Shown in pieces: positions 1-64,000 of a stretch of DNA of 64,000 nucleotides; the first letter of the stretch is position 1; each line of letters begins with the position of its first letter. A program made the translations under genes and the position numbers. Source of the stretch: Botryosphaeria dothidea (lineage: Eukaryota > Ascomycota > Dothideomycetes > Botryosphaeriales > Botryosphaeriaceae); NCBI GenBank assembly GCA_011503125.2, contig WWBZ02000040.1:3782001-3846000 (forward strand), read 5' to 3'. The notes beneath the pieces were generated by a model that worked only from the letters and a program-made list of their open reading frames with translations, was not told the DNA's origin and did no database searches.

Positions 1-192
1 AGTTCGCCGCACGACAGCGAGAGCGAGCCGGGCACCCGGGACAGCGCTGTCTTTGGAAAAACACTAACGGATGGCGAAAGGTCGCCAGCGACAGCGAACG
101 TGCATGAGATACACGAGCACGGTCGCGACTCGAACAGAATCTCGTCGCACTCCAGGTTGTCAGTGCTCACGGCCGACTTGCGCCAGCACTAG
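1..192 (+). CDS. C-terminal end of a gene cut by the left edge
   Basis: Frame 1 is open from the first base to a TAG at 190-192, giving 63 codons with no start. The peptide is very hydrophilic, rich in Ser, Asp, Glu, Arg and His, and ends in LTADLRQH. It looks like the disordered cytoplasmic tail of a larger protein whose body lies left of the window. No domain is visible and the function cannot be stated. A chance open frame of 63 codons is possible in this GC-balanced DNA, so confidence is moderate to low. Confidence 0.4.
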   Translation, partial: SSPHDSESEPGTRDSAVFGKTLTDGERSPATANVHEIHEHGRDSNRISSHSRLSVLTADLRQH

Positions 193-757
193 CTGGTCAA
201 TTGCGGTTCGTTCGGAGTTGAGGGTTACTGTGTCTTTGTTGTCTTAATGTTTGCTACTAATGACCGCGGCATGGTTGTCGCTAATTTTGGACAGGGTGGA
301 GCAATAAGTTAGTTGTTTTAACTTAGACATGGGATATGAACGTATATGAGATGCCGGCTAAGATGCCCTACGATTATGCGAGATGCACCTTGTGCTTTGA
401 CATGATAGAGGGCGGTACGTGGTGCGCAGATAGTGGGAAGAAGCATTGGTGAGCGTGGCGGAGTCGCGGGGCAGTGCTTGGAGATTGTCTTTCTGTCAGC
501 CTTGTTGCCTCAGGCAGCAACAGAGGTTCCCCGGATTTTCCTCGGCGCCGCGGTCTACGCGACCGGCGGTGACGTGAAGCTGGTCCTTCACCTTCTCAAC
601 TTTCCGCTGAAGCCTTCTCCCTCTCCATTCACAGGTCCTCAGCCGTCATTCCACGATGAACTGGCCGTATCCCTGAACAACCCCTTGTACAGAACACCGC
701 CATCTCAGCCTTTCCATCTCGGAAACATCGTCGGCTTGCCTACCAACAATCTGCACC
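193..757. other. intergenic, no gene recognised
   Basis: This stretch probably holds the 3' end of the partial gene on the left and the promoter and leader of the BTB-like gene at 758. An open frame at 433-783 is not convincing: it has a non-ATG start and no recognisable composition. C/T-rich sequence just upstream of 758 fits a fungal leader. Confidence 0.5.
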
Positions 758-2239
758 ATGGCCCGCGAATCTTTATTTGGTGATCCGCAAACCTCGCCTG
801 CTTCTACAGAAGCGAATAAAAAGGAGATACAGCCCGAGACTGGGCCAGTCATCATCTCTGCTGCTGGAGACTTACTACTTCGTGTGAAGGAGGACGATGA
901 CGAAGAAGGCTTCCTGTACCGCGTTGAGTCTACTCGCCTCCGTGATGCATCTTCATACTTCGAGAAACTGCTCAGTGGCAGCTTCAGCGAGGCCTCTCAT
1001 GTTGGTGCCCATCATGACCGTCTACGCAACCAATATTCGACAATGGCAGACGTGCCCTTTGATCAACTCCCTGAAGTCGCCATTGTTGACATTGGGCGCA
1101 CTTCCAAGGTCAGCACAATCAAGCTGATTACGGCTGACTTCCTCCGCGCCCTGCATGATCAACCCCTCGGGAGTGGGAAGGATGCCCCGCCCATCACGAA
1201 TATGGCAAACCTCGCAATCGTTGCCGATCGCTTCGACGCCCTCGATACGTTTTCGCGCTTCGTACATCGGAGGAAATACTTGGAGATGATGGACGCAAAG
1301 ACGAAGGGGAAGGCTGGTGCGGGTCTACCGGAGGAACGTGTGCGTCAAAGATTGCTGGTTGGCACGCTCCTCGACCACCCGCCGTGGATCAAGGTCTACA
1401 GCAAGAGACTGATACTGGGCGGGTCTGAAAGATGGAAAAGTGAGGCAGTTGGTGAGACTGGAGGCGCCTTATGGTGGGATATACCAGCGGGTATTGAAAG
1501 TAAGAAGTCCCATCATAGGCGTGCTCATGGAAGACTTTTGGCTGTCTCCCTTGCCTGCATAATGTTTCCCCCATGCTCCACTGAAGTTTGCTAAAACTAA
1601 GCAGATGAACTTATCTTTCGCCGCTCGTGTATCCTGGAGACAATCAATTCGCTGCATTCCCATTTCATCAAACTGTATACGTCTGGGCAACGGCAGTGTA
1701 GGCTTGGTTATGATTCGTCCGCACAGTGTGACGTTTACCAGCTCGGAGAAATGGTCCGCTTCTTCACACGCATCGGCACCATTCGCCTCAACTCAGCCAT
1801 CTGTGGCTCAGAGTCTGCAGCAGACTATCAAGGTGACATCTCCCGACTGGTGGACTCTCTGCGCCAGTGTCCCTCATATCAGATTGACAACAATCATTCG
1901 CACTGTGGCCTGCGGACGAAGATCATACCGCTACTAGATCTCTTACAGAGCTGCATAGGTGGCAATGCGACGCAGTATGACTGCAGCATCTGTGGCGAGT
2001 GCTGGAGAGAACGCAGAGCAGAGTATGCATGGTCACGAGCGAAGAGACCGGTACTATGGAGCATTCGCTCTGGTGGTTCGCGCCCAGGGCCAAAGGAGCT
2101 GCATACAAAGGAAGACTGTCTGCGCCGTCATGCGACGATTAGAGACATGTTCATGGCCGCCGAACGTGACTGGTCCTCTGTGGACAACGTTGCCTTGAGG
2201 CCTTTTGGAACATGGGCTGTTGACCGGAAGATGACTTAG
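758..2239 (+). CDS. BTB/POZ-like protein with Cys-rich C-terminal half (one intron)
   Basis: Model: join(758..1499,1605..2239), 458 aa. The 105 bp intron starts GTAAGA and ends GCAG; removing it restores one frame, and the junction reads GIENELIFRRSCILETINSL, a block conserved in a common filamentous-fungal family. Residues about 28-85 have the BTB pattern (GDLLLRV, then FLYRVESTRL, then SSYFEKLLSGSFSE), a fold used for protein dimerisation and often for cullin-3 docking. The C-terminal half carries spaced cysteines (CRLGYDSSAQC, CPSYQIDNNHSHCGLR, CSICGECW) that could bind zinc; this is inference. These fungal BTB-like proteins are expanded and mostly uncharacterised. The ATG at 758 sits just before the BTB-like core and has an ACC context. 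Confidence 0.85.
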
Positions 2240-3005
2240 GATTTTGCCGGTGTGCTGCTTTAGCTTAGTGGTGTTTAGCTGAAGGCAGCACTTTGTACAT
2301 GACGGTGATTTGGGAGCGGCGGCTGCATGGATTTCTGCCTTTGACGATATTACCATAGGGCTGAAGGAACGCCCCATCGGCACACAAATCCGATCGAATT
2401 AGCCCCATCCATTAAGGGCGCTTTCTCAAACCCCTCCTCCGGGGGGCTGTGTTGTGCGTGACAGCAAGTTCCAGAAGGAGGCGAGGGGCTTATGGGGCTG
2501 TGCATCATCACCCAACAAACGACATCAGGCAGACTCAGGCTGCTAAGCCCCCTGTCGCACCAGGCACCTGCACATAGAGGAGGGGTAAGGAAGGCTGAAT
2601 CGTTTCGCCTTTCCGACAGCCATCTACACCCTTTCACGAACATAGCCTAAGCTACTATCAGCAAAGGCGAAGTAAACGAGCCTCATGCACTGATGTCGCG
2701 GGAGGGGAATTCAGGGCGTTCTCAAGGCTGATTCAAGAGAGAGCTCACCACCACCAGAGAATAATATAAGAGTCGATGATCTCAGTACGTTCAGTTTGGT
2801 CCACCAGAACCAAGGGCACGAAACATTGTGGCCACACTGCATTCTTTCTTCACTCAACCATCAAACCAACCTTCTGCTTTCCGCTTCCGTTTGCCCCCCG
2901 CCACCTGCTTATTTAAAGCCACGCAGTATGTCCACCGCTGCCATCTTCACATTACTCAACAACAATTGCACGCAAAGCTCGTGTGCGGTGCGCCGATCAT
3001 CCACA
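2240..3005. other. intergenic and promoter of the vWA gene
   Basis: No gene is recognised. The right part is C/T-rich and contains a TATA-like box, consistent with the promoter and leader of the vWA-domain gene that starts at 3006. Confidence 0.5.
2910..2917 (+). promoter_or_regulatory. TATA-like box (TATTTAAA)
   Basis: TATTTAAA lies 89 bp upstream of the ATG at 3006. This spacing suggests a short leader and favours 3006 over the in-frame ATG at 2928 as the start of the vWA protein. Confidence 0.4.
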
Positions 3006-4049
3006 ATGGAACGAAGAGAGTCTATTCTCGGTAGCTTAAGAAACAAATTCTCGCGATCAAGCACCAAAGACGCATCAAGATCCGCGCCCTCGCGCGTACG
3101 GAGCTTCAAATCTGCTATGACTGCTCACCAACGTCAAGCAAACGACAACCCGTATCCTCAGGCTTCACCGCCCACCCGCCGCCCCGGTAAGTCGCAGCGC
3201 AGCAGTTATTTCGAGCAAGAGCTGACCAAATCCCCAGATCGGCCTGGAATGAACGCCTTTACCACACCAGCTACAGAGCCGCCACCCGCGTATTCGGCAA
3301 CTCCGCAAGGCGGCAATACTACCGCCGCCACCGCCCCAGCCATGGCCAACCCAGCTGCATCGGCAGCCCCGGCCGACGACCGCTATGCATTTCTCAGCTC
3401 TTTCGACACCGTCTTTCTGGTTGATGACTCAGGCAGTATGGCGGGTCGTTCGTGGCGCGAGACTGGCAAGGCTCTGGAGACCATCACGCCCATCTGCACG
3501 GCGCACGACTCCGACGGCATTGACATCTTTTTCCTGAACCACCCGGACAGCCCGTACCACCATAACGTGACCCTGCCGTCCACCGTCACGGAGATCTTCA
3601 CGACAGTCCGTCCACAGGGCGGCACTCCCACCGGCCAGCGCCTGAACCAGATCCTTAAGCCGTACCTGCAGCGCGTCGCTGCCGATCTCGACCACACGAA
3701 GCCGCTCAATATCATTGTCATCACTGACGGCGAGCCGAGCGACGACGTTGAGAGCGTCATCATCAACGCCGCTAAGAAGCTGGACAAGTACGACGCTCCG
3801 GCTTGGCAGATAGGCATCCAGTTCTTCCAGGTCGGCCGCGAGCCCGGCGCCAAGGAGCACCTGAAGCAGTTGGATGATGAGCTGGCTGAGCTGGCGGGCG
3901 AGGAGGATCTCAGGGACATTGTCGACACGGTTCCGTTTACGGGACAGGATGACGCGGAGCTTACTGCTGAGGGCATCTTGAAAGTCGTGCTAGGGGCAGT
4001 GAACCGCCGCTTGGACCGTAAGAAGTCGAAGGATTTGCACAGGAGGTGA
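3006..4049 (+). CDS. von Willebrand factor A domain protein
   Basis: 347 aa from the ATG at 3006 (context CACAATGG). An in-frame ATG at 2928 would add 26 residues. The N-terminal third is basic and Ser/Pro-rich (disordered), starting MERRESILGSLRNKF. The vWA domain covers roughly residues 128-335. Its MIDAS motif is D140-D141-S142-G143-S144, the DxSxS metal site, with the conserved TDG aspartate at about D241 and the PQGGTPTG loop supplying the MIDAS threonine. vWA domains bind ligands through a divalent metal. Fungal stand-alone proteins of this type are intracellular (there is no signal peptide) and their partners are largely unknown. A 51 nt segment at 3187-3237 may be an in-frame intron, which would give a 330 aa form. 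Confidence 0.85.
   Translation: MERRESILGSLRNKFSRSSTKDASRSAPSRVRSFKSAMTAHQRQANDNPYPQASPPTRRPGKSQRSSYFEQELTKSPDRPGMNAFTTPATEPPPAYSATPQGGNTTAATAPAMANPAASAAPADDRYAFLSSFDTVFLVDDSGSMAGRSWRETGKALETITPICTAHDSDGIDIFFLNHPDSPYHHNVTLPSTVTEIFTTVRPQGGTPTGQRLNQILKPYLQRVAADLDHTKPLNIIVITDGEPSDDVESVIINAAKKLDKYDAPAWQIGIQFFQVGREPGAKEHLKQLDDELAELAGEEDLRDIVDTVPFTGQDDAELTAEGILKVVLGAVNRRLDRKKSKDLHRR
3187..3237 (+). other. candidate in-frame 51 nt intron in the vWA gene
   Basis: The segment begins GTAAGT, has GCTGAC about 15 nt before its end and finishes CCCCAG: all three signals match the consensus seen in other introns of this window. Its length is a multiple of three and it has no stop codon, so both retained and spliced forms encode a protein. 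Splicing joins ...PPTRRP to DRPGMNAF. It lies in the disordered N-terminal part. Confidence 0.55.
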
Positions 4050-4868
4050 GCGGCCGGGGTGCGGATCCTACGGGAACAAAATATTCAGGTCCCATTTTCG
4101 GCGTCCAGGATCCTTCTGCTATCAGGTTCCCAATAATTCCTACGGCATCCTGGCGATTGCACATGCTTCGATTCTCGGATTATGGCCATGCTCGATTCTC
4201 CACTTTCTTCCCTTTTACTATTCTTGTACATACAGTTCCTTTCGGGTCCGATTATCTTCTCCGCCTTTCAAAAGTCGCTGCAGGAAGCGACTGGACACAA
4301 CCTATACGTGCCTAGACACAATTTCTTTGCAGTAGGAATGAACAGATTACTCCACCCCCAGATGATTTTGATGACTTTATTTTATGCGGGTATGGTTATG
4401 TTTCATAGGCTCACACGTGTACTGGAGATACCAAACATCTGAGCCGAGTGCCCCAAAACTGTGATACTAGTCAAGTACGATTAAATACATCCGGAGTAAG
4501 AAAAAAAGCAAGACGTCAGCAACACGTAAGATTGAGCCTCAGCACGTGGAGATTGACGATAAGTAGACATTACAAAATCTAGATACAACTCTGGCATGTT
4601 TATCAAGTTCCAAGGGTGTCGACTCAGAATTACAAAGCGACACATTCATTCATGGGCGATTGGAGAAAGAAAGTTGACGTGCGATAGGAACACTCCGGCT
4701 AGCCAGTTCCGAGGGTTACTAAGCGAGAAGGCCCACATCGCGGACGTGCCTCATCCGCCCCGACAAAACTTCTTCAACACCGACAGCTACGCCGCACACG
4801 TCTCGTCCCACCTTTCGGCATGTGGACTCTACCCTCGGGCTTCCCCCCTTGACCCTTCATTTGCTGCC
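4050..4868. other. intergenic, no gene recognised
   Basis: Tail of the vWA transcript and promoter of the next gene. The open frame at 4182-4442 is short and not recognisable. The ATG at 4596 is in frame with the next gene, but the 91 codons it would add look non-coding. Confidence 0.4.
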
Positions 4869-6484
4869 ATGGAGCCAGCCTCGTCGAGAGCTCTCGGGAT
4901 CGCCCATATCGTTGCTAACATCCTTAACAGTCAAATCGAGCACTCCAAGCAGGTCAACGGGCACCATGTTCTTTGGCTACCAAAGTTTGCTCTGGTGAAC
5001 AAGCTATGGGCTGACGAGGTCACTGAGATGATATGGGCCCATCTCGATGAACTCAAGCCCCTCGAACGCGTCAAGTGCCATCGTCGCCAGTACTATGCTG
5101 CCAAAATCAGGACCCTGAAAGTCGTTCTGGATCCCTCCTCGCCTCCAGCAACTGCCTGTCTCTCCGGCCTGGCCCTGCCTCGTTTGAGGGAGGTCGAGCT
5201 GATGTTCTATTACGACGCAACTCTGCAGCACATCCCGCCTGTCCTGACGCCAAATGTCCGCGCAGTGACAGTGCATTGCTCACCTCGTTGCCTGTCGCGG
5301 GCTTGTGATTATGCTTTGCAGGCCATCATGGTGAGTTTGAGAATTTCACTTACTCGCAGGATATCTCATGTTTTCATTGTCCGTCATCGGACTTCTTTGT
5401 GGCGATCCAATCACTGCTGCTGCATTCACCAGCATGCAATCCATGTAATTCGCCCCGTTTTTGCATGTTCTCCTCTTTTTACGCTGATCGATTGCCCTAG
5501 ACACGGTGCCAGCATCTCGAGACATTCAAGTACATTGGCCCCTCCCGCCATCTTGAAGCAGACCGGCTGCTCGATCTCATGATGAGCCAGCGGCAAACCC
5601 TATTGGATGTTCGTATCCATATGGCCGACTCCCTTGCCCAGCACTGCCTCACTGAGGACATTTCTACTTATCTTGCCGAGCAATCTGTTGTCCGCAACAT
5701 TTATGCACCCAAGTCCAAACTACATGCGCCGCGCAATCGCACTCCGTTTGAAAGTCTCGAGTCGCTTGAGACCAGGATTGATTACCGCTCGCTGCACGCT
5801 ATCAGTGCTTCTCTTCCGAGGTTGAAGACGCTTCGGATCAATTTGCTCCGCTGCGAAGCTACCTTGCCCGAGCCTTTAGATCCTATTCTTTCTCGTCTGG
5901 CCAAAAGTACCCAGCTTGAAGTCCTAAGGATCGACAGGCGCCCTCGGCCACGTGAAGGTAACTTGGGTGTTGAAACTCCAGTCACCATTTCAGGAGATGC
6001 CTTTGCAGATTTCGCCAAGAGTTGCCCAAGCTTGAGGCAACTTTATCTAGCAATCCAACCGGGAATGGTCACGCAGGATTTTACAACGATGCACCTGGAA
6101 CATGCGGCATCCTCCCTCTCACACTTAAGAGAAGTCGCCCTTTTCCTCACGCCGGAAAGCAGATCGCTGGCGGCTGCGGCCGTTTCAATTTTCGGGGAAC
6201 GTTGCCCGGACTTAGAATCCTGCCATATCTTGGGAGAATTCACTGTTCTGGATATCGACTGGGAGACCGAGACAGTCTTTCCCAACCTTCGCCGGCTCAG
6301 TTTGAATCAAATCAGAGGCCAGGAAACGAACTGGTCGCTTGACGCTTACGATTCAAAGTTTCGGAAGAAGTTCCCTCGCCTCGAACTACTTCAAGTGATG
6401 AAGGCTTTCCCAGGCTCGTTATCCGCTGGCGCATCCTACCTCTACGACGTGCCCAAGATTCCCCGCAGCGACCCTTCTGCTTGA
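4869..6484 (+). CDS. F-box/LRR-like hypothetical protein (one intron)
   Basis: Model: join(4869..5330,5501..6484), 481 aa. The 170 bp intron starts GTGAGT and ends CCCTAG, and the frame is continuous across it (LQAIM joined to TRCQHLETF). The N-terminus (RALGIAHIVANILN, then VLWLPKFALVNKLWADEV) has the layout of a fungal F-box: a helix followed by a leucine-rich segment ending in a Trp. The rest alternates Leu-rich stretches such as LPRLREVELMF, LPRLKTLRINLL and FPNLRRLSLNQI, as in leucine-rich repeats. F-box/LRR proteins select targets for SCF ubiquitin ligases; that role is inferred from layout only. The last 20 residues are unremarkable, so the 3' end may be mis-modelled. Confidence 0.65.
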
Positions 6485-7235
6485 CAATGACCTTCGTGCG
6501 CCACCTGGAGGTGCTGGTCCGTCTCCTGCCTCGCTCGGCCTTCAGCTTCCATCTGAAGATCTTGAGCTGGATACACATTTGTGTAAGAGACAAGAACGAC
6601 CTTCGACGATCTTTGAGTACGGGCGCGCCGAAACTTGTTCAGCGGCTAACTCGTAATTTATCTGTCGGAACATACTTGAATGTTTTCCAATTTGGCTTAT
6701 TCTTCGCGGGAATTTCAACATGACACCGTTCTCTCCATGGATGGAAGGTCATCTTTTGTGCATGTAGATTTTCGGCCACATTTCATTCTATCAGTGCCAC
6801 AGTGTTTGAGTTTGCGGATGTAGCTGCACAATCAATGATATTTCATCTCCTTTCCGTTTTTTTTTTCATACACGTTACTGTTCCGTTGTGGGAGAGTTTC
6901 CAAAACACAGCTAACACTAACAAACATCATTGGAAACAGAATTTCGGACTCACTGGCACACCGGCTCAGGTAGGGCGCGCTGCTAACAATGGAAACAAAG
7001 TCGTCTTCATCCACGTATTCACATGGACGTTTACTTGGAGACTTCATAATTGAAGGACATCCAATCCATCAAGGAAGGTCTTCCTCAAGGATGGCCTGCT
7101 TTGCTGCCTGGAAATCCTAGCGCGGGGTGCGGCGAAGCCGATATGTCTGGAGGACGCGTCGCTGGACATCAACCAACTTGCATCTCCCCGCCTCTGTTAC
7201 CCAAAAACGACACCGATTGCTGATCGTAGTATATC
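6485..7235. other. intergenic, no gene recognised
   Basis: AT-richer DNA with a T-run near 6857. Short open frames on both strands have no recognisable composition. Confidence 0.4.
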
Positions 7236-7905
7236 ATGGAAATAACCACCGACTCCGATCTCCCACGATGCCTGAACATCCCGTCAAAGCAAGCCAGGAA
7301 AGTACGACAACTGGCCTCTCGGCACTCAGGCACGCCCGCAACAAGATTCCGCAACCCAGACATTCAAGGCTTCTTCAGCAAAACGAAGATCGTGACACTG
7401 AAGAACAGAGAAGAGATCGTCATCCAATTCCGCCTCGTGCCCCTGGACCTCAGAACCTTTCAGGATCGCGCGACGGGCGTTCGGCCTTGTCGTCCCAGAG
7501 ATCGAGCTGCTCTTATCGTCTGCGGATGCAGAGATCAAGAGATTCGAGGACGTGGTTGAGGATGTCCTCGGGAAAGTGGACACGCTTTTCGTATCGCACT
7601 TCGACCTGAATGAAGTCAACGTCCTGCTGAGCGACGAATGCGAGGTCACGGGGCTCGTCGATTGGGAATTCTCCTCGCCGCTAACGTTTGGCATGGGGTT
7701 CAGCCGCATCCACACGCTCGCTGGAGATTACTCCGAAGGGAGGTTCTACATGCTGCCGGAGTTCGAGGAAGCGGAGAGGGGGTTCTGGACGGAGCTGTTT
7801 GACGGCTTGCCAGAACCTGTAGCGTTGCCAAAGCACGTCACGTATCGCATCCCTTTCATGCGTGGGTCGGATCCAGCGTACGCGCAAGAAACAAGCTCTG
7901 CTTAA
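7236..7905 (+). pseudogene. aminoglycoside phosphotransferase (APH)-like pseudogene
   Basis: Pieces of a fungal APH-family kinase are present in order. The N-lobe from 7236 reads RKVRQLASRHSGTPATRF and KNREEIVIQFRLVPLDL. The frame then shifts by one extra base near 7452, and the second frame reads EPFRIARRAFGLVVPEIELL. The catalytic loop SHFDLNEVNVLL (HxDxxxxN) and the metal-binding DWE in GLVDWEFSSPL are intact. The middle of the family, between GLVVPEIELL and LSSADAEIKRFEDVV and including the WMTxxPG region, is missing. A second gap follows FWTELFDGLPE. With a frameshift plus two internal deletions, a working kinase is very unlikely. Introns do not explain the gaps, as no suitable splice sites flank them. 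APH-like genes are highly expanded and fast-turning-over in these fungi. Confidence 0.75.
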
Positions 7906-8070
7906 CTTCAATAAACTTACATGGGCTGTGAAGGATTAAGACAGGACAGTGCTCAATGCTTCATAGCCAATCCTCGCAGTTTTGTACAAATGATGCAAAC
8001 AAGGCCGTTTCAACGCCCACATCCTGTCCCCAGTCCTAATGATACACCAAGCCGCCACCCCAGAACCCTC

Positions 8071-9330
8071 TTAGAACAGGAACCCCAATTCCTCCGTCTT
8101 TCCAGGACTCTTATCCTTTTTCTCCCTCTCCTTCTCCTTCCGCTTATCCTCCCGATCCTCTTCCACCTCCTTTCCCTCATCCACAGCCTCATCCACCGTC
8201 TCCTGCAGACTCTGCCTGTTAAACATACCCGAAAACCTCACGATCGTCGGCCTCCTCAGGCTCCGCCCCGCCCCTCTCGCCCCGTCCTCCAGTCCCCAAC
8301 TCGGCATGCGCGTGTCAAACGCGCTCAAGCTGCTCCGCCTCGCACCCACGATGCCAGAACCACCACCGCCCCTCTCACTCACACTGCTGTCGCTACTCCC
8401 CGTGCTCAACCGCTGCCTCCTCGCAATAATGCTCTCCGGCGCCGCCACCGCCGCCGCCGACGACAACGACGCCGCACTACTCTCCGACATCTCCCGCAAC
8501 ACCCTCCCGATCCCATGCGCACGACCCGCGTGTTCGCCGCTACCCTCATCGCCGCCATGCCACGACCTCCTCATCGGACTCAACGGCCGCCTGCCCGCAT
8601 CCCCGCTACTACTACTACCACCACCACTCGCCACCACAGCCGCCTGCTGCGCGATAAACCTCCCCACATCAATCCCACCGGGCGGAATCCTCCTCAAATA
8701 ATCCTCGCTCCGACTCATCTCGCCAAACCCGCCCGAGTACCCCGAGTTGCTCTCGTACGCCGTCGGCTCCTCGAGCACCATGTCCGGGTACTCTGGCTGC
8801 TCGCAGTCGTCCCACACCTCGTTGAGCGCGGCGAGGAGCAAGCGCGGCTCCGGGCACTCCTCGCGGTCGAACGCCTCGTAGACGGCGCGGTCGCGGCGTC
8901 GGTGGTCGCGGGATTTCGGTAGCGGCTCGTCCCCACCGTTGCCGCCCGCCGCGGATGCGTTCCTGTGCTTCTCCTTGCGAGCTGTGCTGCTGTCCAGCTG
9001 CTTGCCCCAGTGGACTTGGCGGTAGGCGGGATTGGCGTCGGAAGAGTCCTCTGACGCATTGAGCTGGGGGAAGGAAGGTATGGGAGGAGGCAGTGGAACG
9101 AGCGTCGCGTCGTCATCGTCGTCGTCGGCGGCATCGAACGGGTAAGAGGACGGTTCGTGGTCGAGGGGGAAGACGGATCCGAAGGGGCGATTCGGCGTGT
9201 CTGAGTCGCGGGCGCCGTCGGAGAAGATGCGTGTGAAGGACTTGGCAAAACTGTTTTTATTATCTTTGGTAGATGTCGACCGAGCAGAGGATTCCTTAGT
9301 GGTCATATCGCCGTCATTCTCAGGCGGCAT
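8071..9330 (-). CDS. polar low-complexity protein, function unknown (possibly the tail of the SRA gene)
   Basis: 419 aa from the ATG at 9330. The frame is open further upstream to 9666 but has no ATG there. The protein is disordered and rich in Ser, Gly, Asp, Glu and Arg. Features are a run of seven Asp (in PFDAADDDDDDATL), a more structured block RRRDRAVYEAFDREECPEP then LLLAALNEVWDDCEQPEYPD, and a charged Lys/Glu tail ending EELGFLF. It directly follows, on the same strand, the SRA-domain gene, whose last exon ends in another frame at 9380. An undetected intron around 9400-9640 could fuse the two into one long protein. No convincing donor was found, so they are kept separate here. Confidence 0.55.
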   Translation of the reverse strand: MPPENDGDMTTKESSARSTSTKDNKNSFAKSFTRIFSDGARDSDTPNRPFGSVFPLDHEPSSYPFDAADDDDDDATLVPLPPPIPSFPQLNASEDSSDANPAYRQVHWGKQLDSSTARKEKHRNASAAGGNGGDEPLPKSRDHRRRDRAVYEAFDREECPEPRLLLAALNEVWDDCEQPEYPDMVLEEPTAYESNSGYSGGFGEMSRSEDYLRRIPPGGIDVGRFIAQQAAVVASGGGSSSSGDAGRRPLSPMRRSWHGGDEGSGEHAGRAHGIGRVLREMSESSAASLSSAAAVAAPESIIARRQRLSTGSSDSSVSERGGGGSGIVGARRSSLSAFDTRMPSWGLEDGARGAGRSLRRPTIVRFSGMFNRQSLQETVDEAVDEGKEVEEDREDKRKEKEREKKDKSPGKTEELGFLF

Positions 9331-9379
9331 CGGCTTTTGGCCGGTCTTTTTCAGGGTGTTTGTTTTCTTCCCTTTGGTT

Positions 9380-10872
9380 TCAGCGTTGATGGTCGATAGG
9401 GACTTGCGGAGGTTCTGGGGAACAGTAAGACTGCGGGGTTGGGTTGAAGTGGTACGATCTGGGCGAAATACGGGACCTGTTTGCACACGAGGCGATGACG
9501 GTGGTTGGAAAAAAGGTGTGCGTGTCAGAGGTGGGCTCTCTGGCGACCCTGGCAACACCGGGCTCCCGCAGCAAACAGTAGTCGCCAACAACGAAGAATG
9601 ATGTTTCAGTCTTCGGTGACATGTGTGGCGACTGTATTGTAACCGACGCCTTTTCCGGGGTAGCAAGTGGTGGAGGTGTTTGAGGAACGGTAGCAGGTAT
9701 GCCGGTTCTGATTTCCTCTCGGACTTTGTGAAGCATCTCTTTCCTTATCCGCTTGTATTCCATATAATCATCCGTTTCTTCAGCCGAAGGATGCTTCAAG
9801 ATTGGCTCAAGGGTGTCTCTGTCGTCCTCGAGGCTGGCATCACGTACAAGTTCGACTTCCCAAAGAAGGCTGGAGCCATCATTCTCGGTTGGGTTAGTCG
9901 GTTTGATGGTCCATCCGGTGATTCTATGGCTGTTGGACGTCACTCAAATTACTCGTGGCCGCCAAAGATTCAGGCAAGACTTACAGGCCTTCATATCTGA
10001 TGCCGCTCCGGGGCGACCATAGAGAGTTCAGCGTGTGGGATCGGAGAACGCGTATTGGGTATCTGGAGTGGAAATCTGCGGAAGTCATACGGAAGCGGCC
10101 CGGATCGTTTGACTTGCACCGGTACTTAAACCTTTCTATGGACTCGGTGCAGATCTCGTCGTTGTCTTTCATGACGATCGCATATGCACCTTTCTTGTTT
10201 GCACATATGCCACCGTCGGTGCAGTTGAGGTCGATGATGCCGGCGTGAAAGGCAAATATTCCGTTAATCCACCAACTGAGACATGTAAGCTCCCATTTTC
10301 TCCAATTGGCTGAGGACTCTGAAAATCGGCCCGGGTCACTCACTCTCCACCTTTGAATCCAAGGGATCCATGCTGCATTCCCCTGTCAGGGCTCATGTAC
10401 CGAGGATCTTGTTCCGACCAGATCTTGAGGAGGGCCTGTGTTTCATGTTAGCTCATCTTCGATCTCATGGTCTGCTCATGTCTGAGCAGAGCACTTACAT
10501 CGCGCGTGAGCTCCCGACCGGTGCAGACGCCGTATAGCCTCCCATCAGGCTTGAATAGTCTGGGTCGAATATCGCTTACTTTCCATACTTCTTCGTCCAA
10601 ACCTCAACAATTTTATCACACTCCTCCGCCAATCTCTTCGGCCAACGTGTTGCCTTTCCCGACACTTCGAGGATGGCGACATGGATGCGCGAGTAGCGCA
10701 GGGTGGAGATTGAAAGATCAGCCTCCTGCAGTCCCACGAAAAGCTCGTGCAACGTGAGGACGTCATCGGGATGCATGCAGTCCGGACCATCGCGTGCGAT
10801 GCGGGGATCGAGGCCGTCCCGGATCCAAGAGGCGCGCTGGCGAAGAAGCTCCTTGGTGTACGTCGGCGACAT
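9380..10872 (-). CDS. SRA/YDG-like domain protein with apparent frameshift in exon 1
   Basis: Exons on the minus strand: 10872-10499, 10435-10344, 10275-9985 and 9929 to about 9380. The introns (63, 68 and 55 bp) have clean GTAAGT or GTGAGT donors and CAG acceptors, and frames join well. Exon 1 (MSPTYTKELL...) is a helical N-terminal region of a conserved fungal family. Later exons give the SRA/YDG-like core: DWWINGIFAF, then GAYAIVMKDNDEI, PIRVLRSHTLNSLWSPRSG, and YEGLHRITGWTIKP across the last intron. SRA domains flip out modified cytosine (as in UHRF1), so a chromatin or DNA-methylation reader role is possible. One base appears to be missing near 10578: the frame from the ATG ends KKYGK-stop, while the next frame continues VSDIRPRLFKPDGRLYG. 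Either the gene is freshly broken or the base is a sequence error. Confidence 0.6.
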
Positions 10873-11414
10873 GGCGGGATGGGCGGTTCGCGCCGTGCAA
10901 TGGACGGCAGTGCTGGGATTGAGATACACGAAGAAAGGGTGGAGAAGGGTCCGCAGTCCTGCAGAGCCATGACCGGTGGCACTGCACCTGAGTCGGTGGT
11001 GCCAAGTCTTTGTTACTGCCGAATTGGGGAGCATGTCGCGGAACTGGTTGCGCTTCTGGATGACGTCGTCACTGCCAGAACTGCAGTAGCGCTGTCTGCT
11101 GACTGCAGCTGTAGAGGACTTGGTGTGAAACGTTGTGGAGCACTAACTCGAATTCTTAAAGTCCGGATGTCTCGTGAGTCTCGAAACTCGGAGGGCTGTC
11201 CGTAGAAGCGACTCCCATGATTTCGATGCCTCTACATTAATTGCAATGGATGAGAACATTTCTGGGGCTTCATTCACCCATAGCCGCCGTGTTTCGTTCA
11301 TCTGAGACTGACTCCCAGCCCTGCATTCTTGTCAACATGAAGGAGTCTTGACAACTCTTAAAGTTACCAAGCCTTGCAATTCTGTTGTAACCTGACTCTA
11401 GCAAAATTCACTGC
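10873..11414. other. intergenic, no gene recognised
   Basis: Upstream region of the SRA-like gene (minus strand). Open frames here are short and overlap on several frames, without recognisable products. Confidence 0.4.
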
Positions 11415-11669
11415 TCACTGTCCAGGAAAAAACAGGTTCCAATGTGCTGGTGCTGTAGCAGGGAAGTCGAAGGTGAGGGGTCTTCCAATCGCTGTTGAGG
11501 GCGAGAACTTTGCAAGACCGTAGATCGTTCCTACGAGAATAAGAGCCTTTAAACAAGCCATAAGCGTATTCCCTGAAGACCTCGTGGATGTTCCCAACAG
11601 GATAGCGACCAAGATCAACTCCGCAAGTATTGCCGCCAGGAATGTACTGTAAGGGTCCATGTTCGGCAT
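11415..11669 (-). CDS. small two-helix membrane protein, possibly a fragment
   Basis: 84 aa from an ATG at 11669. It has two strongly hydrophobic stretches (FLAAILAELILVAILLG and LMACLKALILVGTIYGLA) and ends THWNLFF-like (AHWNLFFPGQ). The family is not recognised. It may be a real small gene or the surviving first exon of a larger membrane protein, since it lies in a stretch full of broken genes. Coding status rests only on composition. Confidence 0.3.
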   Translation of the reverse strand: MPNMDPYSTFLAAILAELILVAILLGTSTRSSGNTLMACLKALILVGTIYGLAKFSPSTAIGRPLTFDFPATAPAHWNLFFPGQ

Positions 11670-11995
11670 CTTTGAGAGTTGGGTGGACTATGTTCCTTCC
11701 TTGCGGCCTGGGTGATGCAGGTCGGTACGATGGGCAGGTTTCAAATGACTCGAATTCGCATCAATCTATTAGCCAAGCCAAAAATTCCTTTGTATCGGGA
11801 ATGCACGCGTGCATACGCCGATCAAACTCTGCAAACAGTAGCTTGTAAACAAAGAATTCTTGTCATTGGCCATGTCTTTATCTCCTCGCGGTAACATATA
11901 TTACCAGAGACACAATCCTGGAAGAATCGCGGCAAGGATTCTCAATCAAGCACCCACCTGTGATCGTTTGAAAGCCGCCCTTTGAACCACACAAA

Positions 11996-12652
11996 ATGCC
12001 CCCAAGAAGATCCAAGAAGACCGCCTCTGAGCCGGAATAGGCACCAGAAAGACGACACTCAAGCGCAAGGCTTCGGCCATCGATGGTAAGAGTCTTTCCC
12101 AGCAGCCAGGGCCGGAAAGAAAAGGTTGAGTGCGAGGTTGACGTTCTTCTTAGATAAACTCCGGGTCTCTCGGCAAGACGAAGCAAAAGGCGTTGAGGCA
12201 AGGCGCCATCGTCAAAGAGAACGAAAAAGAAGACCGAGACAGATCTCGAGGACGTTCTCTTGTGGAATTCGGTGATAAGGAGTGCCACAACCGTACAATC
12301 GTCCATTCATCCCGAATTCTCGAGCATCCCGACGCAATGCAGCAATTGATCACTTTCGGCATTGAGCGGGCGCTGACCAAGAGCGTTCTGGGAGCCATTA
12401 ATACGGCGTTGACCACGGACGCTGCTGCGGTAAGATGATGAACTTTTTCGTTGACTGGGGTTTCGGATCTCCTGCTAATTCGCATCGTATCAGGGTAAAT
12501 TCGACCTATCCGAAGAACGTCCAGTGGGCTTCGAGCTTCTACCTAGATTTGTCCTCAAGAAATGGTCTAATCAGGTGCAACTTACAACAAGAGAGCACGC
12601 GGATGGCCATTGGGACCCATATAGTGTGGCCCCGATTGTAGTTTCCGACTAG
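11996..12652 (+). pseudogene. decayed nuclear-type protein gene
   Basis: From the ATG at 11996 the peptide starts MPPRRSKKTASEPE, typical of nuclear proteins, then meets a TAG. A second frame continues KTTLKRKASAIDGKSLSQQ and then meets a TGA. A third frame (from about 12170) carries a charged helix and then LEHPDAMQQLITFGIERAL. A good 64 bp intron at 12430-12493 (GTAAGA to CAG) joins this to FDLSEERPVGFELLPRF, ending DPYSVAPIVVSD with a TAG at 12650-12652. The last two exons alone would be a plausible small protein from the ATG at 12337 (82 aa). The whole reads best as a gene with at least one nonsense change and one or more frameshifts. The family is not identified. Confidence 0.4.
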
Positions 12653-13390
12653 CTAGGGGATATTGGTCTTTTTTTTTGGGGTGTTTGGGAGTGCTGCTCT
12701 TTACTAATAATGAATTCTCGGCGGTTATGGACATTTGATGGATGGAAAGGGGCTATAGCTACTGAATTGATGGTTGTTGACAGACCAGCGGGATGGACAG
12801 TCTCATTGAGTCATCTGCAGTCCTCTGACTTCACTAGCAAGCAGAAGCGTGAGTTCTTGGTATTCCAGGATTGCCATTGAAAGAAGGCGATCCTGGCATG
12901 TGTCCAAATAGGCCCGAACAAAAAGGTCAAAGCGGCCGACGAGCACGAGTAGAGCCGGAGAGGGTCGTCACACCACGGGTGCAGGGGAGGCTAAGGGGGC
13001 ACTTCGGCGGACGCTTACGGCATTGAAAACTTGGTAAAGGAATCGTCGATCGCGCGCCCCTGAGGCTCAATCAAAGCTCGAGCAGAGCGTTCAGGAGGGT
13101 GGCACAGGTGGGAGTGAAGTTTGCAAGTCGACAGAAGGCGGCAGAATTGCGTGCTGCGCCAGCGCGTTTTGGGATCGGCAAATCCCTGTCGCCGATCTCC
13201 CGCGCCCTGCCAATGCTCCTTTCTGGTCTCCGCCCCTCGCCAATAATCTCTCCGCAATTCAATGACGTCCTCTGCCGCCCGTCTCCGCACTTATATTTAT
13301 CCCCATGCTTTCCTGCATATCCGCCTCTCTGAGCGCCGACGCTGCGTCCTCCCGCCCACCGTGATCCTTCACGCACCGCCACCACCCACC
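12653..13390. other. intergenic, no gene recognised
   Basis: Spacer between two decayed genes. Just before 13391 there is C-rich leader-like sequence. Nothing else is recognised. Confidence 0.4.
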
Positions 13391-13927
13391 ATGACCACCA
13401 CCACCACCGGCCACGTCCTCGGCCTCGGGCCCTACCGCCTCGCCCAGCTCTTCTCCGCTACCTCGCTCGCATTCTTCTTCGGCGCATCCAGCTACTCCTC
13501 CATCTCCGTCATGCCCTCGCTCATCGACGCCCCCACTGTCCACCCACCAGAAGCTCTCCTTCTTCAAGCACATGATCCTCCGCGGCAACGCAATCATTCC
13601 ACCCGCTTTGCTCAGCGCCATTGCCAACTTGGCCTACCTCGCATACAGCGCGCCGCTGCAACGTCGCGACAGGCACATCTCCTGGCCCTGGGAGCTTTGG
13701 TTGCCACTTTGGGCTGCAGGTGCCGATCCTGCCGAAGAATAAGGCGATGGTTGAGATTGCGGATAGAGGGAAGGGAAGGACGATGATGGGAGCGAGGCAA
13801 ACTGGCGCATTGCGAGCTGTCGAGGTGGAATCTTGGCAGGGTTGCTCTGAGTGGTATCGCGTTCGTGGTCACGGCGTGGGAGATGATTCCCCGCAGGGAT
13901 GGCACGCCATTGCCTGTCAGGCTCTGA
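13391..13927 (+). pseudogene. DUF1772-like membrane protein pseudogene
   Basis: A recognisable DUF1772/anthrone-oxygenase-like membrane protein is spread over several frames. Frame 1 from the ATG at 13391 reads YRLAQLFSATSLAFFFG, then SVMPSLIDAPTVHP. A second frame reads LSFFKHMILRGNAIIPPALL, then ANLAYLAYSAP. The first frame returns with LALGALVATLG, the third reads VPILPKNKAMVEIAD, and the second resumes with LSRWNLGRVALSG, then FVVTAWEMIPRRDGTP and a TGA at 13925-13927. The order matches the family (four hydrophobic segments, NKxM loop, tryptophan-rich end). No splice sites explain the frame changes, so at least three indels are present. Some relatives act in polyketide or aflatoxin-type pathways; this copy would be inactive. 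Confidence 0.65.
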
Positions 13928-14147
13928 GCAACTGGATAAGCACGAATCAGACACAGGGACAAACAACGTAAGCGATCGGCATCTTAGGATTCTGTAGGAT
14001 CATCAGAGCCTCAGAGTGTAACTTCTAGGAGGATGTGCGTGGCTAATGACTTAATGAACGATATGCTAATGAGTTACAAGATTTAGGCGCCAATTTCCGG
14101 TGCTGTATTCAAAGGTGCAACGCTGGTGAGTGCTTTCCGTACTACGC

Positions 14148-14649
14148 CTACCGTGGCAAATTACCTAGCTCTGTCCCATTGTCCTGCTTCCTTCTGAGGA
14201 ACGCTGGCATGTTGCGCCAAGTCGAGACCAGCCGCCCAGAGAACCGTCTGATGATTGTGTTCGGCATTGCTTGTGGACTGAGGATGTTGGTGTTGAGGTA
14301 TCCTAGAACAGTAAGAAACGCTCCTGTCGCTTGAGTCAGAGTGGCATGAAGGGAACTATCAAGCAGCACGACTTACCTTGGCCGATATTACGACGTGCCA
14401 TCTGAATTACTTCAACGTCCCACTCAGGAATCCGGCTAACTGGTTGCATGCTTGATCTCCATCTAGCAATGTCTAGGCGAGTTAGCGAGCACGTGAGCTG
14501 GTGAGGCTGAAGGGGGCTGACGAACCTTGACGGAAGAAGGCTTGGCCGTGCCAGATGAGCAAGAGGTGGATGACGTGCCCAAAGATCTGAGCAGTCACAA
14601 GCAAGGTAGCAGGTAGGGAGATAATCTCTTCGACTCTCAAATTTCCCAT
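14148..14649 (-). CDS. small single-pass membrane protein (two introns)
   Basis: Exons 14649-14526, 14472-14377 and 14323-14148, 131 aa. Intron 1 (53 bp, GTTCGT to CTAG) has a perfect GCTAAC branch site. Intron 2 (53 bp, GTAAGT to ACAG) has CTGAC. The protein starts MGNLRVEEIISLPATLL and carries one or two hydrophobic segments (about residues 10-35 and 75-88), then a basic C-terminus with RRKQDNGTELG. A TATA-like run lies about 209 bp upstream with a CA-rich leader, supporting a real transcript. The first exon resembles that of the small gene at 16177 (EEIISL..TLL....QI...I..L), suggesting a local paralogue pair. Function unknown. Confidence 0.6.
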
Positions 14650-14857
14650 GCTGAGGGCAATAGCTTCGCTGAAGAAGTATTTTCAGATTGGTGATGGTGT
14701 TTGGTATGCGCTCTCCTGAGCAGTCAAGATTTCGAACAGATGATAGAATAAGATTGCTATGGTGTGAAGCTTCCAAATGGCTGTAGTGGTTTGAAGTTTG
14801 TAAGAGGCACTTGTGAGATGATGCTGTAGATAAAAGTCGAGGGTCGACAGCTCGACT

Positions 14858-14867
14858 TATATATATA
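14858..14867 (-). promoter_or_regulatory. TATA-like run upstream of the small membrane protein gene
   Basis: TATATATATA lies 209 bp upstream of the ATG at 14649 (minus strand). A C/A-rich leader follows it, the usual look of a fungal core promoter. Confidence 0.4.
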
Positions 14868-15881
14868 GAACGCAGGAAGCAGGGCCCACGATTTTGAGCG
14901 GATGGCTGACCAGCAATACGTCCAATGGGAAGGAAGCATCTCGATGTCCAGGCTTGCTCCCGCCCGTGTTAAGCTCATTGTAGGAATCCATAAGCACGAC
15001 AAGGCTCGTTTGCTTCGCCTTATTCGTAAAAGGGTGTAGATGGCTGTTGGAAAAGGTGCAACGATTCAGCCTTTCTTTACCCCTCTATGTGTAGGTATCT
15101 GGTGCAAAAAGGGGGGCTTAGCAGCCTGAGTCTGCCTGTCGTCGGTTGTTGGGTGATGATGCACAGCCTCCTTTCTGAAGCTTAGCTGCCACGCTGCAAA
15201 TGGCGAAGAACCCGCATTGTCGAACAGCCAATACCCTTTGCGTCTTAGAGGAGACAACGAGAGGGCTCTTTAGGTTCTCTGGTATACAGGTCTTCTTACA
15301 TCTAGCTGAGTTGTCTGCTATCTGCACTCTCGATACTTAATGATTGTGAATGAACGAACTCACCGAGTGCTGTATGGCAACCAGGGTCACGCAAGCGCTT
15401 GCTTGTTGCGCGACACGTGAGTATTTATCGCTGGGCCGGCTGGCACATAAATTTCGGATAGCGAAAGGCATCTGGTGTCTACCAAGTGACGGGGCTCGTT
15501 TGCAAACGAATGATGCTCTTCTGACTTCCGTTACAGGCAGTTTACAGGCGTGTCGGATTGTGATTGGTCAGGCGTGCATTGGAAAGCTGCATTCATCATC
15601 AAGGTCGAATCCTGTACACCAAGAAATATCATTTATGTACGAAAAGGGATATTTACCGGACCATGGAGCTTAGCCAAGGCGAGATACCTCACTTCCTTTT
15701 CACAGCTTAAAGATTTCCGCCCCAGCTCAAAATATGCCGAATTCGCCAAAACGCCACGCTAAAATCCGAAAGTCGCTTCAAACACAATGCCACTCTTCGA
15801 GGAGAGCTAAGACGCACAAAACGTCCCTACCACGGTCAGCGCAAAGCCCAAACCCCTACAAAGCCTTATGACGTACAGCGC

Positions 15882-16177
15882 TTACTCGAATACCGCCGAA
15901 CAATCGGCGAGCGCTCCACTTCCACAACCCACCCGACGCCCTGACCAGCAGGAGGTTGCAAAACGATGATGCAGTCCGCTCATCTCTGCGAAACCCGTCA
16001 GTGACCTCTTGGACGAAAATTCTGCGAGTACTCCAAACCTGGATGGGAGGAGGAATGCGAGCACGGCTTGTTGGTCCAGCGGATGAAGATGAGCGGCAGG
16101 ATGTTGGCCATGATCTGCACGATGTGGAGGACGAGGGTGACGAGGGAGATGATGGCTTCGTCCGAGAGGTGGGCCAT
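15882..16177 (-). CDS. small membrane protein, likely paralogue of the 14149-14649 gene
   Basis: Exon 1 is 16177-16039 (MAHLSDEAIISLVTLVLHI..., one hydrophobic helix, then RWTNKPCSHSSSHP). It is followed by a 53 bp intron (GTTTGG to CGCAG, branch CACTGACG). Exon 2 from 15985 ends at a TAA at 15882-15884, 80 aa in total. A second acceptor two bases downstream (GCAGAG) would instead open the frame DERTASSFCNLLLV...ARRLFGGIR, which ends at a possible GTAAGC donor. That version begins with Asp and ends ARRxxGG like exon 2 of the neighbouring gene (DIARW...ARRNIGQ). The first exon is well supported; the rest is uncertain. A TATA-like box lies about 196 bp upstream. Confidence 0.45.
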
Positions 16178-16372
16178 GGTTGCGGAGGGTGCTCGGAGGA
16201 GGGGTGCGCGGGGTGGAGGGGTTGGCTTGGTGTCGTGTGCATGTATGCGTGGGCGATGGTGTCAAGTCAAAATTGGACGGTTTAACAGGAAACTGGAGAG
16301 CTTTTGACGAGCGGAAAGCACTGGTGTTAGATTGATTTGAATTGCCAAGTATCATGGAAGTACCGCTGTGCG

Positions 16373-16380
16373 TATATAAA
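16373..16380 (-). promoter_or_regulatory. TATA-like box upstream of the 16177 gene
   Basis: TATATAAA on the plus strand reads TTTATATA on the minus strand, about 196 bp upstream of the ATG at 16177. The position mirrors that of the neighbouring small membrane protein gene. Confidence 0.3.
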
Positions 16381-16956
16381 GATCTGTGGAGAGATCTAGC
16401 GCTGGGAAACATTTGCGACCGCATGCGCCGCAGGGACGCACGAGTTGCTGAGACGGGAGCTTACGTGGATGAAGGAGGCTTGAGAGGCTGAAGGGGGCGT
16501 AGACATTGGTTTCGGCCGGCCAGGAATGCGTGCGAACGCAGGTCCAAAATTGGTGTGCGTAGGTGTCACCTTGGCAGGCAGCCGCCTCGAGAGGCCAGGT
16601 CTGCGGCAGAGCGCGGAGAACATCGTGCATTGAGAGCGTCTGCAAATTGGGAGACCGCGCTCACATATCATATGCCATTTGTGATACTCCGCATATTCAA
16701 GCCCGCAGCAGGTTCTCTGGATGTCAAATCGCGTCAAGGGAAACCTCAATTCACTACGTCTTATCAGCTCCTGCTTCAAGGCAACTAGTGCTATCGGACA
16801 ACCCGACCGCGCAGGCAGACAGGCAGAAGCCACCATGGCCGAAGCACCAATCCTTTTCATCCCAGCCACACACTGTGTACCCATAAGCAGCGCTTCGCTT
16901 GTATCTTGACTTTCGTCCAACCTGCACCTATGAGTTCATTGTCCGGCATCCGTGCC

Positions 16957-17415
16957 CTATGAATACTTCGTCGGATCAGCGCAAGTCCCAAAACACTGCC
17001 ACGAAAGAATTTGAAAGAAGTGTAGGATCAGACAAAGATGAAAGATGGTAAGGTTGTTTCTCCAGAGGCCGAGGGCCGTCGGTTGAACTATGCATTGAGT
17101 TTGGAACATCATGAAAAGTGCAAGAGTGCGAAGAGAGGGCTTGAACATACCGTGAACAAGTATAGAATCGGGCCTCGTGTCCTGTAGGTTAGCAGTCAAA
17201 TGGTGCGCTGCGAGTCTGATGTCATCGTGGCTGGGGACGCGCTACATTTGCACGAAGCCAGCCACTAAGATGCCAAAATACACGGCAGTCGACGCCAGAA
17301 GCACCGTGCTGGCGCGGAGAAGCGTGGACAAGAGCGTTCTGGCGAGGTCGGTTGCGAGTGGGCGGAGATATCGAAGCTGCTGCTGTTGCGTGGGCGCGAC
17401 GAGGAAAGAAAACTT
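16957..17415 (-). pseudogene. possible membrane-protein remnant with in-frame TAG
   Basis: One minus-strand frame is open from 17415 to a TAG at 17244-17242, encoding LRYLRPLATDLARTLL, then STVLLASTAVYFGILVAGFV, which looks like a helix plus a membrane span. The same frame continues after the TAG (RVPSHDDIRLAAHHL) to a GTATGT donor-like site. It ends in LTIFHLCLILHFFQIL and a TAG. A single C-to-T change would turn a Gln codon into this TAG. No start codon or family was identified, so coding status is weak. Confidence 0.22.
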
Positions 17416-17989
17416 TCAGCAAGCGAATCATCCGAGGAATCTCCGGTGGACAGGCAGCTGGACGGTATTCACGTGATGGCGCTCAGAAACCTGGGCTCAT
17501 CTCCCCTGAGTGAGAAGTAAAACCGGGGCTTTGCAAAGGGTTACGAGGACAGTAGAGGGCCGTAGTACTGGTCTACGTCACCTTTATGTCACACAGGTAG
17601 TCACGGAATTTAGTGATGGAAACGAGGCTCGGCACAAAGCCCTCCGTTTCCTTCGCAGCAACGCCGACAAGCTACCCCTCTTCCCCGCGCCGATCGTCGA
17701 TATTCCGAACACCAGATCACGCTCTTCATGAGACAATTCCAGGAACCGGATGCCACGGGACATTTGGCCGCCAATCGCAGAGGTTAGCCGTTCATTTAGC
17801 TCGCAGCTTCCCGCGTTGGATGCGGCCGGAGATGAAATTAGCGATGCTACCGTACAGCCAGAAACGAGCACCTGCTATTACTGTGCAGCCAAAGGAAAAA
17901 TAGAGGATTGAAGACTGCAAATAAAATGCTCACTTGCGAAGCTTCCAATCGCCAAGCGGAATAAGCTTTTGCGTTTTCGAGACCTCACC

Positions 17990-19418
17990 ATGGCTTCGAA
18001 AATTGTATCCTCGCTTGCAGTCTTTCTTCCCATAACTTCAGCTCTGGTCCTTCCAGACGGCGTCGGTAGGCTTCCGGCTCTGGGATGGAACTCCTGGAAC
18101 GAGTTCGCCTGCAACATCAGCGAAGACAAATTCCTGACCGCTGCGAACAAATTCATCGAGCTTGGCTTCAAGGTACCATTTGCGACCTCTTGATCCGCAT
18201 CATATGTCTGATGGAATTACCATAGGATGCCGGCTATGAATACGTGAACATCGATGACTGCTGGTCCGTGAAGGCCGGCCGCGACAACACCACAGGACGA
18301 ATCATCCCAGACTACACCAAATTCCCCGACGGCATCAATGGCACTGCGGTCAAAATCCACGACCTCGGCCTGAAGATCGGAATTTACAGCAGCGCCGGCG
18401 ACATGACCTGTGCCGGGTATCCCGCGAGTCTCGGGAACGAAGAGATTGATGCTGCCACCTGGGCCGAATGGGGAATCGACTGTATGTGACCTTTGCGCTC
18501 AAGTCACCTCAAAGAACGACAGAAACTTACCAGTATAACCTTGTCCAAGACCTCAAATACGACAACTGCGGTGTCCTTAGCAACTGGACCGACGAATGTT
18601 CTTTCTGCGTCCCCGACTCCACCAACGTCAACGACTACGTCAACGGCACCTGTACCAACACCACCGGCCTCTGCGGCTCCGACTACGACTGGGACAACTC
18701 CCTCACCGCGGTCCGCTACCGCCGCATGCGCGACGCGCTCGCGCGCCAAAACCGCACCATCCTCTACAGCCTGTGCGACTGGGGCCAGGCGGACGTGCAG
18801 TCGTGGGGCAACGCCACGGGCAGCTCGTGGCGCATGTCGGGCGACATCACGGCGTCGTGGCCGCGCATCCTCGAGATCCTCAACGAGAACTCCTTCTACC
18901 TCAACAACGTCGACTTCTGGGGCCACCCGGACGCCGACATGCTCGAGGTCGGCAACGGCGACCTCACGCTGGCCGAGGCGCGCAGCCATTTCGCGCTGTG
19001 GGCTGCCATGAAGTCGCCGCTGTTGATCGGGACTGCTTTAGATACGCTGAGCCAGGATAACGTCGACATCATGCTCAATAAGTACTTGATCGCGTTTCAC
19101 CAGGACCCTGTGTACGGTAAACCTGCGGCGCCGTACAAGTGGGGCACCAATCCCGATTGGACGTTTGATGCAGAGAGGCCAGCCGAGTACTGGGCAGGCG
19201 AGAGCGTGAACGGAACCCTGGTCTTGATACTGAACACGGATAATGGAACCGTGGAGAAGACGTCGAGCTGGGCCGAGGTCCCTGGGTTATCGGGGGATGC
19301 GAAGTATCAGGTCACGAACGTCTGGACAGAGGAGGATCTGGGATGTATTGGTGATGGCGTCACGCTTCAGGTTGAGGCTCACGATACTGCTGCCTTGTGG
19401 ATCCGGGAGAGCTGTTGA
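17990..19418 (+). CDS. secreted alpha-galactosidase, GH27 (two introns)
   Basis: Model: join(17990..18172,18226..18481,18550..19418), 435 aa. Intron 1 is 53 bp (GTACCA to ATAG) and intron 2 is 68 bp (GTATGT to an AAG acceptor), restoring the motif YLKYDNC. Residues 1-18 or so form a signal peptide ([18 protein letters not shown]), so the enzyme is exported. GH27 enzymes cleave terminal alpha-1,6-galactose from melibiose, raffinose and galactomannan. Visible motifs are [11 protein letters not shown] near the N-terminus, VNIDDCW, the nucleophile D151 in KYDNC, the acid/base D245 in RMSGDI, and the MKSPLLIG block. The C-terminal beta domain ends [11 protein letters not shown]. Many N-x-S/T sequons are present. 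Length is normal for the family. A fungal MEL/Agl-type assignment is firm; the exact paralogue is not. Confidence 0.95.
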
Positions 19419-22039
19419 ATGATTGGAAAAAATGGTCGATAAGTCTGATAGCGCCCGCAGAGGATGGTAGACATGTGCCTCCAGACACTTTTCAGAAAGA
19501 CCGTTCTACACTTCAAGAAAGGGAGAGATCGTGGAAATGAGAAATTCGAGTTCGATAGGACCAAAGTAAGAATCCCGAAGTAAAGATGGTGAACTTGCGA
19601 AAACTTACGGAAGAGACGGAAGAGCCCTGCTTCCTCTGCCGTCTATCCGGTTGATCTTCCCGGGTAACAGCAGCAAAACAGACCTGTATGCAAAGGACCT
19701 TGTTGCGGCACAGGTTGTCAAATTCCAACCTGAGATCACCCCGGTACCTGCACCTGAGCCGATCCAGATCACATATACATCGAGACCTTAAGTGACCTCG
19801 GATGACCGCACGCATTGATAGCACCATCATGACACGACACGGTAAGGAAAATAAAAAGCGAGCTCCTCCAAGCAGCCGACATGGTTAATTATCCCGTTCG
19901 CACAGGCATCGAGGTGGATTCCTTGCTCGGCTGTCTAGCTCGAGGACCCGAAATCAGCAAGCTAGTTCTGCGGTGCCCCGCCGTATTATCAGACGGCTAC
20001 TTGAGCTGACGGGATGTTTCTGTGGAACAGCAATGCCGGAAAAACTGAGCGAATCAGAGTCGGCAGTGGCGCCGGGGGCTGGTTCTTCAGCGGTTCAGAA
20101 GAGAGATAGATAGAAAAAAAGAAAAAAAAATCGTGGAGGGGAATAGCAGGAGTGAGACGTTAATTCGGAAGTGAAAAGAGGGGAGCAGAAATGCACTGCT
20201 TGCCGAAGAGCCAAGGAGAAATGCCCCGAATTTCCGCATTCGGCAAACAGGGAAATCTCGACGCAATAACACACATGGCAAGTTTTCCGAAAGCCAACTC
20301 GAGGGAGGGGCTGTTCAGTTGACAGCTCACCGGTGTGCCCAGCTTCTGGGAGGGCAACGCGTGGAAGGCGTGGGCCTGGAGAGTCAGAATGGGAGTTCCA
20401 GACGTCACGATGAAAAGCTGTCAGTGGAGAAAGCTGCTGATCTTGGACCCTCCCATTTCGGCGTCTTTTACCTATCCGACGCAGCAGGAATGCAGAGCAG
20501 TTCTTGATTCCTGGAAAGACGGCGGTGGAGGGCGATGGAGATGGCCTCATGCGACTTCCGAAACGAAGGGTGCGGGACGCCGATCGCCAGACTCAAAGGC
20601 CCTGTCGGATGTACCCGCGTCTGGAGATCCTCAGGCGCCCAACTGCCGTGGCCGTCGCCAGGCCCCTTCTGCTGGCAACCGTGGTGTTTTGCTTTTGCCG
20701 CCCTTGCTACCAAGAACACAGCCCCTCCAATCAGCACCAGGGTGTTACTCGATCAGTTTTTCCCGCGGCTCCGTCGCCTCATGCGGTCTGCGAGTCGAGT
20801 AAGACTGCTCAGACGCGTTCCACACTCGCCGCCACGGCCATGCGGAATTGGGTCTGATGCAGAGGGCGACTTTAATCCCTCTCGTAACAGACACTGGAGT
20901 CGCCGACGGGGCAGACTATTTCGGGCAAAAAGCGCTATCAGAGTTTTCCGCGGCGTCGAATCTGGGGTGTCGCCGGTGCACGCCCTGACGGGTGCCCACG
21001 GCGGGTGCGCGGATGCCAGGGCACGCTCTAGGGCTCGTTCCAGAGCTGCTTATCCCTCCACATGCAGGCACATCTCAGCGCAGCACTGGCTCGACGCTTG
21101 TGCATGCTTTTCGTTGAGGGCGGGACCCTTTCAACGCGTTATGCACGGCGCTCTGTCACGGACGAGCGAGCGAAGGTTGATCGTCGGCCGGCGCGTGAAT
21201 GGCCGCTCTGTGTGGGACAAGGGCTGCTGCGAACTGGTGGCCTGGCGGGCGGTTCGCAGATGCTGTCACAGGGCGACGGCGCTGCTCAGCTCACCAACGC
21301 GGCCGGGGTCACAGGGGCCATCCAGGCGCACGGAACGGGCATGGGTGGACGCAAGATAAGTGGGATGAAGAAGCGTCCGCACGTATCAGAGCCGGCGCGG
21401 AGGAGCTCGTGGTGGTGACCTGCAGCATCGCAGGCGCACGGCGAGGCCTGAACGGGCTCGGCGTGGGAGAGTGAGGTGGGAGTGGAGCCGGGCGGCGGCA
21501 GTGACGTGTGGGCCAGGCCTGCTCCCGGTCGCCCCTGCCTGTGGCCGTCCCGCCGGCAATCGTCGAGCTGTGAGATCACCAGCCAGCAGCTGCGATCCCG
21601 CCAGCCCAGCGGCAGCACGCAATGCCCAAGGGACCGTCAACAGCCACAGCTCTCCACAAACCTGCGGAATGGGCTCGAGACAGCCTTGTGCAACGTCGCC
21701 AGCCCTGCAGCATCCAGCCGGCCGCTCAACGCCAGTGCGACAGCGGGGTATAGAAGAAGCGAGGACAGGGAAGCCGTGGCCGTCCTGCCTGTGCCTTGCC
21801 GACCGGACGACTAGCAGCCTAGCGCCTTCTGCATATCCACACTTGCCTGCGCCGCTTGCGCCCCTTACGACGTCCGCGTTACAGTCGCTCGATTCGTTGA
21901 ATTTTACTCCCAGACCTCCCCTGATTTGCCCCGACTACTTGTCGCATCCCAGCCACATCCGCCATATATACTGCGCCCATCCGCTCCACGAGGGCATTTT
22001 GGTCGACAGCAGCTGTTTACCGTCCAGCTACCTGCCATC
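19419..22039. other. 2.6 kb gene-free interval
   Basis: No gene recognised. The right two thirds is GC-rich with many overlapping open frames on both strands (for example 20535-21359), as expected by chance at high GC. From about 21800 to 22039 the sequence is C/T-rich like a fungal promoter and leader for the gene at 22040. Confidence 0.45.
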
Positions 22040-23896
22040 ATGTCCACGAAGCCCATTTTCGCAGCAACCCACCCCAGGGCATGCTCGACCGCTTTCGAGC
22101 GCGTACGTCATCGCCCTCACCCAAACACTGCCATCTGACACCTCACTAACCACCTGCCTTCCTTCAGGTCTTCATGACGTGCCGTGACACGCTCCAGTGC
22201 GTCCACGAGCCCTTCGGCGATGCCTTTTATTTTGGTCCCGAAAGGCTCAGTGAGCGCTACGAGCAAGACGAGGCCGCCAGAGCCGAGAGCGGCTTTGAAG
22301 ACAGCACATATAGGACCATCTTTGAAAGGATAGACCGTGAGAACACTGAGGTTGGATCCCTCCCCCCCGCCTGGCAAGAAGTCGTATCCTCGGCATTGTC
22401 TCCGTTCCCTTTGTATTCGCCATCATCCACTCCCATGTCCAAAAGTCACGAGAAAAAAAAGAAATATACTACTTTCTTGTCACCCCACGTTCCCTTCATG
22501 GCAATTGTGCTTGAAAGTGCCTCAACGGTACTCCGACACGCTACTATTTGCTGCGGCCGCCGGCGAATCAGCAGCTCAACCTGCTCGCAAGAAAACGCCA
22601 AGATGACGCATTCCCATGACCACTTTCCTTTCTGAGCCCGGCGAGTACCGTGGGAGCTCGCAGCCAGCCACAGCGAGGTCTCAACAAGTACTTACCGGGT
22701 TTACAGGGGAAGCGACTTTTCATCAAGGATATCACGCACTACCTGGTGCCTCCGGACCACAAGCCGGCCTCGATTGCGTCATCCCTCGTTGAGTACAAGC
22801 GCGGCGTCGGCACTGACCTCGCCAAATCGAACCCACACGCCCGCGTTGATAGCGCACACGGCACCGACGCTGTCACCAACGGCGACGTCAACGGTGCGCC
22901 GAATGGGGTGAGCCATGAGGCCAGGATCGAGGTGCGCGAGGCTACCAAGCCTCCGTACCCCTATCCCACCACAGTCGAGGCCGGCAATCCGACTGTCGTG
23001 CCAACCGAGCTGCTCAGCAAGTTCCACTGGACCTTCCTGATCCGCCACCCGCGCAACAGCATCCCCTCCTACTACCGCTGCACCATCCCTCCGCTCGACG
23101 ACATCACCGGCTTCAAAAACTTCATGCCCTCAGAGGCTGGTTACGACGAGCTGCGCCGTACCTTCGACTACTTGAAGAATATCGGTCTCGTCGGGCCCAG
23201 GATTACCGGTCAGGACAACACCGAAGCGACCAGCGTCAACGGTACTGTCAAGCCTCCGTACGGTGCGGAGCCCGTTGATATCTGTGTCATCGATGCCGAC
23301 GACCTGCTCGATGACCCTGCTGGCATCATTTCGAAATACTGCGAGAGCGTCGGCATGGAGTACAGCCCGGACATGCTCAACTGGGACAACGAAGAGGATC
23401 ACCGCATCGCCAAGGAGAAGTTCGAGAAGTGGAAGGGCTTCCACGAAGACGCTATCGACTCCAAGGATTTGAAGCCCCGCGCACAGGTGAGTTGAGATGC
23501 TGTTCCTTCCGCTCAGACCTCATGGCCTTTGGGAGCCATTCTCTGTCTTTAGTAGATCTGTCTTCCGTCTATCAGTTCGATCATCACAAGCGTCTGCTTT
23601 GCATGGATCCGAGGATGTGATTGAGAAAGTATCGTCGATGACAAGAGATTGGTTTTCCTGCGGCTTTGGTTCGGGTTGGAAGGAACAGCTTGATGAATTA
23701 CTATACCCATCTTTCTCTCTGAACAGACATATTAACATCGCTGATCAAAAAGAAGAAGATTCCGAAACCAGACGACGAGCTCTACGCCGAGTGGGTCCAG
23801 AAATTCGGCGAGGAAGGCGCCAAAACCATCAAGGAGACCGTCGATGCCAACGTCGCCGACTACGAGTACCTCAAGCAATTCGCCATGAGGGTTTAA
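22040..23896 (+). CDS. P-loop sulfotransferase-like protein (three introns)
   Basis: Model: join(22040..22102,22168..22350,22707..23486,23753..23896), 389 aa. Intron 1 (65 bp) has GTACGT, CACTAAC and TCAG. Intron 2 is unusually long at 356 bp and its donor (GTTGGA) is weak, so its 5' boundary is uncertain. Intron 3 is 266 bp, GTGAGT to an AAG acceptor after a TTAAC branch site. The protein opens FAATHPRACSTAFERVF, resembling the phosphosulfate-binding loop of sulfotransferases, followed by HEPFGDAFYFGPERL and KRLFIKDITHYL. FLIRHPRNSIPSYYR matches the 3'-phosphate-binding RxPxxxxxS motif. The family is a fungal group of P-loop NTPase/sulfotransferase-like proteins of unknown substrate. An insert rich in Gly, Asn and Val (residues about 125-150) looks disordered. 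Confidence 0.75.
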
Positions 23897-24268
23897 ACTC
23901 AACAACCTACCACACTGATAACGGAGGGAATGGCTTTGTTGATTTAATGAATAATGACCCGCTTCTTTGATGGTTTCTGATGGATACCTTTGGTTCTTTT
24001 TCTCTCAACACTCAGATTGAACTTGTGGGGCAGTAACGTAGTTGGAATGGATACAGGGAAATTGCATGCTGGTGAGAATCTCATTGGAGGATCGTCTCTT
24101 TTCCCATGACTACTTGGCATTTGCATATTACTCCTTTTGATGTCTCCGTGCCCCTCTTTTGTACAGTGACATTATTCTCGGTACAATCATTCTATCAGTA
24201 CTTCGCCTGTGACCCGTATGGATTCATATTTAACCTCTTATTTGAAACATCCAGCATCCAAATACAAC

Positions 24269-24479
24269 GCCTGGTTGGCGCAATTGGCAGCGCACGCCTC
24301 TTCTAGTTAGCGACATGAGTATACTCCCAGGGTAGGTAGTGCTCTGCATTGCGCCTTGGTCGAAACGTATCCGTGGAGCTGCCTCATTTGAGAAGGCGAG
24401 GTCGCGGGTTCGGTGAGTCTCTTGGTTCAAACTTGAACGGCGTTCACTACTGACATGAAGCAGAGTCCCGCACTGGTCA
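24269..24479 (+). tRNA. tRNA-Arg(TCT)-like gene with two introns
   Basis: Removing 24306-24392 and 24413-24463 leaves a 73 nt cloverleaf. The acceptor stem is 24269-24275 with 24472-24478 (six of seven pairs including two wobbles, one C/U mismatch at 2-71). The D stem GCGC/GCGC is perfect, and the A box TGGCGCAATTGG fits. Anticodon stem CGCCT/AGGCG is perfect, with loop CTTCTAA and anticodon TCT at 24302-24304, decoding AGA. The variable loop is AGGTC and the T stem GCGGG/CCCGC is perfect. The first intron (87 nt) lies after position 37, the normal tRNA intron site. The second lies inside the T-loop between positions 57 and 58, splitting TTCG from AGT. The discriminator is A (24479), and six Ts follow at 24485-24490. 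It could be a pseudogene, but perfect pairing of three of four stems argues against decay. Confidence 0.7.
24413..24463 (+). other. T-loop intron with spliceosomal signals in tRNA-Arg(TCT)
   Basis: 51 nt. It starts GTGAGT, has CTGAC at 24450-24454 with the branch A ten bases before the end, and finishes GAAGCAG. Length and signals equal those of ordinary mRNA introns in this window. Removal creates GGTTCGAGTCC, a perfect B-box/T-loop. The intron itself contains GGTTCAAACTT (24424-24434), a partial B-box match. Confidence 0.7.
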
Positions 24480-24484
24480 TATCC

Positions 24485-24490
24485 TTTTTT
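24485..24490 (+). terminator. Pol III-type oligo-T terminator
   Basis: Six consecutive Ts start six bases after the discriminator base of the first tRNA-Arg-like gene, as expected for RNA polymerase III termination. Confidence 0.6.
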
Positions 24491-24590
24491 GAGAATGCGA
24501 GGAAACTTGTGTTTTCTTCTACATTTTCGCTACTGGTATCGAACATACGTCCATATGTGGTATTGAAACAACCTTCTCCTTCACCAAACA

Positions 24591-24755
24591 GGCCGGTTAG
24601 CGCAATGGTAGAGCGTACCCCTCCTAATCTCACTCCTTTCTGGTGGTGGTAAGGGTTCATGGAAAGGGTAAGGTTGCGGGTTCGGTACGTCTTCTCAACT
24701 TTCTCATATGCTGAGGATAATACACTAACATGATTCTAGACTCCCGTATCGGTCG
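24591..24755 (+). tRNA. tRNA-Arg(CCT)-like gene with two introns
   Basis: Removing 24627-24664 and 24685-24739 leaves a 72 nt cloverleaf. The acceptor stem GGCCGGT (24591-24597) pairs fully with 24748-24754 (two G-U wobbles). The A box is TAGCGCAATGG. The D stem is GCGC/GAGC with one mismatch. Anticodon stem TACCC/GGGTA is perfect, with loop CTCCTAA and anticodon CCT at 24623-24625, decoding AGG. The variable loop is AGGTT and the T stem is GCGGG/CCCGT. The first intron (38 nt) sits after position 37 and contains AGG, able to pair with the anticodon as in normal pre-tRNAs. The second (55 nt) splits the T-loop at exactly the same place as in the upstream gene. The discriminator is G. Five Ts follow at 24763-24767. 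This copy is the cleaner of the two. Confidence 0.75.
24685..24739 (+). other. T-loop intron with spliceosomal signals in tRNA-Arg(CCT)
   Basis: 55 nt. It starts GTACGT, has a perfect CACTAAC branch site (branch A at 24728, eleven bases before the end) and finishes TTCTAG. The block ACTAACATGA matches ACTGACATGA in the upstream copy, so the two introns are probably related. Removal creates GGTTCGACTCC, a perfect B-box/T-loop. Confidence 0.75.
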
Positions 24756-24762
24756 ATTTCTC

Positions 24763-24767
24763 TTTTT
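24763..24767 (+). terminator. Pol III-type oligo-T terminator
   Basis: Five Ts lie eight bases after the discriminator base of the second tRNA-Arg-like gene, fitting RNA polymerase III termination. Confidence 0.5.
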
Positions 24768-26398
24768 GTGAAATCTCAATGTCTCTTTCCTTTTGCTTTT
24801 TACCAAGGACTTGCAATCTCAAATCGCGGGCACCGACTGCTGTATAGGCATTTCCGGCGAGCAAGACAACGGCCACGTCACTTTCGAACAATCCAGCAAG
24901 CTTGGCCCTCACTATGAATCTCCTACGCATCATACATCCATCTGTCCACCCCAAACAACACCCTCGAACACCCTCCGGAATCTCCGAGATGCGCCAGCCG
25001 ACCCAATTCACTACCGTCTTCTACACTTTCATGTTCGGAATCCACCAGCTTGCCGATGCTCATATCTCCACAGAAATTCACGCATCATGCTAGGGTCCAC
25101 CAATCGCCGTTGGTACTGTCATGCTCAAGCACATCGGCTTTGGGACAGTCCATGGCGGGCCAGTTCCTTAACACGCGTTATGTTGTAAGGGAGGTGGGGC
25201 CAGTGGGATGTAGAGAGCCATGTTGACTTTCGAGAGATGCCATTCGGAAAGGCGAGACGGAGAAGAGAGGGTGACCTGGTGGATTGGACGTTCTCGGCAA
25301 GACGTGTAAGCTGCACCGGTGGTGTCAGCGAGAGCAATGACGGGGTGAGGGAGGGACTCGGCGCCTGCCACTGAAGCGAAACCTCACGGCGGCAGCGGCA
25401 GTCTGGTGGAGTGAAGAGCGTTGCCAGGGAGGTGTCACGCGGCAAAATCCATGGGCACTCCCAAGCCGGCTGTTCTGGGGGGATTGGCGATAACGATCAC
25501 GCCATGTGATTGTGGCGGACGCAACTCCTGCATTGGGTGCTGACAGCGCGCCACTGCTCTCGCAGGCCGGAAGGAGTTATTCCCAAAGCACGCAAACCTA
25601 CTCCAAGCACTTGTTGCATTGCTGCCCAGGAAAATTGCCGAAGCGAATACGCTACAGATCATGGCCTCGAAGAAGAGCGGGCAACTACGAGGGCGGAGTT
25701 GGTGAATGCGGAGAAAAGGACTGGGGAGGAAGATCACACTTGTTCTTGGATTTCAAACCTGTTACTCCACACCGGATGTACCTGCACACCTTGCAGGTAA
25801 AGCATAATAGGCCAGACTTGGAATACCGCTTCATTTTGATAATCAGGGTCGATCGTGCCTACAGGCCTCAGTCCCGGCACAGTTGAAGAAGGGCAGTCAA
25901 AACCCTACCCTTGGTTAATGGAGGTAGCTGTCAGCCAGCTGCATATAAGACGCTGTCTTGAACGCTTACCAATTAAGAGTAGTAAGTTCATCGTGGAGGT
26001 GTTGCCGTGCGAATTCGGAAATGCCCAGCAGTTGACATCACTTGTTCTTTTCATGGTCACCGAAACTTTGTCGAGGGGTCGCAAAAAAGTACATCCACCA
26101 AAAATGTAGCTGAAAAGTAGCTTTCCATGAGGAAATCTAAAACATCAACAAGATGCGGCTTGTGATCAAGGATATCTTGAGACTATACACAGAGAGAAAA
26201 CATGGTGCGCAAAACAGAGAACCTCCGACAATGCTAGCCCGAAATCCTTATGCCCACGATGGGTGCTTCCAACTCCACTTCGATGCTGGCAAAATGCCAA
26301 AAACCCCCCCCCCTTAAGCCAGGCATAATATTTACAAGATATGGCGTTGTGACAATGTAGAAGAGACCTCGCTAGCCATTCAGTTCGTGACAGGCACA
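24768..26398. other. 1.6 kb interval without a recognisable gene
   Basis: Several ORFs of 60-130 codons occur on both strands, none with recognisable composition. A run of ten Cs lies at 26304-26313. The right end is presumably the 3' flank of the BTB gene on the minus strand. Confidence 0.4.
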
Positions 26399-28813
26399 CT
26401 ACGCAAGAAAGCCTCTCCGGACGTTCCTTGCTCTTTCGCCAGTCTGCGCCTCTAGCTTTACAGCATGCATGACGACTTCGACTCGTGACTCTCCGTCGTA
26501 GCGCGCAGGTTGGACTCGCAGTCTCCATTGGCCTCTCGCAACAACCCATTCGGTGGGCAATTCGTCGATTGAAGTGATTTTGTCGTCCGGTCTTGGGTCC
26601 TGCAAGCGCGGAAGGAGGCTGGCTTGTGGGTCCGACATTGAAGCGATATCGCGCTCTCGCCTTTCAACGAAGATTGGTGTCCCATCCAGTTCGATCGAGG
26701 CTTCATGTCCAATGGCGATCTTGACCCTATCGCCACTAACACCAGAGTTCGCAGGGCTAGCAGGCTGCGCTGCCACACCCCCGCCCGTCTGCAACATCAT
26801 AAGACCGAGTGGTTGAGTTGCCGGAAGGCCCATCTTGCTGGCAATGACCTGGAAGAGACTGGAGATGCGAGCTTTGGTATCACCATGGAAGGCGGCGCGC
26901 ATTGAATGAACATCAAGCCGCGCTGATTCGCCGGAGATTTCAAGTACGAGCTCATGGGCAGAATCGTCAGCATAAGGTCGTGCATATGTCACCCAACCGG
27001 GACGGCCACTGCCGCCTACGCTGGGAGGTGGCCCTGCAGCGGGAGTTGCCGCTGCACTGGAGCTGGAATCTGCACCAGAGTCCAATTCAGGAGCGAACGA
27101 AACTCCGGATTGGCGAATATCTTCCAGTCGCATTAGAATCTCTGACCTTTCCCGAGTAAGATTGTATGAAATCTCGCACGGAAGAAGCTTTTGCTCGAGC
27201 CCCTTGAAGTGAAAGTATCGCGCGTCCCGAATGAGATCAGCGCGGTGGCCTTCGTCACGAACGTGAAGGGGATAGCCTTGCAACAAGCGCAAGAGATCTG
27301 TAAAAGTGTCGCCTGATCGATTTGGTACAGACGGCGGGAGAATTGATGGTGGCCGTAGTAATGTTTGGCGATCCAGTCCGGGGAAGACCTCTTGCGGTGT
27401 GGTGAAGAAATGGGCGAACCCCAGCGAAAAGAAATTCGGAGAATCTCCTGGGCCTGAGAAGAGGTCACGGGGTATCTGAAAATCGCGTCCGCCAATCTGA
27501 ATGAATATCTCGGACTTAAAGAGCTGTTGCGTTAAGCGAGGTAAGCTGTAGAACTGTGCGTCTGCAAACAAACGGACGAAGTGCTCTCCATCTCGAGGTC
27601 TGACGAAGTATCCTTGGAGATGTAGGGAAATATCCCTAAAGGTAGCCGGATCGCGGTCGATGTAGAGCGTTTTCACGTCACCTGCCCTACCGCTGGGATT
27701 ATTGTACAACTGCTCCGCAAAAAAATGCGAGAAATATGAGGGTGCTCTGGCAGCCTTAGCATTTGTTCATTGCAAAAATGGAGTTTTTATGCCCGACTTA
27801 CCATCAGAAGAAATGGAGGCTCCGGAGAGCCTAAATAATTCATTTCCTATTTGTATAGGAAATACCTTGCCGGCAGGTAGGATCGCTGAATACTTGTTTC
27901 CTATTTCGGCAATCTTGCGTGGACGCGTGGCTGTGGGCTGTGCCGCATTTGAAGCGTTGGCGGCGCCTGCGGGGCCGGCTTGAGCTGCAGATTGAGCGGC
28001 AGAAATCCCCGGAGTGCCTCTTGTGGCATTACCCAATCCGTCTGGTGAGCCGCCTCGGGGATTGACAAATGAAGGCCCTTGAGTTACGGTGGGACTTTCT
28101 TCTGCCACGGAAGATGAACGTGAGGTGGCAGTGCGTTTGGCGGCAGGCTCGTGTATGGAGTCGTTCCCATAAGGCAGTGCGGTAGAGGAGCCAATTGAGG
28201 CCGACTCGGAGCGGTCCTTTCTCTTCATGGCCGGCTGGGCCGAGGCAGAAGTAGAGGCGCGGGCCGGCGGCGGGAGGAAAGCAAAGGGAAGAGAAGCGAG
28301 AGGATTACTTGCATGCAGGGACGGAGAACAGGCTGAGGGGGTAAGCTGGGGGCTGTTGGCGCTGAGACTGGGTTCCGACGCGGAAATAGCGTGGGGAAAG
28401 CTAAAATCCTGGCCGGGGGATTGGTACTGGGCTTGGGTCAGCTCGCCCTGAGGCTCGTAGAAGTCGGCGACGTCGGTGAAGTCGATGGAGTCCTCCCAGT
28501 CCCAGAACTCCGAGGTGGTGACCGAGCGCGGAGGCCGGTCCTGAGATGAAGCTGGGGGTTGAGCAGCGACGCGTGCAGGCGGAGCAGTCGCGAGCGCGGC
28601 TTGTTGGGCGTGAGAGGTGCTGCGCGGAGTTGCGAAACCCGAGGAACTGGCGGGAGTAGCTACCTGGCCTGACGAGTGGAGGCTCGGCCGGCGGTCGACT
28701 TGTTGCCGTGAGGCATTGCGTCGCGCTGGGTTTGTGAAGTCTTGGTCAGCACTGAGAGCGAAGTCTCGCGTGGAGATGGGGTCCTTGGTACCACTTCGGG
28801 ATTGGCCTGACAT
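26399..28813 (-). CDS. tandem BTB/POZ-domain protein (one intron)
   Basis: Exons 28813-27802 and 27744-26399, 785 aa. The 57 bp intron runs GTAAGT to CAGAG; the second AG is used, giving SSDAPSYFSHFF. The first 300 residues are disordered (Ser, Ala, Pro, Gln-rich) with one acidic patch SEFWDWEDSIDF. The first BTB domain is about residues 310-405 (FPIQIGNELFRLSGASI, then YFSHFFAEQ, then LYIDRDPATFRDISLHLQGY). A second T1-type BTB begins IFIQIGGRDFQIPRDLF and ends near RDARYFHFKGLE. The C-terminal 200 residues are a conserved beta-rich region ending QWRLRVQPARYDG. BTB domains assemble homo-oligomers and often recruit cullin-3 or co-repressors. No DNA-binding domain is seen, so an adaptor role is the best inference. 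Confidence 0.88.
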
Positions 28814-29964
28814 GCCGCCCGCTTATTTTTCGCAATCTCGTTGCCGGCTCGCACCAAACAGTAGAATCCGGCACCCAGGCTGAGCAGCCGCCGGCAGTTT
28901 GGATCAAAGTGCTGGCTGCTGGCTCTTTCAACGCCCGTCACCGTCGGCAGCACGCGCTGGTCCGGTCGGTTGGTCTCTCTTGAGTATTAGGGCGGGCAAC
29001 GCAACGAGTATCTGGAGACGATCTTCTATTCCTTCTGCTGTCAGACGTAACCCCAGCCTCGCCCGCATCTATCCTATATATCAATCCCACGATGCGCGCC
29101 GGTACTTCTCGGCGCGTCGTGGCGACCGTCTAAACTCCGTGCCACTTGCGACATTCCAGACTGCTTTTCGTCTGGCGGCGAGAGCTGCCCAGCATGAAGT
29201 AGGTTGCGCCGGATGCTTCTCGAACGGGACGCTGCTGACCACGCTGGGGGCTCGTCAGTCAGCGTTCGGCCGGCGGAGGTTGCGGCAGGAAGCACGCGGT
29301 AGGGCTGTGCTCACAGGCGTGTCACGAACGCACGTAAGCCCCATCCCTATTATTAATTTCACGCCTCTCTACTATATCTGGCCCTGCGTTCTTGTTTCCA
29401 CGCGTTCTGAAATTTGGAATCAACAGCAGCAGCCATGACGAAGCCCAGTCTGATGACTGATCTCTCAGTGATATGCCTTGAGCTTCCACTCGGCCTGCTC
29501 GGTCGCTCTTCGCCTCCCGTTCGCAGCCGCCTCGCCCGTCACCCGAAAGCCGTAGTGCCACCGCTTCGGACGGCAACGGATTCCAATCTGACTGGTCTAA
29601 CTTTATTGCAACACCCTCTGACGTCTTCCGACAGCTTTCCTTTTGACCCGCGAAAAGCCCGCCCATGGCGCGGTGCAGTTGCGAGCTTTGCCACCGTTGC
29701 CGCCATGGTTTAGGCGCGCCTCTGCGTCTCTCACAGCCACGATCGTCGCATGCAGCACCGTTCACTAATCTCGACCACAAATCCACGTACGTACGCGTAT
29801 TTACGACACTTCATCCAACGCCATGAATGGGTATTATTGCGACAATCCCTCTGCCACGAGTCCCAGCACTCCACTACTATTACGCGCTGAAGCTATATTC
29901 CACATAGACCTCCCGTCGTCCGTCTTTGACCGATTAGTTCGTCTTCTACTTTCTGCATGCGCCC
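28814..29964. other. intergenic region upstream of the BTB gene
   Basis: Promoter side of the BTB gene and 3' flank of the glutathione transferase gene. An ATG-started frame at 29435-29713 (92 codons) is Pro/Leu/Ser-rich and not recognised; it is not annotated as a gene. Confidence 0.4.
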
Positions 29965-30876
29965 TCAAGCATTAAAGATATTCGGATCGTACTCCTGTCC
30001 AGTGACCTCCTTGATCTTCTGGTTCGCCTTCTTGAATCCCTCTCTTTCATGCATGCGGTCAATATACGCATGGAGCTTTGGGTACTTGTCCTTAGTCAAA
30101 CCAGCCCGGATTGTCGCAGCTTCCAACGGATAGCTCATGAGGATATCTGCAGCAGTGATGTCTTTGCCGCACAGGTAGTCGCCTCCGGAAGTTGCCAGCT
30201 GCTCCTCCAGGAAAGTAAGATGTGTCTTGAAGTTCGGTTCCAAGAAACCACCCTCAACCCGCCCAGCAATGGCCTTGGTAATCGGCTTGATGAAAAACGG
30301 CACAGGCGCCGTCTTGATCACTACGCAGAGTTAATAGGATGACTGCTAGGACAGGCCCGGAGTCATACGGTAGAGAAGCAGCGAGAAAACCATTAGCGGC
30401 ATGATGCTACCTTCCGCATAATGCATCAGAAAACGGTAGCGGATCCAGGCTTCAGTTTCGCCACCGATTTGGCCTTCTTTGCCCTCGGCATAGCGGGTTG
30501 GAATCAGCCATTTTCCAAAGTACTCGGTGAGGTACTCTGTGATGGCGCCTGACTCGGCAAGCATAATTGGCTTATCGATGCCGGGGGCTTGGATGCCTAC
30601 GACAGGGGATTTGCCCAGCGGATGCACTTCTTTGAGCTCCGGAGGTGCGAGCTTGTCTTTGGTCCGCCTGAAGACCTTGAGCTCGTAGTCAATTTTCAGT
30701 TCTTCGAGCAGCCAGAGAATGCGGTGAGACCGGGATTTGTCAAGCCTACAGGGTTGTTATTCCCAAAACGGTTCTGACCCCAACGTGAAGCCATTGGGCA
30801 ATACAGGACAATCCATGGGCTCCGACTGTACTGACCAGTAGAGGGTGACCTTGGCATTCTGTTGTTCGGTGGCCAT
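29965..30876 (-). CDS. glutathione S-transferase (two introns)
   Basis: Exons 30876-30836, 30745-30369 and 30320-29965, 257 aa. Introns of 90 bp (GTCAGT to GTAG) and 48 bp (GTATGA to GTAG, with ATTAACT as branch). The N-terminal thioredoxin-like domain reads VTLYWLDKSRSHRILWLLEE (residues about 10-29), then KEVHPLGKSPVVGIQ with the cis-Pro and AESGAITEYL with the glutathione-binding ES pair. The C-terminal helical domain contains GKDITAADILMSYPLE, the N-capping motif of GSTs. This layout fits the fungal Gtt1/GstB-like class, cytosolic enzymes that conjugate glutathione to electrophiles or reduce peroxides. It is divergently arranged with the complex I subunit gene at 31327. Confidence 0.93.
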
Positions 30877-31326
30877 CTCGATGTTGCTGGGGGCAGAAAG
30901 TCTGGTGTTTTGGCAGGTGGAGAACGCACGATGAAGGAAAGGCGATTGACTGGGCTGCGATGGAGATTTAAGATGAAAAGCTACGGATATGCGATAGCCG
31001 GCGCTAGCAGCAAAGTACCTAGGCACCGAAGGCCTACTGCAAATGAGGATAGTCTTCTGGAGCATCACATGCAACTCTTTCCAATTCAGTTTACGAGAGG
31101 CTGATTGAGGTATGGCAGTGAGCAGAGGCAGATTCGGGTGGAATCAGATGGAGTTGAGATGTTAGCAAGTGTAGTCCGACTGTCCTGGGATCGAGCCATG
31201 GATTGCGGAAATCACGTGGCCCTCATTGCCCCGATAATGCCAAGACTCCAATCGCAGCTTCCCCATTACCAGTTGAGAGCACGACTGCATCACCTTGGCC
31301 CTGTTCGCACCACCACATCCCCAACC
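30877..31326. promoter_or_regulatory. shared divergent promoter region (GST / complex I subunit)
   Basis: 450 bp separate the start codons of two genes transcribed away from each other, so both promoters must lie here. No specific operator is identified. Confidence 0.45.
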
Positions 31327-31895
31327 ATGGCAGGCGATCACCACGGTGTGTCCTGTTTCCGACTATGCGCGGCCATAGACCGGCCGTCTTGAGGGCATTG
31401 AGCTGACACACCACGTTTTCGCAGTTCTCCACGAGGACCCGGCGTTGGTCAAATACGCCGGTACGACTCCCTTCCGCAAACCCGCCGTCTAACCGCGCGC
31501 ATCACCGCCATACACGGCATTGACACATCTGCAGAGGTTGCTCCAAATCGCTACAAGTACTTCCGCTGGACTCCTAGGACCGCATGGCTCTCATTCTGGG
31601 TCGCCATTGCTGTGCCGAGCGTCGTCGGCCTCATTGCCTACAGGACTGATGTGAGTGGGAATTTTCTGTGGTCGTCTGTTCCAAGGTCTACAATGTTATC
31701 AGTGAAGAGGAGGACACCCCTGGCCTTCCGGAGACAAATTGCGGACGCGGCGGTAGATCGATGGGGCCGGACGTCCAACCACACATGAGACAACATGGCG
31801 CAGGACTTCATCATGGACCCCGGACTGACGCTGTGATGCAGGGCAAGTACGTTTTCCGCGGCAAGCGCAGGGGAGATGTCATCAAAGAGTTCTGA
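31327..31895 (+). CDS. mitochondrial complex I B15/NDUFB4-like subunit (three introns)
   Basis: Model: join(31327..31345,31425..31460,31535..31650,31842..31895), 74 aa. All four exons are small, so no long reading frame is visible. The introns are 79, 74, 74-191 bp range (79, 74 and 191) with GTGTGT, GTACGA and GTGAGT donors and CAG acceptors. The protein reads MAGDHHVLHEDPALVKYAEV, then NRYKYFRWTPRTAWLSF, then a single membrane span ending GLIAYRTD, then GKYVFRGKRRGDVIKEF. The YKYFRWTPRTAW block and the RGKRRGD tail match the fungal B15-type accessory subunit of NADH:ubiquinone oxidoreductase, a one-span protein of the inner mitochondrial membrane arm. Assignment is from memory of the family and fairly firm. 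Confidence 0.85.
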
Positions 31896-32774
31896 GCGAG
31901 ATACCAATATCACCACACTTCGGCCATAAATTACTCCGCCGCAACAAAGCATGGACTCCCTTTGTGAATAGAAGGCATACATGAGTTTCTCGGTGGATAG
32001 TATCAGGTATTGCATTTTGCAAACGTCACGTCCACTACGGAGAGCGGGCAATGGTTCCCGAGAGCATGGAGCGTAATTGCTTTTTGCGCGAATGGTCACA
32101 TGGAAGACCTGAAGACACGGTCACATCGACTGCCTATTTCCCTGGAACTCAAAATGTGACCAGAAGTTATTCGTGAACTATCTCGCCTTACCCCCACGCG
32201 GTAGGCTGTCGTGACTACAGGCTGCTTGAAATGTAAGACTCTGCATGAGGTCCGATAACATGTCGTGTATTCATGTTGACAGAACGGTTCCGCAAGGGCA
32301 TGGCTTGATACTTGCAGCAATAGGACCTCGGGAAGCGATGACAAAGTTCCGCGGGCGGGTTTAATTGCAGTAATGCCGGGCGAATCCGGCTTTCAAGTTC
32401 TCCTAGAACAGCTTATTCAGGTACGGCACAGCTATGTTGCGCAGGCATTTCCGAAAGCAGACAAACAAGGCATGCGGGGTAGTCAATGACAAGTGCAGGG
32501 CGTCGACCAGGAAAGTAAAAGTTCTCAGCGACAAAAAGCGGCGGAAAAAGCAGGCATCGGCGGGCTGCAATTGGCAACTGGGTCCGTCTGGGATCCGCGC
32601 CAAGTGATGACGGTAAAGCCGAAGCCCCCACTCGTAGAGGAAAGGCTGGCCACCGCGCGGGCGGACGCTTTGCATCCTAACCGCCTGACAAATCTACAAG
32701 AGCACCACTATGGCCCGGCCGACGCGAGCGACTCCCCGTTCCATGGCGCATTTTGTTCTGCAAAACTGCGCGAC
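31896..32774. other. intergenic, no gene recognised
   Basis: 3' flank of the complex I subunit gene and promoter of the OSGIN-like gene. Open frames on the minus strand are short and unrecognised. Confidence 0.4.
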
Positions 32775-34487
32775 ATGGCGAACAACACGCTTCGGGACGT
32801 CGACACCGTGATTGTGGGTAAGTGTCGGCCCGCTCCCGCTCACCAGGTCACATTCGTCCTGTGAGACCTCTAATTCACGCTTGTCGGCTGACGCAATGGA
32901 CCTGCTTTCTTGCGAATTGCAGGCAACGGCCCCTCGGCGTTGATTTTATCCTACATACTTCATGGCCACATTCCCTACTACACCCGCCCGCACCACGACC
33001 CGCTTCTCCACGCGAAACTCGAGTCCCGCCGCAACCTCCTAGACCTCACGCCGGATCTCTACGCACACTTCCAATCGTCGCTGCGCTACTCGACCCAAGC
33101 CCTTCCAATCAATACCCTCCTCGATACTTTGATCCGTCCCAATGCCGACACTGAGATTGATCCGCAATCCTGCGTCGAGTGGCGGTACGAGCCAGACAAA
33201 GCGGTCTCACATGTCGCCCTGGGCGATGCCGCACATGCTGGAGGTCAATGGGCCGACGAGCCCGTATCGGCCAGCAGTGACATTGGCACGCTGAGTTATG
33301 CGGAAATGCTGTCGCTACCGGGATATTCTTTTGCGGACCATTGGAAAGCAGTGAATGGGGAACCGCTGCCACATTTTTTGCGCCCCACCCGGACGCAAGT
33401 AGCCGCATACTACAAAGCGTACCCGCAAGCTGTTGGCATTTCAGAGTCCATCCAAAGCAACGTCAAGGTGTCTCACGTTTCGAGGACTGCGGATGGCTTC
33501 TACTTTGGCTCTCATGGGATCCGATGCAAGCACCTTGTCTTGGCCTCGGGCATTTTCTCCGTCAACATCCCCCTGCCGCCTAGGCTGTCGCCCTTGTGTA
33601 ACGTGCACAATGTAACGAAACCATTGCTAGTGATAGGGTCAGGCTTTTCTGCAGCGGACATAATAATCTCGACGCCCCCTCACCGCAAAATCATCCATAT
33701 GTTCAACTGGAAACCGGAGGAGCGACCATCCCCCTTGCGAGGATGTCATCACCAGGCTTACCCAGAATATGCTGGCATCTATCGACAAATGAAACTCGCT
33801 GCACTTTCCTCGTCAAAGTCCAGGGCTTCTGCATCACCTTTGATGAGGAAGAAGAACAACCCATTCTTCACCCACCGCGACTGGGCGACCGTTTACGAAG
33901 GCCTAGCAAATGCCCAAGTGGTAGAGGTCTCATTGATCGACGGCTTTGCCAAGGTCAACTTCCGTCTGGAATCTGGCGAACACATCGAGCGCGCCATAGG
34001 CGGAATCGAGTACGTCGTCGGAAGGCGCGGGTCATTCGAGTACCTCGTTGACTCGCTGCGTTCCGAAGTAATCGGCCCCACCTCAGGCCACGACAATGAG
34101 GAGAATCCATCACCCGGCCTTATCTCCGACCGAACCCTTCGCGAAAAGGCCGAGGAGGACTTGGAAGTCGCGCCCTCCGTCTTCGCCATCGGCAGCCTGA
34201 CTGGCGACTCGCTGGTGCGGCATGCCTTCGGTGCGTGCGCTTATGCCGCTGGCAGGATTCTTGACGCGAAACATGAGTTCGCCGAGGAGAATCACTGCGC
34301 GGCGGCTGCTGCGAAGACGAAAATGCCGACCCCGCCAAGGAGTCCGGTCCAGAAGAGCGTCAACGGCCATTCGCGGAATGGGAGCAGCCCGAAGATCAGG
34401 CCGAATAGTGTCAGTCATCATGACCTTCACCTCGACCGCAGAAAGCTACCGAGGGCGATGGTCCTGCAGGAGACAGAGAGACAGTAG
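32775..34487 (+). CDS. OSGIN-like FAD/NAD(P)-binding oxidoreductase (one intron)
   Basis: Model: join(32775..32817,32923..34487), 535 aa. The 105 bp intron (GTAAGT to GCAG) interrupts the first dinucleotide-binding loop; splicing gives DTVIVGNGPSALILSYIL, the GxGxxA fold that binds FAD. A second loop, PLLVIGSGFSAADI at about residue 247, would bind NAD(P)H. The order of FAD loop, HYTRPHHDP-like segment (IPYYTRPHHDP) and WKAVNGEPLP resembles oxidative-stress-induced growth inhibitor (OSGIN) proteins and flavin monooxygenase-like enzymes. No transmembrane span or signal is visible. The last 90 residues are Ser/Pro/Lys-rich and disordered. Substrate unknown. The ATG at 32743 is out of frame, so 32775 is chosen. 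Confidence 0.85.
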
Positions 34488-35632
34488 ATGGAAATACCTG
34501 TTGATACAAAAGCTTGGGACTGTTCTCTCGATTAGGGGACTGGCGTTCTTGCGGGATAAATTATTTTTTTTGGTTCTCATTGCTGACAACCTTTGCATTA
34601 GCGGGTCTTTGGTTTTACGTAGACAGACTCTGTAGAAGCGGTTCCATCTGTCATATACCTGTAAATCTTGATCCTATATACTTCATTGGAAGGAAGCTTT
34701 GTTGTTTCTGTTGTCGGCCATTGGCGCGAGACTTGCATCCTAGAAAGCAGTATCTGGCTGCATGGTTAGCTTCATCTTCTTCCTCTTTCAGCAATGATAA
34801 GCTTCTTGTTTACAACTGGCTCTGAGTTGATGTGAAATTCACATCAGTCTGAGCCTGGTCCGACGAGGCGCCCGCCTCTGATGTCGCCGAGGACGGGCAC
34901 CTGCGATTGGTGACGGTGGCGGACGGAACGGTATATTTTCGATTTCACATCATAAAGCTGTCATAAGTATCATGCGGCCGGCGACGCAAAGACGCCCTTC
35001 CTCATCTGATTCTTATCACCGCGGGGAGCACTAAAAGCAAAAGTTTTGCTCAATAATTTGAGGCATCCATGCTTTTTCTGCCTTGCAGGCGTGGTTCAGG
35101 GGAATGCACAAAACGAACCAATGCCCTCGTGAGTGGAGATCACGATTTCGAGCTGCGCAAGCAGAGGCTGAATCGTACGTTGTGGGCTAAGGAAAGAGGC
35201 TTGAAGAGGGTTGGAATAAGCCATCTCGAATAGGCTTCCCTGATCGACAGACATGCGCGGAGCACAGCCGTATTTGGTGATGACGGCGCCGCGGAAGCGA
35301 GAGACCTATGTAACATGGGACGGGATTCGCTCGCTGCACGGCATCGAGAAAGTAGCGCGCCGATGGACTTCCGACTCTGACGACAGCGCGATTGCGATGC
35401 TTTTTCCATTGCATTCCCGGGGTCGAAGGAAGGTCAACGATGTCGGGCGTCCAATATGCGCGTCGCAGCACGGATGCTCGGCAAACACATGAGTGCTTTT
35501 CGCCGCGTCGGCCTGTGCACCAGCGCGACGATGACGGCAGACTATGCTCCATCCAGCCGACGATAATTACGAAGAGAAGCAACGACACGCCTGACGAGCA
35601 AGAAGCAATACTCTAATCCATATTAACGAATC
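34488..35632. other. intergenic, no gene recognised
   Basis: 3' flank of the OSGIN-like gene and promoter of the EBP gene. Open frames on either strand (35140-35588) are not recognised. Confidence 0.4.
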
Positions 35633-36808
35633 ATGGCAGCCACGCTTAACGACCTGATTACGTCCAAGCTCCCAGCCCTCTTTGGCTGCAACGGCATTCT
35701 CCCGCTCTCCGCAGACTGTTACTCGGCATCCCCTCCTCCTCCTCCTGCTGCTGCTCCGCCCGGCGATCCAGTCGCGTCCGCTGCTTCCATGATGGCCGAG
35801 TCCGCGGCAGCAGCCTTCGAGCCGGCCTTGGAGGTGCCTATCGAGATCAACGCTACGAAGATCTTGCACCCGCCTCACCCCTACTTTCCCCTGGAGGTCG
35901 AGATTGTGGGATACCTGGCCAATGACTTTACGGTGCCGCAGCTGCTGGCGTCCTTCGCGGCTGGATGCGCGGGAATATTTCTGGTCACATACCTTGTTGC
36001 GAAGAAGATCAGGCCAACGATGCGCGGCTCAGATCTCCTCCAGATAATGTGGTTCGTGTTGTGTAGGTGGCCCACTGCGTGACGCTTGGATTGAGCATAA
36101 CTAATGTTGCGTACCAGGCGGTTGCATTCACTTCTTCTTTGAAGGCAAGGTCCCTCCGTGCGCGAAACAACGGAAGTGAGCAGCATCTGACATATATAAT
36201 AAGGCTTCTACGTCTATAACTTCAGGAGATTGGGCGGGTCGAAGCACTTGTTTGGACAGCTGTGGAAGGAGTACGCGCTCTCCGACTCGCGCTACCTGAC
36301 GCAGGACCCCTTCGTGCTCTGCATGGAGTCCATCACTGCCGTAAGAGCCACCCGTTCTGGCATCGGGAGAAGCGACGCTGACTTAAGCTTGAAATTAAGA
36401 TTTGCTGGGGCCCTCTATCCTTCATCGTTGCGCACATGATTACCACCGAGCATCCTCTTCGATACCCACTGCAAGCGATCGTCTCTCTGGGCCAGCTGTA
36501 CGGTGACCTGCTGTACTACGCAACCGCCATGTTCGACCACTTGTTCTCGAACTTGAACTACTCGCGCCCGGAGCAATACTACTTTTGGGGATACTTTGTG
36601 CTCATGAACGCGTTTTGGATCGTTATCCCGATCGGTGAGTACCATGATCCGTACTGGAATGGACACCGGACATCTGGAGCTGACAGTTGCGCTAGTTTTG
36701 ATCGCGAACAGCATCAGTGCTTCCGGTAGAGCTTTCAAGGCATTGGCGAAGATGGAGAGATGCCTCAATGCGTCCCCAGCAAGCCCGAAGAAGAAGAAGC
36801 ATTTGTAG
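35633..36808 (+). CDS. EBP-type sterol delta8-delta7 isomerase (four introns, one GC-AG)
   Basis: Model: join(35633..36062,36118..36144,36204..36340,36400..36634,36696..36808), 313 aa. The EXPERA/emopamil-binding core is clear: membrane spans near FAAGCAGIFLVTYLVA, then IMWFVLCGCIHFFFEGFYVY with the conserved His and Glu of the active site, then KEYALSDSRYL, the E and T of MESITAICWGP, and the final spans around YYFWGYFVLMNAFWIVIPI. EBP shifts the sterol double bond from C8 to C7 in the ER. The C-terminus KKKKHL fits a KKxx ER-retrieval signal. The second intron (36145-36203) begins GCAAGG rather than GT; only this boundary keeps the EGFYV frame. The N-terminal 85 residues are an Ala/Pro-rich extension. 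Confidence 0.92.
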
Positions 36809-38118
36809 ATTGAGCATAATTTGGACAAGTCGAGAGAAAGGTTATCATGGTGAAATAGACTTTAATAGCATTACTACCAACCAGAATCAGGCCGCCTAGA
36901 GTGATGGGTGGTTGCACCCGCTTTTTCGTAGCACGATGACGCACCGCTGTATCCGGGATAAGGGTGATGAGGATGGACTGTAATTGGGCCACCTTCGGGG
37001 ATCTAGTCTCGACAACGTGGACCAAGCAAACCAAGAAGACTAGCGCCAAGTCAGGTTGGCGAATGAAGAGTGCAGCGCTCCATCTCAGGAACGACGGAAG
37101 CATATTGTGCGTAAGTCTGGAAGTCTTTTCGGTTGCTTCAGGTTATTGGCGGAGGCTGTCTCGGGAGCTGGGGAGATGCTCTGCGCCCGTGCATGGGGTC
37201 TGCGCAGATCTGTCGATAGCTACTGTTGATCTGCCGCCGAGAGCAACGCCCCCAAAATAGAGACAATGAATTGATGGCTGCGAGAGCGCCAACTGCGGGC
37301 TGTGGAATGCGGACAGATGCACGCGACTGCGCGACGCGTGGTAGCTGGCGCGTGGAAAGCTTGGCCCGATGGAAGAAGCAAGCCGAAGGCCCTGGACGTA
37401 TGTAGTTGGCAGCGGCGGTGAGGCGTAGGGCGCTGGCAGTGCTGGGCGCGGTCGAGGCAGGTCGTGCGAGGCGGATCTTCACAAGCATGGCCCGCGCTGG
37501 CTCGAGCTATCGGGCGCAAACAACAGGCCTGTAAACAACTGGGCCCAGAGCGTCAACAACACTCTCCAGCCACAAGCAAGCCGACCCGGGATTGCACTTG
37601 CACCCGCAACGCCTGCACCCGCTCTGCGCCCGAGTTTCAGCGCCTCACAAAAGTAAGCGCACCGCTTGAGATCATCGATTCACGCACCCGTGCATCCAAC
37701 CTTGGAAGTCGCCCCCAGTCCCACAGTTATTCCGCGCAGCACCTGGCAACTTGCTTGCAACCAGGTCTGCGCAACCAACAGTCCGCCCACCCCAAGCTAG
37801 CAGACACGGGCCCTGCGAATCAGCCACCTCCCACTCCTCTCCCCGGAGTTCCATGGAAATTCTGCTGCGCGCAGCCCGCCCGAGTCTCTAGACACCCATC
37901 CGACGCGGTCCCCAGGCTCATGTGGCCTGCTGCAAGGTATGTAGCCCACCGCCAGCTCCAGCCTCTTGCCCCGTCAGCAGCTGCACACCCTCAGTTTCGG
38001 CCGCCGCGGCGACAAAAAAGCAACCCCGCCCTTCCCCAAACCCTCCGCCCGCCGAAATCTTCCTATTCTGCACGCAATTCCGCCAGAAGGCTAATTCCCA
38101 GCGCCGTCGTTGCGCGCC
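36809..38118. other. promoter and leader region of the RhoGEF gene
   Basis: 1.3 kb. The right half is C-rich with low G on the plus strand, like a long fungal 5' leader. The frame at 37464-38366 overlaps the next gene out of frame and is treated as a shadow. Confidence 0.45.
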
Positions 38119-41100
38119 ATGCGGCAGCAGACATCCATGACCGCGCCAGCGACTCCGAAGAGCAAACCCGCAACGCCCGCCGACAAGCAGAAGCCCGCCA
38201 AATCTCCGCTCGTCCTGGGCAAGGGCCCGGGCCCCATCGACAATGCAAAGATAAAGGCCAAGATCGAGAAATGGCAAGCTGCGGGCGGCGGCGCCATCAC
38301 CGTTGTCGACCCGCCCTCCACGCCAGGGTCGGAAAAAGAGGGCGCGGCAGCCAAGGATGCGGATAAGAGCGAGGAGGCCAAAGAAGCGGCTGAGCCGGAT
38401 GCTGCTGCTGAGGCGGGCGACGGCGAAGCGGTGGCAGCGGTGGCAGCGAAAGAGAAGGATGCCGCGAAGCCCGCTCCGGCCAAGTCGCCCTCGCCGACCA
38501 AGAAACAGCAGCCCAAGCCGAAGGCGAATGACCTGGATCAGGAGCTGCAGGCCGCCGTGACCCCGAAGAAGCGCGTCGTCAGTGACGGCCACTGGCGCAA
38601 GAGCCGGTCGCCGCCGAAGGACAAGCCGACCGGTTGGGTGCGTCCGGCGGTCAAGAAGGTCCAGGTGCCGAAGCCGCCGGAGGAGAAGGAGGAGCCGAAG
38701 AAGAGTCCGCCGAAGATACCGATATTGCCCAAGCCTGTCTATGCGCCTGATGGTAAACGGGTTGCGGCCGTCCGCAGGCGGCGGAAGTCTACAGTCTCAA
38801 AGAGCAGTGAAGAGGACGAGCTGTCGGACTTGGAGCCAGCGCCACTCAGAAAATCTCGCAGAGAGGATAGATTCCTGCCGAAAGAGAAGTCAGACGAGCC
38901 GCCGAAGGTACTAGAGCCAGCACCACTCAGAAAATCGCGCAGAGAGGATAGGCTCCTGCCAAAAGAGAAGCCGGATGAGCCTTTGGAGCCAGCACGGCCG
39001 CGTAGGGAAGATAGATTCATGCCCAAAGAGAAGCCGTACGAGCCGCCTTCCAGCGGCAATCGTGTGAGAGATGCTATCAAAAAACACGAAGCGCTGGCCC
39101 GAGGAGAGATCCTGGATGATCCGCTACCAAAGAGAAGGTCTGTGCGGAAGGCAAAGAGCAACTACGGTGAAAGTGAAAGGAAGCCCGATGAGAGCGCAAG
39201 CGAATCTCCAGCGCGTGGTGCTCGGTCAGAAGATGAGCTTCGAAGGAGGAGAAAGATGAGGAGGCGCACAATCGGTTCCAAAGAAGAGGTCTCAAGCCTG
39301 CCACCAGAGGAAGATCGGCCAGCAGCAGAGAGGAGACGCAGTCGCCGCAAAACTCATAGGACACTTTCCCCCGAGCCTGGAGACACGCCAGCTGCCACTC
39401 AGTCTGCGCCTGTGACCCCTCAACCCGCCACTCCGACAACAGGTGATAATGCAGAGGCTCCGACGGAGAAGGTCTTTGGTAGTCGCGTTGAGGCATGGCT
39501 GTCCTGCACACCGGATCCGTTTGTTGAAGGTAAAGACGGCAAGGATAAGGACAAGGAACGGAGGAGAAGCTCGAGGCGCTCATCGTCGAGCACGGAGGGG
39601 TCGACGCTGCTCTCTGAGGAGAAGCGTGGTGAGAAGGACCCTGGAAGATTACAGGAATCGCCTTCTCCGCGTCATGGCAGCAGCAGGAGGCGGAAACACC
39701 GCCGCAGAAGCTACGACAGCCAAGATGAATCGGTGCTGTCCGACGACAGGCACCGAAGAAGGTCATCTCACACGCCTACGCCGGATGAGGACAATCTTAT
39801 TACTGTGGAGTACGACGACTCGACCATTCTCTCTACTTCTACTCCATCGTCTCTTAAGCGCAGGCCAGCACGCCGTGCGTCCGAATCTCCAACCAAGACT
39901 CGCCCGTCTCCAGTGCCAGCAACTATTCCGGAGGATGAAGTCGTCTCATCAACCGCCACGTCTTCCGTTGACGCATCGAAAGCCGATTCGCCAGACATGA
40001 CGCCTCGTCCCCGCAATTCCATGCGGCGTGAGTTCCCGACAACGGGCAGGAAGTTGTCGACCATTGCGTCAGTAGAGACGTTCGACTCCAAGCGGAAGCC
40101 TTCCAGAACAGTTTCTCAAGGATCCGACAATACCATTCATCCAGACGATGCTATCAAGGAGGACTCGCCAGCCGACGACTCCGGAAAGCTTGCAGATACT
40201 ATGTCGATCATGACCGGAATGACTGGCATGACTGCTCGAAGCAGGAACAGCACAAGGCGCCGGCTTGCATCGCATGCAGATCTCATCTCTGTTCTATCTA
40301 TGCCTGAGCGCACCAATTCGAAGAGCAAGAGTATTGTGTCTGCGCGCAGCATCCGCACGAACAAGAGCAGATTGGCCACCGCGACAATGGAAGATTTGAT
40401 GAAAGAGCTTCAATCCGACGAGTCAAAGTACATGCGCGAGCTGAGGACTCTCGTGGACGGGGTTATTCCCGTTCTGCTCACGTGCGTGCTGTCGAAATCA
40501 GAATCAGCCGTCACAGCTGGACTCTTCAGCAAGACGGGAGGCCCAGGCGAAAGCACCAAGATCACGAAGCCAATTGTGGAGATGGGGGTTGCTCTGGAGC
40601 GCCTCAAGACCCTGCACAAACGCATCCCCAAGGCTGAACCAGAGGCTCTGCTGTCATGGGCACAGAGCGCGCAGAGAGTTTACGCAGATTACGTCAAGTC
40701 TTGGAGATTAGGTTTCCAAGATGTCGTCGTAAACCTTGCGCCCGCAAGTGACGATGATAAGCCCGACAAGAAAGAGGATCAAGCGGATGCAGAGTCAACG
40801 ATCGATGAAGGCATGCCACGCAATGAAGAGGGCTATGTTGTTGACGGCGACGGTGAAAGAGTCGACGTAGCCTTCCTTCTCAAACGGCCGCTAGTCCGCC
40901 TCAAATACCTCGCTAAGACCTTCAAGGGAATCAACATCCTCAAGCCATCCGACCGAGCAAACGACATGGCCGCCAGATACCAAGACTTAGTCACCCAAGC
41001 CCGGAAGCGGTCGAACGAAGAACGAGCGCGTTTGGAGGATGAAGCGGCTGCCAGCATAGACCCTACGAGAGCCAGGGATCCACGAAGCTTGGCCCCTCTA

Positions 41101-44100
41101 GCCGGCGTCAGCGTCGATGCGACCCGATGCGTGCGCGCAAGAGATTATTTCGACATGACGCTTCTTCATTCAAGTGGACAGGAAGTCGATTGTAGGGTCG
41201 AGCTGTTGGTCCGCGATGACGCACCTGGACGAGGAACCAGCGGGGATCTCCTTCTATGCGAAGTGGACAATACAGGCCGGTGGCTGTTCTTCCCGCCGAT
41301 CCAGCTCAGCCGCGTCTCGGCTCGCAATGGAGATCTCAAGGGCGAGATCGTTATCATGATTCGTGGGCTCACCTCAGGTGGGGAGGAATGGCGGGAGCTA
41401 ATCACTCTGCGTACCAACGACGAGGAGGTAGGCTTCGAATGGGTGCAAATGCTGGGTCTTACCCCAGTTCCTCACAAGGTTTCGAGGGGGCTGAGCTTCC
41501 GCGAGAAGCCAGCACCAAGACCTACAAGCAGTCACGGGTCTTCCTCTCTGTTGTCCGCTGGAACCGGATCCACACCGCCAATCAAGAGCAGAACCCCCAG
41601 CCCCCGCGAGATCGAGATTCCAATAGGTGAAAGGGCAGGCGAGTCGTCGAAGAAATGGGGCCGCGAGACTCCGGACAAGTCCAGGCCACTGTCACCAGAG
41701 ACTGCTCCCAGTTCTGTGCTGAGCAGCGAAGTCGGCACCCTTGGCACAGGACTGAGCTCTGACGTGTTGTCGTCCGAGCCTGCAGAGTACGACGACTTGA
41801 CCCCACGCAAGACGCGTCCACCACCCCTGCAGACCTCGTCAACAACTTGGACTGATGCGATGTCTAGGGCTGAGAGCCCGACAACCCCGACACTAAAGCG
41901 GTCCAAGGCCAAGCGCTATTCGCGGGGAGACCCCCGTCCGCCAAGGGGTTCCAGGGATTCGAGCCTGGACCAAGAGCAAGTCACTCCAGAACGGCAGACG
42001 TCACGGCCTGCATTGCACTCTGAGCCTTCATATGCAACCACTTCGTCGTCCCTGACCGAAAGCTCGTATACGACTTCTTCGACGGAAAGGGGCGGCAAGG
42101 GAGGTTATAGTGTGTGGTATCCCCCGTCTGAGCCGGAAGACCTCAGTGACTACTCGGATGAAGAGGATACACCGCAGCCTCGCCGCAGACTTACAAAGCG
42201 CCCTCCCGCCCAGCGGCGCACTTCTTCTGTACCCTCATTGGACCTTCCGAGTATCCCGAGACTGCGCAAGTCCAGTCAACCAGAAACACCGACCAAGGCA
42301 GACATGCGCGAGAACGAGATGCGCTCGGAGTCGCTACCCATTCACACGCCGTCTTCGGCACCAGCGAAACTACAGAAGAAACCGCCGCGCATGCCCGAGC
42401 AGGAGGTTGAGCCGGAATTGGAAGATGTGCCTCCACCACCTCCGCCCCACCGCACTCCAAGCCCGGTAAATAACACTCCTCCGCTTAAGATCACGCCTGT
42501 GCCCAGCTTCACTCCGCCAGCTCCAGGTCTCCGCCAACACAGGCGTACTTCTTCCCCGTTGAAGCACGAATACCAGCCATCGACATGCACCGAGTCTTCC
42601 GGCGACGATAGCGAGCTTTCCTTCTCAGATGATGTCGGCTCTCAGTACTCAGAGTCTTCTGAGGACGATCTTGAAGCTGACGACGTCGCTCCTCTCGGTC
42701 CACTACCCCCAATGGATCCCCAGCGTCAATTCCCTAGGCCTTCGCCGCCGCAGTCTGCTTACGAACCCGGAACTGCTACTCTAAGCCCCTCTCAGTCTGC
42801 TTCCCAGGCTCCGTACAGAGCTGTGCCGCCAACTACTACCAAGCCGAACAAGACAGTCGCCAATATCTTCGCTTGGTCAGATACTGGCATGTGGGATGCT
42901 CTTCATCCCGACGAGTGCAGCATCGTCATCACTCCGGGTTTGATTGAAGCATTTGAGATGGGTCCGGAGCACTCAAAGGACTTCATCACTGAGGACGAGC
43001 AGAATAAGAGACCGCTTATTGCATTCGAGCTTACACCACTTGTCCCTCTTCGCCGAGGAACAGCTCTGGATATCTCCATTCGCTCCCCGCCAACTGCCAA
43101 CTCCAGGATCCGTACAAGTGCCAACATTATGTTCCGCTCGCGCTCTACTGAAGAGTGCGAGGCCCTGTACAATTTGATCAATAGGGCTCGCATCAACAAC
43201 CCGACGTACATCGCTCTTCAGAACGCTCGTGGACCGCACGGAGAAGACACCTGGGCCGCGGCTATGGATCGTCGTAACGCAGAGCGTACAGAGGGAAGCA
43301 CTACTGGAGGAAGCAGCTGGTGGGGCAGCTTGGGCCGCAGGAACAGCTACCGTGCCAAAACTTCCCGTGCTATCAGCACATCAGCTGGAACAACGAGCAG
43401 CGTCAACACAATCGGCAGTGCTTTCTCAGCCCTCAAGCGGTTCAGTGGCACCGGCAAGCTGTTCAATGCCGCGAGGGGCAGCATGTACTCATCGAACCAG
43501 GATAGCCACAGCCGCAGCACCGATTCGCTCAATGGTGAAGTTGAAACAAGCCCCGGCACTTCACCACGCCTGCCCAATACGTCAGACGATCCGACACTTG
43601 ATCCGCAGGGTATGCCTCTCGGAATCATGAACACGAAGATCAGGCTGTACGCACGCGAATCTCAGCAGAAATGGCGGGACATGGGTGCTGCGAGATTGTC
43701 AATCATGCGCCCCTCGCGGCCCTCGTCGCCAAACGCCAACCCTTACGTTAGACAGGGTCAGGGTAGCCCTGGTCAACGCAATCCGGAGGCAGAGAAGCGC
43801 ATTGTTGTGCTCGGCAAGACTAAGGGCGAGACTCTGCTCGATGTCACTCTTGGCGAGAGTTGCTTCGAGAGGGTTGCGCGAACGGGTATTGCGGTCAGCG
43901 TATGGGAGGACACCGTTGGCACGAACGAGGAGGTTGGAGGCATTCCTGCGATCGGAGGCTTGACCGGCACGAAGGCGAGGGTGTACATGATTCAGGTGAG
44001 TGTCCCCTTTTCGACAAAATGTTTGGTGTTTCAGGACCTCCGTGATTTGTTAACAGTTTCTTGCAGATGAAATCTGAACGCGAATGCGCGTACTGCTTCT

Positions 44101-44126
44101 CCTTGCTTGGCAAGCTGCGGTACTAG
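38119..44126 (+). CDS. large RhoGEF (DH-PH) scaffold protein
   Basis: Model: join(38119..43995,44067..44126), 1978 aa; the single 71 bp intron (GTGAGT to TGCAG) lies just before the last 19 residues (MKSERECAYCFSLLGKLRY). The first 750 residues are disordered and charged (Ala, Pro, Lys, Arg, Ser). They include three tandem copies of an RREDRxxPKEK repeat. A DH-like helical domain runs about 753-975 (MEDLMKELQSDESKYMREL, then LKRPLVRLKYLAKTFKGIN). A PH-like beta domain follows at about 990-1120 (VSVDATRCVRARDYFDMTL, then DLLLCEVDNTGRWLFFPP, then WRELITLRTNDEEVGFEWVQ). A second PH-like domain lies near 1580-1705 (NIFAWSDTGMWDALHPDE). DH-PH proteins load GTP onto Rho GTPases, so a role in polarity or cytokinesis is likely. 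The start could also be the Met at 38137. Confidence 0.85.
38833..39048 (+). repeat. three tandem coding repeats in the RhoGEF N-terminus
   Basis: Copies start at 38833, 38914 and 38986 (spacing 81 then 72 nt). Each encodes EPAxxRKSRREDRxxPKEK or a close variant, the third shortened to EPARPRREDRFMPKEK, each followed by a DEP or YEP. In-frame length variation suggests expansion by slippage or unequal crossover. Confidence 0.8.
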
Positions 44127-47100
44127 GCGACCATTTCGAATAGTGCAGCACCGCCACGAACCTTCCCCTGCCTCCAAGTTTTCATCCTGGACGATGGATT
44201 TCATGCGTTTTAGGGGCGAGAGCGGCATGAAGTTGTTTGTTGCTCCATCCATGCGCGCCCGCCTCCTTGGTTCTCGTCCGATGATACAATTCAATTCAGC
44301 CACTGAGAACCTGCAACGTTACGACCCGCCACCCTTTGCGAAACACCGGCGCGAAAAATGCTGCGTATACGATGCGAACTTCTATATTCATCTTCACTAT
44401 AGACCTTCCCTTCTTCGCTTCTTTGTACTGAAGCTCGGTCCCTCTTGTAGCGTAATCCTTTTCGGCAGGACGCCTACTTTATTTTCTTTCTCTTTTCGGC
44501 ATGATGGCATTCAGACTTGCATACTACCTTCTCCTCTTCCTTTTGCATGGCAACAGGGATGGCATTAACTTTCCTTTGTTCTTCCGTTTGCTCGGTCAAT
44601 GGTGGCTCGTTTGGATCTCTCTTGCTTTTGGCCCTTTTCTTTCCCTTTTTGTTGCTGAATTTTTTTTTAGCGAAGCGTGGGGTTATGGTCATTTTGATTG
44701 ACGAGTTTTTTACTTTCTTTTTTTGTTTTTATTTTGAAGCATGGCGAAGCGGACGATGGTACACGTGATATGCACACATGAGGAGATGCACACACGGTGG
44801 TGGCAGTAGTGGGGTACTTCTCTAGCGGGCGTTTTGTGCGATAGCTACAGGTAATTTTCTTCTTTCTTCTTGCTCTTGCTTTTTGATGTTTGCGATATCC
44901 ATCTCTGCCCTTTTGCTTTTTTTTTTTTGCTGCGTGGCTTCTCTGTAGCACATGAAATGCGTCTCTCCCTCGTAATATTTGCTGGTGGCTGCGTGCGCGG
45001 TCGGCGGCTTGTGGTGCTCTTGCCTTTTGAAAGCGTGGTTGCCGAGCGGGTGTCGAGGAGTGGATGGAACAATGTGAATAATAGACACACATGTCATGAG
45101 CGGGCAACAATAATGTCTGGATGTTTGAATTTATCAAATCATACCTTCAACGATCTTCGGCCTTGTGATTGGCTGATCTGCTGTGATTGCTGGATCATTT
45201 CCACTCCTAGCGGTTGGGGCTTGCAACCGCAGACGTTTGATGAAGGTAATTCCACCACGACGTTCGATGCAAGAAAACTTTTTGCTGTGCTCATTTTGCC
45301 GCGACGTTTGATGATGGGCAACTCGCGGTGTGATCTGGTTGCTGAGTGGTTGCAATGTGCTCTTAGGGCTGAAATTCTTTTTGTTTTTCGCAATCTTCCT
45401 TTGCGAGGATCGGCGAGGTGGAGATCGGCAACGTTATTGTTTGTCTCGTCTCCCGTGGAGATTGGATGGCATTTCGATCGCACTCTCTTTCTTTTTTTTT
45501 TTTTGCTTGTCTACGGGAGAGAATCGTGATCGGCTGCGATCAGACCAATAGGCCTATCGAGCCGCAGCCCTACGGTGCGAAGCAATTTCAACGCTGCGTT
45601 GGAAGATGTTTGGGAAATACGGGCGATGACGATGGGTACGCTTGAAACTGCTGCGGCGGGTCTATCCGGATGAGGGGCTTATGTAACCGCTTCGTCAACA
45701 GGCTACAATAATACAACGAAGGTCCCAGCAGGGAGGAGATTTTGCTCATCTCCGGCCTGTTTGGGTGCGCTGCGGGCAGTCGTCGGTAGCGGAGGTCCGG
45801 ATGGGGTGTTCGGCCCCTTTGATTTCGGTTTGCATGTCATATCTTTCTGGCCGGAACGGCTGGACATGCCGATGAACAGGTGCAATGCATCAAGAGCACG
45901 TGAAGTGGAAAGAAGTACGGTGTTGTTGTGGCGAGGAGGCATTCGATCATTTCATTTCTTGCTGTTCTACCTACCTACGTTGTTGGAGAGGCGTGGTTGG
46001 AATGTGTTGACGAGGATTTTTGTCGGCTCATTGGTCGCGCGCTGGATGGAGAGAAGACGTGGCGAGAAGCATAAAAATGGAGGAAGCCCAAGGCTGCCGC
46101 AAGGATTCGGGAAGTAAGTTTTGGCTTCGCCAATAATAGTAAGATTGATTTATTGATCACGGAGGTGAATGCTGTGCTTTAAGTTTCCCGCGAGCCTGGG
46201 AAGAGCTGCAAAGTGAGGATTGCGCGGATGGACGCACACGGTGGCTCGTGACTTTGGCGACGGTGCAGTGGACAGCTCGTACTTGCGGGAGTGGCTGCTG
46301 TCATCTTGCGCTTATTAGCTGGCCAGCTAGCTAGCATGCCCTGTGCTGAGGACTAGGCGACATGCTAGACAACGGAAAGGAACCAGTGAAGCACAGGGAC
46401 AGGGCAGAGGCTGGGTAGGGAGCTCAATGATGCAGGGCGTTGAGCTCCGCATTCATTGTGTGATAGCTGCAGTACAGTAGGAGTGGAACCCGTCGGGGGT
46501 GAAATTTGAAATTATAGTTCGCGGCTTCCAGACAAGGATATGAAGGGAGATAACAGGCGCGAATAGTCGGATGAGATGACATTCGATGCTATGACAGCTG
46601 GCGATGGATCTGTGGACACTTGCTCGGACGACAGAACTAGTTCGATGGCGAGGAGACGGCGGCCTGGCGGATTAAGCTGGTACGCTGCGTACGACGGTGC
46701 CACGGCTGCGCTCACGGGCGACTCGGCTAGCCTTACGATGGAAGCGTTATCGCAGCGCGGGCGACTCTTGCTGGATCGGGTAAGAAGGTGCTCCCAAAGT
46801 GGACTCCTCGCTTCCAACTGATCCTGGCGCCATGCAGGTACCCTGCGTCAAGTCACAGAACCACTGTTTCCTTGCGGAAATGGATGCTGTACGTCCAATG
46901 GCCTTGCATGCTAGATGCTGCAGGCCGACTCACGTGGAGCAGATGGGAAGCCAACGATATCGCAACGTGCCACGGTACGCACGCACAAGCGCCAGCGTGG
47001 GTTCCGCGTGTACCAACCCTTACTTGGAGACGCTGTGCTTCCCCGCTCTGGCTGCGCCGCGAGAAAGCCGGGACGCGTTGCACGGTAAGCTTCCACTGGC

Positions 47101-48874
47101 GCCAGCAATGGTGGGAGGGCACGGTCGATGGTTCGCGGACGATAGGCGCATCGGAAAACAGGGTCATACTGCTCAACGTGGTGGTTTTCGTCGTGTTCGT
47201 CGCCGGTGGCGAGATGCTTCAATTCTCGTGCGGCATTGCACTGCGTGCGGGCCGGCTGGTGAGGGAGATTCCGGGTATTATGGAAAAGCCAAAAGCCGGG
47301 AGAGGTTGCCAGACCGTGTATAAACGGTTTCTTCCCTTTTGCTTTTCCTTGCTGCACCGTGCGGAAGCGTCAATTTCTTGCAAGGCGGGCCGTTTCAGGA
47401 TGGGCCGTGAGTCCTGTGACTCGGTGGCCTTGCTGAGAGAGTTGGACCAGGTTTGTGCCTCGGACGCGGTGACGTCGACATGACCTCCGTCTGGCGCCCA
47501 GCCAGGGAATGCCAGCGCATCCAAGCAAGAAACGCAGCACAGCTTGTTGTAGCTTGCTCTGCAGCGGCACGCGCGCGCGGCCTGCCGGGCGTTCGCAGCG
47601 GGCGCTGGCTGCTGCTGCTGCTGCTTTTGCTCGGCTGCACCGCTTCGAGGAGCGAACATGAACTATTCGGCGCCAGAAGCTTTCCTCTTCGAGGGCGGAT
47701 GAGATCCACCTCGCTGTGCTCTCGGTTTGATCAGCGCGTAGCGAGCGCCCCAAGCGAGCAGGCCTTGCTCCTGCAGCTGCCGAGTGTCCGCCAGCTGCCC
47801 ATTCATTCGCCTACAACGCCCGCGACAGTCCGGCCTCCCGGGCCCGACAATGCCTGCGCTTGCCCCGATGAAACGCGCTTGGCCTGGACGACGTAAAACG
47901 ACCCTCGCAGGCCCAGTGCCAGCGTCAGCCTGCCTGCTCTAGCAGCACCCAAGCCGCCGCCGGCCACGGGGCCCGAGGGCCCCCCGTTAGCCCCCTCGTG
48001 GCGGGTCGCGCAGCAGCTGAAGCCTGAGCATGCCCGAGCCTGAGCTCAGCGCGTGGGTGGTGGCAGTGGGGCGGGGGGAAATGAGCAGCCACAGCTTCAA
48101 GAAGGCTTCCACGATGCAGATCTGGGCCCGCTCTGCCTCACCTGTCAACCATGGCCCCGAGCTCCTCAAGCCCGCCACACCCAGCGTCTGCCTCTCCGGT
48201 CTTCCCGTCGGAATTTCCTCCCTATCCTTCGCCCAATCCTATTTGCCTGCTGCCAACTCAGGCCCAGAGCCCCTCCACCATCTTCCCGGTTTTGCACGCG
48301 CCTCCTTCCGCTGTTCTCCAACAAGCCAGCGGGAGCCCGGCGTGAGCGCAGAGGGCCAAAATAGCCTGCTGAGCTCAGCTGAAAACCCTCGAACCATTGG
48401 CACTGCTTAGCGGCTCCACCTCCCGCAATCCTCGAGCACGCACAAGACGCTGGCCTGTCATTTCATTCCAACGCCCAAGCTTGTTCTAGCACGCTTTCTT
48501 CCGCCGCACAGCCGCCGCCGAACCTGCTGCGCTACTTGCTGCTCTCCCGCCATTTTATTTATACAAGGCTCAGGTCCCCCCCGGTTTGCCTTGCGTCCTC
48601 AACCGTGGCTGGCCCAATAATCCCTAATTCTCGCCCAATTACCTTGCCGTTACCCGTGCACTGGTAGACCGTTAGCTTGGCCCGCCCCGGCCTGAGACGC
48701 ATTACCAGCATTGACCTGGTCAGCCCCTCAAGAGCTCGTTCCATCCAGATTGACTTGGCACTCAATATCAATGGCGCAAGCGCCAGTCCGATCAGTTCTC
48801 ACCCTCAGCTTTTCTTAGAAAGAGCCGCCCGGCCGCTCTTGCTCTCCTCTCTGGAGAGGCTGTTGCGCGCAAAG
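44127..48874. other. 4.7 kb gene-free interval
   Basis: No recognisable gene. The left half is T-rich on the plus strand with T-runs of 8-11 (44650-45510), so long frames there (44870-45529 and the Lys-rich minus-strand frames) are composition artefacts. The right half (46.8-48.5 kb) is GC-rich, and about 48.0-48.8 kb is C/T-rich like a long leader for the gene at 48875. Confidence 0.45.
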
Positions 48875-51107
48875 ATGGGGGACGCTAACTCCACCACGCT
48901 CTTCACCTTCAGGATGTAAGATGAAACTTGCCCCTTTCGGTTGAAACACCCACTCACCCCTACTAGTGATGTTCCGTCTGGTGTCCGATCAGTTGAGCTG
49001 CTTGGATCATGGGACAACTTCACCCATTCCTACCGCATGGAGCGGGACCCTAAGAGAAGTTCTCGCCACTGGTATGGTATCTTCACCTTCAAGGATATCA
49101 TTTGCGATGGAGAGGCCTACTCCGGTCCTGAGAAGAGGGAAGGTGGTCTGAAGATGGGAGGCACATATTGGTATCATGTAAGTATACGCACTTTGGAACC
49201 ACTGACAACAGTGTTTCACTGTAACGAAGCCATACTCACTGACCTTGGCTCAGTACATGCTGGACGGTGTATACGAATACCATGATGAGACCCAGCCCTT
49301 CACGACGACCTGTCCCCTCCATCTCGGCGAATGCGTCAATATCCTTGAGGTTCCCTACGAAGAGAAATCGGATGACTTCGATTTCTCCTTTCCTCCGGCA
49401 CCCGTTCTGACCCCAGCATTCACCATGGATCCAAAGGCTCGGTTCAGCACACCTCGTCCCAACAAGTTTGAGGCTCTTTCCAGGAAACCGGCTTCCCCGC
49501 CGCCGTCACCTTTCTTTCCGTCTCCCGTCACTCCCTCCTGCGAGGGCTCCAGTCGGTTGTCAGTTGCAACGGGTTCTGATCAAAGTAACTGGGCTGCTGC
49601 ATCAGTGGGTAGCGATTCTCGACCGAGAACCAGCTATAGCCGACATGGCTTTCTGGATCGACCCCTGAGCTCGCACGGTAGCGCTAGGCCAACGACTGCA
49701 GATGACCCCACTTTTGGGCCGGGGAATGCTCAGAAAACTCGACACCGGAATCTGCGTTCCAGACGGCCCGCGTCCGTCGCTCAGTCGGATCCCTCAAATG
49801 GACAAGTCAAGAGGTTAGGGTTCTCGCGTAATGATTCCGGCATTTCGGGTCAGGGTCTAAGCGGACGCAGGGACAACAGTGGGTCGCAAAACGACGTGTC
49901 GCTGCAGGTGGGACCTATTGAACAGCAAGACGAACAACAGAGCGAGCAGAGGCGTAAAGAGGTCCAAGCCCTGGGTCTTTCTGAGGACGTGCTATCGGAA
50001 TCGGGCGCCACACTGGCATGCTGGAAACATAAGGAGTGTCTATTACGAAAGCGCAATGGTATCGCCAAGACGGAAGCTGCAAGACTTTTCCAACAGGATG
50101 CATACGAGCTGGTGGGCGCCTGGATCGAGCACACGACGATCGCATTGCTGGATGGAGAATTCCCCTGGGACGCGGATGATCTCTCGATGGTTGGGTCCAA
50201 GTCTGACTTCTCGGACATTCTGGAGGGCAGCATTCCGGAAGAAACAGACGGTCTCTGGGCCGCCGAGAAGTTTCCTGCTTTTGAAGATACCCTGGCCCAC
50301 GATGACACTTGGAGTTTCACCAGAGAAGGCACTCTGGCCCGCGTCGATGAAGAACCCAACATGGAAACCGGATTCGAGGTTGAAGAGGATCCAGACGTTA
50401 TAGGAGAGCCTCTCCATCGTTGCATTTCGGAGACGGAAAGATTCATAGACTCCTTCGAGCTACCCCCTGTGCTTACCCTCGACCCCAGCATTCAAGAGAT
50501 CGGCCATACGCTAGCTCCACAAGTTTCCAACGAGGAACTAGTGGAAGATAGCTCAAGCACGGGCCGTTTTATGGAGTCTTTTATCCTTCCTCCTCTGGAC
50601 ACTCAATTCGGTGCGATGGACAACTCATTTTCCAGCGATCCTGCGGAGTCACTCCACTCCGCTACTACCAATACGACTGTTGATCTTCCACAGTTGGAGG
50701 ATTCGGCCATGCTCTCGTCCACATGCAGCAGCCCAGCGACGGAATCTTCGGCATGGGCCGAGTCTTTCCGCTTTTGGTCGGACCAAGACGTTGATGAAGA
50801 CGCCTTGGAAGACTCTTATCTGGATTATTCATCTTCTGCCACTAGCCCAGGGCTGCTGCCTACGGTAACGCATTCCCGGACAAACTCCTGGTTCAGCACC
50901 AGCGGGTTCCAAGGATACAGCCTTCCGGAAGATCAGTATTCATCTCAGGCCACGCTTACCAAAATTACGACGCAAGCCACCATTGTCCGGTCCGAGTCGC
51001 CACCGCTTCAGAACAAGTGCCACAGCACGTTGCGAGTGAACTCGGAGCTGGACGGTATGGACACGCTAATGAACGAGTTTGGATTCCTCAGCGAGGCAGT
51101 CATATGA
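48875..51107 (+). CDS. AMPK-beta/CBM48-like glycogen-binding domain protein (two introns)
   Basis: Model: join(48875..48915,48967..49177,49254..51107), 701 aa. Introns of 51 bp (GTAAGA to CTAG) and 76 bp (GTAAGT to TCAG). Spliced, the first 100 residues read TTLFTFRIDVPSGVRSVEL, then LLGSWDNFTHSYRMERD, then WYGIFTFKDI, then GGTYWYHYMLDGVYEYHD. This is the immunoglobulin-like E-set/CBM48 fold, with the conserved tryptophans that in AMPK-beta subunits contact glycogen. The remaining 600 residues are disordered, Ser/Pro-rich and strongly acidic toward the end, with the repeated short motif RFIDSFELPP / RFMESFILPP about 60 residues apart. A link to glycogen or to a kinase complex is inference from the fold only. 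Confidence 0.85.
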
Positions 51108-52296
51108 TGCCTTTCCTTCTGTACTACCTTCGACAACAGTAGTTCGGTTTAATCGCATCTGAACAGAAGCCATCTTCACGGCAATCTGTTCTTGTTCCTT
51201 TGATTTTTCGTTTGTTTTGTCACAGGCTCTGTCAGCTGCATACATGGAAGACTTGCTTTTTTTTTTTTTACTCCTTTTTCTTTCCTTTTCTTTGCAACTA
51301 CAAAGCGGTGAGAGCTCAGCATGGCGTTGGACGGATGCTTTCCCTGTACACAAATGGGTTTTCCCTTGAGCACTACTGTCCAGGATGTTGTGGAACACAA
51401 TAGAGGAACAAAATGGCGGGCCTGGCTATATATGGAACAAACAGGGCGGGATGCACGATAGATATGTACGGAACAGCAAACAAAAGGGGTTCTTGCAGCT
51501 GGGCTGTGCCATTACACGAAATAGATAGCAAATCAGCAAGATGTCGAATATCAGTTGCACGCGCCACAGTCGGTGACGTATAGCTCGCAGAAGCTTGGCG
51601 GAGGCGGAGGGTGCCAAGAATAGCGGAGAGGTAGCGGACGAGGCAGGCTGGACGCGCATTTCTGCTTGCGTACGCCGGCACCACGGTCTCCAAACGCCAG
51701 ACTCTCATCGCTGTGGCCTTGCAGTCGACGCGCGCTCGACCAAGCAATGGCCAAGCCTCATTGCACGCTCCTGTACACGCGTCCATCCATGTTGCGTCAA
51801 CGACAGCGCCAGAGCGGCGCCGCAGAGGGGGGCTGTGCTGAGCGGTGGGTGTGGGGGAGCCTTTTGGCCTCAGCGGCTGCTCCTCTATGAAAAGGGCCTC
51901 GAAACGCCTGCGTTTCATCTCGCGTGCCAGCAGCCTTACCAGTCCCGCGTCCAAGAATCCTCCGAGCGCATTCTCCTGCTTGGTGTTGTTGCCCTGCAGC
52001 CACAGCAGGCTCCAGCTCGCGCGCTACCGCATCCTCCGCAATCTCCGGCGCCGCAGCCCAGCGACGAGACCCTGCTGCCCCATCACCGCATAAACCCTTC
52101 CCCAACGCCCAGAAGCTCTCGAGCTGCCCGCCTGTTTACCACGCAAGAGCACGACTCGCTCGCCGTTTCCAGCCGCCGCCTAGCCGCCGCATCTCCACGC
52201 TGCACCGCCCCAGCAAGCTGCCGATCTTCCAAGCTCCAGCAGCCTCGTGCCGCCGCCACCCCTCCGATCCCACACCGCCCGAGGGGCAATCCCAGT
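51108..52296. other. intergenic, promoter of the Lsb5-like gene
   Basis: A T-run at 51258-51270 lies in the 3' flank of the CBM48 gene. 51.9-52.3 kb is C-rich, with CGCC-type leader composition before the ATG at 52297. The long frame at 51595-52386 is not coding: it crosses the leader and the first exon in another frame. Confidence 0.45.
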
Positions 52297-53923
52297 ATGG
52301 TGCTGAAGAAAGTCCAGGGCCTGCTCAGCAGGCGTCCTGGTACCAGTAAGCTCCAGCAAGCTTGCTCAGCGACGGCTTCAATCTGACTGCTGGTGACAGG
52401 CTCGTCCGACGATCATGGCCCGGTCTACGAGCAGGACTCACCGGAAGCAAGCGCTGCAAGGGGCGTTGTATGTTTGCCAGACTGGACATTATCTTGGTGG
52501 AGATACTGACCTGGCTATACAGAGGCTCTTCTGCGAGTCCGGTGGCCCTAACAATGCTGTAAGTCGGCATTTCGATACGACGGCCATGAGCAAGCACTTT
52601 GCCTGGACCGCTGCCATTGCCCTCTCTTCCTGAACACCGCTGACCACCCGCAATCAACAGACCGAGGAAATCCAATACCTTCCGGACATCGTGACCGCTG
52701 CCGAATCCTCGCCTGCCGCCGCAGAGGCCTGCGCCTACCAGATCCGCCGCTTCCTGTCCAAGGACAATTACTCGAAGCCGCATGTGCAGTACAACTCGAT
52801 CATGCTGATTCGCATTCTCACCGACAACCCCGGCCCCACCTTCACCCGCAACGTCGACGCCAAGTTCGTCAGCACCGTCAAGGACTTGCTCCGCAATGGT
52901 CGGGATCCCAGCGTCCAGCAGATCTTGAGGGAAACACTGTTCTCACTGGAGAGGGACAAGGCCTACGACACAAACTTGAATAACCTCTTCCACATGTGGC
53001 GCAAGGAGCACGTCAATGGAAGTGGCAGCAGCGGCTTCGGTCATCGCTCGCTCAACGCACCTCCGTGGAGCCCCGGCCAGGGTTCAGCGTCGGCTCAAGG
53101 GTTTGGCGGCGGCAGCGGCGGCGGCTCCTCGCGCCGCTCCAAGGGCCTCCCGTCGCCGTCGGAGCTGGCGGCACGCGTGGAGGAGGCGCGGACGAGCGCG
53201 AAGCTGTTGCTGCAGCTGATCCAGAGCACGCCGCCGGAGGAGCTGCCCAACAACGACCTGGTCAAGGAGTTTGGCGAGCGGTGCCAGCAGGCGCAGCGCA
53301 GCATCCAGGCGTACATCAACACGGCGACCGAGGACCAGACGCAGACCGACGACGAGACGATGCTGACGCTCATCGAGACCAACGAGCAGCTGAGCCTCGC
53401 CCTGACCAAGCACCAGCGCGCCTACCTGGCCGCCCGCCGCAACAACAGCTCCTCCAACGTCCCGTCCGCCAACGGCAACGATGGCGCTCCCCCACCACAA
53501 CCAGCGTCCACCACCCCTACCCCTCCTCCTGCTGCAAACCCCACGGAAACCGCGTACGCCCCGCCGCCAGGCCCGCCACCTCGCCTGCAGCAGAGTCTCG
53601 CCACCCGCGAGGCTTCGCCCGAGGCGGTCGACCGCGACGACCCCTTCTCGGACTCGCACGCCCAGCCGCATCCGCTCGAGCCGACGCATTACGGCACCTC
53701 TGGCGTGGTCGGGAGCGACAGCGATCAGGTCATGAGGCCCGGTGGGGACTTCCAGGCCACGCCCAGCTACCTGCACCGGCAGGAGAGCGCGGACGTGAAT
53801 AGGACGATGCACGGGGGCGTGGGGGTGACGCCGACGGAGGAGAGAAGCGCTGGGTATGGATATGGAACCGGTGTGCCGGATGTGAGTCCGGTGGAGGAGA
53901 GGAAGGTGGTGTATAGGTATTAA
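52297..53923 (+). CDS. Lsb5-like VHS/GAT adaptor (three introns)
   Basis: Model: join(52297..52345,52400..52467,52523..52558,52661..53923), 471 aa. Introns are 54, 55 and 102 bp with GTAAGC, GTATGT and GTAAGT donors. The start is MVLKKVQGLLSRRPGTSS. A VHS/ENTH-like superhelix covers about residues 30-150 (ACAYQIRRFLSKDNYSKP, then QYNSIMLIRILTDNPG, then FVSTVKDLLRNG, then NLFHMWRKEH). A GAT domain covers about 215-310 (SPSELAARVEEARTSAKLLL, then NDLVKEFGERCQQAQRSIQ, then LTLIETNEQLSLALTKHQ). This pair is the layout of yeast Lsb5, which links ubiquitinated cargo, Arf3 and the actin regulator Las17 at endocytic sites. The tail is Pro-rich with a DDPFSDS motif of the kind that binds endocytic partners. 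Confidence 0.92.
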
Positions 53924-54814
53924 GGAGGAAGACGAAGAGTGGGGGATGGATGGATGGATTCGAGGACTGGTTTAGACTGGTAGGATGGTCTTTTTGAGTT
54001 TGAAGGAAAGATTGGTAGTGGGGACTTCAAGGGGGTTGCTAGGGTGATTGGCGATTTTTTTTCTTTTCACCCTTCATTATTTGCTGTTTCTCGATTCGAT
54101 TCGGAGGCACACGAGATACCACGATGCTTGATTTTGTTCAACGAAAAGGGGTTGAGATTATGCCGGGGATAAATGCTATGAGTTACTCTTCGGCATGTCT
54201 AGCTGCGTGAGCTGCAGTGCTTTACTCTTTGGTTATGATGAGTCAACTGATCGATATAGTGTGGATGAGACTCATCATTGCCAAATGATGCTGCAGTTAC
54301 CTCCTTGTAACCATGACCCATCATTCTTCCTTCCTGCGACGAAAGCAGCCCGGGAGCACCGGCGAGCCCATAGTCGGATGATCTTTTCCGTGAATAACCA
54401 ACAAACAATAAAAAGTTGTTGTGATGCAACAACTTGCTACTCAACACACGCTCGCACGCACGCACGAAGTGTTCGAGATCTCCCACGTCAGTAACAAAAA
54501 GCCACAGGCTTTGAAAAGATCACTTTTGGGGAGACGACGCACTTCGCGCTGGTGGTAGTAGAAAGAGAAGGGTGATGGAAGGGGCGGGTGGGCTTATATA
54601 AGGAAGATATATGGTAAGGCAGAGGTAGTCATACGTGAGTGAGGGATTGGTGGGTAGCACGCGATGGTGGTTCGAGAATGCACGCGGGTGAGCTTGGGAG
54701 GTGTGCGTGGTGGTGCGCGTGATGGAGTGAGGTGGGAGTGATTGCACGGGGAGTGAGGGTGAGCGAAGGTGCGCGTGGTTGTGCCGTGGACACTTTCAGT
54801 GCAAAATACACCCC
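53924..54814. other. intergenic, no gene recognised
   Basis: A GGAT microsatellite lies near 53946-53960, and a TATATAAGG box at 54595-54603 on the plus strand has no gene assigned to it. No coding region is recognised. Confidence 0.4.
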
Positions 54815-55525
54815 TCATCCTCCTGGATCCAGCATATCGTTGATTTTGATTTCCATTGACTTGTTCTTCTCGAGTTTCATGCACACGGTCACTTCACTGT
54901 TCTCCACCTTACCTGCTTCTATTCCTTCCAGATCGAATACATCACCAGTAAGCCCGACGATGTGGAATTCGTCCTTACAGTCGGTATGTTTCTTCTGTAG
55001 GTACTTGTCCACTCCGAATAAGTGGCGGTCTTTGGAATGCTTCTGCCTAACCTGCCCACTCTTCCTCCTTATGGTCTCCTGCATCCGAAGGACGAACACG
55101 AAATCGCCTGCGTCCTCGAACCGCACAGTGGTCCGCCGACTTCCGCTCATCTCGGACTGCGAGCCGGCTTCAATGGGGATACCAATGGGTGCCCCCTCGA
55201 CGCCGAGACGCAAGTTCCCGCCCCCCCCCCCACCCCAATTGCGGAGGAACGAGGAGGAAATAATCAGCCTTGGAGAATTTGCGGTTACTTTTGGATCGGG
55301 CTGATCCGCTTCGATGCTTGTCTTGGCCTCATGCACGCTCTCGAAAATGCACGTCAGCATGGCCAGATCCGAGCCTCCGCTAGCGAATGGCTTCGGGTTT
55401 GATGGTGCATGAGGAATGCCATTGGCCCAACGGGATTTCAAAACGGATGATGCGCTGGGGATTTGCTGTGTGGCGGAGTAGCGGTAGAGCGGCAGTCCGG
55501 CTAGACCAAGATAGTGAGACTCTAC
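54815..55525 (-). CDS. uncharacterised ORF, 5' end not found
   Basis: The frame is open from 55525 to a stop at 54815 (236 codons) with no ATG near its start. The first exon must lie upstream, or the gene has lost its start. The region YLGLAGLPLYRYSATQQIP looks coding. Further on are FEDAGDFVFVLRMQET, GVDKYLQKKHTDCKDEF and a Lys/Glu-rich end VCMKLEKNKSMEIKINDM. The family is not recognised. A run of 11 Cs on the plus strand (55221-55231) encodes five or six Gly and is a likely site of length errors. A possible acceptor after CTGAC lies at about 55517-55540. Confidence 0.35.
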   Translation of the reverse strand, partial: VESHYLGLAGLPLYRYSATQQIPSASSVLKSRWANGIPHAPSNPKPFASGGSDLAMLTCIFESVHEAKTSIEADQPDPKVTANSPRLIISSSFLRNWGGGGGGNLRLGVEGAPIGIPIEAGSQSEMSGSRRTTVRFEDAGDFVFVLRMQETIRRKSGQVRQKHSKDRHLFGVDKYLQKKHTDCKDEFHIVGLTGDVFDLEGIEAGKVENSEVTVCMKLEKNKSMEIKINDMLDPGG

Positions 55526-56377
55526 TCAGCTGCCTTCGTCAGTTCTGTGGACCCTTTTTTTCATAAATCACTCGACGATGTAGAGTGAACTGTTTCGTGA
55601 GGATATGAGATTTTGGACAAAAGTTGTTTGGGACGAACACAGTTTCGGGTGAGCAAAGTAGCCTTGCGGTAGTCATAGGAGAAAGTACTGTGACCGGCCA
55701 TTGGTTCGGCTTTAAACTTCGGCTATCTTTGGTTTTGGAATTTAAATGTTCCCCTATTTACCAAAATGCTGAGGTTCTTCCTGGCAAGCGTGCTCTCACT
55801 AGTTCTCGTTGACGGCAGCTATCCAGCGTTACTTGACGTCCAACTCGGCCGTAGCGAATAGAATACTACCGTGAATGATAGAGGCGTAGGCTGTGGGCGT
55901 TTTCCACGATTCAGGACTTGCATGGCGTGCCCGAGAAGGGCGCTGAAGTGGCTTTCGCCTATGGAAAGACGTCCGCAATTTCACCCCACTGTAGGACTTG
56001 GGTGAGATGCGCGAATTCGATCATAGATGTAAAGGAAATCAGACCCGACCGGTAAACAAGGCTGAGTTGGCATGGCAGCAACGACTCTGCATAGCACCCA
56101 TGTTGAGGGTTATACTGACCGGGACAAGTTAGCGCGTATGCAGCCACGGCGAACAACAACCACAAGCATGTGCGTCGACCTGCAAGCGATATGCATCCTC
56201 CTCTTACGCAGCGCCTTGCAGATACAGGAAGAGGGGAAGTAGCCTGGAACCGGGAAAAGAACCTTCGAATGATGATTATGATGTTTGCCTTCAGATGTCG
56301 GTAGCGAAACATGATCACAGAAGGAGTGCTCACAGGGTCTTCTGCCCTCGACGAGGTATCTTTCCAGTTCAGATATT
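55526..56377. other. intergenic, no gene recognised
   Basis: Promoter side of both the gene at 56378 (plus) and the unresolved ORF at 54815-55525 (minus). Short open frames only. Confidence 0.4.
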
Positions 56378-57850
56378 ATGCCGGTCGTTACCATCGCTTC
56401 TTGCCGATCACGGCCTCGAACCACAGCCTTTCCAACAGCCTCAGCCTTGCCGGGCACTCTTATCGTCGGAAGGCATGATGCGATTTATACGACTACCAAA
56501 CGTACACCAACGCTTCCTTTCGTTGCACGGGAGGTGACGACAGTAGCAGGAATGGAAGTTGAAGAGGATAATCCCGGGTTGTCGAACGAGCAGGAGGCCG
56601 GAATTATTATCGGCTCGCTGCTACTGCTTATCTCCCTCGGTGTGCTCTTCCACTTTTGCTGCTGCAGGAATCGCGGCAAGAGTGAATGGATAGTTACTGG
56701 ATCACTCTCGCCAGGGCAACTTTCAGACGGTTTACTGGTTACCGAAGGTGGCCCAGCTCCTGCACCGCAGGACCAATGGGACCAAGATCAGCAAGAGCAT
56801 GCGGTCAGAGAACAAGCAATGAGAGATCAGGCTGCGAGAGAACAGGCATTAAGAGAACAAGCGGCAAGAGAACAGGCTGCACGAGAACAACTGCAAAGAG
56901 AACAAGAGGAAGCAGCAAGACTGGAAGCCGCGAGAAGGGAGGAAGTAAGACGCGCAGAAGAAGCCGCACGACAAGAGGCCATAAGACACGCAGTAGAAGT
57001 AGCACGGCAGGCAGAAGTCGCACGGCAAGAGGCCATAAGACGACAAGCCGAAGCGGCAAGACGACAGGCCGAAGCGGCGAGGCAGGAGGCGGCAAGGCAG
57101 GAGGCGATGAGACGACAGGCAGAAGAAGAGGCTAGACGGCAGGCGGAACTGGCAAGGCAAATTGCAGAGGCAAGGAGGCAGGAGGCCGCAAGGCAAGCAG
57201 CAGAAGAAGCTAGACAAGAAGCTTTAAGGCACCATGCAGAAGAAGAGGCGCAACGAGAGGCCGAAAGACAACAGCAAGCCATCAGGGACCAGGCTGCACG
57301 GCGCACATGGCCTTATGGCGCGCGAGTCGCTGGTAGGGGGCGAGGCTTGCACGGAAGGACTGAAGACGTCTATGCACAGAGCTCCAGGGCCTCGTACGAC
57401 GGTTCCAGATATTCGTTAACACACCAGGAATATTGCATGACATCGGATCCAGTCACATCCACGAGCCGTCCGTTTGCCAACCGTAACGATACGTGGAATC
57501 AGGCAAGTTCCAGTGCCGGAGGACGGGCTCCTGGTAACCCCCACACGACCGCAGGCCATATGATTCGGGAGTTCCAAGACACGCTCCGGAATCGATATTC
57601 CACACTCGAGGAGGTCGAGTACGTAAATTCCGCACTGCCCCGATGGGTCGAATGGTTCGATCGACAAGCCTTTTGGATGGAAGGGAATAGACCAACGGGA
57701 TGGGAGAATCGAGTAGCCGAACTAGACCGCATAGTCGAAGAACTTCACGAGCTTGATGATAGAGCCTTGCAGGAGGGAGCGGCAGGCATGAACGGGCCTG
57801 CTCTTTACGCGCTCCTTGAAAGAGCCCTGAGAGCTTTGGAGGGCATCTGA
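56378..57850 (+). CDS. single-pass membrane protein with long coiled coil
   Basis: 490 aa, intronless, from the ATG at 56378. Residues 1-70 are Thr/Ser/Pro-rich. One clear membrane span follows (residues about 74-93, AGIIIGSLLLLISLGVLF), then FHFCCCRNRGK, a juxtamembrane cysteine cluster suitable for palmitoylation. From about residue 140 to 310 there is a continuous Arg/Glu/Gln/Ala-rich helix made of degenerate 5-8 residue units (REQAAREQ, then RRQAEAARRQ). The last 100 residues are helical and acidic, with EFQDTLRNRYSTLEEVEYV and LYALLERALRALEGI. The layout (short outside, one span, long internal coiled coil) suggests a membrane-anchored scaffold. No known family is recognised. Orientation with the N-terminus outside is inferred from the basic residues after the span. 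Confidence 0.75.
   Translation: MPVVTIASCRSRPRTTAFPTASALPGTLIVGRHDAIYTTTKRTPTLPFVAREVTTVAGMEVEEDNPGLSNEQEAGIIIGSLLLLISLGVLFHFCCCRNRGKSEWIVTGSLSPGQLSDGLLVTEGGPAPAPQDQWDQDQQEHAVREQAMRDQAAREQALREQAAREQAAREQLQREQEEAARLEAARREEVRRAEEAARQEAIRHAVEVARQAEVARQEAIRRQAEAARRQAEAARQEAARQEAMRRQAEEEARRQAELARQIAEARRQEAARQAAEEARQEALRHHAEEEAQREAERQQQAIRDQAARRTWPYGARVAGRGRGLHGRTEDVYAQSSRASYDGSRYSLTHQEYCMTSDPVTSTSRPFANRNDTWNQASSSAGGRAPGNPHTTAGHMIREFQDTLRNRYSTLEEVEYVNSALPRWVEWFDRQAFWMEGNRPTGWENRVAELDRIVEELHELDDRALQEGAAGMNGPALYALLERALRALEGI
56800..57300 (+). repeat. degenerate coding repeat (REQAA / RRQAEAA units)
   Basis: Purine-rich DNA built from units such as GAACAAGCGGCAAGA. It encodes the coiled coil of the 56378 gene. 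All six frames look open here because of the repeat, which explains the false frames at 56686-57306 on both strands. Confidence 0.7.
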
Positions 57851-60800
57851 CTGGTTATGGACGAGAAAGGAAGGAGGATCAAGCTCCGTAAATAGTAACG
57901 ACTGCAGTCGCTAGCGGAACAGAACGATGCAACCTATGCACTCTCATTCAGAAGACCCACGGCGGCAGCTTCACAGAATAGGCTTAAACGAAGAGGAAGA
58001 GACGAAGGAGAAAATCGACGGGAGGGCTGGACGACTCACAGAATAATGTGAACGAGAAGCCACCAAGACCTTCGCGGGCTGTTGAAATCGTGTTTGACGG
58101 CACAGGAAGTCGACTCATGTGGCAGAAAAAGCATAGTTGAACTTCGCCACTGTCTATCGTCAGCTTTTGTTGTACCTGGATCACGGTACTCCGAAGTCAT
58201 TCAGATGGCGCTACGGATTCCGAAATGCTCCGTCTCATCAGGTACCTTTCCCAGTGTCTCTTGGTCATCGATTGTGTTAGCCACGAACGAGGAGTGACTT
58301 CAAGCTATGTAGTCTAGAAGAATGGGAGGCAAGAGGGAGCGAAGGGCGCGAATTTGAGGCTTGAAGGCGTCAAGGAGGCACATGACGTGCATCGACGATT
58401 GGCAGTTGAATCGGCCTGGAGGGGAGTGATAGCGCGAACATGGGCGTGCAGAACAGAGGACGGAAGCACGCAGCATCCGAAGCTGATAGGCGGTGTCTCA
58501 AAAAGCTTGTTCCGGGAGAGGGCGCTGCAGGGCGAGAAATCCTTGTGCGACGAGGGGCGACGAGCAGGATGCAACAGGTCCAATCACCAGAGTCAGCGAA
58601 GCTTTTTGCGTGACTTGATAAAACCCTCGTGGCGGGTGCTCCTCGGTTATACTCTTCCGAGCGAACCCTGAGTTCTTGCAGAAAGCTTGCGACACATGTT
58701 TCCTGGCGACTGTCGGGAGGAGCAGTAGACGACTGCGTCATCCTCCGGGTCGGAATGTTGAAGAGGTACGATTACCAATAATCCGCGTCTCTTGATGTTG
58801 CTTTCTTCGAGCTTCTCCACCATTGACCTTCCAGACGGGACCCGTCATGACGAAATAGTAACGCGAGACTTTTGCAAGAGAGTAATATCCTCCGCTTGAT
58901 TCCGGACGCACCAGCCCACTCACTCCTCACTTGGGGATGCTAGTGGCATGATGCGCGAAATTCCTTGGCGAGATCCTGTGACTGAAGCGAGAGAGGCCAA
59001 AAATAGCTGCCGGCAGCTATATGCATCCGCTATATTCAAACAGACCGACAGGACAACATACCTCCTGATCTGCCAAAAAACCGTAAGCAGGAACCTGAGG
59101 TCTTCACGCTTGTTTTTCGTAAGACGCGTACGCACGGTGGGACTGCGGTTTGGCTTCACGAATGCAGGTCGCTTCTCGAGACCATGCACGGCATTAGCAT
59201 GTGTCTTATTGTGAATGGACGAGAGGTCTGAGGTCTGAAAATGCTTGAGCTTGGAGTGGGGATGGAAAGGCATTGGAGAGGATCTTCCGCCTCCTTATAG
59301 GCTGCTACCAAGAATAGCCTTCTTGACGTCAGTGGGGGCCGCGTTGAGGCTCGTACACAGATGTTCCCGGCAAGGAGGTCAGCGTCAGCGACGCAGCTGC
59401 ATTATTGAAGAGTGACGAGAACTGTCTTGTACTCCGTACGACTGCGCCGGCACAGGTCTCGGTAGCTAGATACGGGGCTTGGCGGCTAGCCTTACAGCTG
59501 GACACGACGGGGCGAAGAAAAAAAAGAGATACGTCAATCGTGAAGGGCAACGGATTCGACGAGATGGTTGGCGCGCGGCTCTTCCCATGTGGCTCGTCGG
59601 CCGGGCCTGCATGCTGAGGCTCGCCTTCGATTGGCCTGCCGTGTCGCCATGCAGCACGCTCTGGCAGCATTCAATAGTGTTTCCAGCGGCGTCGATCGGC
59701 AAGGCCAGGCATGTTGCTCGAGGCAACCACCCCCGCGGAAAGCGTGACCTTGTGCTTAGGTGCATGGGAAAACTGCCTGGCGTCGCCTCCCCAGGTCGAG
59801 GGCGTGGCGTGACGCAGAGAACAGAGTCATCGTTATAAGCTTAAGAGGACATATCCAGGATCAAGAATACCGGACAATGTAATAAGGTTCGGGAGGAAGA
59901 GTCGATCGGTGGCGGCAGCTACAGACGGCAGCGCCCTTGTCGTCAAGTCGGGCCTACAGGGCCGAGTTGCAGAGCGGAGCGAGAGACAGGACGCAGCGGG
60001 CGACCCTTGCAGCAGTAAACAACAGAAAGACCGCACCGAGTGGCTGACAATTACGGAACAATGCTTGGTTCTGGGTGTTGACAAGCCTCGCGTGGAGCGG
60101 CTCAACCGTCTGCTGCGACAGAAGCTTCGCTGCAGCAACCGACCGCGAGACCCTGCTGCAGATTTTAGCGAGAGAGGACGTGTTTGCCTCTCTCGACCGC
60201 GGGCACGACTCGGAGGAGCAGCGACGCCGATGCAGGAGATATAATTTACTTTTAAGCCGCGGGCATCGGAAACAGCGCACCAGACGGCCTGAATCGCGCA
60301 GGAAAAACAGCTAGGGGGGAGAAACATTTGCGCGGCTGCCGGCCTCGCTGCCCTCCGAGCACGCCGACTTGTGTGGAGGGCGGTGGGGAATGGATGGAAT
60401 GACTCGGCCAGACTGCAGTTGCATCGCCGGACCCTGAGAGACACAGCCTCACTTTGGGAGTGGGGGAGGGGAGCATTTTTGGTGTTGAAGATGACGTACC
60501 CAGGCCGCCTTGTTATGGCAACAATGTTCATCCCGACGACTCCCCGAGTCAGCATGCTCGCTGCGATCAACACAAGGCCTTCTGCTTGAAGTAGGCAGGC
60601 CAAGGTGCGGTCTGCATAGGACTGGGCCACGTGCAAGCCTCCCACCGTGGGTCTAATGGGCGGTCCATGTCGACATGCAGACCGAGAGTATTGCTTCGCT
60701 GTGAGGCGGCACGCTCGTCGGCCAGCTCCCGCGCTTCAATCAGCGTCTTCGATCCGGCGGTGCGAGTGCAACCTTGTGCAAGATTGAGTTGTGCTTTATA

Positions 60801-63800
60801 AAGACCATCAGGCCACCGCTCCAATATGCCCAGCGGGCCCCGGACACCTTCGACTCCTCCAACTTTCTGCAGACGTTCGCAGCAGCACAGGCACTCTGCG
60901 CCGCGATTGAGGCCTAGCGTCGGATCTGGAGAGGCGGAACCGTCGAATCGGGAGCGCGCGATGGTCATGCGGAAGTGTTGGATACAACACGACGGTCACG
61001 GAGAAGGGTCCTGATCCGCGCCATGGGTAGTTCCCGCCATGTGAAAGATAAGCGGTGACTGGGACGCGATCTGGCTTGTTTTCCGATGGGGCCTGACTCG
61101 GAACAGCGCAAGCGCAAGAAGCGTTTCCCGTGAAGGCAGGCCTCGCGACTCAAAGTGGGCCGCTTTCGTCGAAGCGCAGATGCATCCCGCACGTTAGCAA
61201 CGCCGCTCATCATGACCTCGGAAGACGTCAAGGAATACAGACTGAGTGTTCCGAGTGTTGTTCAACACACCCTCGAGGACTGTTGCCGGGAGACCTGCGT
61301 CGCGGCGATTTGCCATGCATTCCCGGATGTTGGCTGCCCGCTTTTCCAGCACTTGCGTCGAGTGCGCCGCCGCCCGCTGCAGGGTCCTCTTCAGTGCCGT
61401 GCGACGGTCGAGGGAGAAAAAAAAAGTAAACAAAAGATTGAGGACACAATGCCATTCACGCTCTTGCCAAGGAAGATCGAATTGCAGGAGCCAATCCTAT
61501 GCCTACCTGGCCGGCCGGACAGGGAGGGGCTTGGTGGGGAATCTGCACACTTTATTGCGTGTAATTGAGAGAGACGCGGGACCTACAAGTGCTATCCTGC
61601 CAATTCGACTGCACCTTAGGCTAAAAATCGTCCTGCAGCGGACGCCAAACGTAAATTGCAGCACGGCTTCTTCCTCGGCCACTCTCGCCGCGATCTGGTG
61701 GGATTGCGATTATCGCAGATCCGGCATCATCGTCAGCCAGACGGTCCTTTCGCGTCGTTTCAGAAACATTCCGAGTCCCGCAGCTGATTCTCCCGATACC
61801 CCAGTGCCGTCTCGACAGCGGGCCGCCAAGGGCTGGCTTTTCTCGTGCGTCTGCGAGGCGTCGAGGCTACTGCGGGACATCAGCACGCATCCCTGCGTTT
61901 CGGCACACGGTGTAGTCGACGGAGGCGCGCTCCTCCACTCAGGCTTGGGGAGCCCGTCACACTCCAGCCGCGCGAACAGTCGACCGAGGGCGGCCGTTCT
62001 CGCGCGTTCGAGACGCTGTACCCGCGGCTGACGACCGATCCACGCGATGAGCATTACGTGTCGCGGCGGGCGAGAGGGCAGCCGAATGGTCGATGACGGG
62101 GATGTGGAGGCGGAGGGAGAGTTATCGAGACTGCTCCTAGTAGGGCAGATCCACGGTGCTGGAGCGCGACGCCGCGTTGCAAGGGAGGCCGGTTCCCTAG
62201 ACAAAACCCGGGTCAACGGGCGGGCGGGCAGAGGCCGTCAGCAGAGTGTCGTGTGCCTCCAGGGCGGAATCGGTGTTGACGAAGAACAGCTGGCCGGCGG
62301 AGGAGATTTCAGGACTTCAGCGAAGACTCGTCCCCCCGGCCAGCGCGACCCAGCGATTCGGGGGAGGGCCGGTCGATCGGTTTCACAGCAACTGCGAGTG
62401 CCCGTTCACGGTCGGCGCGCAATTTGTCCGCAGCCAGAGAAGAGTGGTGGAACGGCGGGAATCGACCGCGCAGCCAAGGAACACCTTGCGTGTCTGGCTC
62501 TGTTTCTGCTTTCGGCTCCAGCCGGCACCTGTACGTAACGACGTGTCTAGCCAGGCTCGCCGTTCGAAGGCCTTCGCTGCCGAGGACACTTTGCACTCTG
62601 TGCTGCGCTGCGCTCCTCAGGCTGCTCTCCAGACTCCGCCGCGACGGAACCGGTCGTCTTGCCACTGCACATGCAGTTCCAGCCCTTTTCGCCCCACGCC
62701 TAGCGCTCCCCGACGCTGGTGCTGGGCGTCCCGCACAGATGCCTCTTTGGGCATGTTACACATCCGCGCCGCCCATGGGCTCCCCGGCGCGCGTCCTGAT
62801 TGGCGTTGTTGCGGCGGCATTTGGGGCATTCGCAGGCCTCGCGGGCGACGGCAGGCCCTGTGGCTTGACCGGGCGGCAGGTGTACGAGACCGGCAAGCCT
62901 CACATACCTCTGACGCTGCTGCTGAGCGCTGTCTGGGCCGCGATGATGCAGCGAGCTTCATCGGCGTAGCGTGTGCTCGCGGCCAGTGACGCAAGGCCTT
63001 CGCGAAAAAAAGGGACCTCCGGTGGAGGATCAACCGGGCACTTTTCCCGCTCTGGCCGCCCGCTAATTATATCCTCACGCACCCTCAGCGGCGCGCGCTG
63101 TTCGCCCGCCGCCAGGCACAATAATATATCTGGGGGCGTGGTCCTGCCTGTGCGCGCGCTTCGATGGCCGCCGGCTGAGGCTCTGGCAAACGGAGATGAG
63201 GCGGAGGCACGAGATTGCGCATGAGCACCCACCGCGCGACTCGCGCGAATTGCGATGCGTTTGATCGCTGGCGGTCGACTGATACTGTGCCCATCGGACT
63301 TGCGGCTCTGTCGCCTCCGCAAAACGCGCCTTCGCGCACCCTCTCCCACGGCCCAGGCGGTCGGCTTGGCGGGTCTGTCAGCGCCATCACGCCGCTCGGC
63401 GGATGGAGCGGAGGCACGCTGGCCCGTGGTCCGTGGCCCTTCGACGAGTTTCACCGCACGACCGCGCTTTGCTGGCGAGGGTTGCTTCCAGAAGGCCGCC
63501 TGCCGGGCGCGTCAAGCAGGAGGTTCCACATGCTTCCAGCATTCCGCCTGGCAGGCCGGGCGTGCTATCGCAGCGCGCGGAAAGCTTGATCGGCTGCTGG
63601 CCCATCGCCCGCGGCTGCCGCCCTGCGTTGCGGGTGAGTGAAGATAGGATGTGTTTGACGTGCGGCCTGGCGACCCTTTTCGCAACTCGTATTGGCGGGT
63701 ACGCGCCCCACCGCGTGCGGGCAGGCGAGCGGTGCAAGGCTCGAGTGGCCCTCGTCACCGCCGTACGAAAGCTTAGCGCGTACGAGGCCGGCGCAGGCAG

Positions 63801-64000
63801 CGGGCAGCTTGACGGCGACTAGAGACGGTGAGCAGCTGGACGCAGGCGCGGAGGCGTTCGCTGGCAGCGTGCAGCTGCTGTACCGCGGGCTGCGCAGGAG
63901 AGTTGCGCGAGCGGAGCGGAGCCAGCGAACACCGGCAGGCGTCGGCGGGCAGCGAAAGTGCGGCAGCAGGGGGCGGCGGGCCTCTGCGCACGCCAGAGCA
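57851..64000. other. 6.1 kb without recognisable gene
   Basis: The DNA becomes steadily more GC-rich to the right, so all six frames carry long chance ORFs (for example 59833-60645 minus, 61246-62031 plus, 62246-62989 plus, 62900-63454 minus). None shows a recognisable domain, a consistent spliced model or codon bias. Short T-runs, GC-rich tracts and no obvious tandem repeat were seen. It could be regulatory, hold a long non-coding RNA, or hold rapidly evolving genes not visible by eye. Confidence 0.4.

Follow-up and report, generated by a model that had tools for sequence, protein, structure and literature searches.

Spliceosomal-type introns within the T-loop of nuclear tRNA genes of Botryosphaeria dothidea

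Two interrupted tRNA-Arg genes

The window, the whole stretch of 64,000 nucleotides analysed here (C36:3782001-3846000, from an assembly of 51.7 Mb in 78 contigs), contains two interrupted tRNA-Arg genes in tandem on the forward (+) strand. Gene 1, a tRNA-Arg(TCT), begins with an exon at 24269-24305 (tRNA positions 1-37) that is made up of the 5' strand of the acceptor stem, the D arm with its A box, and the anticodon loop. This is followed by an 87-nt intron of the canonical endonuclease type between positions 37 and 38 (24306-24392, as placed by ARAGORN on the T-loop-spliced sequence) and by exon 2 (24393-24412, positions 38-57), the 3' end of which reads TTCG. A second intron, 51 nt in length and of spliceosomal type (24413-24463, GTGAGT...CTGAC...CAG), lies in the T-loop between positions 57 and 58. 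Exon 3 (24464-24479, positions 58-73) completes the gene, and a TTTTTT resembling a Pol III terminator is found at 24485-24490. Within the T-loop intron there is a weak B-box-like sequence, GGTTCAAACTT, at 24424-24434 on the same strand (starting at intron nt 12; score 5.2, shuffle p 0.05), and its register is that of the boxes in the Asp and Ala introns described below.

Gene 2, a tRNA-Arg(CCT), has the same arrangement. Exon 1 (24591-24626) is separated from exon 2 (24665-24684, also ending in TTCG) by a 38-nt 37/38 intron at 24627-24664, the register of which is ambiguous by one base either way. A 55-nt spliceosomal-type intron (24685-24739, GTACGT...CTAAC...TAG) again lies between positions 57 and 58, and no B box was found inside it. 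Exon 3 follows at 24740-24755, and a terminator-like TTTTT at 24763-24767. As in gene 1, the A box is retained in the sequence. The intergenic region holds an inverted B-box-like sequence, TGTTCGATACC, on the minus strand at 24535-24545 (score 10.2, eleventh among about 128,000 sites of the window); it is possibly an extragenic B box and a candidate replacement for gene 2, and chance is also conceivable. Elsewhere in the window, an H/ACA snoRNA, snR36, is located at 6519-6674 (Rfam RF01242, 66.5 bits).

The coordinates and lengths of both genes (24269-24479 and 24591-24755) had been given in a preliminary description of this DNA and proved correct on re-reading, and the oligo-T tracts that it reported downstream of each gene are present. 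Its statement that each gene forms a cloverleaf only with two insertions taken out also holds, the products being 73 and 72 nt long with 20 of 21 standard pairs each. The one unpaired position is C2.T71 in gene 1 and G12.A23 in gene 2.

Genes of this kind would be overlooked by tRNA finders: ARAGORN called no tRNA across the window, nor any in the 3 kb around gene 1 when introns of 0-150 were permitted, and Rfam at gathering scores found none in the window. Once the T-loop insert is removed, ARAGORN recognises in gene 1 an Arg(TCT) with an 87-nt 37/38 intron, but gene 2 comes out as Gln(CTG) through a different parse of the anticodon loop. Gene 2 is assigned to Arg(CCT) here because that fold is better paired (20/21) and resembles an unsplit Arg(CCT) paralogue. 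Energy minimisation of spliced gene 1 does not give a full cloverleaf, and folding of the unspliced precursors did not yield a clean one.

Further evidence that the two genes are tRNAs comes from comparison with unsplit relatives. Across six Arg sequences, split and unsplit, cloverleaf pairing is kept in 97.6% of 126 cells compared with 74.1% in shuffles (0 of 500 shuffles as high), and 15 of the 21 pairs show changes on both sides; stem changes between the split and unsplit genes are compensatory. The unsplit genes are an Arg(TCT) on C1, which ARAGORN names Thr(tgt) and which is Arg(TCT) by our own reading, and an Arg(CCT) on C47; the window genes differ from them on both sides of many stem pairs. 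With these present, the window genes are not the sole source of either anticodon. The preliminary description had named intact Arg(TCT) and Arg(CCT) genes elsewhere, together with silence of the split loci, as grounds against its reading, and the intact copies, one half of that combination, do exist.

Split genes and empty sites across the genome

The same T-loop site (57/58) holds an insert in no fewer than nine distinct nuclear tRNA genes of this genome. Besides the two Arg genes of the window, these are Asp(GTC) genes on C1, C12, C36, and C47, two genes reading as Ala(CGC) on C29 and C36, and a Pro(CGG) gene on C12. Four gapless patterns, each made up of a T-loop followed by a donor, matched 30, 19, 15, and 42 places genome-wide, and every one of these 106 places was inspected. 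Split tRNAs were found in 12 of them, three being C78 copies and the rest the nine distinct genes. The count of nine is a minimum, as the patterns covered some donors and one T-loop position; the D-loop intron described below came to light by chance. The pattern GGTTCGGTRHGT accounts for 30 genome-wide matches, of which four close a five-pair T-stem after AG|A, namely the two window genes and their identical C78 copies. The 15 places matched by the pattern GGATCGGTRHGT included no split tRNA. One further place that closes a T-stem after AG|A (L172) was rejected for its lack of tRNA context, and five more were dropped in which the stem closed but A58 was missing.

Given the sequences without their T-loop insert, ARAGORN names both Ala genes and two of the Asp genes, leaves the Asp gene on C36 ambiguous (Asp or SeC), and miscalls Pro as Ser because a further insert remains in its D-loop. 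The identities of Asp C36, Asp C47, and Pro are drawn from their paralogues. Asp C47 has one terminal T-stem mismatch (C49.A65), fails the five-pair criterion, and was discovered through its exons. The two Ala(CGC)-reading genes contain a G3.T70 pair, which we take to be a sign of alanine identity; their D arm resembles that of the Pro and Asp genes, and a DNA search of the genome found no unsplit close paralogue of them.

The wider tRNA set is incomplete, as the RF00005 search of the genome scored 63 of 1,497 candidates. It gave 61 matches, 16 of them on C14 and C26, which were taken for mitochondrial contigs; 44 of the other 45 were retrieved, C2:245571 being left out. A Lys-like tRNA at C58:2826308 (about 98-166 of the retrieved piece) is missing part of its T-arm and is probably a pseudogene. 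C36 and C78 share 7,001 identical bp and four pairs of tRNA places displaced by about 885.7 kb. Being identical, the C78 copies may represent an allele, assembly redundancy, or a recent duplication, and they were rejected as comparative evidence. The likeness of the two contigs stops short of the C36 Asp gene, and no counterpart of that gene was found on C78. Outside this genome, the split T-arm pattern had no matches in viral sequences and two raw, uninspected matches in a contig collection, both in bacterial MAGs, and an A-box 18-mer gave 68 raw, uninspected pattern matches in viral sequences.

Empty sites are provided by the Asp and Pro families. A search with the spliced Asp sequence found seven nuclear tRNA-Asp(GTC) genes, four split and three unsplit (C29, C7, and C3). 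After in silico splicing, Asp C1 and C12 are identical at every base to the unsplit genes on C29 and C7, Asp C36 is an exact match to C3, and Asp C47 is one base off. The split C36 gene and unsplit C3 gene are 96% identical over 104 bases, a short upstream flank included. The seven Asp genes form two anticodon-intron subtypes with split and unsplit members in both, and this mixture implies intron gain, loss, or gene conversion more than once.

The Pro(CGG) gene on C12 can be compared with an unsplit paralogue 20 kb away, from which it differs by two GT...AG inserts, one of 50 nt in the D-loop and one of 58 nt in the T-loop (the T-loop alignment was read by eye, the program alignment there being wrong). 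Beyond these there are substitutions and, in the 37/38 intron that both genes have, a one-base indel; the third exon is identical. The D-loop intron (C12:1472463-1472512, GTAAGT...CTAAT...AAG) lies between G18 and G19, and the A box is still readable in the DNA because the first G of the intron replaces G19. Taken together, these exact empty sites indicate that removal of the inserts restores tRNAs that the genome also encodes unsplit. Given such unsplit isoacceptors, the split copies of Arg, Asp, and Pro may be silent or not needed.

Splicing signals and promoter elements of the introns

In the textbook view, introns of nuclear tRNA genes lie between positions 37 and 38 and are cut by the tRNA endonuclease, not by the spliceosome. 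Both window genes contain an intron of this canonical kind beside the T-loop intron, which differs from it in position, in signals, and in presumed enzyme. The T-loop donors are GTGAGT and GTACGT in the window genes and GTAAGA, GTAAGG, or GTAAGT in the other seven, so that all nine fit GTRNGT or come close to it. The donor formed part of the search patterns; the branch site did not. A branch motif (CTGAC, CTAAY, or TTAAC) with its adenosine 10-13 nt before the 3' splice site was present in all 11 Pol III introns tested, a set that includes the U6 intron described below and the Pro D-loop intron. In the T-loop introns alone this distance is 10-12 nt, with 10 nt in gene 1 (CTGAC) and 11 nt in gene 2 (CTAAC). 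The acceptor is CAG or TAG in six T-loop introns and AAG in the Ala and Pro introns. A strict donor-branch-acceptor grammar, composed after these introns had been seen, has a start at 2.7e-5 of positions when the window is dinucleotide-shuffled (20 shuffles).

The preliminary description held that the inserts match the mRNA introns of the window. The T-loop introns are 51-58 nt long, and three window mRNA introns measure 53, 65, and 68 nt, one of them ending in AAG. In the upstream protein gene (22040-23893), the first intron, whose limits follow from the protein sequence, shares the donor GTACGT with gene 2 and contains CTAAC 18 nt from its end. Two alpha-galactosidase introns were placed by eye from the reading frames; one has a branch-to-end distance of 14 nt, and the other lacks such a motif. 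In branch distance, 14 or 18 nt where the motif is present at all, the mRNA introns differ from the T-loop introns.

The four Asp introns, each of 53 nt, can be aligned without gaps and are invariant in 28 of 53 columns; as relatives, they are not independent cases. The longest invariant blocks are CGTTCGAA, which includes the Pol III B-box core, GTAAG, and ACTAA. Outside the donor, B box, branch, and acceptor, mean pairwise identity is 0.55. When the middle columns were permuted 100,000 times, 474 of the permutations gave an invariant run of eight columns; permuting all columns gave such a run in 9,108 of 100,000.

The presence of a B-box core in these introns bears on how the genes might be transcribed. 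The insert displaces A58 and everything onward in the gene's own B box, and the score falls from 17.2 to -0.2 in gene 1 and to 5.8 in gene 2, using a weight matrix built on 10 distinct B boxes taken from the unsplit tRNAs of the same genome. Eight of the nine T-loop introns contain the core GTTCRA, seven of them at nt 13, where 1-3% per intron would be expected; it was not found in the T-loop intron of gene 2. The intronic box spans nt 12-22 in seven introns and nt 15-25 in Pro. The full 11-base box stands above shuffles (p <= 0.021) in five of nine T-loop introns. Best-site shuffle p values for Asp are 0.0085 (C1), 0.021 (C12), 0.078 (C36), and 0.27 (C47); those for the two Ala introns are 0.0035 and 0.0015, for Pro 0.002, for window gene 1 0.05, and for gene 2 0.65, and three mRNA introns gave 0.22-0.89. 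Oligo-T occurs within 40 nt after all nine split genes, a count that has no control set. Absence of TTTT from the introns was dropped as a sign of Pol III, as the three mRNA introns lack it likewise.

These data bear directly on whether the split genes are decaying or silent copies that make no mature tRNA, with signals persisting by relatedness or by chance. This is possible, most of all for gene 2, and is unlikely for the set as a whole. Unsplit Arg, Asp, and Pro isoacceptors exist, the usual B box is broken and the gene 2 intron contains none, and each window gene has a stem mismatch. Against this, the Arg exons show compensatory changes, three of the four Asp genes have exons identical to those of unsplit genes, donor, branch, and B-box core make up the longest stretches that the Asp introns share unchanged, and oligo-T follows every gene, with the proviso already given.

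An intron of spliceosomal type with an internal B box is already present in another Pol III gene of this genome. Of three U6 loci, the copy on C18 (the C18:304005 locus) is split by a 58-nt intron at 1564-1621 of the retrieved piece, GTAAGC...TACTAAC...CAG, which contains CGTTCGATCCC and has GTTCRA at nt 8. The U6 genes on C3 and C12 fit the U6 model uninterrupted, and AGTTCGACCCC directly follows the oligo-T of the C3 gene. The combination of spliceosomal signals and a B box within a Pol III-type intron is thus plain in U6 C18, in Ala, in Pro, and in two of the four Asp introns, weak in gene 1, and absent from gene 2. In fission yeast, the B box of U6 is located within the intron. The split tRNA genes share with that gene a presumed Pol III origin, a U2-type intron, and, for the most part, a B box inside it. 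They differ in that the host is a tRNA and not an snRNA, the gene's own B box is broken at a fixed place, and an endonuclease-type 37/38 intron is present too.

Alternatively, the split tRNAs may be exons of spliced non-coding RNAs made by Pol II, from which they would be processed out. Spliceosomal removal is normally coupled to Pol II, and such an origin would fit a B box that is broken at its usual place. We regard it as improbable, as the A box is kept, the B-box core lies in eight of nine introns, and oligo-T follows within 40 nt. Splicing of a Pol III transcript also has a precedent in fission yeast U6, the mRNA-type intron of which is spliced out as part of U6 maturation, as described in excerpts of PMC10484740.

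Proposed maturation and its place among tRNA introns

The explanation that we favor, at a probability of roughly 80%, is that the T-loop inserts are U2-type spliceosomal introns in nuclear Pol III tRNA genes and that most of these inserts hold a replacement B box. The anatomy of the genes, the empty sites of Asp and Pro, and the conservation of donor, branch, AG, and B-box core in the Asp introns are its observed parts. Pol III transcription, spliceosomal excision, a functional mature tRNA, and the action of the spliceosome before the endonuclease and end processing are steps that we infer from the sequence. That the window holds two tRNA-Arg genes with a spliceosomal-type intron in the T-loop, as the preliminary description proposed, is the best reading and is backed by the seven further genes, the empty sites, the conserved signals, and the U6 intron. 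What that description overlooked was the extent of the phenomenon, the intronic B boxes, and the unsplit Arg copies.

In the proposed pathway, each gene would contain two kinds of intron, a 37/38 intron removed by the tRNA endonuclease and a T-loop intron removed by the spliceosome. Pol III would start from the A box and, in most genes, the intronic B box, and would stop at the oligo-T. In the transcript, U1 would pair with the GTRNGT-like donor, and the adenosine in CTRAY or TTAAC would serve as the branch point. Excision of the intron would join TTCR|ANN, and the T-loop would be rebuilt. RNase P, RNase Z, and the endonuclease recognise the folded tRNA body, and spliceosomal removal would for this reason probably come first. 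The endonuclease would then take out the 37/38 intron, and the T-loop would close. A B-box core in the intron would allow TFIIIC to bind and so uncouple the promoter from the RNA product, as in U6 genes with a B box in their mRNA-type intron. It is probable, at somewhat lower confidence than the intron assignment itself, that part of the Pol III promoter has been handed to spliceosomal introns, that some of the tRNA supply relies on pre-mRNA splicing, and that D-loop introns such as that of Pro behave in the same way.

Introns outside 37/38, and several introns in one tRNA, are also found in archaea, Cyanidioschyzon, and the Guillardia nucleomorph, according to excerpts of PMC3978253 and PMC8450103. 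The ectopic introns of archaea and Cyanidioschyzon rely on a bulge-helix-bulge, and many of those of Guillardia form no defined motif of this kind (excerpts of PMC3978253). That the inserts described here are likewise ectopic endonuclease introns would suit their tRNA setting and the non-canonical positions known from archaea and Cyanidioschyzon (excerpts of PMC3978253), but it is very improbable, since the central helix reaches at most two of four pairs in all nine T-loop introns in every register under strict scoring, which led us to reject a bulge-helix-bulge at these junctions, and the conserved features are donor, branch site, and AG instead; the Pro D-loop insert comes closest with three of four central pairs, yet has one of three outer pairs. 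The introns reported here lack a bulge-helix-bulge and instead have GT-branch-AG signals and, in most cases, a B box. According to an excerpt of PMC8450103, eukaryotic tRNA genes have no more than one intron; the tRNA genes of the window have two, and the Pro gene has three.

Both the kind of intron and, through U6, a Pol III host for it have precedents; a tRNA host and a B box moved into the intron that disrupts it appear to be new. Among the matches listed by a literature search that covered few subscription journals, no title dealt with spliceosomal introns in tRNA genes. We know of no paper that describes a tRNA host or an intron into which the promoter box that it disrupts has moved. With nine genes in a single genome, the known tRNA introns would gain a spliceosomal kind and, if the favored explanation is true, tRNA splicing would gain a further route beside the endonuclease and self-splicing. 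An element of the Pol III promoter would likewise be found within the introns of several tRNA families. With split and unsplit paralogues together in this fungus, intron gain and loss, promoter rescue, and the access of the spliceosome to Pol III transcripts may be open to direct test.
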